Source of the DNA: Bacteroidales bacterium
GTDB lineage: Bacteria > Bacteroidota > Bacteroidia > Bacteroidales > NBLH01
NCBI GenBank assembly: GCA_016937695.1
Contig: JAFGWC010000024.1
Span: 1 to 49,377, forward strand
Direction: 5' to 3'
Length of the DNA stretch: 49,377 nucleotides
Within the stretch, counting starts at the first letter, position 1; every line of letters starts with the position of its first letter. The notes below the pieces were generated by a model. The model worked only from the letters and a program-made list of their open reading frames with translations, was not told the origin of the DNA and did not search any database. The position numbers and the translations under genes are program-made. Positions 1 to 49,377 of this stretch are shown here, in pieces.

Positions 1-1884
1 ATTTAAACCCGGATAAATATTATCTAATTTCATTTTTACTTTATTATTTTCCAGTTTAGAAAATTGGAAGCCATATAAGTTTTTAAAAACAATTTTATTA
101 TTATAAATAATTTCAAGACTAACATCCTTAGCAACAGGATATAACAAAGATGAAATTTCGTTTTTAAAACTTTTCTGTAGATTATATGCATCGCCGATAT
201 GTTGAAAAACTCCACTTCCATCTGATGCCAATTGCATTAATAAAGCCTGATTATAATCCTGTCCGACTCCAATTGCTGAAAGTTGAACGCCTTTTTTATT
301 ATATTCTTTAGATTTTGCAACAATAACTCCTACTTCAGTTTCGCCATAACCATCTGTTAATAAAACAACTCTGTTTGTTCCTTTTGGCATCATATTTTTT
401 AAAACCTCATCGTAGCCAAGTATCATTGCTTTATAAATGTTTGTATAACCATTAGCTTCAAGCATATTTATCATATCAATAAAATAATTTTTTCTTCCTG
501 CAATTTTTCCAGATTCTATAACTAATTGCGGCTCGTTATCAAAACAAACTAGTGATGCAATATCATTTTCTCGTAATGATGAAATAAAATTAATTAAGGA
601 TTTTTTCAACTCTTCAAGTCTCTCATAACCAGCCATTGAGCCACTTTTATCAACAACAAAAGATATATTAATTGGTGGACCGTATTTATTACTTTCGTCG
701 TTATCGGCAGTAAATCCAATGTTTAAAACTGCTTCTTTAGATTTTCCGTTAATAAAATCATTTCCCCATTCAATAATCATTCTAAGCGGCTTTCCTTTTT
801 CGGGTTTTTGATATTGTTTTTCAAGAAAATTATTAAACTCGCTAACCAGCAATGTTTCTAATGTTGGAATATATTTTTCCGGATTTTGAAGTTTTGGATC
901 AGGTTTGTAAGTAATTCTAATTTCGCCATTTCCAATTCCTTGATAATTTTTTGTATTTATTACATTTATATCTCTTTGAAAATCAAGATTTATCAGATAT
1001 TTATTGTTTTTTGGCAATAAAAAAATTGCTTGACCATCTGTATTTGTTTTTGCTTTATAAACTTTGTTTGATTTAATTAAATTCAAAAAAACATTTTCGT
1101 TTGAAAGTAAATTTCCTGAATTATCTTTAACAATAACTTTATAGAAAATTCTTGCAGTAGTTCCTGTTTTCAGATTTTTCAAATTTTGTGTAACAGTATC
1201 ATTTTCAACAAGTTCGTCAATATCTGTAGGTTCGTAAATAAATCCTAAACGCTCTCTGGCAGGCTCTTTTATCAAAAACTTTAAATGTTTAAAGTTTTCT
1301 ATTCCATCAATATCAATTTCATATTCTTGATTAAATGGCACAAGAAATCTGGCAATTCCTTGATCGTCGGTTTTTGTAACAAAAATTGTTTTTGTTTTGA
1401 TACAAGTTAAATTTATCGGGAAATTTGAGAGAGGTTTGTGATTTGCACGTTTTGCAATTAAATGCACAACAGACTGACTACTTGTTGGTTGGGTAGAATT
1501 AAACACATTTTGTTTTACATATTCAAATTTAATATTCGATCTGTCTGGCGGAGGTCTATTTTGTATTTCCCAGTTTTCAATATCGTAAGTTAGAAACTCT
1601 TTAATTTTGCTGTATCCATTTTCCGGAACAATAAGAGTTTTATAATTATACATTTTACCAACAGTAAGAAGCCAGTTTTTTCCTGTTTTCAGTTCAATGC
1701 TAATCTCACCGTTTTGGTCGGTTTTTATTTGTATTTTTTCTTTAGTATCAATCTCATTTACATATACTTGCATTCCAACAAGCGGATTTTGATGATTATC
1801 AACAACAGTTAATTTATAATTTAACTGTGCGTTTATTTGGCTTGCAAACATAGAAATCAGGAAAAATAAAATAAATCGTTTCAT
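1..1884 (-). CDS. Secreted von Willebrand factor A domain protein (3' end outside window)
   Basis: The frame is open from an ATG at 1884 to the window edge (628 codons, no stop), so the C-terminus is missing. It begins with a signal peptide (MKRFILFFLISMFASQINAQ). Next come three stretches resembling carboxypeptidase-regulatory or Ig-like folds (about residues 21-80, 140-200 and 270-340), each with a 'T-D-x-x-G-x-A/I' turn. A VWA domain follows from about residue 405. It has a complete MIDAS: DKSGSMAG near 413, a conserved Thr in 'ANGYTNIY', and 'LLTDGYGE'. VWA domains bind divalent metal and protein partners. By family this is an exported, probably surface or periplasmic, adhesion or scaffold protein. 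It stands alone on the minus strand with the hypothetical gene at 2001-2438 upstream. The VWA call is firm; the biological role is unknown. Confidence 0.85.
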   Translation of the reverse strand, partial: MKRFILFFLISMFASQINAQLNYKLTVVDNHQNPLVGMQVYVNEIDTKEKIQIKTDQNGEISIELKTGKNWLLTVGKMYNYKTLIVPENGYSKIKEFLTYDIENWEIQNRPPPDRSNIKFEYVKQNVFNSTQPTSSQSVVHLIAKRANHKPLSNFPINLTCIKTKTIFVTKTDDQGIARFLVPFNQEYEIDIDGIENFKHLKFLIKEPARERLGFIYEPTDIDELVENDTVTQNLKNLKTGTTARIFYKVIVKDNSGNLLSNENVFLNLIKSNKVYKAKTNTDGQAIFLLPKNNKYLINLDFQRDINVINTKNYQGIGNGEIRITYKPDPKLQNPEKYIPTLETLLVSEFNNFLEKQYQKPEKGKPLRMIIEWGNDFINGKSKEAVLNIGFTADNDESNKYGPPINISFVVDKSGSMAGYERLEELKKSLINFISSLRENDIASLVCFDNEPQLVIESGKIAGRKNYFIDMINMLEANGYTNIYKAMILGYDEVLKNMMPKGTNRVVLLTDGYGETEVGVIVAKSKEYNKKGVQLSAIGVGQDYNQALLMQLASDGSGVFQHIGDAYNLQKSFKNEISSLLYPVAKDVSLEIIYNNKIVFKNLYGFQFSKLENNKVKMKLDNIYPGLN

Positions 1885-2000
1885 AATTCATGTTTTAAAT
1901 AAATTTACTTAAAGATAATGAATTATGAACGAATAATTAAGTGGTATTTGTATAAATTAGAATGGCTTACATTTTACAGATTAGATTTTTTTTAAGTGTT

Positions 2001-2438
2001 TTATTTTGGCCAGTCATAATCAGAATCGTTTTTAAATGGAACACCAATTTCAAAATCGATAACTATTCCGTATTCTACATACAATGTCAACCAATATTTT
2101 TCACATGTGTGTGTTTCAAAAAAACCGTAATCTTCAACTTCCCAATCGTTAATTAAATTACCGAAGATTTCATCCTTTACAATTTCAATTTTTTTGTCAA
2201 ATATTTCATGTCCATTGTAATTAAGACTTGTATTTTTTGTTCTTATATATCCAAATCTGTCTTTTTCGTCTTTAAAAAAAGATAATCTCAATTTTTTTTC
2301 ATTCCATTCCAACATAACTTCATTATTGTCATCTTCGTTTGTCAGAGTTCTATCTGGTTCGCCTAAAATAGCAATAATTTCTTTTCTAGACATTCCGAAT
2401 TTCAAGTTATCTATTCCGATTTTTGGTTTTAGTTCCAT
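2001..2438 (-). CDS. Conserved hypothetical protein, 145 aa
   Basis: I do not recognise this protein. It is soluble, acidic and has no signal peptide. The N-terminal part 'IGIDNLKFGMSRKEIIAILG' followed by EPD resembles the short motif (G-M-S-x-x-E-V-x-x-x-L-G-x-P) seen in SmpA/OmlA-like and some polymorphic-toxin immunity-like proteins. The remainder predicts as alternating beta strands with many aromatic and acidic residues. The start is the only ATG before that motif. It lies between the VWA gene and the small gene at 2556-2951 on the same strand, with 117 bases to the latter, so operon membership is uncertain. An immunity-type role is only a guess from fold resemblance. Confidence 0.6.
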   Translation of the reverse strand: MELKPKIGIDNLKFGMSRKEIIAILGEPDRTLTNEDDNNEVMLEWNEKKLRLSFFKDEKDRFGYIRTKNTSLNYNGHEIFDKKIEIVKDEIFGNLINDWEVEDYGFFETHTCEKYWLTLYVEYGIVIDFEIGVPFKNDSDYDWPK

Positions 2439-2555
2439 TTTTTTTAGTTTACTTATAACTTTACATTAATTGTAATTAAAAGTTTGATGTTTATAAAGTG
2501 AAGATAATAATAACCTGACAAACAAGCAAACAACATTTTTTTTTGGATTAATTTA

Positions 2556-2951
2556 TTAATCTTCTTCTGTTTCCCAACTTCCACTTGGCGAAAATATAAG
2601 ATCAATAAGAGAGTCTACATCATATAAATATTGATAAGCTTTCGTCTCTTTTTCACAAAATGGATTTATAAGAGTAAGCATTTTCTCGTAAGCATTATGT
2701 GTTAAATCGCAAAAAAAAGTTTTATTATCTGTTGTGATAATTCCTTCATCAGTAGGTGAAATACGAAGTACTAAATTACAATTACGAGCTTCAATAAATG
2801 GAACAGTATTAAGGTCGAGCGGCTTATTTTTTTTAAGAATTGTCTGCTTAATTAATTGTCTAAACTTAATAGCTTGAGATTTTTTAAAATTATATAATCG
2901 CACAACACTGTCGCCGTATTCATTTATATTTCCAATATAATCAAGTTCCAT
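2556..2951 (-). CDS. Small hypothetical protein downstream of prfB
   Basis: The product is 131 residues, starting MELDYIGNINEYGDSVVRLY. An in-frame ATG ten codons upstream (2981) gives 'MHFCNQKHIK', which looks untranslated, so 2951 is preferred. There is no signal peptide or membrane segment. The C-terminus is acidic (ETEED). I recognise no domain. It follows prfB on the same strand with 66 bases between them and no visible terminator, so co-transcription with prfB is likely. The sequence gives no basis for naming a function. Confidence 0.65.
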   Translation of the reverse strand: MELDYIGNINEYGDSVVRLYNFKKSQAIKFRQLIKQTILKKNKPLDLNTVPFIEARNCNLVLRISPTDEGIITTDNKTFFCDLTHNAYEKMLTLINPFCEKETKAYQYLYDVDSLIDLIFSPSGSWETEED

Positions 2952-3017
2952 TTTTATATGTTTTTGGTTGCAAAAATGCAAAGCATCAGATTCTTTTCAA
3001 AAATTGCATAAATAAAA

Positions 3018-4107
3018 TTATTCGCCACCAAATTGCATTAAATATGCTTTTATAAATGCATTTATATCACCATCCATAACTGCCTGTACATTAGATGTTT
3101 CGTATGATGTTCTATTGTCTTTAACCATTTTATAAGGATGCATTACGTATGAGCGAATTTGTGAACCCCATTCTATTTTTTTCTTATTTCCTTCAATTTT
3201 GGCTTGCTCGTCTCTTTTTTTTCTTAATTCTTCTTCGTAAAGATGAGATTTTAAAATACGCATTGCATTTTCCTTATTTTTTAGCTGCGAACGAGTTTCG
3301 GTATTTTCAACAACTATTCCTGAAGGCTCGTGCCTAACCCGAACTCCGGTTTCTACTTTGTTAACATTTTGTCCACCGGCTCCGCCAGAGCGAAAAGTTT
3401 CCCATTTAATATCTGCCGGATTTATATTAATTTCAATAGAATCGTCAACTATCGGTGCAACATAAACCGAGGCAAATGTAGTGTGGCGTTTATTTGCAGA
3501 ATCGAAAGGTGATAAACGAACCAAACGATGAACTCCATTTTCACTTTTTAACATTCCATAAGCAAAATCGCCTTCAAACTCTAAAGTTACTGTGCTTACT
3601 CCTGCCACTTCGCCATCTAGTTTGTAAACTTCTTTAACTGAATAGTTATTTTGTTCGCCCCAACGTATATACATTCGCATGAGCATTGCAGTCCAATCAA
3701 GACTTTCGGTACCGCCTGCTCCTGAATTAATTTTCAATACAGCTCCTAATTTATCTTCTTCATTTCGAAGCATATTTCTAGATTCTAAATCTTCGATTAA
3801 ATAAAGTGCTTTATTGTACTGATTTTCAACATCTTGCTCTTTTGCTTCGCCTTCTTCAAAAAAATCGATAAGAATATCTAAATCTTCAATTGCAGATGCT
3901 ATTTGCTGATAAGCTTTTGTCCAGATTTTAATATCGTTAACTTTTTTGAGCTGTTCTTCCGCTTTTTTCGGATTATCCCAAAAATCGGGCGCGTGAGTTT
4001 TTTCTTCTTCGTTTTCAATTTCTACTAGTTTGGCATCAATGTCAAAGATGCCTCCTTAACGCCTTCTGTCGTCCAACCAATTCTTCAATTTGTTCTTTCG
4101 AAATCAT
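3018..4107 (-). CDS. prfB: Peptide chain release factor 2, made by programmed +1 frameshift
   Basis: RF2 ends translation at UGA and UAA codons. The gene is in two frames: 21 codons from ATG 4107 to a TGA at 4044-4042, then 341 codons from 4043 to 3018. Skipping the T at 4044 joins them into a 362-residue protein, close to the 365 of E. coli. The first part reads MISKEQIEELVGRQKALRRHL and the second begins DIDAKLVEIENEEE. The RF2-type anticodon-like tripeptide SPF is near residue 199. The GGQ loop that triggers peptide release is near 244 (SGGAGGQNVNKVETGVRVRH). An ORF starting at 3773 would lack the N-terminal domain and is not the real start. The frameshift is the known autoregulatory device: low RF2 favours the shift. 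A small hypothetical gene follows on the same strand. Confidence 0.96.
4041..4056 (-). other. prfB +1 programmed frameshift site
   Basis: Read on the minus strand this is AGGAGG-CAT-CTTTGAC. It has a Shine-Dalgarno-like hexamer (4056-4051), three spacer bases, then the slippery CTT followed by the in-frame TGA stop and C. The layout and spacing match the classical E. coli prfB site. The 0-frame upstream and the +1 frame downstream are both open and give a full-length RF2, which confirms the site is used. It stands out because Shine-Dalgarno sequences are otherwise rare in front of genes in this window. Confidence 0.95.
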
Positions 4108-4128
4108 TTGTTTGAGTTTTAATTTCAA

Positions 4129-4136
4129 CAAAAATA
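4129..4136 (-). promoter_or_regulatory. Candidate prfB promoter -7 element
   Basis: On the minus strand this reads TATTTTTG, matching the Bacteroidota -7 consensus TAnnTTTG, 21 bases before the prfB ATG. About 20 bases further upstream is TTTC, a poor match to the -33 TTTG. Confidence 0.35.
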
Positions 4137-4232
4137 TAAAATATATAACTATGCATGAAAGCTTTGTTTGTTTATATCAGAAATTAATCTTTGATTTTAT
4201 TACTTTTGAATTAATTTTAAATAAATATTTTT

Positions 4233-5327
4233 ATGCAAAAATTAGTTATCGCAATTTTTTTAGCTGTTTTTTCAAATTACAAAATCATTTCGCAAGATTT
4301 GGCGGCTTTTAACGATTATCAAAATCATTTTACTGTTTTTGATAAAGGAGAAACAAAAAGTATTGAAAATTTACCGGTAAAATCATATAAAATTGGCGGA
4401 AATGCAATTGCCTATGTTTCAAGCACTTCTGAGTTAAAAGTTTATTTTAACGGAAGAGTAAAAACTTTGGCAGAAACTTTTTCTTTTGACTATTTTGCAA
4501 GTAAAAATTTAATTGTTTACCAAATCTACAATCAATTATATGTATTTGATAATGGCGATGTTACACTTTTATCAGGAAATGCAAAATTATTTTCGGTAAC
4601 TGATAATATTATTTCATTTTATAATCAAAACACAAAATCTTTTCATGTTTATTACGAAGGAAAAGTTTGGGATATTGAAGATTCGTATGTTGGAAAATCA
4701 GTAAAATATTACAAAACCGGAAATAATACTTTTGCTTATTACAACGATAATTCGAAACATTTAAAGCTTTTTTTGAATGGCGAAATAAAAAAAATTGTAC
4801 AAATAAACGGACTAATAAATTTTAAACCCGGCCAGAATATTCTTGCTTATATTGATATTGCAATGAACTCTTTTCATTCATATTACAACAATAAAATTAC
4901 TGATTTAGAATACTTTAGACCAAAACTATATGATGTTGGAAATAATTTTATTGCTTATTTAGATAATTTAGGCGAGTTTAAAGTTTTTTGGAACGACGAA
5001 ATTATTTCGGTTTCGAGTTTTGAACCTTCAATGTTTAAAGTAAAAGATAATATGCTTTTATTTTATGATGAAAGTTATTTGAAAATTTTTTACCAAAACA
5101 AAATATATGATGTATGTGATTATATACCAAATAACTACAAAATGCAAGAATCAACTTTTGCATATAAAGATTTAAACGGAAAATTAAATGCTTTTATTAA
5201 AGGCGAATTAAAAACCATTACTTATGATAATGTAAAAAGTTTTGACTTAGCTTACGATATCATAATTATATCTACAACAGGAAATAAAACTCAAATTTTT
5301 TATAAAGATAAATTATATAAATTTTGA
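4233..5327 (+). CDS. Secreted protein of nine ~36-residue repeats
   Basis: The 364-residue product starts with a signal peptide (MQKLVIAIFLAVFSNYKIISQ). From about residue 50 to the end it consists of about nine copies of a roughly 36-residue unit with the pattern Y-K-x-G-x-N-x-x-A-Y-x-D-x-x-G-x-L-K-V-F. A second half, 'y-N-g-e-i-x-x-i', follows in each unit. Examples are 'LYDVGNNFIAYLDNLGEFKV' and 'YYKTGNNTFAYYNDNSKHLK'. Each unit predicts as three or four beta strands, so a beta-propeller or solenoid is likely. It is not a WG, YD or kelch repeat that I can recognise. It is the first of three plus-strand genes spaced 47-48 bases apart, all encoding exported products. The likely location is periplasm or cell surface; function unknown. 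Confidence 0.75.
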   Translation: MQKLVIAIFLAVFSNYKIISQDLAAFNDYQNHFTVFDKGETKSIENLPVKSYKIGGNAIAYVSSTSELKVYFNGRVKTLAETFSFDYFASKNLIVYQIYNQLYVFDNGDVTLLSGNAKLFSVTDNIISFYNQNTKSFHVYYEGKVWDIEDSYVGKSVKYYKTGNNTFAYYNDNSKHLKLFLNGEIKKIVQINGLINFKPGQNILAYIDIAMNSFHSYYNNKITDLEYFRPKLYDVGNNFIAYLDNLGEFKVFWNDEIISVSSFEPSMFKVKDNMLLFYDESYLKIFYQNKIYDVCDYIPNNYKMQESTFAYKDLNGKLNAFIKGELKTITYDNVKSFDLAYDIIIISTTGNKTQIFYKDKLYKF

Positions 5328-5374
5328 AATAATTATTAAATTTAAGATTTTAAACACACTTAGATTATTTAAAT

Positions 5375-5938
5375 ATGAATAATTTTAAAAATACATTTTT
5401 ACTGTTTTTTCTATTTTTAGGATTAAATTCTTTTTCGCAGGATTTTGATATTTATCATAAATTAAAAGATGATAATATAAAAATTCCTAAAATGTATGAA
5501 AATACCTTGTTTGATGATTATCAAATACTTGCGAGAGATATTAGAATGATGGATATGGCTTATGCAGCAATTGTTCCGGGATATATTCATTTTAAAGCAA
5601 AAGATAATAGAACGGGCTATATGTTATTGTCTGCCAGAATGTTAGGTTTTTCAGGAATTGCGGCAAATTATTTTAGAATGAAATCAGAAGATAAATATAT
5701 TTCTGATATTTTTACAAGTGATAAAAGCTATAATGCCGACAAAATAATTTTAATTTCATCGATAAGCCTTATTTTTTCTACATATTTGTTTGATTGGATA
5801 CACGGAAAAGCAAGATTAGAAAAAAAACAAGAACTTATTCGCTACAGATACGGAATTAAATTTAATATGGAAAATCAGGCTCAAACTTATAATTCGTATC
5901 AAATAAGTCCTTCTTTTTCTGTTAGTTACACGTTTTAA
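5375..5938 (+). CDS. Exported membrane-associated hypothetical protein, 187 aa
   Basis: It has a signal peptide ending in 'GLNSFSQ'. The middle holds two hydrophobic stretches: about residues 60-70 (MAYAAIVPGYIHF) with 85-100, and about 124-143 (IILISSISLIFSTYLFDWIH). The end is 'SPSFSVSYTF', and a final aromatic residue of this kind is typical of outer-membrane or periplasm-facing Bacteroidota proteins. The 'A-x-x-P-G-x-x-x-F-x-x-x-x-x-R-x-G-Y' segment resembles small integral DUF5683-like proteins, but the match is weak. It lies between the repeat protein and a helical exported protein, probably in one transcript. Function unknown. Confidence 0.65.
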   Translation: MNNFKNTFLLFFLFLGLNSFSQDFDIYHKLKDDNIKIPKMYENTLFDDYQILARDIRMMDMAYAAIVPGYIHFKAKDNRTGYMLLSARMLGFSGIAANYFRMKSEDKYISDIFTSDKSYNADKIILISSISLIFSTYLFDWIHGKARLEKKQELIRYRYGIKFNMENQAQTYNSYQISPSFSVSYTF

Positions 5939-5986
5939 ATTTAAATAATTAGTTTGCTTGATTTAATTTAAAAAAACATTTTTTCA

Positions 5987-6796
5987 ATGAAAATATCTCG
6001 ATTTACAGCAGTTTTATTTTTTATTATAATATCAAATTCAATATTTGCTCAATTTTCTGCAAAAACAGAGTATTCTTATCTTAAATTAATAAACTCGCAA
6101 AACAGAAAAGATTTAATAATTGATAATTTAAAAAGCGCTGAATATTCTTCGCAAATTTTTATAAAAGAATCAAAAAATTCGTTTAATTCATTGTTTTTTA
6201 GCGAATTATCTAAAAGTTATTATTTAGCAGAAGAATACGATTTGGCATTTTATTACAGTGTTTTACAACGATGTTTATTTCCAAACGATAGTATTTCGAT
6301 TAAAGAAAAAGAATGCTTTTTTGAAAGAGCATTTTCATCGAATTTAGATAAAAATTTGGCAGAAGAATATTTTAACAAAACAGAAAAAAATAAATTACCG
6401 GATTTATATTCGGACAGAATAATTTTGGCTTTAGAACTTAGCTGTAAATTAAATTCAAAAAAATTGACGGAAAATATTTACAAATTAGGTTTGCATTTGA
6501 AATCGGAAAATGTAAAAATTCCGGCTTGGTATAAAAATTGGGAATTTTTAACAATAATTGGTTTAAAAGAAAAACACAAAAATCAAATTATCGATTTTAA
6601 ATCTGTATATGATGAAAATATTTTTACTCAGATAAACGGAAAAATAAAAATAAAAGTTTACAATAAAGCAATAAAACACTACATAAAACACAAAGCGTAT
6701 AATCGTGCAAATGAGCTACTTAATGAATATAAAAAAGAAAAATTAGGACTTAAAAGATTTGGCGTTTTATCTAAAAATATAAGAATTAAAAAATAG
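5987..6796 (+). CDS. Exported helical-repeat-like hypothetical protein, 269 aa
   Basis: It carries a signal peptide (MKISRFTAVLFFIIISNSIFAQ). The mature part is almost entirely predicted helix, with paired A/Y-rich helices such as 'ELSKSYYLAEEYDLAFYYSV' that resemble degenerate tetratricopeptide repeats. The C-terminus is very basic (KKEKLGLKRFGVLSKNIRIKK). It is the third and last gene of the plus-strand set beginning at 4233, with a 48-base gap to the gene before. It is followed by a gene on the opposite strand. TPR-like proteins usually organise complexes, so it may partner with the two exported proteins upstream; this is inference. Confidence 0.65.
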   Translation: MKISRFTAVLFFIIISNSIFAQFSAKTEYSYLKLINSQNRKDLIIDNLKSAEYSSQIFIKESKNSFNSLFFSELSKSYYLAEEYDLAFYYSVLQRCLFPNDSISIKEKECFFERAFSSNLDKNLAEEYFNKTEKNKLPDLYSDRIILALELSCKLNSKKLTENIYKLGLHLKSENVKIPAWYKNWEFLTIIGLKEKHKNQIIDFKSVYDENIFTQINGKIKIKVYNKAIKHYIKHKAYNRANELLNEYKKEKLGLKRFGVLSKNIRIKK

Positions 6797-6820
6797 TTTT
6801 ACCGATTGTAAATCAAATTT

Positions 6821-6853
6821 GCCGATACAATTCATTTAGTTTCTTGTATCAGC
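6821..6853. terminator. Weak hairpin between convergent genes
   Basis: GCCGATACAA and TTGTATCAGC form a ten-position stem with one mismatch and a 13-base loop. It lies between the convergent genes ending at 6796 and 6906. The plus-strand tail is 'TTTGGTT', only a poor T-tract, so the terminator role is tentative. A third partial copy (ATACAAG) follows at 6874. Confidence 0.3.
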
Positions 6854-6905
6854 TTTGGTTCTACATCGGCATAATACAAGTAGTTTTGTTTCCAAAAAGA
6901 TATTA

Positions 6906-9323
6906 TTATTTCAAAAATAAATCCAAAATTTTCTTCAAACTCTCTTCGCTAATTGGTTTAGTAATAAATTCATCAAAACCTACAGAAAAAGCATGTGCTT
7001 TATCTTCGGAAGTAGAATATGCAGTTTGAGCAATTATAGGTAAATCAGGTTTAAATTCTTTTATTAATTTGGTTGCCTGGTATCCGTTCATTTTCGGCAT
7101 TTTAATATCCATTAAAACAATATCTATTTCATTATTAATTTTACATATTTCAACTGCTTCTTCGCCATTTATTGCATGAATTGTTTTTATATTGGGGTTT
7201 ATATTTTCTAAAAGCGTTTCAATATACAAACAGTTAACTTCCTCATCTTCAACAATTAACACAATATATTGTTTGTTAAATTCTAAATTATCCGAAATAT
7301 TAATATTTAAGTCTGTAATATTTGCAGGTTTATACGGAATTGAAATAAAAAAAGTAGTTCCTTCTCCTTTTTTCGAAATCAAACTTATTTTACCACCCAA
7401 AAGTTCGGCATTTTCTTTGGCTATTGACAAACCAAGTCCCAATCCGCCAACTTTACTCGATAATTCAATATTTTCCTGAGAAAATCGTTCAAAAATAAGG
7501 TCAAATTTATCTTTATTAATACCAACTCCTGTATCTTTAACGTAAATCTGAATAACATCATCAATTAAATCATAACCAATTTCAATAAATCCATTTTCGG
7601 TAAATTTAATAGCGTTTTCAATTAGGTTTGATAATATTTTAATTAGTTTAGCTTTGTCGGTATAAATATAACTTTTTTTATCAGTAAGAGTTTTTTTTAC
7701 ATATAAAGGAACTTTATTCTCTTTTGCTTTAATGTCAAAAATTGAAAAAAGTTCTAAAATCAAATCATTAATACTAATTTTTTCTTCAATAAGTTTAATT
7801 TGCTTAGTTTCTAATCTTGAAATCTCCAAAATATCGTCAATAACTCTTAAAAGCTGTTCGCCACTATTTTTTATAATATTGATATAATATTTTCTTTTAT
7901 TTTCAGATAAATCATCTTTATTTAATAAATCGGCAAAGCCAAGAATTCCGTTCATTGGTGTACGAATTTCGTGCGACATGTTATGCAAAAACTCTGTTTT
8001 TAATTTATTGCTTTCTTCGGCCTTTTCTTTAGCCAAAATTAACTCTTCATTTTGTACTTTATATTCTTCGTTAAGAGCTTCATATTCATAATTTTGCCTT
8101 TTTAAGTTATCTTCTGCAATTTTTTGTTTTGTGATATCAAAAACCGAAATTATTCCGGCAGGTTTATTATTAAAAATAGTTGAAGTTCCTGAAAGATCAA
8201 CCCATTTTTCTTCACCGGATTTACAGATAATTTTAAATTCGTATCTTTTAATTGTCGATTTTCCTTCTTGTCTTTCTTCGCCTCTTTTTTTCACATATTC
8301 CTTAAAATCAGGATGTACAATATCCCAAAAATTCATTTCCAGTAATTCATTATTAGAATATCCGGTAATTTCAGAAGCAGCTTTATTTGCATATAACCAT
8401 TTATTATCTTGATACATCATTATTGCAGCAGGAGTTGTGTCGGCAAGTAAATGAAATTTTTTCTCGCTTTCGTCCAATTTTGTATTTATATCTGAAAGTT
8501 GCTGATTTTGAAGCTTAAGCGCCTTTTCAACTTTTTTCTGTTCTGTAATATCGATGCTTGTAGAATATAGAAATTCATTTCCTCCAATATTAATTATTAC
8601 AGCAGATCTTAAAATATTTCTTTCTTCGCCACTTTTTGTTTTAAAAACAAGTTCAAGATTTTTTAAACTTCTTTCCTTTTTAATTCTTTCAACCAATAAT
8701 TTCATTTGTTCTTTTTCAACAAAATTCAAATCGGCAGGCGTTTTTCCAATTACTTCATCGCGAGTATATCCCCAGTGGTTTAAAAATTCATTGTTTACAT
8801 CAAAATACTTAATTGTTTCTAATTCAATTATTTCCAAAGGAACCGGGCTGTTTTGAAATGCTTTCGAAAATTTTTCTTCAATTTCTTTATTTATTTGCTC
8901 AGCTTTTTTTCTTTCCGAAATGTCATGAATTATAGAATAAAGCATCATTTGTCCTTTATAATTTACTTTTCCGCTATAAATCTCAACGTCTCTTATTTCG
9001 TTATTAGCTAATTTGTGTTTAAAAAAGAAATTTTTACTCTCATCCTTTTTAGCTTTTTGCATTTGTTCATAAATTTCTTCTTTTGTAGCAGTATTTATTT
9101 CATTTATATTCATGGAAATCAATTGATTATATGAATATCCATAATAATTGCAAGCAGCTTGATTTGTTTCTACAATTTTTCCTGTTTCAGGATTAATCAT
9201 CAACATTATTGATGAATTTTCATAAAAAAGAGATTCTAAAACAATTTTTTGTTTTTCAAAATCATTAATTTTTAAACGAAGATTTTTATTTTCCTCCATT
9301 AATTGCTCGTTAGTCAAATCCAT
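6906..9323 (-). CDS. Cytoplasmic PAS-PAS-PAS hybrid histidine kinase with receiver
   Basis: This 805-residue protein has no membrane segment or signal peptide. It contains a short N-terminal coiled coil, three PAS domains (about 25-140, 148-265 and 288-402, each ending in a 'D-I-T/S-x-x-K' linker), a coiled coil (403-440), and HisKA with the phospho-acceptor His near 451 (NMSHEIRTPMNG). The ATPase domain has an N-box (NLIENAIKF), G1 (DTGVGI), F-box (FERFSQ) and G2 (GGLGLGLSIAKEN). A C-terminal receiver (about 686-805) has the acceptor Asp near 739 (VLMDIKMPKMNG) and Lys near 789. It should sense an internal cue through PAS and pass phosphate from His to its own Asp. There is no adjacent response regulator or phosphotransfer gene, so the output partner is unknown. 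Confidence 0.93.
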   Translation of the reverse strand: MDLTNEQLMEENKNLRLKINDFEKQKIVLESLFYENSSIMLMINPETGKIVETNQAACNYYGYSYNQLISMNINEINTATKEEIYEQMQKAKKDESKNFFFKHKLANNEIRDVEIYSGKVNYKGQMMLYSIIHDISERKKAEQINKEIEEKFSKAFQNSPVPLEIIELETIKYFDVNNEFLNHWGYTRDEVIGKTPADLNFVEKEQMKLLVERIKKERSLKNLELVFKTKSGEERNILRSAVIINIGGNEFLYSTSIDITEQKKVEKALKLQNQQLSDINTKLDESEKKFHLLADTTPAAIMMYQDNKWLYANKAASEITGYSNNELLEMNFWDIVHPDFKEYVKKRGEERQEGKSTIKRYEFKIICKSGEEKWVDLSGTSTIFNNKPAGIISVFDITKQKIAEDNLKRQNYEYEALNEEYKVQNEELILAKEKAEESNKLKTEFLHNMSHEIRTPMNGILGFADLLNKDDLSENKRKYYINIIKNSGEQLLRVIDDILEISRLETKQIKLIEEKISINDLILELFSIFDIKAKENKVPLYVKKTLTDKKSYIYTDKAKLIKILSNLIENAIKFTENGFIEIGYDLIDDVIQIYVKDTGVGINKDKFDLIFERFSQENIELSSKVGGLGLGLSIAKENAELLGGKISLISKKGEGTTFFISIPYKPANITDLNINISDNLEFNKQYIVLIVEDEEVNCLYIETLLENINPNIKTIHAINGEEAVEICKINNEIDIVLMDIKMPKMNGYQATKLIKEFKPDLPIIAQTAYSTSEDKAHAFSVGFDEFITKPISEESLKKILDLFLK

Positions 9324-9500
9324 TTATTAATTTTTAAAGCGCTAATAAAATAATTTTTCCTTAAATTATTTATTCTTTTAAAATTTAATTATTAAGCCTA
9401 CTAATTTATAAAATTATTACGAATTTGGTTTTAAAATAAATATTATTAAAGTAATTTATAATATTAGACTAAATTATTATGGTAAATATCTGTAATAATT

Positions 9501-9508
9501 TATTTTTG
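9501..9508 (+). promoter_or_regulatory. Candidate -7 element for the FHA gene
   Basis: TATTTTTG matches TAnnTTTG, 79 bases before the chosen ATG at 9588. No clear -33 TTG lies at the right distance, so this is weak. Confidence 0.25.
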
Positions 9509-9587
9509 TAATAAATATGTTGCAATATCTTTAATAAAAAAACATTTGAAACATTCATGTACAAAAAAACAATTAAAATATAAGCAC

Positions 9588-10973
9588 ATGAAACATATAT
9601 TTTATATTTTTTTAATTGTTCTTATTAATTCTACTTTTATTAATGCTCAAGAAATTAATGTATTAGATATCGACGAAAGCGAATTTCCGCTTATTAAAGC
9701 AAAAATTGAAATTAAAAGCACAGAAAATCACATTTCCGGAAATTTTAAAATATTAGAAAACAGCCAAGCTATTAATTTTAATATTGATTCAATTTCTTGT
9801 GAAAAGGAAGGCAAAACTGTTCTTTTTTTATTAGATAACAGATTTTATCAAAATCAAAAATCATTAAAAGAAATATCAAATATAATTTCAAATTCGATAA
9901 AAAATTTTAACGAAAATGATTATGCTAATGTAATCGTAACTTCAAGTAAACAAGATGATTACGAATGCATTATGCCATTAAGTTTTGAATTTACTGATGA
10001 TTTTAATAGTTTTTCCGACAATTTATATCATCATTTCGAATTATTAAATTTAACAAACAATAATTCTGATTTAGATTGTTCTATTGAAAAAAGTTTAGAT
10101 TTTTTCAACTCAAAAAAAAAGCTTACAGATAATAAATTTTTGACTGTGATTGTAAAAAATTTTGATTCAAACTCTATTAATTTAGAAAATCTAAAAAGAA
10201 AAGCGGCAGAATGTAAAATAAATTTAAAATTTGTAGTTTGCGAAAAAAAACAGGAAAAATTAAAATCTGAAGATATTATTATTCAAAATCCCGATTGCAG
10301 TATTCAAAAACTAAAATCAGCTTATGAAAATTCAATTAATATAAACAATAATGGATATTTATATTCTAATAAGTATTTAGTGAAATTTTACACCAAGCAG
10401 AATAAAAAAATAAATAAATTTATAATAAATTATGAAGATAAAACTGTTGAGTGTAATTTTATTCAACCAGAATATATTGGATTTTTTAAAAATAATCTAC
10501 CATTAATTATTTTCTTTACAATTTCCTCAGTTATTTTTTCATTTTTTATTTTCCATTTATATTTTTCAAAAAAGAAAATATCAGAAAGTTTATTCGAATT
10601 AAAAAAATCAATTATAAACAAACAATACAGCTCAAATTATCATCAAATAACTGATGTAAAACACATTACACCAATTGGAAATGAAAAACATTTTCCTAAA
10701 ATGATAATTAAATTTAGAGGTGAAACAAATAATTTTGAAATTAAAAAATTAATTATTAGAATTGGAAGACACAACGATAATGATATTGTAATAGGCGATT
10801 TGACTATTTCAAATCATCATGCAATTTTAACAAACGAAGGCGGCGAATTTTATCTTCAAGATATTGGAAGCACAAATGGAATTATTGTAAACGAAATTAA
10901 AATTTCAAAATCGCTTATAAAACCCGAAGATAATATTAGAATGGGGAAAGCTGCGTTAAAACTAATTTATTAA
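9588..10973 (+). CDS. Membrane protein with exported VWA-like region and cytoplasmic FHA domain
   Basis: The ATG at 9588 is preferred over an upstream TTG (9546) because it starts a clean signal peptide (MKHIFYIFLIVLINSTFINA). This gives 461 residues. Residues about 60-240 look like a VWA/Rossmann fold ('KTVLFLLDNRFY...', 'FLTVIVKNF') but the DxSxS metal motif is absent. A transmembrane helix lies near 310-330 (LPLIIFFTISSVIFSFFIFH). The C-terminal FHA domain, about 380-461, has the phosphothreonine-binding signature 'IGRHNDNDIVI...TISNHHA...DIGSTNGIIVN'. The layout suggests an exported sensing module tied to an inner domain that reads phosphothreonine. No Ser/Thr kinase gene is nearby. The FHA call is firm; the VWA-like call is moderate. 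Confidence 0.85.
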   Translation: MKHIFYIFLIVLINSTFINAQEINVLDIDESEFPLIKAKIEIKSTENHISGNFKILENSQAINFNIDSISCEKEGKTVLFLLDNRFYQNQKSLKEISNIISNSIKNFNENDYANVIVTSSKQDDYECIMPLSFEFTDDFNSFSDNLYHHFELLNLTNNNSDLDCSIEKSLDFFNSKKKLTDNKFLTVIVKNFDSNSINLENLKRKAAECKINLKFVVCEKKQEKLKSEDIIIQNPDCSIQKLKSAYENSININNNGYLYSNKYLVKFYTKQNKKINKFIINYEDKTVECNFIQPEYIGFFKNNLPLIIFFTISSVIFSFFIFHLYFSKKKISESLFELKKSIINKQYSSNYHQITDVKHITPIGNEKHFPKMIIKFRGETNNFEIKKLIIRIGRHNDNDIVIGDLTISNHHAILTNEGGEFYLQDIGSTNGIIVNEIKISKSLIKPEDNIRMGKAALKLIY

Positions 10974-11031
10974 TATATTTAATCAGAAATCTACTTTAAT
11001 TCACAATTAGATTTTAAAACATAAACAACTG

Positions 11032-11496
11032 TTATTCAAAATGATACAAGAATATTAGATTTGCTTCTAATGCAGGTTTTTGTTGATTTTTAATTTCTAA
11101 AATAATATTTAATTCAGCTTTTGTTATTCCTCGCAAATTTTTAACAGAAACAAGTTTTGCTTTCATCCGTAGCTCACTATCTACCAATACAGCTTGATTA
11201 AATTTCAGCTTTTCAATGCCATAGTTTACCATCATTTTCACATTTTTAAATTCGGTAATTTGCTCCCATAAATGCGGCATAACTGAAACGGTTAAAAATC
11301 CATGTGCAATTGTATTTTTAAACGGACTTTCAATTTTTGCTCTTTCAGGATTTGTATGTATCCATTGATGATCAAGTGTTGCATCGGCAAACATATTTAT
11401 TTGCTCTTGCGTTATTTTAATATAATCTGAAACACCAAGTTCCTGACCTACATATTGTTCAAATTCTTCAAAACTTCCAATTATTAATTTGCTCAT
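11032..11496 (-). CDS. MaoC-like hot-dog hydratase
   Basis: The ATG at 11496 (MSKLIIGSFEEFEQYVGQEL) is preferred to one ten codons upstream, giving 154 residues, typical for single-domain MaoC proteins. The hot-dog signature is complete: 'FADATLDHQWIHTNPERA' with the catalytic Asp and His, then 'PFKNTIAHGFLT'. Family members hydrate trans-2-enoyl-CoA to 3-hydroxyacyl-CoA, as in R-specific enoyl-CoA hydratases, though exact substrates vary. It stands alone on the minus strand, with no beta-oxidation or polyhydroxyalkanoate gene beside it, so the pathway cannot be fixed. Confidence 0.85.
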   Translation of the reverse strand: MSKLIIGSFEEFEQYVGQELGVSDYIKITQEQINMFADATLDHQWIHTNPERAKIESPFKNTIAHGFLTVSVMPHLWEQITEFKNVKMMVNYGIEKLKFNQAVLVDSELRMKAKLVSVKNLRGITKAELNIILEIKNQQKPALEANLIFLYHFE

Positions 11497-11754
11497 TATT
11501 ATATATTTTGTAAAAAAATCAGCCAAAGATAGATTTTTTTTTTAATATTTATTGGAGTTTGAATTAATATCTATTTGATTTTTTATTGTATTTTTTAACA
11601 ATAAAATAGAAATATTTTAAAACTGCCAAATTGCTATAATATTGTATATCAGCAATTTAACGATTTTAAAAATTAGTCTAAATTAATATTTATCAAAAAA
11701 AGAAATTCCGTAAAATATTGGAAGAAATTTGCTTTAATTCAAATAAAAGCTGAA

Positions 11755-12672
11755 CTAAAATTTTTCTCTGTAAAAATGACAGTATGGTTGAGCGCCTTTA
11801 TTTTTGTAATAATCCTGATGATAATCTTCAGCATCCCAAAATTTTGATGCTTTACTTAATTTTGTAGCAACTGTAATTCCTTTTGCTTCAAGCTTTTTAA
11901 TAAGTTTTTCAGTAATTTCTTTTTGCTTTTCTGATATGTAAAAAACTTCAGAACGATACTGTTCGCCAATATCAGGTCCCTGACGGTCTATCTGACTTGG
12001 ATCATGCGTATTAAAAAATATAATACAAAGCTCTTCATACGAAACAATATCAGGATTAAAAACCACTTTAACTGCTTCTGCATATCCGGTTGTTTTGCTG
12101 CAAACTTCTTCATAGCTTGGATTTTCTTTTTTTCCGCCAATGTATCCAACAGTTGTTGAAAGAACTCCTTTTTGTTTTTGTAGCCAATATTCTGTTCCCC
12201 AAAAACAGCCTGAAGCAAAAATTGCAGTTTCTGTTTTTTGAATTACTACAGGCGAAAAATTAAGCGAAACCGAGTTTACACAATGTCTTGTGTTTTTGTC
12301 TGTAAAGCCCTCACCTTCAAACACATGCCCAAGATGTGCGCCGCAATTTGCACAAACAATTTCTGTTCTATGTCCGTCTTTATCTAATACTCTTTTCACT
12401 GCTCCTTCAATTTCATCATCAAAAGAAGGCCAGCCGCAATTTGATTCAAATTTAGAATCGGATTTGAATAAAGCAGCATCACATCTTTTACAATTATAAG
12501 TGCCTTTTTCTTTAAAATTATTATAAATACCTGTAAATGGTGCTTCTGTTCCTTTGTTAATTATAACGCTCTTTTCAGCATCTGTTAATTTATTGTAATT
12601 CATATTTGCTTTTTCCTGACAGTTTGTAAAACTATACCTAAATAAAATTAGTAAAATAAAAACACTTTTCAT
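11755..12672 (-). CDS. msrBA: Exported MsrB-MsrA fusion methionine sulfoxide reductase
   Basis: This 305-residue bifunctional enzyme repairs both stereoisomers of methionine sulfoxide in protein. The N-terminus (MKSVFILLILFRYSFTNCQE) is a signal peptide; Cys18 could be a lipoprotein site, though the lipobox is poor. The MsrB domain (about 25-140) has zinc ligands in CKRC (61/64) and CANC (107/110) and catalytic Cys131 in 'TRHCVNSVSL'. The MsrA domain (about 147-305) has its catalytic Cys156 in 'GCFWGTEYW' and ends 'CHFYREKF'. The B-then-A order is the reverse of the streptococcal or Neisseria MsrA-MsrB order, but is known from other bacteria. An exported location implies repair of envelope proteins and needs an electron donor from elsewhere. 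Confidence 0.95.
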   Translation of the reverse strand: MKSVFILLILFRYSFTNCQEKANMNYNKLTDAEKSVIINKGTEAPFTGIYNNFKEKGTYNCKRCDAALFKSDSKFESNCGWPSFDDEIEGAVKRVLDKDGHRTEIVCANCGAHLGHVFEGEGFTDKNTRHCVNSVSLNFSPVVIQKTETAIFASGCFWGTEYWLQKQKGVLSTTVGYIGGKKENPSYEEVCSKTTGYAEAVKVVFNPDIVSYEELCIIFFNTHDPSQIDRQGPDIGEQYRSEVFYISEKQKEITEKLIKKLEAKGITVATKLSKASKFWDAEDYHQDYYKNKGAQPYCHFYREKF

Positions 12673-12794
12673 CTTATTTTTTTCATCAAAAAAAGCTAAA
12701 ATTTATTTTTAATAAAAACGCTTATTTAGAATTAATCTAAAAAACCCACTTTTATAATAAAAAACTTTTTATTTCAGCTAATAATAAAATCCCT

Positions 12795-15350
12795 CTACGA
12801 TGATTTCATCGGCAATTTATATCTTCTAACTCCATCAAAAGCATAAAAAGCATTTGCAACGGCTGCTGCTGTTGGAACTAAACCAATTTCGCCAATTCCT
12901 TTTGCTCCATAAGGTCCAATCGGGTCTTTTACTTCAACTCCTTTTACAGTAATTTCAGGTGTTTCATGTGCACGAAGTACACCAAGTTTTCTAAATTTAT
13001 CATGTACTAAATAACCATCTTTCATTGGTAAATCTTCAGAAATAGCATAACCCAGTCCCATGTGTACTGCTCCTTCAATTTGTCCTTCAAAAAGCATTGG
13101 ATTCATTATTTTGCCTGCATCATGTGCTGCAATAATTTTTTCAATATAGCCATTATCATCTAAAACACAAACTTGCGCTGCGTAACCATAAGAATAGTGC
13201 GTAATCTGCTCATTTACAGCAACTCCGGGTTTTGTTGTCCAATCACAAGCAAACTCGCCATTGTATGTTTTTCCTGATAAATCTTTTAATGATTTAGTTT
13301 TTAAATCTTCTTTTAAGGTTTTGGCAGCATTAATTACAGCTAAACCTACAAGCGCTGTTGCTCGAGAAGAAGTTGTCATTCCTGTTTTTATTTGAGCTTC
13401 TGTATCAACAATTACTTCAATAATTTCAGGTTTGACATCAATTTCCTGACAAAGAGTTTGAAGCGCCATATTGTGCACTCCTTGTCCCATTTCTGTCCAT
13501 CCGTGATGCAGTTTTATTTTATTTTCTGATATTATTTCAATTTTCACTTTTGATTCGTCAACCATTCCGTTTCCAACTCCTGAATTTTTTATTGCACAAG
13601 CTAAACCTGCGTATTTTGCATTATAAAAATCATCTTTAACGGCATCTAAACAAGCTCTAATACCAACACCTTGCAATTTTTGTCCTGTAGATGTTGATAA
13701 ACCATCTACCAATGCATTATCATATCTGAATTTCCAACGATCGAAACCGGCTTTTTCACAAATATCATCAATACAGCTTTCCAGTGCAAAAGCGACCTGA
13801 TTTGCACCAAAACCTCGCATCGCTCCACAAGGGATATTGTTGGTATACACCGTTTTAGCTTCAATATCAATTTCAGGAATAAAATATCCGCCGGCAGCAT
13901 GTCCGGCAACTCTTTCCAAAACTTTCATGCCAACAGAAGCGTAAGCTCCTGTATCGCCAATTGCTCTAAGTTTTAAGGCTGTTAGTTTACCTTTTTCATC
14001 AGCGCTAAGCTCAATATCCATAATTACAGGATGCCTTTTGGGATGTAAACGGATTGATTCTTCTCGCGTAAGTGTCAGTTTTACAGGTTTTTGCGTTAAA
14101 TATGCGAAAAGAGAACAATGTCCTTGTATACTTAAATCTTCTTTTCCGCCAAAACCGCCACCATTTGGAACCAGAGTTACTCGCACTTTTTCTTCTGGTA
14201 AGCCCAAAATCATTGCTACTTGCCTTCTGTCTTCATAAACTCCTTGGCTTTGACTAAAAAGTTCAATTCCGTTATCGCCATATGGTTGAGCCACAGCAGC
14301 TTCTTTTTCCATAAAAGCATGTTCAATTCTTTGAGTTTCGTATCTGCCTTTTGATGTATATTTTGAGTTTTTTATAGTTTTTTCGGCATTGCCAATTGTA
14401 AACTGTGTTGTGTCAAAATTATTTGGCCTTTCGGGATGAACTCTGTCGCCTTCTATTGCTTCAAAAACATCTGTAACAGGCTGATATACTTCGTATTCTA
14501 CCTCAATTAATTCAACTGCTTTTCTTGCAATTTCTTCAGTACTTGCAACAACTCCGGCAATAACATCGCCAATATAATGAGTTGTTTCGCCTTGGTCAAT
14601 CATTACCGGCCAATCTTTTAAAATCAGCCCAACTTTTTTCTCGCCCGGAATGTCTTTTGCTGTAAAAACTTTTTCAACACCTTCAAGTTTTTGAGCTTTT
14701 GAAATATGTATTTTTAAGATCTTTGCTTTTGGATAATCGCTTAATTTTAAGGCAGAAAACAGCATTTGGTCAAGGAAAATGTCATCAACAAAATTACGTT
14801 TGCCTATTGCCGTTTCGTAAGCCTGATATTTTGGTTCTGAAATTCCTATTTTTCCTGATGTTTTTCTAATTTCAACATCTCTTTTTTCGTTAATCGCTTT
14901 TGCTGCAGCAAATACTCCGCTTTCAATTTTTTTATATCCTGTGCATCTGCAAAGATGTGGTTTTAAGGCGGTTTGTATTTGATTAATATCTGGATTCGGA
15001 TTGTCTTGAAGTAAAACTTTTGTTCTTGAAATAATTCCAGGTGTACAAAATCCACATTGAACTGCGCCTTCATTTACAAAAGATTTTGCAATTGTATCAG
15101 TAATATATTTCGAGAAACCTTCGATTGTAAATATCTCAGTATCTTGCAGTTTGCTCATTTTTGTTACACAAGAAAGTTTAGCTTTACCGTTTATTTCAAC
15201 AGTGCATGCACCACATGCAGCTTGTGCAGAACATCCATCTTTTACTGATGTTATTCCTTTTTCTAATCTAAGATATTTTAATAAAGATTGTTCAGGATTT
15301 CCTTGGTATGTTTCCTTTTTTCCGTTTAAATAAAAGCTTATCATTTTCAC
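12795..15350 (-). CDS. Molybdenum hydroxylase, fused [2Fe-2S] and molybdopterin subunits (aldehyde oxidoreductase/xanthine dehydrogenase family)
   Basis: This 851-residue protein carries the plant-ferredoxin cluster ligands Cys40, 46, 49 and 61 (DGCSAQAACGACT). The second [2Fe-2S] cluster uses Cys99, 102, 134 and 136 (QCGFC, HLCRCTGY). The remainder is the molybdopterin-binding part, with the Moco-contact motif 'GGGFGGKE', 'GAMRGFGANQ', and the catalytic-base Glu near 821 in 'GAKGIGEIGL'. The FAD domain of xanthine dehydrogenase is absent. The organisation is that of Desulfovibrio-type aldehyde oxidoreductase (MOP), which passes electrons to a separate acceptor. Substrate (aldehyde, purine or N-heterocycle) cannot be told. 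It has no signal peptide, so it is cytoplasmic. It follows sufT on the same strand after 258 bases and is a plausible client of that Fe-S operon. Confidence 0.92.
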   Translation of the reverse strand: MKMISFYLNGKKETYQGNPEQSLLKYLRLEKGITSVKDGCSAQAACGACTVEINGKAKLSCVTKMSKLQDTEIFTIEGFSKYITDTIAKSFVNEGAVQCGFCTPGIISRTKVLLQDNPNPDINQIQTALKPHLCRCTGYKKIESGVFAAAKAINEKRDVEIRKTSGKIGISEPKYQAYETAIGKRNFVDDIFLDQMLFSALKLSDYPKAKILKIHISKAQKLEGVEKVFTAKDIPGEKKVGLILKDWPVMIDQGETTHYIGDVIAGVVASTEEIARKAVELIEVEYEVYQPVTDVFEAIEGDRVHPERPNNFDTTQFTIGNAEKTIKNSKYTSKGRYETQRIEHAFMEKEAAVAQPYGDNGIELFSQSQGVYEDRRQVAMILGLPEEKVRVTLVPNGGGFGGKEDLSIQGHCSLFAYLTQKPVKLTLTREESIRLHPKRHPVIMDIELSADEKGKLTALKLRAIGDTGAYASVGMKVLERVAGHAAGGYFIPEIDIEAKTVYTNNIPCGAMRGFGANQVAFALESCIDDICEKAGFDRWKFRYDNALVDGLSTSTGQKLQGVGIRACLDAVKDDFYNAKYAGLACAIKNSGVGNGMVDESKVKIEIISENKIKLHHGWTEMGQGVHNMALQTLCQEIDVKPEIIEVIVDTEAQIKTGMTTSSRATALVGLAVINAAKTLKEDLKTKSLKDLSGKTYNGEFACDWTTKPGVAVNEQITHYSYGYAAQVCVLDDNGYIEKIIAAHDAGKIMNPMLFEGQIEGAVHMGLGYAISEDLPMKDGYLVHDKFRKLGVLRAHETPEITVKGVEVKDPIGPYGAKGIGEIGLVPTAAAVANAFYAFDGVRRYKLPMKSS

Positions 15351-15608
15351 TATTTTTTTTGCTAAAATATACAGAAAATTTAATAAACTTCATTTTATGT
15401 AATTGAAAATCAAAAATGAATAATAAGAAACATAAATGTTATCAAATTAAAATTTACATTTTTTTCACAATAGCAATAGTTTTATCGCTGAGTTTTTATT
15501 TCACTACATTTAATTAATCATTCACAAACAACTGATTACCAGCACGATAACTAACGTGAAATTTATTGATTTAAAAATAGCAAATAAAAAATAATAATTA
15601 ATAAAATG

Positions 15609-15935
15609 CTAGAGATATCCTAACATTAATTTAGCTTCTTCGCTCATCATATTTGCTGCCCAAGGCGGATCAAATGTCATTTCTATATTGGTTTTTTTCA
15701 CACCTTCAATTGCATTTATTCTATCTCTTACTTCAATTGGCAAAGATTCTGCAACAGGACAATTTGGTGCCGTTAATGTCATTTTTATATCAACATTATC
15801 GTATTCATCAACATCAATTTCGTAAATTAATCCTAAATCATAAATATTTACAGGAATTTCAGGATCATAAATTTCTTTTAATACTTTAAGTATTTTTTCT
15901 TCTAATTGTAAATAGCTATTATCTTTTGTTTCCAC
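15609..15935 (-). CDS. sufT: SufT, MIP18/DUF59-family Fe-S assembly factor
   Basis: The 108-residue protein is a single MIP18 domain: 'LKEIYDPEIPVNIYDLGLIY' near the N-terminus, 'MTLTAPNCPVAESLP' with the conserved Cys, and the end 'FDPPWAANMMSEEAKLMLGY'. SufT proteins help mature Fe-S proteins, probably as a carrier or targeting factor. It is the last gene of the suf set (sufB-C-D-S-E-T order on the minus strand). It is separated from sufE by 459 bases, nearly all of which is the stem-closed element at 15963-16392. Whether sufT still shares the suf transcript depends on that element. Confidence 0.93.
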   Translation of the reverse strand: METKDNSYLQLEEKILKVLKEIYDPEIPVNIYDLGLIYEIDVDEYDNVDIKMTLTAPNCPVAESLPIEVRDRINAIEGVKKTNIEMTFDPPWAANMMSEEAKLMLGYL

Positions 15936-15962
15936 GATATTTTTATTTTATTTTTTTCTTTA

Positions 15963-16392
15963 AAGTTCCAGGTTTCAGGTTATGTTTTCCAATTAATTTC
16001 TAAATACTGAATAAATTTATTAATCTGTTTACTTAATTGTTCATATTTATTTATCAAATCTGCTAGAGGATTTTCTAAAAAGTGTATTTCACTTATCATA
16101 TTTAACTGAGATATAATTTCATCGCAAGATGCATGTGAAAAAATTAAAAATCGTATAAATTCAGATTTGTATCTTCTTCTGCCAAATCTTTCTGCTATAT
16201 TGTCTTTAATGCTTTTGGAAAACCTTCATATTTGACTTCCTTGTTCGTAAAGTTCGTATTTGGGCAACTACATACTCATTTTATGAACATCAACAGCCAA
16301 TTTATAAGATAATTAATAAACCTCCAAATCTTTATAACTTTTCATTTATTCAAAAATTAATTTGCTAACCTGCAACTTGAAACCTGTAACTT
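15963..16392. mobile_element. Stem-closed intervening-sequence-like element between sufE and sufT
   Basis: The two ends are inverted repeats. AAGTTCCAGGTTTCA (15963-15977) pairs with TGAAACCTGTAACTT (16378-16392) at 14 of 15 positions. Inside lies a broken four-helix-bundle ORF of the type carried by 23S rRNA intervening sequences. Rearranged copies of the same words (CAGGTT, TAACCTGCAACTT) continue just inside each end. The right end stops two bases from the sufE stop codon and the left end lies 27 bases before the sufT start, so the element fills the intergenic space. In RNA the ends would form a long basal stem closing a roughly 400-base loop. It is inferred to be an insertion; no target-site duplication is obvious. 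Confidence 0.6.
15980..16345 (-). pseudogene. Decayed four-helix-bundle (S23 / intervening-sequence protein) ORF
   Basis: Reading from ATG 16345 the frame gives MKSYKDLEVY*LSYKLAVDVHKMSM*, then LPKYELYEQGSQI*, RFSKSIKDNIAERFGRRRYK and onward to 'INKFIQYLEINWKT' and a stop at 15980. It holds 122 codons with no frameshift but three internal stops: TAA at codon 11, TAG near 26 and TGA near 40. The signature 'SxSIxxNIAEGxGR' and 'FxxFLxxAxxSxxE' is that of four-helix-bundle proteins found in rRNA intervening sequences. Each stop sits where relatives usually have Lys or Arg, so each could be one substitution. The gene is almost certainly dead, yet its frame is preserved, pointing to recent inactivation. 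Confidence 0.85.
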
Positions 16393-16394
16393 AT

Positions 16395-16823
16395 TTACTT
16401 ATTTCCCAACTTTGCATTATATGCCATTCCGTACATTTTCATTTGCTTTATCATGGCAGATAAACCATTTGCTCTTGTTGGAGATAAATTATCACTTAAT
16501 CCAATTTCATTAATAAAATACAAATCAGCATTCATAATTTCTTTTGGTTCTCTTTTTGATAAAACTCTAATTATTAAAGCTACAATGCCTTTTGTGATAA
16601 TTGCATCGCTATCAGCACTAAAAATAACTTTATCATCATTAAGTTCAGCATGAAGCCAAACTTTTGATTGACAGCCATTTATCAAATATTCATTAGTTTT
16701 AAATTTAGTATCTATAATTTTTAAATCTTTTCCTAATTCAATTAAATATTCGTATTTATCCATCCACTCATTGAAAATGGCAAATTCTTCAATTATTTGA
16801 TCTTGTATTTCTTGTAATGTCAT
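16395..16823 (-). CDS. sufE: SufE sulfur-acceptor protein
   Basis: SufE takes persulfide sulfur from the SufS desulfurase, stimulates it, and hands sulfur to SufBCD. The 142-residue length fits the family. The acceptor Cys51 lies in the diagnostic 'LINGCQSKVWLHAELND' segment, and the C-terminal half has 'LSPTRANGLSAMIKQMK'. It follows sufS by 86 bases on the minus strand. The stop codon lies two bases from the right end of the intervening-sequence-like element, so any insertion there just spared the gene. Confidence 0.95.
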   Translation of the reverse strand: MTLQEIQDQIIEEFAIFNEWMDKYEYLIELGKDLKIIDTKFKTNEYLINGCQSKVWLHAELNDDKVIFSADSDAIITKGIVALIIRVLSKREPKEIMNADLYFINEIGLSDNLSPTRANGLSAMIKQMKMYGMAYNAKLGNK

Positions 16824-16909
16824 CTATTTTAGAAATTAGTCATTAGTATATTGGCAATTAAAATAAGTGAACTTTTTATCCTTTTACTTTTATCTTAAAT
16901 TAATTTTTT

Positions 16910-18130
16910 TTAATCAAACATCTGTTTTACTTTTAAAATTGCTTCAATAAATCTATCAATTTCTTCTTTTGTATTATAAAAAGCAAAACTTGCACGAATT
17001 GTTCCTGTAATATCGAAATAAGTCATAACCGGCTGTGCACAATGACTTCCTGTTCTAACAGCAATTCCCATTTTGTCTATTATCATTCCTGCATCGTAAT
17101 GATGTATGTTTTTTAATAAAAATGAAATTACAGATGCCTTATTTTTTGCATTTCCAAATATTGTTAAACCTTCTATAGCTTGCATTTTTTGAGTTGCATA
17201 ATTTAAAAGTTCTGTTTCATATTCAGCAATTTTATTTAATCCTATTTCATTAATATAATCAATTGCAATTCCAAGACTTACTGCTCCAACATAGTTTGAA
17301 GTTCCTGCTTCAAATTTAAAAGGTAAATCCAGATAAGTTGATTTTTCAAGTGTAACATGGTCAACCATATCGCCGCCACCTTGATATGGAGGAATTTCAT
17401 TTAAGAATTTTTCTTTTCCATAAAGAACACCAATTCCTGTTTCAGCATATATTTTATGACCGGAAAAAACATAAAAATCGCAATCAATTTCTTGAACATC
17501 AACAATAGTATGCTGAATTGCTTGTGCTCCATCAATTAATACCGGAACATTCTTATTATGAGCAAGTTGCACTATTTTTTTAACAGGATTTATTGTCCCT
17601 AAAGCATTTGAAATATGCGTAACTGCTAAAAGTTTTGTTCTATCTGTTATTAAATCATTAATTTTATCGGTTTCAAGCTCGCCATTTTTATCAAAATGAA
17701 TTATTTTAAGTTTTGCATTTTTTCTTTGACAAAGCATTTGCCAAGGAACAAGATTTGAATGATGTTCCATAGCCGAAACAATAATTTCATCGCCCTTATT
17801 TACATATTTTTCGCCAAATGAAAATGCAATTAAATTTATTGAATCAGTTGTTCCTTTTGTAAAAATAATTTCGTGCTCGTGTTCTGCATTTATAAATTTT
17901 TGAACTTTAGCTCTAACATCTTCATAGGCTTTTGTCGATTTTTCGCTTAATAAATGAACTCCTCTATGAATATTGCTGTTTATTGATGAATAAAATTCAC
18001 TTACAGCATTTATTACTTGAATTGGTTTTTGTGTAGTTGCTCCGTTATCAAAATATATATAATCTTTGCCATATATTTTCTGATTTAAGATTGGAAAATC
18101 TGCTCTAATTTTTTCTATATCAAAGTTCAT
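16910..18130 (-). CDS. sufS: SufS cysteine desulfurase
   Basis: This PLP enzyme converts L-cysteine to alanine and an enzyme-bound persulfide. The 406 residues show the group II features: PLP Lys226 in 'FSGHKIYAETGIGVLYG', a PLP-ring His near 123 (MEHHSNLVPW), Asp200 in 'LIDGAQAIQH', and the persulfide Cys364 in 'VRTGSHCAQPVM'. The start gives the expected 'MNFDIEKIRADFPIL'. It lies between sufD (55-base gap) and sufE, so desulfurase and acceptor are made together. Confidence 0.96.
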   Translation of the reverse strand: MNFDIEKIRADFPILNQKIYGKDYIYFDNGATTQKPIQVINAVSEFYSSINSNIHRGVHLLSEKSTKAYEDVRAKVQKFINAEHEHEIIFTKGTTDSINLIAFSFGEKYVNKGDEIIVSAMEHHSNLVPWQMLCQRKNAKLKIIHFDKNGELETDKINDLITDRTKLLAVTHISNALGTINPVKKIVQLAHNKNVPVLIDGAQAIQHTIVDVQEIDCDFYVFSGHKIYAETGIGVLYGKEKFLNEIPPYQGGGDMVDHVTLEKSTYLDLPFKFEAGTSNYVGAVSLGIAIDYINEIGLNKIAEYETELLNYATQKMQAIEGLTIFGNAKNKASVISFLLKNIHHYDAGMIIDKMGIAVRTGSHCAQPVMTYFDITGTIRASFAFYNTKEEIDRFIEAILKVKQMFD

Positions 18131-18185
18131 TTGAATTTAAAGTTTACGGTTTACAACTAACAATAATAATTCTGATTTTTTAAAA

Positions 18186-19547
18186 TTATTCAATATTATC
18201 GCATCCCGGACATCCACTAACCATAGCACATTGTCCGTCAACTTTTTCGCCATTTAACCTATTGTTTACCAATATGTTAACAAATATTTTCAATGGTTCT
18301 ACTTTAATTGCGTCAATAACATCAGAAATAAAAGCGCCTAAAAGTAAAACTTCTGCTCGTCGTCTGTTAATTCCTCTTGATTGCAAATAAAATAATGCTT
18401 CTTTGTCTATTTGTCCTGTTGTAGAACCATGCGAACAACTAACATCATCGGCATAAATTTCTAATTGAGGCTTACTGTTTACTTTTGCATATTGAGTTAA
18501 AAGTATATTTCTATTTGTTTGGTCGGCAATTGTTTTTTGAGCACCTTTTCCAACAAATACTTTACCAAGAAAAACTGCTGATGCTTTATTGTCAATAATT
18601 CCTTTATATATCTGATTACTAGTTCCGTGCGGTTTTGCATGATTAATAAAAATATTATTATCGAAATGCTGTTCTCTGTCGGGCAAATAGAGTCCGAAAA
18701 GATTTGTTTCGCAATTTTCGGCTTTATGCTCAATTTTTAAATCGTTTCTAACAATTGAGCCGCAAAGTGTAATTGTATGACTGGAAAAATTACTGTTTTT
18801 TTCCTGATTTACTTTTGTACTATTTATCTGAAAAGCATCATCGCCTTCACCTTGAAAAATATTAAAGTTTAAATTTGCATTTTCTTCTAAAATAATTTCT
18901 GTAGAGATATTTGTTAATGTGTAATTAACTGTTAATGAGTGAAAACTGTTTACAATTTGAACATTACTATTTTTTCCTGCAATAATTAAATTCCGGTATT
19001 GCGAAATGGTTTTTTTATTATTTCCATCAGAAAAATTAATAATATGAATAGGTTTATCGAGCGCCAAATTATTTGGTATTGAAATAAATGATCCATCAAA
19101 ACTAAATGCTGTATTTACTGATGTAAAAAAATTTTCTGATGAAATATCAGTATTTTCAAAATATTTATTAATTAATTCAGGATTTGATTTTTTTGCATCA
19201 GCAATATTTTTAATAATTAATCCTTTATTGTTTAAAATTTCATCCGAAAATTGTTTTGAATAAAAACCATTAATAAAAACTAATCTGTATGCATTAAGTC
19301 CGGGAATTGTAAATAAATTTACTTGATTTTTATCTAAATCAAGATTTTCGCCAATAAAATATTTATGTTGTAATATTTTTCTGATACTTGTATGTTTCCA
19401 CTCTTCATCAGCTTTTGTTGGCAAATTATATTTTTTAAGATTATTTGCAGCCAGATTAATAAAATTTTCCTCAGCAAATGATTTTGATTTACTGTTTTCA
19501 AAAATAGCAACAAATTCTTCTTTTGAAAGTTCGTTTTTTAAAGCCAT
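18186..19547 (-). CDS. sufD: SufD, subunit of the SufBCD Fe-S scaffold
   Basis: The 453-residue protein has the SufB/SufD beta-helix core. Landmarks are 'ADEEWKHTSIRKI' at the N-terminus, 'FIINHAKPHGTSNQIYKGI'-type sequence in the core, and 'YADDVSCSHGSTTGQID...FYLQSRGI' near the C-terminus. SufD pairs with SufB and SufC, and is involved in iron entry to the scaffold. The C-terminus is unusual in ending 'VSGCPGCDNIE', a CxxC-type pair that could bind metal; I cannot say how widespread it is. The gene lies 77 bases after sufC and before sufS. Confidence 0.94.
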   Translation of the reverse strand: MALKNELSKEEFVAIFENSKSKSFAEENFINLAANNLKKYNLPTKADEEWKHTSIRKILQHKYFIGENLDLDKNQVNLFTIPGLNAYRLVFINGFYSKQFSDEILNNKGLIIKNIADAKKSNPELINKYFENTDISSENFFTSVNTAFSFDGSFISIPNNLALDKPIHIINFSDGNNKKTISQYRNLIIAGKNSNVQIVNSFHSLTVNYTLTNISTEIILEENANLNFNIFQGEGDDAFQINSTKVNQEKNSNFSSHTITLCGSIVRNDLKIEHKAENCETNLFGLYLPDREQHFDNNIFINHAKPHGTSNQIYKGIIDNKASAVFLGKVFVGKGAQKTIADQTNRNILLTQYAKVNSKPQLEIYADDVSCSHGSTTGQIDKEALFYLQSRGINRRRAEVLLLGAFISDVIDAIKVEPLKIFVNILVNNRLNGEKVDGQCAMVSGCPGCDNIE

Positions 19548-19624
19548 AATTATTTTTTTATTGTTTAATGTTATATTGTTTAATTATTATTTAGCAATTT
19601 AACATTTTAACAGTGTAACAGTTT

Positions 19625-20386
19625 TTAATCATTTTCTTTCTTAATCCAATCATATCCTTTTTCTTCAAGCTCTAATGCTAATTCTTTTCCTCCTGTTTTT
19701 ACAATTTTACCGTTATATAAAACATGCACAACATCAGGAACAATATAATCCAGAAGTCTCTGATAATGAGTAATAACCAAGAAAGCGTTTTCTTTATTTT
19801 TTAATTTATTTACACCATTTGCAACTATTCTTAAAGCATCAATATCAAGTCCGGAATCTGTTTCGTCTAAAACTGCAAATTTTGGTTCGAGCATTGCCAT
19901 TTGAAAAACTTCGTTTTTCTTTTTCTCGCCGCCTGAAAAACCTGTGTTTACAGCTCTGTTTGCAAGTTTAGCTTCAATTTCAACCAAATCCTTTTTTTCT
20001 TGCATCATTTTTAAAAACTCAGAAGGTGTAAGTTGCTCTAATCCTTTGTGTTCTCTGTGTTGTTCAACAGCTGCTTTCATAAAATTAGTAATCGAAACGC
20101 CCGGAATTTCAACAGGATATTGAAAAGCTAAAAACATTCCTTCTCTCGAACGCTCTTCTGGCGACATGCTTAACATATCTTTTCCCTGAAAAGTAACCGA
20201 ACCGTTTGTAACTTCGTAAATTTCGCGACCTGCTAATACAGAAGCTAGAGTGCTTTTACCTGAACCATTTGGTCCCATTATAGCGTGTACTTCGCCTTCT
20301 TTTATTTCTAAATTTATTCCTTTTAATATTTTTTTTCCTTCGATTGAAGCTTTTAAATTTTTTATCGATATTAATGTTTTTGCCAT
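19625..20386 (-). CDS. sufC: SufC, ABC-type ATPase of the SufBCD scaffold
   Basis: This 253-residue ABC ATPase has Walker A 'GPNGSGKST' (38-46), a Q-loop 'LAFQYPVEIPG', and the signature 'SGGEKKKNE' (151-159) where SufC keeps K-K-K-N in place of Q-R. Walker B is 'AVLDETDSGLD' (about 171-181) and the switch His lies in 'VITHYQRLLDYI'. ATP-driven dimerisation of SufC reshapes the SufB-SufD pair during cluster assembly. It is soluble, without a transport partner, and flanked by sufB and sufD on the same strand. Confidence 0.97.
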   Translation of the reverse strand: MAKTLISIKNLKASIEGKKILKGINLEIKEGEVHAIMGPNGSGKSTLASVLAGREIYEVTNGSVTFQGKDMLSMSPEERSREGMFLAFQYPVEIPGVSITNFMKAAVEQHREHKGLEQLTPSEFLKMMQEKKDLVEIEAKLANRAVNTGFSGGEKKKNEVFQMAMLEPKFAVLDETDSGLDIDALRIVANGVNKLKNKENAFLVITHYQRLLDYIVPDVVHVLYNGKIVKTGGKELALELEEKGYDWIKKEND

Positions 20387-20472
20387 TTTTTTTGTTTTAT
20401 ATTTTTATGCTACTTGAGCAGAATGATTTTTAAATATATATTGTAAAATACTAATTATCAGCAATATAATTA

Positions 20473-21924
20473 TTATCCGACGCTGTTTTCTAATGTAAGT
20501 GAAAGTAATTTTTGAGCTTCCATTGCAAATTCCATTGGTAATTTATTCAATACTTCTTTTGCAAATCCGTTAACTATAAGACTAACAGCATCTTCTGTAC
20601 TTAATCCTCTTTGATTACAGTAAAATATCTGATCTTCAGATACTTTTGAAGTAGTAGCTTCATGTTCAACTATTGCCGTTGCATTTTCCGATTCGATATA
20701 AGGAAAAGTATGTGCTCCACATTTATCGCCCATTAATAAAGAATCGCATTGAGAATAGTTTCTGGCATTATTAGCCTTTGGTGCAATTTTAACCAATCCT
20801 CGATAACTATTATTGCTATGTCCAAGCGAAATACCTTTTGAAATAATTGTACTTCTAGTATTTCGGCCTAAATGAATCATTTTTGTTCCAGTATCGGCTT
20901 GTTGATAATTATTTGTAACAGCTACAGAATAAAATTCTCCAACAGAATTATCGCCTTTTAAAATTGTACTCGGATATTTCCAAGTAACAGCAGAGCCTGT
21001 TTCTACTTGTGTCCAAGATATTTTTGAATTATCGCCTTTGCAAATTCCTCTTTTTGTAACAAAATTGTAAACTCCGCCTTTTCCGTTTTTATCGCCAGGA
21101 TACCAATTTTGCACAGTAGAATATTTTACTTCGGCATCTTTTAATGTAATTATTTCCACAACTGCAGCATGTAGCTGATTTTCATCTCTTGATGGTGCAG
21201 TACAACCTTCAAGATAACTAACATAACTTCCTTCATCAGCTATAATTAATGTTCTTTCAAACTGACCTGTATTTGCCTGATTTATACGAAAATACGTAGA
21301 AAGTTCAACAGGACAACGTACTCCTTTTGGAATATATGCAAAAGAACCATCTGTAAAAACAGCAGAATTAAGTGCAGCATAAAAATTATCTCCGACAGGT
21401 ACAACTGAAGCCATATATTTTTGAACTAAATCAGAATGTTTTTGTATTGCTTCACTTATCGAGCAAAATATAATTCCTTTTTCTTCTAGAGTTTTTTTAA
21501 AAGTAGTGTGTACAGAAACGCTATCCATAACAACATCAACAGCTACGCCTGATAAAATTTTTTGTTCTTCTAATGGTATTCCTAATTTCTCAAATGTTTT
21601 TATAAGATCAGGGTCAACCTCATCCAAACTATTATATTTAGCAGCATTTTTTGGTGCTGCATAATAGCTAATACTTTGAAAATCAGGCTTTTCATATTTT
21701 AAATTTGCCCAATTAGGCTCTGTCATTGTTTTCCATTTCTCGAATGCCTTTAAACGAAATTCAAGCATAAATTCAGGTTCATTTTTTTTTTCTGATATTC
21801 GCCTTATGATATCTTCATTTAAGCCTATTTCAAAAACATCTGTTTCAATATCGGTTACAAAACCTGCTTCGTATTCTTTATTGCTTAATTCATTAATTAT
21901 TCTATCATCACTTGTTTCACTCAT
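20473..21924 (-). CDS. sufB: SufB, core scaffold subunit for Fe-S assembly
   Basis: The 483-residue protein matches SufB throughout: '[19 protein letters not shown]' at the N-terminus, '[18 protein letters not shown]', and '[20 protein letters not shown]'. The C-terminal segment '[20 protein letters not shown]' holds the Cys that accepts sulfur and helps hold the nascent cluster. SufB is the first gene of the operon (sufB-C-D-S-E-T). The candidate promoter lies about 80 bases upstream, with a stem-loop in the leader. Confidence 0.97.
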
Positions 21925-21947
21925 GACTTGATTTTTTATTCAATTTT

Positions 21948-21976
21948 AAGCTGGAATTAAATTACAAATCCAGCTT
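21948..21976 (-). promoter_or_regulatory. Stem-loop in the sufB leader
   Basis: AAGCTGGA (21948-21955) and TCCAGCTT (21969-21976) form a perfect 8-base-pair stem with a 13-base loop. It lies between the candidate sufB promoter and the sufB ATG at 21924. On the minus strand the stem is followed by 'AAAATTGAAT', so it is not an intrinsic terminator in the suf direction. It may be a leader structure or operator; the role is unknown. Confidence 0.45.
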
Positions 21977-22000
21977 ATTTATACTCATTCTAAATAAAGG

Positions 22001-22008
22001 CAAAGATA
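22001..22008 (-). promoter_or_regulatory. Candidate sufB promoter -7 element
   Basis: The minus strand reads TATCTTTG, matching TAnnTTTG. About 20 bases further upstream is TTTTAG, a weak -33. A transcript from here would carry a leader of roughly 70 bases containing the stem-loop. Confidence 0.45.
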
Positions 22009-22067
22009 GAAAAATTTTATTTGTCTAAAAGGATTTATTTAAATTTAGTCCAAATTTTAACAATTTT

Positions 22068-22475
22068 TTATTTAATCCCTTTTTCTTTTAAAAAAGCCGA
22101 ATATTTTTTATCCTCTACTTTAATATGTTGATAAAGCCAATCTCTTAAAAATGTTCCAACTTCAACAGGCAGAACCATTTTATTATTTTCAAGTCTGTTT
22201 TTAACTTCCTCTATTTTTGAAATATAAACCTGATGTAGTTTTTTATGACTTTCGGCTTGAGAATATAAAAATTTATCAAAATACCTTTCTTCGTTCTTGA
22301 AATGAAAATTTGTATAATTCAATAATTTTCCGATAAGTATTTTTAATCCCTGATTTGATTGTTTTTGACGAACCGCTTCATAATAATCGTTTATCATTAC
22401 AAAAAGCGTTTTGTGTTGATCGTCAATTGATTGAATATCAACGCTATAATCATTTGTCCATTTAATAAATTCCAT
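22068..22475 (-). CDS. Bacteriohemerythrin
   Basis: This 135-residue protein is a single hemerythrin domain, a four-helix bundle that binds O2 at a di-iron site. All the usual ligands are visible: His21 (IDDQHKTLF), His58 and Glu62 (NFHFKNEERYF), His77 and His81 (SHKKLH), His117 and Asp122 (YQHIKVEDKKY). The length and the N-terminal 'KWTNDYSVDIQSIDDQHK' are typical. It has no fused sensor domain, so it likely stores, delivers or buffers O2, perhaps shielding oxygen-sensitive enzymes. It lies upstream of the suf operon on the same strand, but has its own candidate promoter, and sufB has one as well. Confidence 0.96.
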   Translation of the reverse strand: MEFIKWTNDYSVDIQSIDDQHKTLFVMINDYYEAVRQKQSNQGLKILIGKLLNYTNFHFKNEERYFDKFLYSQAESHKKLHQVYISKIEEVKNRLENNKMVLPVEVGTFLRDWLYQHIKVEDKKYSAFLKEKGIK

Positions 22476-22500
22476 AATTTTTGTTTTTAGTTAAACTATG

Positions 22501-22531
22501 CAAAACTATTTATTATTCATTTAACAAACAA
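22501..22531 (-). promoter_or_regulatory. Candidate bacteriohemerythrin promoter
   Basis: On the minus strand TTG (22531-22529), 20 bases, then TAGTTTTG (22508-22501) matches the Bacteroidota -33/-7 pattern. The -7 element lies 25 bases before the ATG at 22475. Confidence 0.5.
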
Positions 22532-22737
22532 TTTATTAACACACATAATGTTTGTTTCTTTTTTGTTGAGTAAAAAAATATACTAGAAATAATATTTTCC
22601 ATAATACCATTCGTAGAAAATATTTTAGAGCTAAATATTAAAAAATTTTAACAACATTTAACATTCTTTATTGCTAATTTTGAAAAATCAAAAGTTACAT
22701 TTATGACTTGAATACAGCAATACTAAAAAACCATAAA

Positions 22738-24168
22738 ATGAAAAGCATCCATTTCCCATTTCACATATTAACCATTGCCCTATTTATTGGACTTATTGTT
22801 CCTGTGCTAATACAAGACGGTATGTTTATGGACGGTCTACTTTATACATGCGTAGCAAAAAATGCAGGTAATGGAATTGGCACTTTTTGGTTTCCAATAA
22901 GTGATGCAACATGGATAATTGATGGTGTAAAAAGTTTCCATGAACACCCACCGTTGGTTTTTGCTATTCAATCGTTCTTTTTTAAAACCTTAGGCAACAG
23001 TATGTATGTTGAGCGTTTCTATTCTTTTCTAACTGCTTGTATTACAGTGCTTTTAATAATTTTTGTATGGCGAGAAATTTTCAAAGAGAACAAAGAAATG
23101 TTGAAATTTAGTTGGTTACCCGTATTATTTTGGGTTATTGTGCCACTAACTCATTGGACTTTCCAGAACAATATGCAGGAAAACACCATGGGAATATTCT
23201 CACTTTCAGCGGTTTATTTTATTTTGAAAGGGATGAAACAACAAAACAGAGCATTTTTATATATTTCAATTTCAGGGATTTTTATTTTTCTAGCTTCTTT
23301 TTCGAAAGGTGTGCCCGGATTATTTCCAATTGGTGCGGTTGGTTTGTATTGGCTAGTCTATAAAAAACCTTCATTTTATAAAGCTGCACTTTACACAGTC
23401 ATTCTTGCCATTATTCCTGCGGTCATATATTATTTGTTGATACAAAATCCTGACGCAAAAGAAGCTTTGTCGTTTTATTTAAACCACAGGCTATTGGGTA
23501 GGATTGAAGCGGCACATACTGTAAGCAAACGTTTTCATACAATTATTGGTTTGGTTTCGCATTTATTACCTGTATTAATTATAGCGGCTATATTGTTGAT
23601 GGTTTTTAAGAAAAAATCGATTAAAAATTATTTTGAGCAAAAAAAAGAATTTCTATTTTTCATTTTAATTGGATTAAGTGCATCTCTTCCTCTTATGCTA
23701 ACGTTGGTTCAGAAGGATTTTTATTTTTCACATTCTATTCCGTATTTTGGAATTGCCTTTGCATTATTGCTTGCTCCTGGTATTGCGTTGCTTGTAAGTA
23801 AAATTGATATGGAAAAGAAAGGCTTTAGAATATTTAAGTTTGTTGCATACTTTCTATTGGTTTTTGCACTGTCTTTTTCAGTTTACAATATTGGTGGTCA
23901 AAGCCGCAACAGCAAAGAATTACATGATATTCATCTTATCGGATCTGCTATTCAAGGTACCGAAATTATAGACATAGATCAATCCATTGCAGAACAGTGG
24001 AATACCCGATATTACTTGGTTCGTTATTACAACCTTAGTTCATCATCAGGCACCAATAATAATGATTATTTGATTATTCAAAAAGAAAATACTACAAGTG
24101 TACCAAATGGTTATCAAAAAATTAATTTAGACACTGAAAAATATGAGTTGTTTGAAAAAATCAAATAA
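22738..24168 (+). CDS. Membrane glycosyltransferase, GT39/ArnT-like
   Basis: The ATG at 22738 (MKSIHFPFHILTIALFIGLI) is preferred over a TTG at 22708. The product has 476 residues and about ten to twelve membrane helices. The first external loop holds 'DGMFMDGLLYTCVAKNAGNG' and 'FHEHPPLVFAIQSFFFK', the acidic residue and 'HPPL' pattern of the PMT/ArnT (GT39/GT83) clan. These enzymes move a sugar from a polyprenyl-phosphate donor to lipid, protein or glycan outside the cytoplasm. Donor and acceptor cannot be told. Its base use looks more mixed (more G/C-ending codons, more TTG Leu) than that of its neighbours. It sits beside a decayed region, so horizontal origin is possible. No glycan cluster surrounds it. 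Confidence 0.8.
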   Translation: MKSIHFPFHILTIALFIGLIVPVLIQDGMFMDGLLYTCVAKNAGNGIGTFWFPISDATWIIDGVKSFHEHPPLVFAIQSFFFKTLGNSMYVERFYSFLTACITVLLIIFVWREIFKENKEMLKFSWLPVLFWVIVPLTHWTFQNNMQENTMGIFSLSAVYFILKGMKQQNRAFLYISISGIFIFLASFSKGVPGLFPIGAVGLYWLVYKKPSFYKAALYTVILAIIPAVIYYLLIQNPDAKEALSFYLNHRLLGRIEAAHTVSKRFHTIIGLVSHLLPVLIIAAILLMVFKKKSIKNYFEQKKEFLFFILIGLSASLPLMLTLVQKDFYFSHSIPYFGIAFALLLAPGIALLVSKIDMEKKGFRIFKFVAYFLLVFALSFSVYNIGGQSRNSKELHDIHLIGSAIQGTEIIDIDQSIAEQWNTRYYLVRYYNLSSSSGTNNNDYLIIQKENTTSVPNGYQKINLDTEKYELFEKIK

Positions 24169-24187
24169 TAAACCTAATTAATTTTAA

Positions 24188-24310
24188 ATTTCTATTTCCA
24201 AATATGGAATTGGGGCAGTGATTACAAGTGTTGTATTGGTTAATTCCCGCAGAAATTTCATATTATTCAAATCAATAGAATATTTTGCAAAGAAATTGGA
24301 AGATTATTAA
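24188..24310 (+). other. Short coding-like remnant, unidentified
   Basis: A 40-codon open stretch without a start codon reads ISISKYGIGAVITSVVLVNS and then RRNFILFKSIEYFAKKLEDY, followed by a stop. The hydrophobic strand and amphipathic C-terminal helix look like the end of a small alpha/beta protein. It lies at the upstream edge of the decayed region and is probably a gene fragment, but I cannot assign a family. Confidence 0.25.
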
Positions 24311-24355
24311 AAATAGTTCATATAATTGCGCAATTTTAAAACCCAAATCGAAGTG

Positions 24356-24726
24356 ATACCTTATAAAATCAGTAATAACGGAATAATCGAAGTAGTTTTC
24401 TCCGGTAATGTTGTTTACAAAGATATTGTAGATTAGCTTAACGAATTTTCACAAGTCCCCAATTTGCCACAAAGTGTAAATCTGTTATATGATTTGAGGA
24501 ACTCATGTCAACTTATTGACATGGTAAAATTGATTCAAATTACAAAAAAAACAGAAGAAGCCTCAAAAAAACGAGACAGAGTCCGCACAGTTTTTTTAAT
24601 CAAGGAAGCCGAAAAAATTACCTATTCTACGCTTTTTCCTTTTTGGACGTGAACAGAAAAACCACCTGAGAAATATTTACAATTGCCAAAAAAGCTACAA
24701 ATTGGCTATTGAATGACGAAGTTTGA
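24356..24726 (+). pseudogene. Decayed STAS/SEC14 (SpoIIAA-like) small protein gene
   Basis: In the first frame it reads IPYKISNNGIIEVVFSGNVV and so on, a TAG at 24434, then 'LNEFSQVPNLPQSVNLLYDL...RTVFLIKEAEKITYSTLFPF' to a TGA at 24650. After a frameshift the text continues 'VNRKTT*EIFTIAKKATNWL' and LNDEV, ending at 24726, with another TGA at 24667. The strand order, the 'LLYDLR' core and the C-terminal 'F..A..WLL' helix fit the SpoIIAA-like fold of small Bacteroidota proteins. Two stops, one frameshift and no start codon mean it is dead. An open 62-codon piece inside it (24464-24652) is a fragment, not a separate gene. Confidence 0.6.
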
Positions 24727-24863
24727 TGTTTGCCTTGTAAATTGATAAACAATTAGATCAGCAATACAAAATGTTGGGGTTATTATTATATTTGAGCCAG
24801 CCTTCAACCTGATAAAAAATTACAATCATTTTTTTAGGATTTCTCCATATCATAATGTAAATC

Positions 24864-25960
24864 ATGAGCTTACAACTTTCAATTTTCCCGATTATATTAC
24901 TTATAACTTTTACATTTGCATATTTTACTTTAAATTACTTTAATAAAAAAAAACAAGTTACTAATTAAGCAAACTCAGGAAATTTATATGCCCGATATTG
25001 AATTAAGTAAAAATTAAACTGCAAACTTGCAGAAGTACAAAATTCATTAAAAGATGCTGTAACTACTGGAGATAAAGATAAGTTATTAAACGTTGATTCT
25101 GTAGCAAAACAGTTTTGTAATTTATGTGTCAGCTTTGAAAAAGATTCTGCTTACAAATTGTCTGTCTTATTCAAAATTATTATAAAAATGAAAAATCAAC
25201 AAGCATTGAAATGATTGATAGTGAGATAACAGAAGAGCTTGAAACAAGAATAAAAACAATGCTAGTTCAATACAATGAAATTAATAATTAACTTAAAAAT
25301 ACTGAGATTATAAATAAAAAAAGGCTCAGAAACATTTTGCTTTAATAAAAAAAAACAACGAAAAATCAAAAAAATCAAATATCATTATTATTTTAAAAGG
25401 GTTTTTAGTATAATTTTTAGTATCATATTTTTATAGTAAAGCTATTCTAAAACCAATAAAAATTCTTAATGAAGAACGTCTAATTAACAAGGAAGAATTA
25501 CGAGCATGGATCAACAGAGAATTGTTATATAAACACTATTATTGACAATTGTTTAATTATATTAAATGATAGATTTGACGATAAGATAGAGATTAGAAGA
25601 GAATATTTAGCTGAAAATTCTTTTGTAAAAAGTCAAGAGGCTAAGCTCCATCAAGCATTTTTAAATATTCTTATTAATGCAGAACAATCAATCAAGAAAA
25701 AAGGATTAATTACAATTAAAACCGAAAATGAAAACAAATTTATTAAAATATCGATATTAGATACAGGCTGTGGAATTGAACAAAACAAACTTTCTCACAT
25801 AATCGAACCTTTTTATACAACAAAAGAACCCGGAAAAGGCATAGGATTAGGCTTAACAATTGCGTATAATAATATTAAAGACAATTTTGGAGATTTAAAA
25901 TTTATTTCTAAAGTTAGTTCTGGAACTACTGTAATAATAAAACTTCCTTTTTTAACCTAA
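24864..25960 (+). pseudogene. Decayed membrane sensor histidine kinase
   Basis: The pieces appear in kinase order across frames. First is an N-terminal membrane helix (MSLQLSIFPIILLITFTFAY at 24864, stop at 24968). Next is a sensor-like segment (AEVQNSLKDAVTTGDKDKLL..., shifting frame near 25150 into 'NYYKNEKSTSIEMIDSEITE'). Near 25380 lies a second hydrophobic helix followed by a HAMP-like 'SKAILKPIKILNEE'. Last is an open ATPase domain to 25960 with N-box 'FLNILINAEQSI', G1 'DTGCGI', F-box 'IEPFYTT' and G2 'GKGIGLGLTIAYNN'. The His-containing dimerisation helix is missing between about 25500 and 25540. Several stops, shifts and a deletion show it is dead. It fills most of the gap between the glycosyltransferase and the symporter. 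Confidence 0.75.
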
Positions 25961-26072
25961 CTACTTTTTCACTTTTCAAAAATCAAAGCTATATTTTTTT
26001 ATCAATAATATTAATATACTAAATTTTTAATTATTATTGTAACAAATAAAAAAAACAAACCAGACAGAATTT

Positions 26073-27587
26073 ATGAGCCCTATTCTTGTATTTAGCGTTA
26101 TAGCTGCCTATTTTTCATTATTAATTTTAATATCATATTTTACATCAAGAAAATCAAATACGGAAACATTTTTTACCGGAAATAAACAATCGCCATGGTT
26201 TTTAGTGGCTTTTGGAATGATTGGCGCTTCACTTTCTGGCGTTACTTTTATTTCGGTTCCGGGCGAAGTGGGAAATAGCAATTTTGCCTATTTTCAAATG
26301 GTTATTGGTTATTTATTAGGTTATTTTGTTATTGCAACTGTTTTATTACCAATATATTATAAACTCAACTTAGTTTCAATTTATACTTATTTAGAAAAAA
26401 GATTTGGTTTTTATTCTTATAAAACCGGCTCTATATTTTTTCTTATTTCCAGAGTTATTGGAGCTTCATTTAGACTTTTTCTTGTGGCCACAGTTTTACA
26501 ATTAGCTTTTTTCGATAATTTTGGAATTCCTTTCTCTGTTACTGTTATTGTTACAATTTTATTGATTTGGGTTTACACTAACAAAGCTGGCATTAAAACT
26601 ATAGTTTGGACAGATACTTTACAAACCAGTTTTATGCTTTTAGCTGTAATTATTAGCGTAATTTTAATTGGAAAAGATTTAAATTTATCATTTACAGAAA
26701 TTGTGAGCGAAATAAAAAACAGTACACATTCAACAATTTTTGATTGGAACTGGAAATCGGGCACTAATTTTTTTAAGCAATTTATTGGAGGTGCTTTTAT
26801 TGCAATTGCTATGACTGGTCTTGACCAAGATATGATGCAAAAAAACCTTACTTGCAGAAACATAAAAGATGCACAAAAAAACATGTTTTGGTTTAGTATT
26901 ACGCTTCTTCCTGTAAATTTTCTATTTCTGTCTTTAGGTGTTTTATTATACACTTATGTTTCAAAAATGGGGATTTCGTTTGAAAGCTTAAATGGTTTTA
27001 TTTTTAATGAAGAAACAGCACGTTATTTACAAACAGATAAACTATATCCAAGTTTGGCTATAAATAATTTCAGTATTATTGCCGGAATTACTTTTTTACT
27101 TGGAATAATTGCAGCTGCTTTTTCAAGTGCCGATTCCGCTTTAACAGCTCTAACAACTTCATTTACAGTCGATATACTTGGAATTGATGTTACAAAAGAA
27201 TCTAAAGAAACACAAAAGAAAAAAAGATTAATACACCTTGGATTTTCTTTTTTGATTTTTATTGTTATTTTAATTTTTAAAATAATTAATGACGATAGCG
27301 TTATAAATATGGTTTTTAAAGTTGCCGGCTATACATACGGTCCTCTTTTAGGTTTATTTACTTTTGGTTTATTTACAAAAAGAAAAATTATTGACAAATT
27401 TGTTCCAATAATTGCGGTTTTATCACCAATATTAACATTTGTAATAAATTATTATTCAGAAGCCATATTTTTTGGTTATAAATTCGGATTTGAGCTATTA
27501 TTAGTAAACGGATTTATAATGTTTTTAGGCCTTTATTTATTATCAATAAAAAGTCTAGTTAACAGGAATGTAGATTTTAAACTCTGA
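26073..27587 (+). CDS. Sodium:solute symporter (SSS family)
   Basis: The 504-residue membrane protein has about thirteen helices of the SSS/LeuT-like fold. 'NTETFFTGNKQSPWFLVAFG' and 'ASLSGVTFISVPGEV' form the first helix pair. 'GAFIAIAMTGLDQDMMQKNL' matches the conserved loop of the family, and 'AAAFSSADSALTALTTSFTV' holds the Ser/Thr pair of the sodium site in the helix-8 region. Family members import sugars, amino acids, organic acids or vitamins; the substrate here is not evident. Its last 33 bases overlap the end of the convergent histidine kinase gene, so the two share a 3' end and antisense interference is possible. Confidence 0.92.
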   Translation: MSPILVFSVIAAYFSLLILISYFTSRKSNTETFFTGNKQSPWFLVAFGMIGASLSGVTFISVPGEVGNSNFAYFQMVIGYLLGYFVIATVLLPIYYKLNLVSIYTYLEKRFGFYSYKTGSIFFLISRVIGASFRLFLVATVLQLAFFDNFGIPFSVTVIVTILLIWVYTNKAGIKTIVWTDTLQTSFMLLAVIISVILIGKDLNLSFTEIVSEIKNSTHSTIFDWNWKSGTNFFKQFIGGAFIAIAMTGLDQDMMQKNLTCRNIKDAQKNMFWFSITLLPVNFLFLSLGVLLYTYVSKMGISFESLNGFIFNEETARYLQTDKLYPSLAINNFSIIAGITFLLGIIAAAFSSADSALTALTTSFTVDILGIDVTKESKETQKKKRLIHLGFSFLIFIVILIFKIINDDSVINMVFKVAGYTYGPLLGLFTFGLFTKRKIIDKFVPIIAVLSPILTFVINYYSEAIFFGYKFGFELLLVNGFIMFLGLYLLSIKSLVNRNVDFKL

Positions 27588-29783
27588 TCCTGATTCTTCA
27601 TCAGGAAAATCAATTTTAGATTTTGTTTCTAATTCTATTTCGCCTTCCATCAAACTTACTAAACCCTTAACCAGCGCAAGTCCAAGGCCAGTTCCAGAGT
27701 AAAATTTTATGTTGTTATCTTTAGTTTTTCTGAATATATCAAAAATAAAATTTAATTTTTTTTGTTGAATTCCAATACCTGTATCTTTAACAAAAACCAT
27801 TATTTTTTTATTTTCATCAACAAATTTATAACCAAAATTAATAATGCCGGATTCTGTATATTTTATTGCATTATCAACAAGATGAAAAACTATTTGTTCA
27901 AATCTATTATAATCTATAAATAATCTGTAATTATTTTCAGAAGGAACATCAAGTTTTATTGTGATAAAAGATTTATTTTGGGTTTTAATTTTATTGCTGA
28001 ACTCAATAAACATTGAATTAAAAATTTTTTTAGGATCAAACCTTACATTTTTCAACTTTAAATTACCTGAATGCAAATTTGATAAATCGACAATATTTTC
28101 AATCAAATTCAATAAATTATCAGTGTTTTCAATTATAACAGAAACATAATAATCATGTCTTTTATCTTCAAAATCAACTTCTCGCAATAAACTTGAAAAA
28201 CCGGCAATTGCATTCATTGGTGTTCTTATTTCATGCGAGAAATTTTTTAAAAATGCGGTTTTTTCATTATCAGAATCTTCAGCAATTTTTGTTGCTTCGG
28301 CAAGCTCAGCGGTTCTTTCAGAAACAATTAATTCTAAATTATCTTTTCTGTTTTTTAATTCAATATTTTGATTTGTAATTATTATATTCTTTATTTCCAA
28401 ATCTGAGTTAACTGTCAACAATTCAGTGTTTTGCTCTTTTATTTGAAGATTTTTTAACAAAATTTCATCTTTTTGTAATTGCAACAGTTTATTTTTATTA
28501 ACTATTTCAGTCGACTTTTGAAGTGTTTGAATTTCAAGATTTTCATTTTGTTTACTTAAGATTTTTTCTTTTTCTTTTAAAGTGCTGGTTTGTTCTTCTA
28601 TTGCTTGTATTCTTGCTTTTTTATAAAAATTTATTTTAAACCCAACTGCCAAAGAAAGAAGTATAATCTCTATAGATGAACCAATAATGATTGCACTTGA
28701 ATTAAACTGATTGGTTTCAATAACATTTAATCCTTGCAATGTTTGTGTTGCAATTCCTATTATATATGACAACCACGCAATTAAAAATATTTTTGCAGGC
28801 GTGAAACCTGTTTTTATTATTTTTATACTTGCAATTATTACAATAGAAATTATAAAAAAACTTGACTTATTAAATGTTTCTATTGCAATTAATGTATATC
28901 CTAATAAATCGAGTACTCCAAAAACAAGAAATGCAACAATTGATAGAATTAATAATTTATGAAGCGTTTTAGCTTTTTCCCTTGTTTCTAAAAAATTAAT
29001 TACAAATAATATTGAAAGTGTAAATCCTGTAGTTAGTAAAAAAACATAATGCTCAATTAAAAAATGACAATTTGTCCAAAAAAACTCAATGCCATATGAT
29101 TTTTGATATAAAAAAAATAAAATTGAATTAATTAAATGAAGTATATAATAAAAAAACACTTTCTCCTTTGTTGTAAAATAAAGAAAAAGGTTATAAAGAA
29201 AAATTATTAAAACCAAACCGGAATAAATCCCATGAATTAAATCATTTGTTTGCGCTTTCTTTAATAATTCATCATAAGATAAAACCTCTACACTAAAAAA
29301 CAATCTTGTATTTGTCTTTATTTTCAAATAATAACTAAATACTTCAGATTTACACTTAAAAGCATAATTATTAATTTTTAATGTTTTATTTTTTTGATTA
29401 AATGTTCCCTGTTGTATGCTATCAATTTTTCCATCAGGATAAACATAATATAAAGTTAATTCATTTAAAATATTTGGGCTGATATAAATATAACCTTCTT
29501 TCTTGATATTGTTTTTTAAATAAAATTTACCCCAAACTGTAGATTTTGTAAATGAAAAAGAAGGTATATCAACATAAACTTTTTTGAAATCTTTATCTTT
29601 AAGCTTAATAATATCTTTTATATCTAATTCTGATTTTGAATCTTCAAAAATTAAAAGTCGGGACGTTATTATTTTATTTTTTGAATTGCACGAAATTGTG
29701 TCTTGAGAATAAATATTAACTTTTAATAAAAATAATATAACAATTAGAATAAAGAATGTATTTTGTCTTTGTATTCTATTCAT
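27555..29783 (-). CDS. 7TMR-DISM sensor histidine kinase
   Basis: The ATG at 29783 (MNRIQRQNTFFILIVILFLL) starts a signal peptide and is preferred to a TTG nine bases upstream, giving 742 residues. Layout: an extracytoplasmic 7TMR-DISMED2-type beta domain (about 30-170), seven membrane helices (about 185-385), a long coiled coil (about 390-500), HisKA with the phospho-acceptor His near 517 (NFSHEIRTPMNAIAGF), and an ATPase domain (N-box 'HLVDNAIKYTESG', G1 'DTGIGI', F-box 'IFDIFRKT', G2 'GTGLGLALVKGL'). There is no receiver domain and no response regulator gene next to it. The external domain is of the type proposed to bind carbohydrates or other small ligands. It faces the symporter gene tail to tail, which hints that it may sense the same solute. 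Confidence 0.93.
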   Translation of the reverse strand: MNRIQRQNTFFILIVILFLLKVNIYSQDTISCNSKNKIITSRLLIFEDSKSELDIKDIIKLKDKDFKKVYVDIPSFSFTKSTVWGKFYLKNNIKKEGYIYISPNILNELTLYYVYPDGKIDSIQQGTFNQKNKTLKINNYAFKCKSEVFSYYLKIKTNTRLFFSVEVLSYDELLKKAQTNDLIHGIYSGLVLIIFLYNLFLYFTTKEKVFFYYILHLINSILFFLYQKSYGIEFFWTNCHFLIEHYVFLLTTGFTLSILFVINFLETREKAKTLHKLLILSIVAFLVFGVLDLLGYTLIAIETFNKSSFFIISIVIIASIKIIKTGFTPAKIFLIAWLSYIIGIATQTLQGLNVIETNQFNSSAIIIGSSIEIILLSLAVGFKINFYKKARIQAIEEQTSTLKEKEKILSKQNENLEIQTLQKSTEIVNKNKLLQLQKDEILLKNLQIKEQNTELLTVNSDLEIKNIIITNQNIELKNRKDNLELIVSERTAELAEATKIAEDSDNEKTAFLKNFSHEIRTPMNAIAGFSSLLREVDFEDKRHDYYVSVIIENTDNLLNLIENIVDLSNLHSGNLKLKNVRFDPKKIFNSMFIEFSNKIKTQNKSFITIKLDVPSENNYRLFIDYNRFEQIVFHLVDNAIKYTESGIINFGYKFVDENKKIMVFVKDTGIGIQQKKLNFIFDIFRKTKDNNIKFYSGTGLGLALVKGLVSLMEGEIELETKSKIDFPDEESGSEFKIYIPVN

Positions 29784-30018
29784 TATCAGCAAATTAATTG
29801 ACTAGGTTTAATTTTGTTTTTATTAATTTTTTAGAAAGATATTCATAATTTGCTATATTTTAAATTTTTACAAGCCTTTTTTTTTTAAATAAATTTAAAA
29901 TTACTTACTATATTTTCTAATTTATAAAAAAACTAAAAATTTGTTTCAAATTAAATTTTCTAATTAACATTAAGCATATTAACTTCGTAGCCTAAAGGAA
30001 ATAAATAAATAAATAAAT

Positions 30019-31290
30019 ATGAATGTTTTAATACTTGGTTCAGGCGGAAGAGAACATGCTTTAGCATGGAAAATTAATCAAAGTCCAAAATTAAATAAAT
30101 TATTTTTAGCACCTGGAAATGCTGGCACACACGACATTGCTCAAAATATTGATATCAAAATAAATGATTTTGAAGCAATTAAATCATTTATTTTAAAAAA
30201 TGATATTAATATGCTGATTGTTGGTCCTGAAGATCCTTTAGTTAACGGAATTCATGATTTTTTCTTGCAATTTAATGATTTAAAACATCTTAACATAATT
30301 GGTCCTGTAAAAGCAGCTGCAATGTTAGAGGGAAGTAAAGAATTTGCAAAAGAATTTATGCAGAAAAATAATATTCCAACTGCAAAATTTAAAAGCTTTA
30401 CAAAAAATAATTTAACAGAAGCTCACCAATTTCTTAAGCAATTAAAAGCACCATATGTGCTTAAAGCTGATGGACTTGCAGCCGGAAAAGGTGTTTTAAT
30501 TATAGATGATTTCAACCAAGCTCTCGAGAGTTTAAAACAAATGTTAAACGGTCAATTTGGCTCGGCAAGTGAAAAAGTTGTAATTGAAGAATTTTTAAAC
30601 GGTATTGAACTCTCAGTTTTTGTTTTAACTGATGGACAAGATTATGTAATTTTACCAGAAGCCAAAGATTATAAAAGAATTGGTGAAGGAGACACTGGAT
30701 TAAATACTGGCGGAATGGGAGCTGTTTCGCCTGTTCATTTTGCAAATAAAAATTTCATCAATAAAGTTGAAAATCAAATAATAAAACCTACTATTGATGG
30801 TCTAAAAAAAGAAAATATTGAATATAAAGGCTTCATTTTCATTGGATTAATGAAAGTTGACAATAATCCTTATGTTATTGAATATAATGTTAGATTAGGA
30901 GATCCCGAAACCGAAGTAATTATTCCAAGAATAAAATCAGATTTACTTGAATTATTTATAGCCGTTGGCAATAATAAAATAAAAAACGAAAAAATTGATA
31001 TCTTTAACGAGACTGTTACAACAGTAATGTTGGTTTCAGAAGGATATCCAGAATCTTATGAAAAAGGTAAAATTATTAGCGGTTTAGATACAAAAAGTGA
31101 ATCAATTATTTTCCATGCCGGAACAAAATTAGAAAACGATAAAATATTAACAAATGGCGGACGAGTTATTGCAGTTAGCTCTTTTGGAAAAAACATTAAT
31201 ATATCATTAAAAAAATCATACCAAACAATTGAAAATATTAAGTTTGATGGTAAAAATTTTCGTAAAGACATAGGTTTTGATTTACAATAA
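30019..31290 (+). CDS. purD: Phosphoribosylamine-glycine ligase (GARS)
   Basis: PurD joins glycine to 5-phosphoribosylamine with ATP, the second step of purine synthesis. The 423 residues match single-domain PurD: 'MNVLILGSGGREHALAWKI' at the start, 'VGPEDPLVNGI', ATP-grasp motifs 'YVLKADGLAAGKGV' and 'EEFLNGIELSVFVLTDG', and 'NTGGMGAVSP'. 'YNVRLGDPETEVI' holds metal ligands. It is followed after 46 bases by a DUF6427 gene, a known purD neighbour in Bacteroidota, and then purQ. Just before the start is a short TAAA repeat run rather than a Shine-Dalgarno sequence. Confidence 0.97.
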   Translation: MNVLILGSGGREHALAWKINQSPKLNKLFLAPGNAGTHDIAQNIDIKINDFEAIKSFILKNDINMLIVGPEDPLVNGIHDFFLQFNDLKHLNIIGPVKAAAMLEGSKEFAKEFMQKNNIPTAKFKSFTKNNLTEAHQFLKQLKAPYVLKADGLAAGKGVLIIDDFNQALESLKQMLNGQFGSASEKVVIEEFLNGIELSVFVLTDGQDYVILPEAKDYKRIGEGDTGLNTGGMGAVSPVHFANKNFINKVENQIIKPTIDGLKKENIEYKGFIFIGLMKVDNNPYVIEYNVRLGDPETEVIIPRIKSDLLELFIAVGNNKIKNEKIDIFNETVTTVMLVSEGYPESYEKGKIISGLDTKSESIIFHAGTKLENDKILTNGGRVIAVSSFGKNINISLKKSYQTIENIKFDGKNFRKDIGFDLQ

Positions 31291-31336
31291 TATTATACCA
31301 CAAAAATAAAATTAACCCCAATAATAGAAAAAATAT

Positions 31337-32347
31337 ATGATTGTTAGAATATTTAAAAGTTTTCAGCCGATTAATTTTTTTATTGTAATTTTTGCTGCAA
31401 TTTTTTTATGGCTAAATGTTTTTATCGATAATAATATTCCCGGAATTTCACACGATGTAAATTCAGGACCGATTTATGAATTTATATACCTTTTACTCAA
31501 CAAGCCTAACTTGCTGTTAATTAACAAATTAATAGCTTTGGCAATAATAGTTTTTCAAGCATCATTAATTTCAGGCATTAACAATCAATATAATATGCTT
31601 GGATTCAGATCTTATTTCCCTGGATTATTATATATATTAATTGTTTCAAATTTTAACGAGTTCAAAATTTTAAATCCTATACATTTTGCTAATATCTTTT
31701 TTTTATTAGCTTGGGTAGAATTATTAAAATCAGAGCAAAATTCCAACACAACATCAAATTATTTTAATGCCGCTTTTTATATTGGAATTAGTTCTCTTTT
31801 CTATTTTAACTACATATATATTTCAATAATTATTATTTTGCATTTATTACAAAACCGACCTGGAGTTTATAGAGAATTATTTGTAATTATTGCAGCTTTA
31901 TTGCTAGTTTGGTATATTTATTTTTCAATCTTTTTTTTATTTGCCGGAAATTTTCAGGCGTCTGTTTTACAATTTAATTTCAATTTTAATTTCAATATTT
32001 TTTTAAATATAGCCACTAATATTAAAATTATCTTTTCATATTTAATTTTGATAATAATTACAGCAAGTTTTCATATTACAACATATTACATTGGATTAAA
32101 AAGTAATACCAGAAAAAATTTACAATTTCTATTTTTAATTTTCATTTTAAATATTTTACTTTTATTTTTCACTAAATCAACTTTCGAATTAATATATATA
32201 ATAGCAATTCCAATTTCCTTATTTTTAAGCTTATTTTTATTTAACATAAACAAAAAGTGGATTTCAGAAAGTATATTCTCAATTTTATTAATTCTGGTAA
32301 TAATAAATCATGCTTTTCCTAAATTGTTTTTAACAATACTAAATTAA
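31337..32347 (+). CDS. DUF6427-family polytopic membrane protein
   Basis: This 336-residue, very hydrophobic protein has about ten membrane helices. It starts 'MIVRIFKSFQPINFFIVIFA' and has the loop 'QNRPGVYRELFVIIAALLLV', characters I associate with DUF6427, a family found beside purD in Bacteroidota. Charged residues are few (E182, R180 region). The biochemical role is unknown. It follows purD by 46 bases and probably shares its transcript; purQ downstream has its own candidate promoter. Confidence 0.75.
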   Translation: MIVRIFKSFQPINFFIVIFAAIFLWLNVFIDNNIPGISHDVNSGPIYEFIYLLLNKPNLLLINKLIALAIIVFQASLISGINNQYNMLGFRSYFPGLLYILIVSNFNEFKILNPIHFANIFFLLAWVELLKSEQNSNTTSNYFNAAFYIGISSLFYFNYIYISIIIILHLLQNRPGVYRELFVIIAALLLVWYIYFSIFFLFAGNFQASVLQFNFNFNFNIFLNIATNIKIIFSYLILIIITASFHITTYYIGLKSNTRKNLQFLFLIFILNILLLFFTKSTFELIYIIAIPISLFLSLFLFNINKKWISESIFSILLILVIINHAFPKLFLTILN

Positions 32348-32350
32348 TGT

Positions 32351-32381
32351 TTTGCCTTACTATAAATTTTCTATAATTTTG
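32351..32381 (+). promoter_or_regulatory. Candidate purQ promoter
   Basis: TTTG (32351-32354), 19 bases, then TAATTTTG (32374-32381) is an excellent match to the Bacteroidota -33/-7 pattern. It lies just after the DUF6427 stop and 78 bases before the purQ ATG, so purQ has its own start of transcription. Confidence 0.6.
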
Positions 32382-32459
32382 GGAAAAATAAAAGCATAAA
32401 AAAAAGTATCGCAAATATATTTTTAAGTATCAGATTCTTAAACTCATAAAAATAAACAG

Positions 32460-33149
32460 ATGAAATTTGGAGTTGTAATATTTCCCGGATCAAATTGTGA
32501 TGAAGATATGGTTTATGTTCTTCAAGAAATAATGAACCAAGAAGTTGTTAGATTGTGGCACAAAGAAACTGATTTAAAAAATGTTGATGCAATTATATTA
32601 CCCGGAGGATTTTCTTTTGGCGATTATCTAAGATCTGGTGCAATAGCAAGATTTTCTCCAATTATGGACGAAGTTATTAAATTTGCAAATAATGGCGGAT
32701 TCGTTTTTGGAGTATGTAATGGCTTTCAAATTTTATGCGAAACAGGCCTTTTACCAGGAGCTTTATTACATAACGACAATCAAAAATTCATTTGTAAAAA
32801 CATTTATATTAAACCAGCCACTAACCAATCTGCAATTACAGCTTTATTAGATTCAGGAACTGCTTTAAAAATACCAATCGCTCACGGCGAAGGAAAATAT
32901 TATGCTGATGTTGAGACACTTAGAAAAATGCGCGAAAACGAACAAATCCTATTTCACTATTGCGATGAAAACGGAAATTTAACAAAAGACGCTAATCCTA
33001 ACGGCTCTGTTGAAAATATTGCAGGAATTTGTAACCAAGCAAAAAATGTTTACGGAATGATGCCACACCCAGAAAGAGCTTCAGATGACGAACTCGGGAA
33101 TACTGATGGAAGATTAATTTTCGAATCAATTCTTGCATATTTAAAATAA
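32460..33149 (+). CDS. purQ: Phosphoribosylformylglycinamidine synthase, glutaminase subunit
   Basis: PurQ frees ammonia from glutamine for PurL at step four of purine synthesis. The 229 residues form a class I glutamine amidotransferase: 'MKFGVVIFPGSNCDEDMV' at the start, oxyanion region 'ILPGGFSFGDYLRSGAIARF', nucleophile Cys86 in 'FGVCNGFQILCE', and His/Glu in 'MMPHPERASDD'. A free PurQ implies the small-PurL system with PurS, which would be encoded elsewhere. Many Bacteroidota use one long fused PurL instead. Confidence 0.95.
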   Translation: MKFGVVIFPGSNCDEDMVYVLQEIMNQEVVRLWHKETDLKNVDAIILPGGFSFGDYLRSGAIARFSPIMDEVIKFANNGGFVFGVCNGFQILCETGLLPGALLHNDNQKFICKNIYIKPATNQSAITALLDSGTALKIPIAHGEGKYYADVETLRKMRENEQILFHYCDENGNLTKDANPNGSVENIAGICNQAKNVYGMMPHPERASDDELGNTDGRLIFESILAYLK

Positions 33150-33282
33150 ATATTTTTAAATATTTTATTTTTGATTATTTACTATACTGATTTTTAATTA
33201 AAAAAAAACCTAATTTGTATATTTATACTCAAAAATATAATATTATTTTGATTATTTAAACTCTTTAATTTCTTATAAATTA

Positions 33283-33870
33283 ATGAAAGTTAAAAAATTA
33301 ATCGGCAAAAAATGCTATCTTTCTCCAATTAACATTGAAGATTACGACCAATATTACCAATGGTTAAACAACTCTGAAACAACAATATACCTTTCAATTT
33401 TTCATCAAATCATAGCCAGGCATCACGAAAAAGATTTACTGGACAAATTAATTAGAACAGAAAACGGAAATTACATGATGGCAATTGTCGAAAACGCCAC
33501 TGATAAACTTCTTGGAAATTGTGGATTATTAAATGTAGATCACATAAACAAAAACGCAGAATTCGGAATTTTTATCGGCGATGAAGAAGCTAGAGGAAAA
33601 GGTATTGGCGAAGAAGCAACAAAACTAATTTTAGATTTTGGATTTAACGCTATAAACCTTAACCACATATGGTTACGTGTTTTTACTTTCAATAAAAATG
33701 CAATTGGTTTATACAAAAAAATTGGCTTTAAAACCATTGGAGTTAAAAGAGAATCAAGAATTATTGGAAATAATAAAGTTGATGAATTGCTTATGGATAT
33801 TTTAGCTTCTGAATTTAAAAGTCCATATATTTTACCTCTTTTTGATAGAGTAAAAAAACGCTTCGAATAA
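33283..33870 (+). CDS. GNAT-family acetyltransferase, RimJ/RimL-like
   Basis: The 195-residue protein starts 'MKVKKLIGKKCYLSPINIED'. It carries the acetyl-CoA loop 'IGDEEARGKGIGEEATKLIL' (R/Q-G-x-G-x-G/A type) and the C-terminal 'LRVFTFNKNAIGLYKKIGFK'. This layout is that of N-acetyltransferases acting on ribosomal proteins, amino-sugars or small amines; the substrate is not predictable. It begins 133 bases after purQ and is followed after 42 bases by a lipoprotein gene on the same strand. Confidence 0.9.
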   Translation: MKVKKLIGKKCYLSPINIEDYDQYYQWLNNSETTIYLSIFHQIIARHHEKDLLDKLIRTENGNYMMAIVENATDKLLGNCGLLNVDHINKNAEFGIFIGDEEARGKGIGEEATKLILDFGFNAINLNHIWLRVFTFNKNAIGLYKKIGFKTIGVKRESRIIGNNKVDELLMDILASEFKSPYILPLFDRVKKRFE

Positions 33871-33912
33871 TAATATTTATTAATTTTACACAAAAAATAT
33901 AATCTAATAAAT

Positions 33913-34332
33913 ATGAGTAAGTCAGTGTTAAAATTTAGTATTTATTCATTATTAATTTTTATATTTTCTTTTTCTTCATGTTCAAAGTTTGAAGATGGAC
34001 CACTTATTAGTTTAAGAACCAAAAAACAAAGACTTGCAAGAGATTGGAAAATAGAATATACAATAAATAAAGAAAGTGGAATTCGTCATTCTGCAGATTT
34101 TGAAGATTGGCTATTAACTTTTGACAAAGGCGGCACATTTACTAAAATTGTTTTTTATAATAATATTGAAACAAAAATTAACGGAACATGGGAACTTAAC
34201 GAAAATATTTTAAGATTAGAATTTTCTTACGAAACTGAAACTATTCTCGAATTCTATACAATTATGCGACTTACAAAAAAAGAACTATGGATGAACGATA
34301 ATCTAGAAGAAATTTATTATTATTCTGAATAA
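33913..34332 (+). CDS. Lipocalin-like lipoprotein, 139 aa
   Basis: It has a lipoprotein signal peptide ending 'IFSFSSCSKFEDG', with the lipidated Cys at 23. The next stretch 'LISLRTKKQRLARDWKI' resembles the start of Bacteroidota lipocalin-like (DUF5004-type) lipoproteins, in which 'L-x-G-x-W' opens an eight-stranded barrel. The rest alternates short strands ('LLTFDKGGTFTKIVF', 'NGTWELNENILRLEF', 'TIMRLTKKELWM'), consistent with that fold. It likely sits on the membrane facing the periplasm. The ligand is unknown. Confidence 0.8.
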   Translation: MSKSVLKFSIYSLLIFIFSFSSCSKFEDGPLISLRTKKQRLARDWKIEYTINKESGIRHSADFEDWLLTFDKGGTFTKIVFYNNIETKINGTWELNENILRLEFSYETETILEFYTIMRLTKKELWMNDNLEEIYYYSE

Positions 34333-34423
34333 CTCAAACACATATAAATAATTATTAATCAGCAAATTACCAACTCAGCTCTTTATAAATTTAATTAAAA
34401 TTTTAATTTTGATTTTAACTTAA

Positions 34424-34431
34424 TATATTTG
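34424..34431 (+). promoter_or_regulatory. Candidate -7 element before the ThiF/MoeB-like gene
   Basis: TATATTTG matches TAnnTTTG, 26 bases before the ATG at 34458. The nearest TTTG is only 12 bases upstream, so the -33 match is poor. Confidence 0.35.
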
Positions 34432-34457
34432 CTTTTATAAAAGTGGAACCCTAAAAA

Positions 34458-35252
34458 ATGGAAAACACAAATTTAAATAAACAAGAACTTAATAGATACA
34501 GTCGTCATCTTTTACTCAACGAAATCGGAATTGACGGCCAAACAAAACTTAAAAAAGCCAAAGTTTTAGTTGTTGGTGCTGGAGGTTTAGGCTCTCCAGT
34601 TTTACAATATTTATCAGCTGCAGGAGTTGGAACTATTGGAATTGCAGACAATGCCTTAATAACCGAAGATAATTTAGCAAGACAGGTTCTTTTTTAAAAA
34701 AATGAAATCGGGCTTCAAAAAACAATAATCGCAAAAAAAAAATTAACAGAATATAATCCAAACTTAACTTACAATATCCATAATATTCTATTTACTGATG
34801 AAAGAGCATTAAATATTATTGATAAATATGATATTATTGTTGACTGTACTGATAATTTTCCTGCAAGATATTTACTAAACGACGCAAGCATAATACTTAA
34901 TAAAGTATTAGTTCATGCAGCTTTATATAAATTTCTAGGACAAATCTCAGTTTTTAATTATAAATCAGGACCAAGCTATAGATGTTTATATCCTTATCCG
35001 CCACGCTCGGCAAAAATATTAAATTCCGGTTCTACAGGAATTTTGGGAGCAATGGTTGGCATAATAGGCTCTATTCAAGCAGGAGAAATTATAAAAATAA
35101 TTACAGACACAGGAGATGTTATGTCAGGAAATTTATTTATTTATAACTTTTTAAATAACGAAAGTTTCAAATTTAAAATTCAAAAAAACATCGAAAATTT
35201 CGAAATTGAAGAATTAATAGATTATCAAGAATATTGCAAACCTTCTTTATGA
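34458..35252 (+). pseudogene. ThiF/MoeB-type E1-like adenylyltransferase with one internal stop
   Basis: The frame runs 265 codons with one interruption, a TAA at 34695-34697. The first 79 residues have 'RYSRHLLLNEIGIDGQTKLK' and the nucleotide loop 'VVGAGGLGSPVLQYLSAAG', ending 'LARQVLF'. After the stop, still in frame, come KNEIGLQKTIIAKKKL..., 'DIIVDCTDNFPARYLLND', 'SYRCLYPYPP' and 'GSTGILGAMVGIIGSIQAGE'. This is the rest of an enzyme that adenylates ThiS/MoaD-like C-termini. Relatives have an ordinary residue at the stop, so one A-to-T change in AAA would explain it. The first Zn-ligand Cys of the usual CxxC pair is Ser here (S-Y-R-C), and the second CxxC is not seen. The stop may be real recent inactivation or a base error. 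It overlaps the rhodanese gene by ATGA. Confidence 0.85.
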
Positions 35253-35557
35253 TAAATAAAAACCTCACAATTAATCCTATTGAGCTTAAAGCTAAAATCA
35301 ATAAAGCTGAAAAAATTCAAATAATTGACATTCGAGAAATGGGAATTTATCATAACCCAATTCCAAATTCAGAATGGATTCCGGCAAGCATCTTATTATC
35401 AAACCTCGAAAAATTAAAAAAAGACATCCCTGTTATTTTATATTGCAGATTAGGTGTGGACAGTTTTTGTTTAGTAAACATTCTTCATTCTGAATATCAA
35501 TTAAAAAATATTTACAGCTTAAAATCAGGAATTGAAGGTTGGAATAAATTATCATAA
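35249..35557 (+). CDS. Single-domain rhodanese sulfurtransferase
   Basis: The start ATG (35249) overlaps the TGA of the ThiF/MoeB-like frame as ATGA, pointing to translational coupling. The product has 102 residues with 'IQIIDIREMGIYHNPIPNSE' (the D-x-R-E strand) and the active loop 'VILYCRLGVDSF', whose Cys carries persulfide. The six-residue CRLGVDS loop is that of sulfurtransferases. Rhodanese plus an E1-like enzyme is the usual pair for loading sulfur onto ThiS or MoaD proteins for thiamine or molybdopterin synthesis. If the upstream stop is real, coupling and perhaps function of this gene are affected. Confidence 0.85.
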   Translation: MINKNLTINPIELKAKINKAEKIQIIDIREMGIYHNPIPNSEWIPASILLSNLEKLKKDIPVILYCRLGVDSFCLVNILHSEYQLKNIYSLKSGIEGWNKLS

Positions 35558-35946
35558 AAAATACAATTAGTTTTTTTAACTAATAATTAAATTCTCAAAT
35601 TAACGTCTAATAAATTAATTCTCTGTAGTCAAATATCTGATTATAAACATATTAACCAAAACACAAAATAAATTTAACCTCTTTTTTATCTTACATAAAA
35701 AAATTAATAAAATTCTTCTGCAGATTTGCTCAAAAAAAACATACAAAAACAAAATAAATTTTTCTTGTCAAATTAAACTTTTTATAAAAATAAGGCACGT
35801 TTTTCAAGAAAAATTTTTTACTAGTTTCTAAATCAAATAAAAATAATTTTGCATCAGGATAAAATTAATTTTTATATTTGCATTTTAATTTTAATTTATA
35901 TTAAATAAAAATAACATCTTTTTAAAAATTAAATATTTAAGATTAA
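35558..35946. other. Gene-free stretch before mrp/apbC
   Basis: These 389 bases are very AT-rich. I see no ORF of note, RNA gene or strong hairpin. The only recognisable signal is the promoter-like pair at 35848-35880. Confidence 0.6.
35848..35880 (+). promoter_or_regulatory. Candidate mrp/apbC promoter
   Basis: TTTG (35848-35851), 21 bases, then TATATTTG (35873-35880) fits the Bacteroidota -33/-7 pattern. It lies 66 bases before the ATG at 35947. Confidence 0.5.
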
Positions 35947-37077
35947 ATGAGTTATACTATCGAACAAGTATTAAACGCACTTAAAAAAGTTCGTTACCCA
36001 GACGGAAATAATGATATTGTTAGCCTTAAAATGGTTGAAGCAATAGAAATTAACGGTGAAAAAATTAAATTTTCAATTTTTCTTCCTGTTTTTAACAGTC
36101 CATTCAAAAAATCAATTGAAAAGGCCAGTATAAAAGCTATTCAAGAAGAATTGAACAGCAACATTGAAGTAATTGTTACAATGAGCTCAAAAGTAACTGT
36201 AGGCAGAATTGGAACTTCAGTTGAACATGAACAAGTTTTACCTGGAGTTAAAAATATTATTGCAATCGCTTCCGGAAAAGGCGGTGTTGGTAAATCTACT
36301 ATTGCTACAAACCTCGCTATTGCTCTTGCAAAAATGGGTTCTAAAGTTGGTTTAATTGATGCAGATATTTTCGGCCCTTCATTACCAAAAATGTTTGGCG
36401 TTGAAGGTACTTTGCCAAGCATAAAAAAAATCGATAATAAAGACAGAATAATTCCTGTTGAAAAATACGGCGTTAAAATGCTTTCTATCGGATTTTTTGT
36501 AAAACCGGAAGATGCTCTAATTTGGAGAGGCGCAATGGCAACAGGAGCTTTAAAGCAACTTATAAACGATGCTCTTTGGGGCGAATTAGATTATATGCTT
36601 ATTGATCTTCCTCCTGGAACTAGCGATATTCACTTAACAATGGTCCAAACTGTTCCTGTTACAGGCGCTGTAATTGTTAGCACGCCTCAGGATGTTGCTT
36701 TAGCAGATGCAATTAAAGGAATTAACATGTTTAGAACCGAAAAAATTGACGTTCCTGTTTTAGGATTAATTGAAAATATGGCTTGGTTTACGCCTGAAGA
36801 ATTACCTGATAATAAATATTATATTTTTGGCAAAGATGGTTGTAAAGATTTAGCTAAAAAAATGGACATCCCTTTATTAGGTGAAATCCCATTAGTTCAA
36901 TCAATTAGAGAAAGCGGCGACTACGGAACACCTTCTGCTTTAGAAGATACTCCACTTGGTGAATCTTTTTTGAAATTGGCTGAAAATACGGCACAAAAAA
37001 TTCAAGAAAGAAACGAAAAACTTAAACCAACTTTAAAAGTTGAAATTGACCCTAACGCAAGCTGCGGAACAAACTAA
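35947..37077 (+). CDS. apbC: Mrp/ApbC (NBP35-family) Fe-S carrier ATPase
   Basis: This 376-residue protein has an N-terminal MIP18/DUF59 domain (about 1-85; 'YTIEQVLNALKKVRYPDGNN') and a P-loop NTPase domain. The deviant Walker A is 'IASGKGGVGKSTIATNLA', followed by 'GLIDADIFGPSLPKMFG', 'MLIDLPPGTSDIHLTM' and 'GLIENMAWFTPEE'. The usual CxxC cluster ligands after 'ENM(S/A)' are absent: the text reads MAWFTPEELPDNK. A C-terminal Cys lies in 'DPNASCGTN'. Family members bind and pass on [4Fe-4S] clusters. It precedes the NifU-like gene by 78 bases with a hairpin between, and together they form a second Fe-S locus in the window. Confidence 0.94.
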   Translation: MSYTIEQVLNALKKVRYPDGNNDIVSLKMVEAIEINGEKIKFSIFLPVFNSPFKKSIEKASIKAIQEELNSNIEVIVTMSSKVTVGRIGTSVEHEQVLPGVKNIIAIASGKGGVGKSTIATNLAIALAKMGSKVGLIDADIFGPSLPKMFGVEGTLPSIKKIDNKDRIIPVEKYGVKMLSIGFFVKPEDALIWRGAMATGALKQLINDALWGELDYMLIDLPPGTSDIHLTMVQTVPVTGAVIVSTPQDVALADAIKGINMFRTEKIDVPVLGLIENMAWFTPEELPDNKYYIFGKDGCKDLAKKMDIPLLGEIPLVQSIRESGDYGTPSALEDTPLGESFLKLAENTAQKIQERNEKLKPTLKVEIDPNASCGTN

Positions 37078-37114
37078 CATTGCTTTGTTTTTAAAATAAA
37101 GAATATAAACTTTT

Positions 37115-37136
37115 GAGACTGCCTTTTGGCAGTCTC
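37115..37136. terminator. Strong hairpin between apbC and the NifU-like gene
   Basis: GAGACTGCC, loop TTTT, GGCAGTCTC form a perfect 9-base-pair GC-rich stem, rare in this AT-rich sequence. On the plus strand it is followed by 'ATTATAAAAAA', not T's, so it is not a textbook intrinsic terminator. It may end, slow or protect the apbC transcript, lowering the downstream gene. Confidence 0.55.
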
Positions 37137-37155
37137 ATTATAAAAAAAAAAAAAA

Positions 37156-37437
37156 ATGACAACTATTTTAAAAGAAGAATTAACAATCAAAATTCATAAA
37201 GTTTTAGAATTGGTGAGGCCATATTTACAAACTGATGGTGGAGATATTTCTTTTGTTGAATTAACTGAGGATTTTATTGTAAAAGTAAAACTACTTGGGG
37301 CTTGTGGTACTTGCCCAATGAGCATTCAAACACTTAAACTTGGTGTTGAACAAACCCTCCAAAAATCAATTCCTGAGATAACAAAAGTTATAGCTGTTGA
37401 CGATAATTTACAAAGTATTTTCCCTGAAGACTTTTAA
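37156..37437 (+). CDS. NifU-like (Nfu) Fe-S scaffold, C-terminal domain only
   Basis: The 93-residue protein is a stand-alone Nfu domain. 'VLELVRPYLQTDGGDISFVE' and 'LLGACGTCPMSIQTLKLGVE' are diagnostic, the CxxC (CGTC) holding a bridging cluster in a homodimer. Nfu proteins carry [4Fe-4S] clusters from SufBCD to clients. It follows apbC on the same strand, and the two likely act in turn. A run of about fourteen A's precedes the ATG instead of a Shine-Dalgarno sequence. Confidence 0.95.
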   Translation: MTTILKEELTIKIHKVLELVRPYLQTDGGDISFVELTEDFIVKVKLLGACGTCPMSIQTLKLGVEQTLQKSIPEITKVIAVDDNLQSIFPEDF

Positions 37438-37580
37438 TATATAAAAGCTGTAAAAAAAAGACAACTACTTGATTGTTTTTGTTTTATATTTATAGATTTT
37501 TTAAATAATTATTTAAAAAAGCCAACTATGTATATGATAAACAATTAACAATTAACGCATTGTGATATTTTTATCCAAAA

Positions 37581-38138
37581 ATTACAACAATCGAAAAACT
37601 TAAATTCACTCCTTTCCCAATACTCAAAACAAAAAGATTGATTTTAAGAAATCTTTATGATTCCGATAAACACGAACTATTTTTTCTTCGTTCAAATAAT
37701 GCTGTAAATAAATACATTGAAAGAAAAGAAGAAAAAAATATTTCTGAAACACTTAGGTTTATTTCTCTAATAAACAAAGGTATAAAACAGAACAAATGGA
37801 TTTATTGGGCTATTTGTTTAAAAAACAATAAAAATTTAATAGGAACAATTTGTTTATGGAATTTTTCTACAAATCAAAAAATTGCAGAAATAGGCTATGA
37901 ATTAAATTCGCATTTTCAGAAACAAGGCATTATAAATGAGGCTATTAATAGCATAATTGATTTCGCTTTTAATGAAATAAAACTTCAAGAAATTGAAGCT
38001 TATACACATAAAAAAAATATCAGTTCAAAAAATCTACTCGTTAAAAATAATTTTAAAATTAATGAAAACAGGAAAGACATTGATTATATAAATAACATAA
38101 TTCTTTCATTAAAAAAAAATGATTTTATGTGTAAATAA
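37581..38138 (+). CDS. GNAT acetyltransferase (RimJ/RimL type) lacking a clear ATG start
   Basis: From a TTG at 37638 the product would be 166 residues, MILRNLYDSDKHELFFLRSN. The open frame extends upstream to a TGA, and the extra residues 'TTIEKLKFTPFPILKTKRLI' are the expected N-terminus of this family (F-P-x-L-x-T-x-R-L-x-L-R). No ATG, GTG or TTG lies in that extension; an ATT at 37581 sits where the family Met would be. So the gene uses ATT, uses the short TTG form, or has lost its start. The rest is intact: 'YWAICLKNNKNLIGTICLWN', acetyl-CoA loop 'QKQGIINEAINSIIDF', and 'HKKNISSKNLLVKNNFKINE'. Substrate unknown. Confidence 0.7.
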   Translation: MTTIEKLKFTPFPILKTKRLILRNLYDSDKHELFFLRSNNAVNKYIERKEEKNISETLRFISLINKGIKQNKWIYWAICLKNNKNLIGTICLWNFSTNQKIAEIGYELNSHFQKQGIINEAINSIIDFAFNEIKLQEIEAYTHKKNISSKNLLVKNNFKINENRKDIDYINNIILSLKKNDFMCK

Positions 38139-38159
38139 TCATCATTACATAATAAATTT

Positions 38160-38167
38160 TAAATTTG
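38160..38167 (+). promoter_or_regulatory. Candidate asd -7 element
   Basis: TAAATTTG matches TAnnTTTG, 28 bases before the asd ATG at 38196. No good -33 TTG was found. Confidence 0.35.
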
Positions 38168-38195
38168 CATATAAAATTAAAAATCTATTTTGAAT

Positions 38196-39191
38196 ATGAA
38201 ATTAGCAATTGTTGGAGTAACCGGCATGGTTGGCAATGTTATTTTAAGAGTACTGGAAGAAAAAAAATTCCCTGTTTCAACACTTTTACCTGTTGCAAGT
38301 AAAAAATCTATAGGTAAAGAAATCAACTTTAAAAATATAAATTATCAAGTTATTGATATTAAAGATGCTGTATATCAAAAACCAGATATTGCAATTTTTT
38401 CTGCCGGCAGTCAAATTTCTATTGATTGGGCTGAAAAATTTGCAAATAATGGATGTTTTGTAATAGACAATTCTTCAGCTTGGCGAATGGATGAGACAAA
38501 AAAGCTAATCATTCCTGAAATTAATGCCAATATTTTAACTGTTAATGATAAAATAATTGCCAACCCAAATTGCTCCACTATTCAAATGCTAATGGCGATA
38601 GCACCATTACACCGAAAATATAAAATTAAACGACTGGTTATTTCTACATACCAATCTGTTAGCGGAACAGGAATGAAAGCCATTCAACAACTTGAAGATG
38701 AAGCAAATGGAATTATAAGCGAAAAAGTTTATCCACACCAAATTTATCAAAATTGTCTTCCTCATTGTGATGTTTTCACTGAAAATGGATATACAAAAGA
38801 AGAAATGAAACTTATTAATGAAACACATAAAATCCTAAATGACGAAACTATAAGAATAACAGCTACAGCTGTTAGAGTTCCTGTTACAGGCGGACATTCA
38901 GAATCTGTTAATATAGAATTTGAAAACAAATTTGAAATTGAAGATATCAAAAATATATTGAGCAAAACTGATGGTGTTGTCTTAAAAGATGACATTAAAA
39001 ACAATATTTATCCAATGCCAATTGATGCAAAATGTAAAAATGAAGTTTTTGTTGGGCGTATTCGCAGAGATTTTTCAAATCCGAATAGCCTTAATTTATG
39101 GATTGTTGCAGATAATTTAAGAAAAGGCGCAGCTACAAATACGATACAAATTGCAGAATATTTAATTAAAACTAATCTTATTGGAAAATAG
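38196..39191 (+). CDS. asd: Aspartate-semialdehyde dehydrogenase
   Basis: Asd reduces aspartyl phosphate to aspartate semialdehyde with NADPH, the branch point to lysine/diaminopimelate, threonine and methionine. The ATG at 38196 is preferred to a TTG six bases upstream. The 331 residues have the dinucleotide loop 'VGVTGMVGNVILRVL', the active Cys near 126 in 'IANPNCSTIQM', 'YQSVSGTGMKAIQQLEDEA', and the catalytic His in 'VRVPVTGGHSES'. A terminator hairpin follows 22 bases after the stop. Confidence 0.96.
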   Translation: MKLAIVGVTGMVGNVILRVLEEKKFPVSTLLPVASKKSIGKEINFKNINYQVIDIKDAVYQKPDIAIFSAGSQISIDWAEKFANNGCFVIDNSSAWRMDETKKLIIPEINANILTVNDKIIANPNCSTIQMLMAIAPLHRKYKIKRLVISTYQSVSGTGMKAIQQLEDEANGIISEKVYPHQIYQNCLPHCDVFTENGYTKEEMKLINETHKILNDETIRITATAVRVPVTGGHSESVNIEFENKFEIEDIKNILSKTDGVVLKDDIKNNIYPMPIDAKCKNEVFVGRIRRDFSNPNSLNLWIVADNLRKGAATNTIQIAEYLIKTNLIGK

Positions 39192-39212
39192 AAATTTTTT
39201 GTTATAAAAAAA

Positions 39213-39227
39213 CCCGCAATATGCGGG
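39213..39227. terminator. Bidirectional terminator between asd and the universal stress gene
   Basis: CCCGCA, loop ATA, TGCGGG form a 6-base-pair GC stem with a run of A's on the left and 'CTTATTTATTT' on the right. It lies between convergent genes ending at 39191 and 39260, so it can serve both. Confidence 0.75.
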
Positions 39228-39259
39228 CTTATTTATTTATAATAAATTTTCCTTTTTCG

Positions 39260-40087
39260 TTAAGATCCTGATGCACTAAATCCACCATATTTTGAAGAAC
39301 CTTTTTTTGGATTAATACACATAACAGGAATTTTTTCAGTATTTGCTATTAATTGCTGTTCATCAGCACCAAGAACATAATCCTGAAAACTAATATTTTT
39401 AGTTGTCATTATTAAAATCATACCTGCTTTATTATCTTTTGCATAATCAATAGCTTCATCAGCTAAACTTTTTTCGCCTGGCAACTCTTTAATTTCAAAA
39501 CTTCCACCTTTCTCGGCAAGATAGTTTCTAGAAAAAACAATATTAGATTTTGTTTTTGCTTTAATTCTTGAATCATTTGAACCTTGATAAACGATATGAA
39601 TTTTTACTTTAAAATGATTTACCAAAAATCCAGCCCAAACCAATTTTTCTTTTTGTTCTCCTTTAAAGTCAACAGGAAATACGATGTCTTTTAATTCACC
39701 TTTTGGTTCATCTTGAACAACTACAAACGGAGCTTTTGAGCCAGCAATAACTTTTAATGCCCAACTACCGGTAAATTTCTGCATACCTTTCATACCGTGA
39801 GTTCCCATCACAACAAGATTTGCATTAACTTCCTCAACAACTTCGGTAATTGCAGTAAAAATACTTCCCTCTCTAACAAAAACCCCTAATTCAATTCCAT
39901 ATTTATCTTTTATCTGAGAAACAACTTCCTCAAGCTTTAAATTGGCCGAGTCTATTTCTTTTTTCTTCTTAACAACATGCACCAAAGCAACTGCTTCTCC
40001 AGTTGTTTTTGAAAAATTTATTGCATGTAAAAGTGCGTTTTCTGCAACTTGTGAAAAATCCCAAGGTACTAAAATAGGTTTATCCAT
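39260..40087 (-). CDS. Tandem-domain universal stress protein
   Basis: The 275-residue protein holds two UspA-type domains. The first (about 1-145) starts 'MDKPILVPWDFSQVAENALL' and has the ATP-binding signature 'VVMGTHGMKGMQKFTGSWAL' (G-x2-G-x9-G-S). The second (about 148-265) lacks that signature, reading 'MILIMTTKNISFQDYVLGAD'. Such two-domain proteins bind ATP or other ligands in one half and are induced by stress. It is cytoplasmic and stands alone on the minus strand between asd and ilvE. Confidence 0.92.
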   Translation of the reverse strand: MDKPILVPWDFSQVAENALLHAINFSKTTGEAVALVHVVKKKKEIDSANLKLEEVVSQIKDKYGIELGVFVREGSIFTAITEVVEEVNANLVVMGTHGMKGMQKFTGSWALKVIAGSKAPFVVVQDEPKGELKDIVFPVDFKGEQKEKLVWAGFLVNHFKVKIHIVYQGSNDSRIKAKTKSNIVFSRNYLAEKGGSFEIKELPGEKSLADEAIDYAKDNKAGMILIMTTKNISFQDYVLGADEQQLIANTEKIPVMCINPKKGSSKYGGFSASGS

Positions 40088-40431
40088 TTTATTACATTTT
40101 TAAAATAATATATCCTAAATAATTCTCTAATATTACTATTTTTTTTAATAAAAATCAAATATGTACATCAATTTATGAAAATAATATCTATTTCTATGCC
40201 AAAATAAAATTTAAAGAACCTATAATAATAAAAGTCTAAGGTAATAATTTTTTCACATAAAATACAAATTTTATTTAAAAAGTAATGTTATGAATAAAAA
40301 TTCAGATAAAAACTGCATGATATGTTTAATATGCTTTATATCATAAATGTAAATTTAAATTAAAGGTTGAATATTTTATCTTATTAATATATCTTTGAAG
40401 AAATATAATATTAACATCAAACTTATATAAA
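40088..40431. other. Gene-free stretch between usp and ilvE
   Basis: These 344 bases separate divergent genes. They hold the candidate ilvE promoter at 40367-40397 and a 19-codon open stretch at 40290-40346 that I do not accept as a gene. Nothing else was recognised. Confidence 0.6.
40367..40397 (+). promoter_or_regulatory. Candidate ilvE promoter
   Basis: TTG (40367-40369), 20 bases, then TATCTTTG (40390-40397) fits the Bacteroidota pattern, 34 bases before the ATG at 40432. Confidence 0.5.
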
Positions 40432-41445
40432 ATGGAAAACGATATAAATTGGAGCAGTTTACCCTTTGGATATGTGAAAACAGATTATAATGTTAGAACA
40501 TATTATAGAAATGGAAAATGGGGCTCTTTAGAAATTTCATCATCAGAACATGTTGACTTACATATCGCTGCTACAAGTTTACATTACGGTCAGGAATCGT
40601 TTGAAGGACTTAAGGCATTTATGGGAAAAGATGGAAAAATAAGGTTATTTAGATGGGAAGAAAATGCAAAAAGAATGCAAAATTCGGCCAAAGGAATTTT
40701 AATGGCTGAAGTGCCAACAGATTTGTTTAAAGAAGCTATTTATAAAGTAATTAATTTAAACAAAAGATTTGTTCCGCCTTATGGAAGTGGTGCTTCTCTT
40801 TATGTGAGACCTTTATTAATAGGTTCTGGTCCTCAGGTTGGCGTTAAACCTGCTAACGAATACTTATTTATGGTTTTTGTATCGCCGGTTGGTCCTTATT
40901 TTAAAGAAGGTTTTAAGCCTGTTAACATGCTGTTAACCAGAGAGTTTGACAGAGCTGCTCCTTTAGGAACAGGTAAATATAAAGTTGGTGGAAATTACGC
41001 TGCTAGTTTAACTTCAATGGAAAAAGCTCATGAAGGAGGTTTTGCTAACGTTCTATATCTTGATTCAAAAGAAAAAAAATATATTGACGAATGTGGACCT
41101 GCTAATTTTTTCGGAATTAAGAACAACACTTACATTACGCCAAAATCTGACTCTATTTTGCCTTCGATTACAAATATGAGTTTAATTACTCTTGCAGAAG
41201 AATTAGGTTTAAAAACCGAAAGAAGACCTGTAGCTGAAACAGAGCTTGAAAGTTTTGAAGAAGTAGGCGCTTGTGGAACTGCTGCTGTTATTAGCCCTAT
41301 AGGAAAAATAGTTGACGAAACCGGCAAAGAATATTTTTACGGCAATCAACCAGGTAAAATCTCAACTAAACTTTACAATAAATTATTAGCTATTCAAACT
41401 GGTGATGAAGCTGATAAATTCGGTTGGGTTGATTTTGTTGAATAA
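40432..41445 (+). CDS. ilvE: Branched-chain amino acid aminotransferase
   Basis: IlvE moves the amino group between glutamate and the keto acids of leucine, isoleucine and valine. The 337 residues are of the eukaryote-like type II class: 'LHIAATSLHYGQESFEGLKA', 'VRPLLIGSGPQVGV', PLP Lys near 184 in 'GTGKYKVGGNYAASL', 'YIDECGPANFFGI', and 'EVGACGTAAVISPIG'. It is monocistronic, with its own promoter and a terminator 15 bases after the stop. No ilv or leu genes lie beside it. Confidence 0.96.
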   Translation: MENDINWSSLPFGYVKTDYNVRTYYRNGKWGSLEISSSEHVDLHIAATSLHYGQESFEGLKAFMGKDGKIRLFRWEENAKRMQNSAKGILMAEVPTDLFKEAIYKVINLNKRFVPPYGSGASLYVRPLLIGSGPQVGVKPANEYLFMVFVSPVGPYFKEGFKPVNMLLTREFDRAAPLGTGKYKVGGNYAASLTSMEKAHEGGFANVLYLDSKEKKYIDECGPANFFGIKNNTYITPKSDSILPSITNMSLITLAEELGLKTERRPVAETELESFEEVGACGTAAVISPIGKIVDETGKEYFYGNQPGKISTKLYNKLLAIQTGDEADKFGWVDFVE

Positions 41446-41459
41446 ATGCTTTAAAATTT

Positions 41460-41516
41460 GCGTACTGCACACATTACACGTTGATATACAACATATTATA
41501 TGCAGTACGCTTTTTT
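41460..41516 (+). terminator. ilvE terminator with a long nested hairpin
   Basis: GCGTACTGCA (41460-41469) and TGCAGTACGC (41501-41510) form a perfect 10-base-pair stem followed by TTTTTT. The 31-base loop contains a smaller hairpin (GTTG-ATATA-CAAC). It lies between the convergent ilvE and PspC genes. Confidence 0.75.
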
Positions 41517-41521
41517 ATTTA

Positions 41522-43198
41522 CTACATTGAATCCAATTCTTTTTTCATTTCTTCAAGTTCTTCTACTTCCTTTGTTTTTTGAATATCTTCTTCAATATTT
41601 TCAGCTTTTATATCAGTAGTCTTAATATTGGAATCTATTAAAGATAATCCGTCTTTTGTCATAATCCAATATTCATTTGTCATGTTCCAATCATAAATAT
41701 CCTGAACATTTGGGACATCATAAATTATTTTATCTAAGTTTCCACCAATATAAACAACTTTTCCTATAGGAATTTTCAAATAAACATTTACTTTTTGTCC
41801 TCTAATTTTATTTACATCTGAAATATCAAAATAACTATTGAATTTGAGCAATGAGTCGTTTTGTAACCAATCATAATTAATGTTTTTAACATAATCATAT
41901 GCTTGTTTTTTAGTCATTCCACGAGATTCTTTAATTACTTCAATTGTTGTTTTTGCTGTTTCGCTTTTTTCAATAAACAATCTTGGTTTGCCAGATAGTT
42001 TTAAATCATTTTCAAAATCAACATAAACGCTTCCAAATTCGCCTTTTACATTTTTTGTGTAAAATTGTTTATCAGAATTTATTAACTCGAGAAATAATGT
42101 GTCAGAATTATAGTTAATATCATATTTTTTGGAAATATCTGCATCTGACTTGAAATTATAAGCAGTTCTGGTTGCTACTGCAAAAATAACTACAAAACTC
42201 ACTACCCAAATTGCTGCAGCAATTATTCCGATGGCTTTTGTTCTTACTTTAAATCTAAAAATCAGTTTTAAACTTAAATATATCACCCAAAGTGCCGGAA
42301 TAATTATAAGTAAGTAAACAGATATTATACCAACAACAGCAGTAAACGAATCGGCAAACAGATTTACAAAATCGCTGAAAGAGAAACTCATATCATTCCA
42401 AGTAAATGGTGAAATAATTGTGTCGTTAAAAAAGAAGACTCCTGTTAATCCGCCTAAAACACCCAAACTAACAACAAACAAATATATTCCGATAATTACA
42501 AGAACAACTTTTAAAGCAATCAAACCAATTTTTAAAATCAAATTTATAATTGAAGCAACATTTTCGCTAAATCTTGAGTATGATGGACTGTTTTGCCATT
42601 TGCTAAAATTAGATTTTACATTTGTAAATTCATCTTTTATTGATTTTTCAATATTTGATAAATTTACATCTTGGCCTCTCATTTCTAATTTTTGACTTGT
42701 TGTTTTTGCTTCAGGAATAATTATCCATAAAAGAATATAGATTAATAAACTTGCGCCATAAAATAAAGTAGCAAGTACAAAAACCACTCTTACAATTACA
42801 GGATCAATTCCCAAATAAGCAGCAATACCAGCAGAAAGTCCGCTTAAAACTCTATTATCAGGGTCTCGGTAAACTCGTCTGTTTGATTTGCTTGATTTAT
42901 ACTTAACTCCCTTATTTTCAACTTCTTCATCAAAATATTCTTCAAAATCTTCTGGTTTTCCCATTATTTCAATAATGTAATCAATATCTTCCATATTAAT
43001 TACTTCTTTTCTATCTCCTACTTTTTCATTAAAAAGTTCGGCAATTCTTGATTCAACATCAGCAATTACTTCGTTTCCATCTTCAGTATTCAGAAATTTA
43101 TTTGTAATAGAATTTAAATAATGCTGCAATTTGCCGTATGCATCTTCATCAAGATTAAAAATTAGCCCGCTTATATTTATACGTATTGTTTTTTTCAT
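41522..43198 (-). CDS. Large PspC-domain membrane protein
   Basis: The 558-residue protein has a cytoplasmic N-terminal region (about 1-100, 'MKKTIRINISGLIFNLDEDA') and a PspC domain at about 107-165 ('RRVYRDPDNRVLSGLSAGIA' then 'AYLGIDPVIVRVVFVLATLF'). Further membrane helices lie near 215-250, 285-310 and 330-352. A C-terminal region of about 200 residues, probably beta-rich and outside the cytoplasm, follows. PspC proteins take part in envelope-stress responses. It is the last of four minus-strand genes forming PadR-like/PspC/PadR/PspC. The PadR gene 77 bases upstream probably controls it. The first 175 residues are clearly paralogous to the 190-residue protein at 43688-44260. Confidence 0.9.
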   Translation of the reverse strand: MKKTIRINISGLIFNLDEDAYGKLQHYLNSITNKFLNTEDGNEVIADVESRIAELFNEKVGDRKEVINMEDIDYIIEIMGKPEDFEEYFDEEVENKGVKYKSSKSNRRVYRDPDNRVLSGLSAGIAAYLGIDPVIVRVVFVLATLFYGASLLIYILLWIIIPEAKTTSQKLEMRGQDVNLSNIEKSIKDEFTNVKSNFSKWQNSPSYSRFSENVASIINLILKIGLIALKVVLVIIGIYLFVVSLGVLGGLTGVFFFNDTIISPFTWNDMSFSFSDFVNLFADSFTAVVGIISVYLLIIIPALWVIYLSLKLIFRFKVRTKAIGIIAAAIWVVSFVVIFAVATRTAYNFKSDADISKKYDINYNSDTLFLELINSDKQFYTKNVKGEFGSVYVDFENDLKLSGKPRLFIEKSETAKTTIEVIKESRGMTKKQAYDYVKNINYDWLQNDSLLKFNSYFDISDVNKIRGQKVNVYLKIPIGKVVYIGGNLDKIIYDVPNVQDIYDWNMTNEYWIMTKDGLSLIDSNIKTTDIKAENIEEDIQKTKEVEELEEMKKELDSM

Positions 43199-43275
43199 TT
43201 TCTAATTTATTTATATGTCTGATTATCAGCAATTAATATATCATTATAATTATTTAAAATAAATTTACTATAAAT

Positions 43276-43620
43276 TTACGAAATATCATCTTCAGGAAAA
43301 TTTTTAATTTTATCTACAGCTACAACAAGGTCTGTCCATGAATTATCCATTTCTGAAAGAAAACTAACGCCTTCATCTGTTAATTTATAATATTTTCGTG
43401 GTGGTCCTTGTGTTGATTCTTCCCATCGGTAGCTCAATAAACCTGCATTTTTTTGTCGTGTAAGCAAAGGATATAAAGTTCCTTCAACAACAATTAGTTT
43501 TGCATCTTTTAGTTTATTAATTATATCTGAAGCATATGAGTCTTTACGCGATAAAATCGATAAAATACAATACTCTAATACTCCTTTTCTCATTTGTGCT
43601 TTTGAATTTTCTATTTTCAT
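43276..43620 (-). CDS. PadR-family transcriptional regulator
   Basis: The 114-residue winged-helix protein reads 'AQMRKGVLEYCILSILSRKD', 'YASDIINKLKDAKLIVVEGT', then 'LYPLLTRQKNAGLLSYRWEE', 'GPPRKYYKLTDEGVSFLSEM', the complete PadR signature. PadR repressors bind palindromes and lose DNA on ligand or stress signals. The pairing with a PspC gene directly downstream is common in Bacteroidota and Firmicutes. It lies between the two PspC genes. Confidence 0.94.
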   Translation of the reverse strand: MKIENSKAQMRKGVLEYCILSILSRKDSYASDIINKLKDAKLIVVEGTLYPLLTRQKNAGLLSYRWEESTQGPPRKYYKLTDEGVSFLSEMDNSWTDLVVAVDKIKNFPEDDIS

Positions 43621-43687
43621 TTGTATGTATTTTTATTTTATTAAATATCTATATTTTTCAATCAAAAATTTTGTAATTTTCTTAATA

Positions 43688-44260
43688 TCAACTACTTACA
43701 CTGCCTTTAACATTATTATGTATGCTGCTGATATTTACTTTATATCCTTTCATTTCTAGCTTTTGTGCAAATGTTCTTGCCTCAGGTAATACAATCCATA
43801 AAATTATATAGATTAAAAAACCAACGCTAAACAGTAAAGCCAAAACAAATATTAATCTAAATATAACCGGATCGATATTAAAATAAGCTCCTAATCCGCC
43901 GCAAACTCCACCTAAAACTTTATCATCTGCACTTCGATATAGCTTTTTAGATCCAAGTTCGGAATAGCTGGCACTTCTTTCTGATTCAGTTTGTGCCTCA
44001 TTCATAAATTCTTCCGGCATTCCCATTATTCCTATAATCTGATTAACATCTTCAATTGAAATAACTTCTTTTGATTTGTTAAGCTTAGTTTCAAAAAGCT
44101 CAGCAATTCTGCCTTCAATGTCAGCAACAACTTCTTTACCTTCCTCTTTTATAGCAAAATACCTTTCTATAGAGTTTAAATAATTTTGAAGCTTCAATAA
44201 GGCATCCTGATCAATTGTGAAAATTAATCCTGCCAAATTAATGTTTTCTGTTATTTTCAT
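43688..44260 (-). CDS. Short PspC-domain protein, paralogue of the large one
   Basis: The 190-residue protein has the same N-terminal region as the 558-residue paralogue ('LAGLIFTIDQDALLKLQNYL', 'VVADIEGRIAELFETKLNKS', 'EDVNQIIGIMGMPEEF'). The PspC domain follows at about 105-165 ('KKLYRSADDKVLGGVCGGLG', 'AYFNIDPVIFRLIFVLALLF'). It ends soon after 'LEMKGYKVNISSIHNNVKGS', where the large protein goes on for almost 380 residues. Only 67 bases separate its stop from the next gene and hold no further PspC sequence, so it is a true short form. It has two membrane helices at most. Confidence 0.9.
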   Translation of the reverse strand: MKITENINLAGLIFTIDQDALLKLQNYLNSIERYFAIKEEGKEVVADIEGRIAELFETKLNKSKEVISIEDVNQIIGIMGMPEEFMNEAQTESERSASYSELGSKKLYRSADDKVLGGVCGGLGAYFNIDPVIFRLIFVLALLFSVGFLIYIILWIVLPEARTFAQKLEMKGYKVNISSIHNNVKGSVSS

Positions 44261-44344
44261 CTTTTTTCCCCGTTTTAAATTAATACTAATTTACCTTTAT
44301 TGCACTGATATTCAACTTATTATAGCCTAGTTTAAAATGATTTT

Positions 44345-44614
44345 TCAATCATCTTTTTTAATAATTATTTTTCCAATAGGAGTAATGTGATAATATTTAA
44401 TTTCGTTTCCAGATTCATTTATCCAATTGTAGCACAAATAATTATTTAACAACAAATGTGATAATACAGGATATAAATCTTTTCGTTCGTATTCTATTTT
44501 AAATTCGTTAAGATTTTTTTCAATCTCAAAAGCATTAGAGTATTTTTCATTTAAAATTTTTAAAATAAAATACTCTAATCTTGTTTTTGACTTAGAACTA
44601 TTTAATAGTTTCAT
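44345..44614 (-). CDS. Short PadR-like winged-helix protein
   Basis: The 89-residue product keeps the winged-helix core of PadR: 'RLEYFILKILNEKYSNAFEI', 'YPVLSHLLLNNYLCYNWINE', 'YYHITPIGKIII'. It stops where the PadR C-terminal dimer helix would begin. The wing lacks the usual 'G-P-x-R-K-Y-Y' in favour of 'NEIKYYHIT'. It is first of the four-gene set, directly behind a promoter that overlaps a palindrome. It may be a partial repressor that dimerises differently, or a decaying copy of the PadR at 43276-43620. Confidence 0.8.
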   Translation of the reverse strand: MKLLNSSKSKTRLEYFILKILNEKYSNAFEIEKNLNEFKIEYERKDLYPVLSHLLLNNYLCYNWINESGNEIKYYHITPIGKIIIKKDD

Positions 44615-45222
44615 AATACAATACTTTTTTATACACTATAACTTCTTATACAAAGATAAATAAAAAAAAAGGTACCATGCAAGACATAGTACCTTTTTTT
44701 TTAAAAATTTTACCTTATTTTTGTATTTGTCTAATTATCTGCATAGTATAATTTTCATTCGCTATAGTTTAAATATTCTGTGAAGCTTAATATTGTTTAC
44801 TTCTAATTAATTACCAGTATACTAATTACTCAAAAAATAAGGAATATCGATATTTAAAACCACACATAAAATCTAAGCTAGAGCCTTCTAAATTTAATTT
44901 AAGAATTCCAAAGACTATTAAAAAGAATAACTAGTATTGATTTATTCCATAATTTTTAGAATGTTATTAAGCATAATTACACATATAGTTAACATTAAGA
45001 AATTATTGCATTACGACAAATTTTATCACCAAAAAAAAGTTAAAAATCATTACACTGTCTGCCTTTTAATAAACTTAAAACTAAAAAGAAAAGACTGCCT
45101 ACTTAATCTTATAATTTTATTTTTTTATTGATTTCCTGATTCATGATATTTATCATATCTAAATGATTATCAAAAGCTTATTTTTAAAACTGCATCTATT
45201 TATTAATTAAAAACCTCAAACT
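44615..45222. other. Gene-free stretch between the PadR/PspC set and the symporter set
   Basis: These 608 bases separate divergent gene sets. They hold the promoter/palindrome at 44651-44693 and, near 44742 and 44817, partial words of the same palindrome (CATAGTA, AGTATACT). A 64-codon open stretch at 44937-45131 is AT-rich with poor codon character and is not accepted. No promoter of the TAnnTTTG type was found close to the GTG at 45223. Confidence 0.55.
44651..44693 (-). promoter_or_regulatory. Promoter of the PadR/PspC set overlapped by a palindrome (candidate operator)
   Basis: On the minus strand TTG (44682-44680), 21 bases, then TATCTTTG (44658-44651) fits the -33/-7 pattern, 37 bases before the ATG at 44614. 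GGTACCATG-CAAGA-CATAGTACC (44671-44693) is a 9+9 palindrome with one mismatch, and its centre holds the -33 TTG. A9 and T9 runs flank it, so it also looks like a bidirectional terminator, but no gene ends here. An operator for one of the PadR proteins fits the position best. Confidence 0.5.
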
Positions 45223-45975
45223 GTGGAAACTAAAAGTGATAATTACAACATCAGTTTCTTTAAGCCAACAACAGAGCTTGCTAGAATCAACAGAAATCTG
45301 ACAATTAAATTACTATTAATATGGGTAATTGCAATTTTCGGATTTCAAATTTTACTTCGAATAATTGAAAAACCAACACCCGAACCTGCATATATTGCAT
45401 ATAAACAAGTTTGGGATAAAATCAAATCTGAAAATGCATCATATGAAGAAAATCAGGTGTTTTTAAAATCTGCATTATCGGTTTTAGGCAAATTAAGTGT
45501 AAACACTGACGACAAAATAATTCTTGATAAAATTGTTAGCTCAGTTTCATACAAATTAATACCGGAAGAAAAAAAAGAAAACTTCATTAACGAAGTTATA
45601 GAATTTAACAAAATAAAAAGTGAAATTACAAGCCTTTCTGATAATAAATATGTAGTGCTTAAAACAGCAATTACATCAGAAGCTGCTTCATTTTTAGGCG
45701 TTAAAGATTATTCGCTTGAAGCAAAATTAATTCCTTTCGAACTGATTCCTGAAAACATGAAAAGAATTGATATTCAGAACAATGAGCTTGTAGAAGGTGT
45801 TATGTCAAAATATTTAATCCACAATCAATCATTCTTAACTGATTTCAAATTTCTTAGCTTTCCTTTTCATTATTTTTATACGGCAGTGTTTTTATTAATT
45901 CTTTTTGTTGGAATTTGCTGGTTTTATTGCTATAAAACTGATAAAATCCACGAAAAACTTGGAATTGAAGCATAA
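45223..45975 (+). CDS. Enlarged DUF4212-type symporter partner subunit
   Basis: The start is a GTG. The 250-residue product has helix 1 (about 27-47, 'LTIKLLLIWVIAIFGFQILL') and helix 2 (about 213-237), preceded by 'FLSFPFHYFY' and followed by 'CYKTDKIHEKLGIEA'. These two ends match DUF4212, a small protein of roughly 90 residues that precedes VC_2705-type sodium:solute symporters. Here about 150 residues (50-205), mostly helical and hydrophilic, are inserted between the two helices, on the external side if the usual topology holds. The symporter starts 31 bases after the stop. The insertion could gate the transporter or present substrate; function is inferred. Confidence 0.75.
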   Translation: METKSDNYNISFFKPTTELARINRNLTIKLLLIWVIAIFGFQILLRIIEKPTPEPAYIAYKQVWDKIKSENASYEENQVFLKSALSVLGKLSVNTDDKIILDKIVSSVSYKLIPEEKKENFINEVIEFNKIKSEITSLSDNKYVVLKTAITSEAASFLGVKDYSLEAKLIPFELIPENMKRIDIQNNELVEGVMSKYLIHNQSFLTDFKFLSFPFHYFYTAVFLLILFVGICWFYCYKTDKIHEKLGIEA

Positions 45976-46006
45976 GTCAAGAAAACATATTATTAAAAAA
46001 ATTATT

Positions 46007-47671
46007 ATGAAGAAAATATTATTAACAAGCATGCTTTTATCGCCCGCATTAGTTTTTGCAAATTCAGCTACACAATTAGAGGGCAGTTTTAAAGTTGGCC
46101 CAGCAATTATTTTAATATGCATATTAGTGCTATTTGTTCTGGTAGGAATAGTTTTTAGAGCAAAGGATACTGCAGACTTTTATGCAGCCGGACGAGGAAT
46201 ATCAAGAGTTGGATCTGGTATGGCAATTGCCTCAAACTGGATGAGTGCAGCTTCTTTTCTTGGAATGGCAGCTCTTATGTATGGCTATGGCTATCACGGA
46301 TTAGCTTATGTAATCGGATGGACAGGTGGTTATGTATTATTATTGATTTTGATGGCTGGTCAAATTAGAAAATATGGGAAGTATACTGCTGCTGATTTTA
46401 TTGGAGATAGATACTATTCACAAAGTCTAAGAGTAGTTGGTGCAATTGTAGCTATTTTTATTTCAATTGCATATTGTGTTGGTCAATTTGGCGGTATTGG
46501 TTTAATGTTCAAATGGATTTTGGGTATAGATTATGCTTGGGCTGTTATAATTGGCGGCAGTGTAGTTTTAACATACACACTTATTTCAGGTATGTTAGGT
46601 GTTACTAAAAACATGCAGATACAATATATTATTATCATTATTTCTTTCCTTATACCCTTATTTATACTTACTTATAAATTTGATTATTTCTGGATTTTAC
46701 CTCAAATAGGATATGGTGCACTAGTTTCAGATATTGTAACTGGAATTCCTGTTCCTGAAATTCAGAATATGGTAAACTCCTTTGGACATGATTTTGCAAT
46801 TTCTCCTAGTCCGGAATACGCAATGCCTTGGGATCCAGCATCTGGACAAACTTTTTTCCAATTTATGGCAATTGCTTTTTCTTTAATGATTGGTACTGCA
46901 GGTTTACCACACGTTATTCAGCGTTTTTATGTTGTTCCAAAATCAAGTGATGCTCGTTGGTCTGTTGTTTGGGGATTATTCTTCATATGTTTACTTTATT
47001 GGAGTTCTCCTGTTTATTCTGCTATGGGTGAAATTTTATCTACAAATAAAGAAGTAGGAAAATTAGCAAAAGATGCAATTGTAGTTTATACAGCACAACT
47101 TGGAAATGTTAATCCTCTTATAGTCGGATTATTAGCTGCTGGTGGTGTTTCAGCAGCATTTTCAACAGTTTCAGGACTTCTTGTTGCAGGAGCTTCAGCA
47201 TTCTCGCATGATATTTATGTTAAGGTATTAAGACCAGAAAGTACTCCAAAACAACAACTTGCTATGGCTCGTTATGGAACCGTTTTAATGGCTATTATTG
47301 TTTCTTTAATCGCACTTTTAGATTTAGCTTTAATCGGACAATTAGTTGCAATTGCTTTCTCTTTGGCAGGATGTACAATTTTTCCTCTATTTTTACTTGG
47401 AATTTGGTGGAGTGGTTCGAATAGAGCTGGCGCAAAAGCAGGCCTTATTGTTGGTGGAACTGTTTCGCTTATTGCATTAGTTTATTTTATTGCAGCAAAA
47501 CAAGGCATTATGCTTCCAGCCCATGAATTTATTTCTTATTGGTTAGGCGCTTGGTACTTTGCATGGATTGGTGCTCCTTTAGCAATTATATTCAATATCA
47601 TAGTTTCTAAAATGACAAAAGAAACTCCTATTGAAATTAAAAAATTCTTAGTTGAGCAAGTACATAGTTAA
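46007..47671 (+). CDS. VC_2705-type sodium:solute symporter (acetate permease-like)
   Basis: The ATG at 46007 (MKKILLTSMLLSPALVFANS) is preferred to a TTG at 45905 that would overlap the previous gene. The product has 554 residues and about thirteen membrane helices. 'TADFYAAGRGISRVGSGMAI' then 'ASNWMSAASFLGMAALMYGY', 'KYGKYTAADFIGDRY', 'GTAGLPHVIQRFYVVP', and 'AAFSTVSGLLVAGASAFSHD' are typical of the ActP-related VC_2705 subfamily, which usually works with a DUF4212 partner. The likely substrate is a short organic acid such as acetate, by family only. It lies between the DUF4212-like gene and a TPR gene two bases downstream. Confidence 0.93.
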   Translation: MKKILLTSMLLSPALVFANSATQLEGSFKVGPAIILICILVLFVLVGIVFRAKDTADFYAAGRGISRVGSGMAIASNWMSAASFLGMAALMYGYGYHGLAYVIGWTGGYVLLLILMAGQIRKYGKYTAADFIGDRYYSQSLRVVGAIVAIFISIAYCVGQFGGIGLMFKWILGIDYAWAVIIGGSVVLTYTLISGMLGVTKNMQIQYIIIIISFLIPLFILTYKFDYFWILPQIGYGALVSDIVTGIPVPEIQNMVNSFGHDFAISPSPEYAMPWDPASGQTFFQFMAIAFSLMIGTAGLPHVIQRFYVVPKSSDARWSVVWGLFFICLLYWSSPVYSAMGEILSTNKEVGKLAKDAIVVYTAQLGNVNPLIVGLLAAGGVSAAFSTVSGLLVAGASAFSHDIYVKVLRPESTPKQQLAMARYGTVLMAIIVSLIALLDLALIGQLVAIAFSLAGCTIFPLFLLGIWWSGSNRAGAKAGLIVGGTVSLIALVYFIAAKQGIMLPAHEFISYWLGAWYFAWIGAPLAIIFNIIVSKMTKETPIEIKKFLVEQVHS

Positions 47672-47673
47672 TT

Positions 47674-48444
47674 ATGACAAAAAATAGTTTTTTGAGTATA
47701 AATAAAGGAACAATAACAGTTATTATAATAATGACTGTTATTGTATCTATTGGAATAATAATTGCCTATTTATATTACGATAGTATTAATAAAGCTGAAG
47801 ACCCTAGAATTATAGAGGCCAAATATCAGTATAAAAAATATAATGTATTCGTGCAGAAAAATGATTACAAATCTGTTTTTGCAACTCTTGATACTATTGA
47901 AAATATATATTCTCAATTTGCTGATTATCAACGCTCTTATGAGATTGGAGTTGTTTACAACAATAAATCAGCAGTTTGGCTTACTTCTGCGTTGATAAAA
48001 GCTTCTAATGAACAAGAAAACCAATCTGATTTGGATAGTGCAAAAAAATACTCTGAAAAAAGTATAATTATTTACGATAATTGGATTAAAGAATTTGGCT
48101 ATTTATCGAAAGAAAATATTTTAAAAAAAGTTAAGGATTATTACATAATAAACCACATTTCATTTGAGAATAACGAAATAGATAAAATTATTGAAAAAAG
48201 AGTAGACGATATTTTAACAGCTCAAACAGAAACTATTAAAAGACTTTCTGTTGCTTATACAAACCTTGGAATTATCCAAAGACATAATTCTGAATATGAT
48301 AATGCAATAGCAAGTTACAAGAAAGCGCTTGAATTATGGGTAGGAAACAGAAATGCAAAAAACAACGTAAATATTTTACTTGGCCGGCCAATTGAAGAAG
48401 CTACAATGATTGAAAAACTTTTTCCTGAGGAAAAAGATAAATAG
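47674..48444 (+). CDS. Membrane-anchored TPR protein
   Basis: The start lies two bases after the symporter stop, so co-translation is likely. The 256 residues have one N-terminal membrane anchor (about 14-35, 'TVIIIMTVIVSIGIIIAYLY'). The rest is helical with at least one good TPR unit near the C-terminus ('AYTNLGIIQRHNSEYDNAIA' then SYKKALELW). The bulk is probably outside the cytoplasm. A TPR protein in this position could hold the transporter or porin in a complex, but there is no direct evidence. Confidence 0.8.
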   Translation: MTKNSFLSINKGTITVIIIMTVIVSIGIIIAYLYYDSINKAEDPRIIEAKYQYKKYNVFVQKNDYKSVFATLDTIENIYSQFADYQRSYEIGVVYNNKSAVWLTSALIKASNEQENQSDLDSAKKYSEKSIIIYDNWIKEFGYLSKENILKKVKDYYIINHISFENNEIDKIIEKRVDDILTAQTETIKRLSVAYTNLGIIQRHNSEYDNAIASYKKALELWVGNRNAKNNVNILLGRPIEEATMIEKLFPEEKDK

Positions 48445-48572
48445 AGACTAGTTTTTAAAGGTAGCTGAAACATTAAAAGCTATAACGCATTAAATATCAA
48501 TAAAATAATGTTTTGGGAATAATAATAAAAAAAATATCTTTAAATAAAATTAATGTATAAAAATAATTAAGA

Positions 48573-49377
48573 ATGAAAAAAATAATATTTTTAGTTTTAA
48601 TAATGGTTTTACCATTAATAAGTTTTTCGCAAGATGACAAAAAAGAAGAAACCAAATTTAAACTTGATTTTTCAGGATTTGTTAAAAATGATTTCTTTTG
48701 GGATACTAGAAAAACAGTAGCAGCGCGTGAAGGACACTTTTTACTTTTTCCTTCGCAAGTTGATAAGGATGCTGATGGAAAAGATATTAATGACAAAGCC
48801 AATTTCAATTTCCTTGCTATTCAAAGCAGATTATCAATAGGACTGAGCGGACCGGATGCTTTTGGAGCAAAAATTTCTGGAAAAATAGAAGGCGATTTCT
48901 TTGCGCAAGCAAATGACAATATAAACCTTTTAAGATTAAGACACGCTTTTGTTAAAATGAACTGGACAAAAACGGAATTGCTTTTTGGACAATATTGGAT
49001 TCCGATGTTTATTACTGATTGTTTTCCAGGAACTGTTTCATTCAATACCGGTGCCCCAATACAACCTTTTGGTAGAAACCCACAAATACGTTTATCTCAA
49101 AAACTGGGAAGTTTTAAATTTATTGCAATAGCCTCATCTCAAAGAGATTACACAAGCAGAGGCGCATTAGGTGCAAGCGGAGAATATTTAAGAAATTCTG
49201 CAATGCCTGAATTAAGTGTTCAAATACATTATGCAAAAGAAAAAGCATTTATTGCAGGTATTGGTGCAAGCTACAAGCAAATTGCACCGCAAGACACAAC
49301 AGGTTTAGGATTTGCAACTGATGAAACAGTTGGAAGTTTTAATGGGATTGCTTTTATGAAAATTAAAACACCACAGA
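48573..49377 (+). CDS. Outer-membrane porin-like protein (3' end outside window)
   Basis: The frame is open from ATG 48573 to the window edge (268 codons). It has a signal peptide (MKKIIFLVLIMVLPLISFSQ). Alternating strands follow, such as 'FKLDFSGFVKNDFFWDTRKT', 'SRLSIGLSGPDAFGAKISGK', 'FVKMNWTKTELLFGQYWIPM' and 'NTGAPIQPFGRNPQIRLSQK'. These resemble the beta-barrel of DcaP-like or other general porins. 'F-x-G-Q-x-W/Y' and 'P-x-R-N-P-Q-I-R' are recurring porin landmarks. It follows the TPR gene by 128 bases. It would admit the substrate across the outer membrane for the symporter upstream. Confidence 0.85.
   Translation, partial: MKKIIFLVLIMVLPLISFSQDDKKEETKFKLDFSGFVKNDFFWDTRKTVAAREGHFLLFPSQVDKDADGKDINDKANFNFLAIQSRLSIGLSGPDAFGAKISGKIEGDFFAQANDNINLLRLRHAFVKMNWTKTELLFGQYWIPMFITDCFPGTVSFNTGAPIQPFGRNPQIRLSQKLGSFKFIAIASSQRDYTSRGALGASGEYLRNSAMPELSVQIHYAKEKAFIAGIGASYKQIAPQDTTGLGFATDETVGSFNGIAFMKIKTPQ

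Follow-up and report, generated by a model that had tools for sequence, protein, structure and literature searches.

Described sequences close to the element considered here include the intervening sequences (IVSs) of rRNA, of which some, not all, encode the S23/IVP four-helix protein (PF05635, TIGR02436), and short repeats such as STRR, the heptamer repeats of cyanobacteria. Passages of PMC4990558 describe the Xanthomonas S23/IVP protein as a toroidal homopentamer, give a length of 428 nt for the Coxiella IVS, similar to that of our block, and state that these four-helix proteins have 'no known function'. The TAACTGA repeats of Beggiatoaceae, like STRR, are tandem 7-base units between genes, as are the ends of our cassettes; unlike the latter, they come with no linked gene in the relevant part of PMC4679880, which says of their transfer that 'no mechanism is evident'. 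In a CRISPR survey (PMC3936711) cas loci contained 18 IVP genes, and a gene list for Flavobacterium columnare has a four helix bundle gene between those for guanylate kinase and nicotinic acid mononucleotide adenylyltransferase (part of PMC5524665); both may record cassettes lying between operon genes. The homology to the IVS gene and the complementary ends are already known. In a literature search that covered subscription journals thinly, we found no description of such cassettes, that is, of their placement at operon junctions, their ends of tandem 7-8 base units or the pairing of repeat word with protein.

The window, by which we mean the whole 49,377-nt stretch of contig JAFGWC010000024.1 from a Bacteroidales bacterium, contains a suf operon (Table 1). 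A first-pass annotation had placed within it, between sufE and sufT, an element resembling an IVS, with ends complementary to each other and a four-helix-bundle gene inside, and this we confirm. The terminal inverted repeat (15963-15981 / 16374-16392) is complementary at 17/19 positions (89%), and the local score of the end match, 39, was equalled by 0/5000 shuffles and by 0/1294 equally spaced segment pairs from the window. The outer end was also correctly placed, two bases past the sufE stop codon, where the 5' array starts. On the minus strand the unit consensus is ARGTTNC, present four times at the 5' end, with three reverse units at the 3' end. Chance was considered as the origin of this palindrome and is ruled out by the shuffles, the window pairs and the flank permutations across the family given below.

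The open reading frame itself did not survive inspection, although its homology did. A read-through profile search gave a PF05635 (23S_rRNA_IVP) match at 16016-16333 on the minus strand (E 3.1e-22), but TGA, TAG and TAA interrupt the frame inside the match, and of the pieces between stops the longest has 81 amino acids (PF05635 E 3.9e-12). The pseudogene runs in the direction of the suf operon, and the TAA at its end overlaps with the 3' array. No further frame of note lies inside the block, so that no known transposase or recombinase is encoded there. The suf copy is dead as a gene and is probably a decayed cassette, of which nothing but the ends and the wider spacing persists.

Table 1. Features of the suf operon and of the block between sufE and sufT (window coordinates).
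Feature	Position	Strand	Basis or remark
sufT-like gene, downstream of element	15609..15935	minus	PF01883 E 2.7e-20
3' end array	15961..15981	minus	AACCTGA AACCTGG AACTTTA, reverse complements of 5' unit; sequence and inverted repeat
23S_rRNA_IVP four-helix-bundle pseudogene	15980..16345	minus	single frame, three internal stops
5' end array	16365..16392	minus	four 7-base units AAGTTAC AGGTTTC AAGTTGC AGGTTAG; sequence and inverted repeat
sufE, upstream of element	16395..16823	minus	PF02657 E 5.8e-46
sufS	16910-18130	minus	Pfam Aminotran_5; named by domain and order
sufD	18186-19547	minus	Pfam SUFBD_core; named by domain and order
sufC	19625-20386	minus	Pfam ABC_tran; named by domain and order
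sufB	20473-21924	minus	Pfam SUFBD_core; named by domain and order

Six genomes of the same genus were searched and three gave a sufE match; their sufE-sufT gaps are short, at 85, 77 and 16 nt, compared with 459 nt here. Elsewhere in the order the suf operon is occupied repeatedly, with cassettes upstream of sufD in G003 (L119, G003:C607), between sufB and sufC in G043 (L063, G043:C21), and at both sufB-sufC and sufD-sufS in G030 (L121, G030:C4), in addition to the sufE-sufT position in the window.

PF05635 genes occur in at least 45 of the 60 genomes searched, our own included, with about 150 among the matches listed. From 30 loci, 80 regions taken from the matches listed and four loci of our own genome, we obtained 123 domain matches, of which 112 were full length, 111 complete and 107 distinct with both flanks, in 37 genomes; the broken suf copy was left out of this set of 107 and included in a set of 32. 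Across the 107 elements the inverted match between the two flanks had a mean score of 32.4, and flanks drawn from different elements averaged 16.4 (0/10000 permutations); 73 exceeded the 95th percentile of mismatched flank pairs, and the remaining 34, below that percentile, are without a clear inverted repeat. The best period was 7 in 52/107 upstream and 54/107 downstream flanks, and 8 in 23 and 27, respectively; in shuffled upstream flanks period 7 was best in 15 and period 8 in 11. The arm as read inwards had more G than C in 58 of the 73 elements with a clear repeat and less in 7, which suggests that the words of different cassettes are related by descent. We had considered the G richness of the 5' arm as a strand polarity and dropped the idea, because in an inverted repeat it amounts to a G-rich inward word.

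An intact cassette, then, is one S23/Avd-type four-helix gene between two inward-reading arrays in which a unit of 7-8 bases is repeated in tandem, and such cassettes are found in several phyla. They share with the rRNA IVS the homologous gene and the complementary ends, and differ from it in lying between protein genes and in ending in lineage-specific tandem arrays; a search for an rRNA location gave no Rfam match in positions 10000-24000 of the window and none at 20 other element loci. MITEs, and those transposons in which each end bears several transposase sites, likewise have inward repeated sites and short gene-less copies, and they share terminal inverted repeats with the cassette; unlike a transposon, the cassette has no transposase and its units are very short.

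The repeat word follows the protein. For pairs of elements from different genomes, protein identity correlated with similarity of the ends (r 0.31, 0/2000 permutations); protein pairs of at least 55% identity (145) had an end score of 28.7, compared with 19.7 for shuffled flanks, and pairs below 35% (300 drawn) scored 19.7 compared with 19.2. We also scanned named genomes for one subfamily and kept the best 80 of at least 546 loci; two records are common to this named sample and the order sample (L087 = L217 and L153 = L261). Among these best 80 of at least 546, AATTA(C/G)G or AATTAAG reads inwards on both sides of 65/80 loci and the AATTA-type word stands in the reverse sense in 2/80; among the exceptions, L269 and L273 carry other words and L240 hardly any. 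In the order sample this word flanks both sides of 1/83 elements lacking the protein motif GTS(I/V)GA and 5/24 of those possessing it, the latter fraction showing that word and protein are less tightly paired at greater distance. The best 80 of at least 546 are mostly from Bacteroidota, and 17 records are titled as other groups (Chlorobiota, Ignavibacteria, Planctomycetota, Verrucomicrobiota, Lentisphaeria, Cyanobacteria, Gammaproteobacteria, Desulfobulbus, Deltaproteobacteria, Nitrospirota, Omnitrophota and Shapirobacteria); 12/17 of these carry the AATTA-type word on both sides, and all 17 are metagenome assemblies, so misbinning is possible. Four plasmid copies in complete records (Euhalothece, Bernardetia, Treponema and Nostoc) have 7-base arrays of differing words, less clearly inverted in Treponema, and those of Nostoc and Euhalothece resemble the cyanobacterial heptamer repeats. 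The Nostoc copy (L353, Nostoc sp. ATCC 53789 plasmid pNsp_b), a four-helix gene with GTCGCAA/GACTTGC arrays, adjoins xisH-xisI genes. The sampled protein closest to the suf copy, L160 (42/79 residues identical), comes from another family of the order, and its arrays of G(G/A)GTTGC are near the ARGTTNC of the suf copy; a second array of a different word lies between the G(G/A)GTTGC array and its start codon. These observations suggest that the gene and its framing repeats travel together as a dispersed element.

Our own genome has three further PF05635 genes, all intact and flanked by short repeats unlike the suf word, so the suf terminal words, which the first-pass annotation thought might recur around other four-helix ORFs, do not do so here. 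A family spread between genes does exist, as that annotation proposed, but its members share no single terminal word; one word for the entire family is ruled out, the units being lineage-specific. The suf word does recur in our own genome, as seven gene-less palindromes (0 for a reversed-pattern control). Four of the seven, two identified by pattern and two by eye, apparently belong to a MITE-like repeat whose ends are near CAATGTCGTTTAGTTAA, and part of the spread of the word may therefore stem from another element. Copies of the MITE-like repeat are L203 (G000:C89:24087), L210 (C114:30109), L202 (C61:10958) and L209 (C114:5092), and some copies in our own genome hold a suf-type heptamer palindrome mid-element; the repeat is also present at the sufE-sufT junction of G043 (L098), in a copy without such a palindrome.

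Related cassettes lie at unrelated loci, unrelated cassettes lie at the same operon junctions, and empty sites exist. In 37 of 41 pairs with at least 62% protein identity neither flank showed homology; the four sharing flanks are L144/L001, L158/L180 and L196/L192 (each of the last two on one side) and the tandem pair in L173. This last locus (G033:C67:66536-67383) holds two near-identical four-helix genes in tandem, as one repeated block. Conversely, different cassette lineages occupy the same junction at sufB-sufC (protein identity 0.47) and at what we take, from the protein ends, to be murE-mraY (0.22), gmd-fcl (0.28) and a nuoE-nuoF-like pair (0.27). At a Flavobacterium junction, presumably of dapF and a GNAT gene, examined in 30 genomes, an AATTACG cassette is present in three (L321, L324 with a broken frame, and L347), gene-less inverted arrays in L326 and L328 (0/300 shuffles each) and, more weakly, in L327 (4/300), and other long inserts in L323, L330, L334 and L345; in 18 further genomes the gap is 8-103 nt, and L337 and L342 were unreadable. 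The gene-less arrays of L326, L327 and L328 use an AGATTNN-type word. The spacers at filled sites did not align with those at empty ones, and no target duplication, one mark of a transposon or MITE, was defined.

At a convergent junction of genes that we assume to be DUF6048-like and rlmL-like, elements with 79-94% protein identity lie in opposite orientations, L225 against L231 and L260, with L221 agreeing with L225 on the single flank that they share; in blastn alignments the flanks matched on the plus strand and the element on the minus. The contig of L225 comes from a metagenome; the left array contains a run of N, so that this side may be scaffolded, and the right side is continuous. Both orientations at one convergent junction point to DNA. 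As regards neighbouring genes, which were called with a simple ORF caller, 74 of 96 elements have both in the sense orientation, 4 both antisense and 18 mixed, and a second count gave 57, 1 and 13 (n = 71). Sense orientation was dropped as a sign of insertion at the RNA level, because ordinary middle genes show an equal bias (133/140 and 24/27).

Copies from the same genome have a mean protein identity of 0.32, compared with 0.30 for others, and being hardly more alike they give no sign of bursts of transposition; the spread of the cassettes may be mostly horizontal. No viral contig carrying L001 was found, and phage records gave two partial matches.

The protein of an intact relative, L215 from Flavobacterium sasangense, is predicted to be a four-helix bundle (pLDDT 95) and matches PF05635, with bAvd below the cut-off (E 0.01) and nothing else; in Foldseek it matches 2rld (BT_0352 of Bacteroides thetaiotaomicron VPI-5482) and 2gsc, each of five chains. 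The cassette protein is under purifying selection, dN/dS being 0.06-0.16 in the 8 pairs, out of 25, that allowed its computation; of the others, one showed no differences and the remainder were saturated. Avd of diversity-generating retroelements has the same fold by a weaker Foldseek match (4dwl and the reverse-transcriptase complex 8ub7, 8ube; E 0.037 and above). Unlike Avd systems, the element has no reverse transcriptase, and our own genome gave 0 PF00078 matches. Among the matches listed, copy numbers of four-helix and reverse transcriptase genes are weakly correlated (Spearman 0.36, p 0.004, without control for genome size), their presence is not (Fisher p 0.25), and 10/30 genomes with at least three four-helix genes have no reverse transcriptase; a dependence on this enzyme was accordingly rejected.

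The first-pass annotation had read the block as an intervening sequence of mRNA, the arms pairing in the suf transcript and RNase III cutting the basal stem, which would uncouple sufT from sufBCDSE. Complementary ends and sense orientation are in keeping with this, the block folds more stably as RNA than 100/100 shuffles (z -4.75), and the rRNA elements with the homologous gene are cut by RNase III, as stated in part of PMC4990558. Selection for an RNA helix should favour G-U over A-C among arm mismatches, however, and in 81 + 74 elements no G-U excess was seen: the ratio of G-U to A-C was 127 to 145 in the order sample and 58 to 75 in the named one (best 80 of at least 546), or 30 to 30 and 19 to 28 (again best 80 of at least 546) when tallied per element. 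Composition matters in this test, since mismatches in a cross-element control also lean to A-C (G-U 386, A-C 511), and the end arrays are redundant, so cleavage would be compatible with the lack of bias; a conserved RNA stem, kept for processing as had been supposed, is nevertheless not supported. Taking in also the location outside rRNA, the two orientations at one junction and an orientation bias no stronger than that of ordinary genes, we regard mRNA processing as distinctly unlikely.

Repeats and protein might alternatively form an autoregulatory circuit, in which a ring would bind its own heptamers in the mRNA leader, much as TRAP binds repeats, and the cassette would be an ordinary gene with regulatory sites. 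The five-chain relatives, the purifying selection, the repeats that follow the protein and the position of the 5' array, directly ahead of the start codon in many copies, would all fit; the inverted pair on both sides of the gene, the absence of an RNA-level bias, the scattered positions, the inversion and the gene-less copies would not, and we consider this explanation unlikely. If the arrays were instead local products, of hairpin slippage or as MITE interiors, in or near which four-helix genes merely settle, the seven palindromes, with four apparently within the MITE-like repeat, and the gene-less arrays at the Flavobacterium dapF junction would be accounted for. The agreement of unit and protein lineage at unrelated loci would be left unexplained, which makes this origin very improbable.

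We think it rather probable that the suf block is the relic of a cassette operating at the DNA level, in which the protein recognises the end repeats of that cassette. The protein would form a ring, probably five-membered like its solved relatives. Bound to the repeat of its own lineage in both end arrays, this ring would join the two ends or, on single-stranded DNA, keep them folded as hairpins, and an enzyme supplied by the host or in trans could then move or invert the cassette. The protein has no catalytic domain, which would leave movement to an enzyme from outside the cassette, and the fact that the cassette encodes no known nuclease counts against this reading. Sense-oriented sites between operon genes may survive because little harm is done there. 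It is possible, and we put this forward tentatively, that these cassettes form a cross-phylum class of enzyme-less mobile elements with coevolving protein and word, of which the cyanobacterial and other heptamer repeats are partly footprints and the rRNA IVS a branch settled in rRNA. The lineage-specific pairing of protein and repeat links the question of S23/IVP function with that of heptamer repeat transfer.

Elsewhere in the window, an ORF at 11755-12672 on the minus strand resembles, by eye, a fused MsrB-MsrA methionine sulfoxide reductase.
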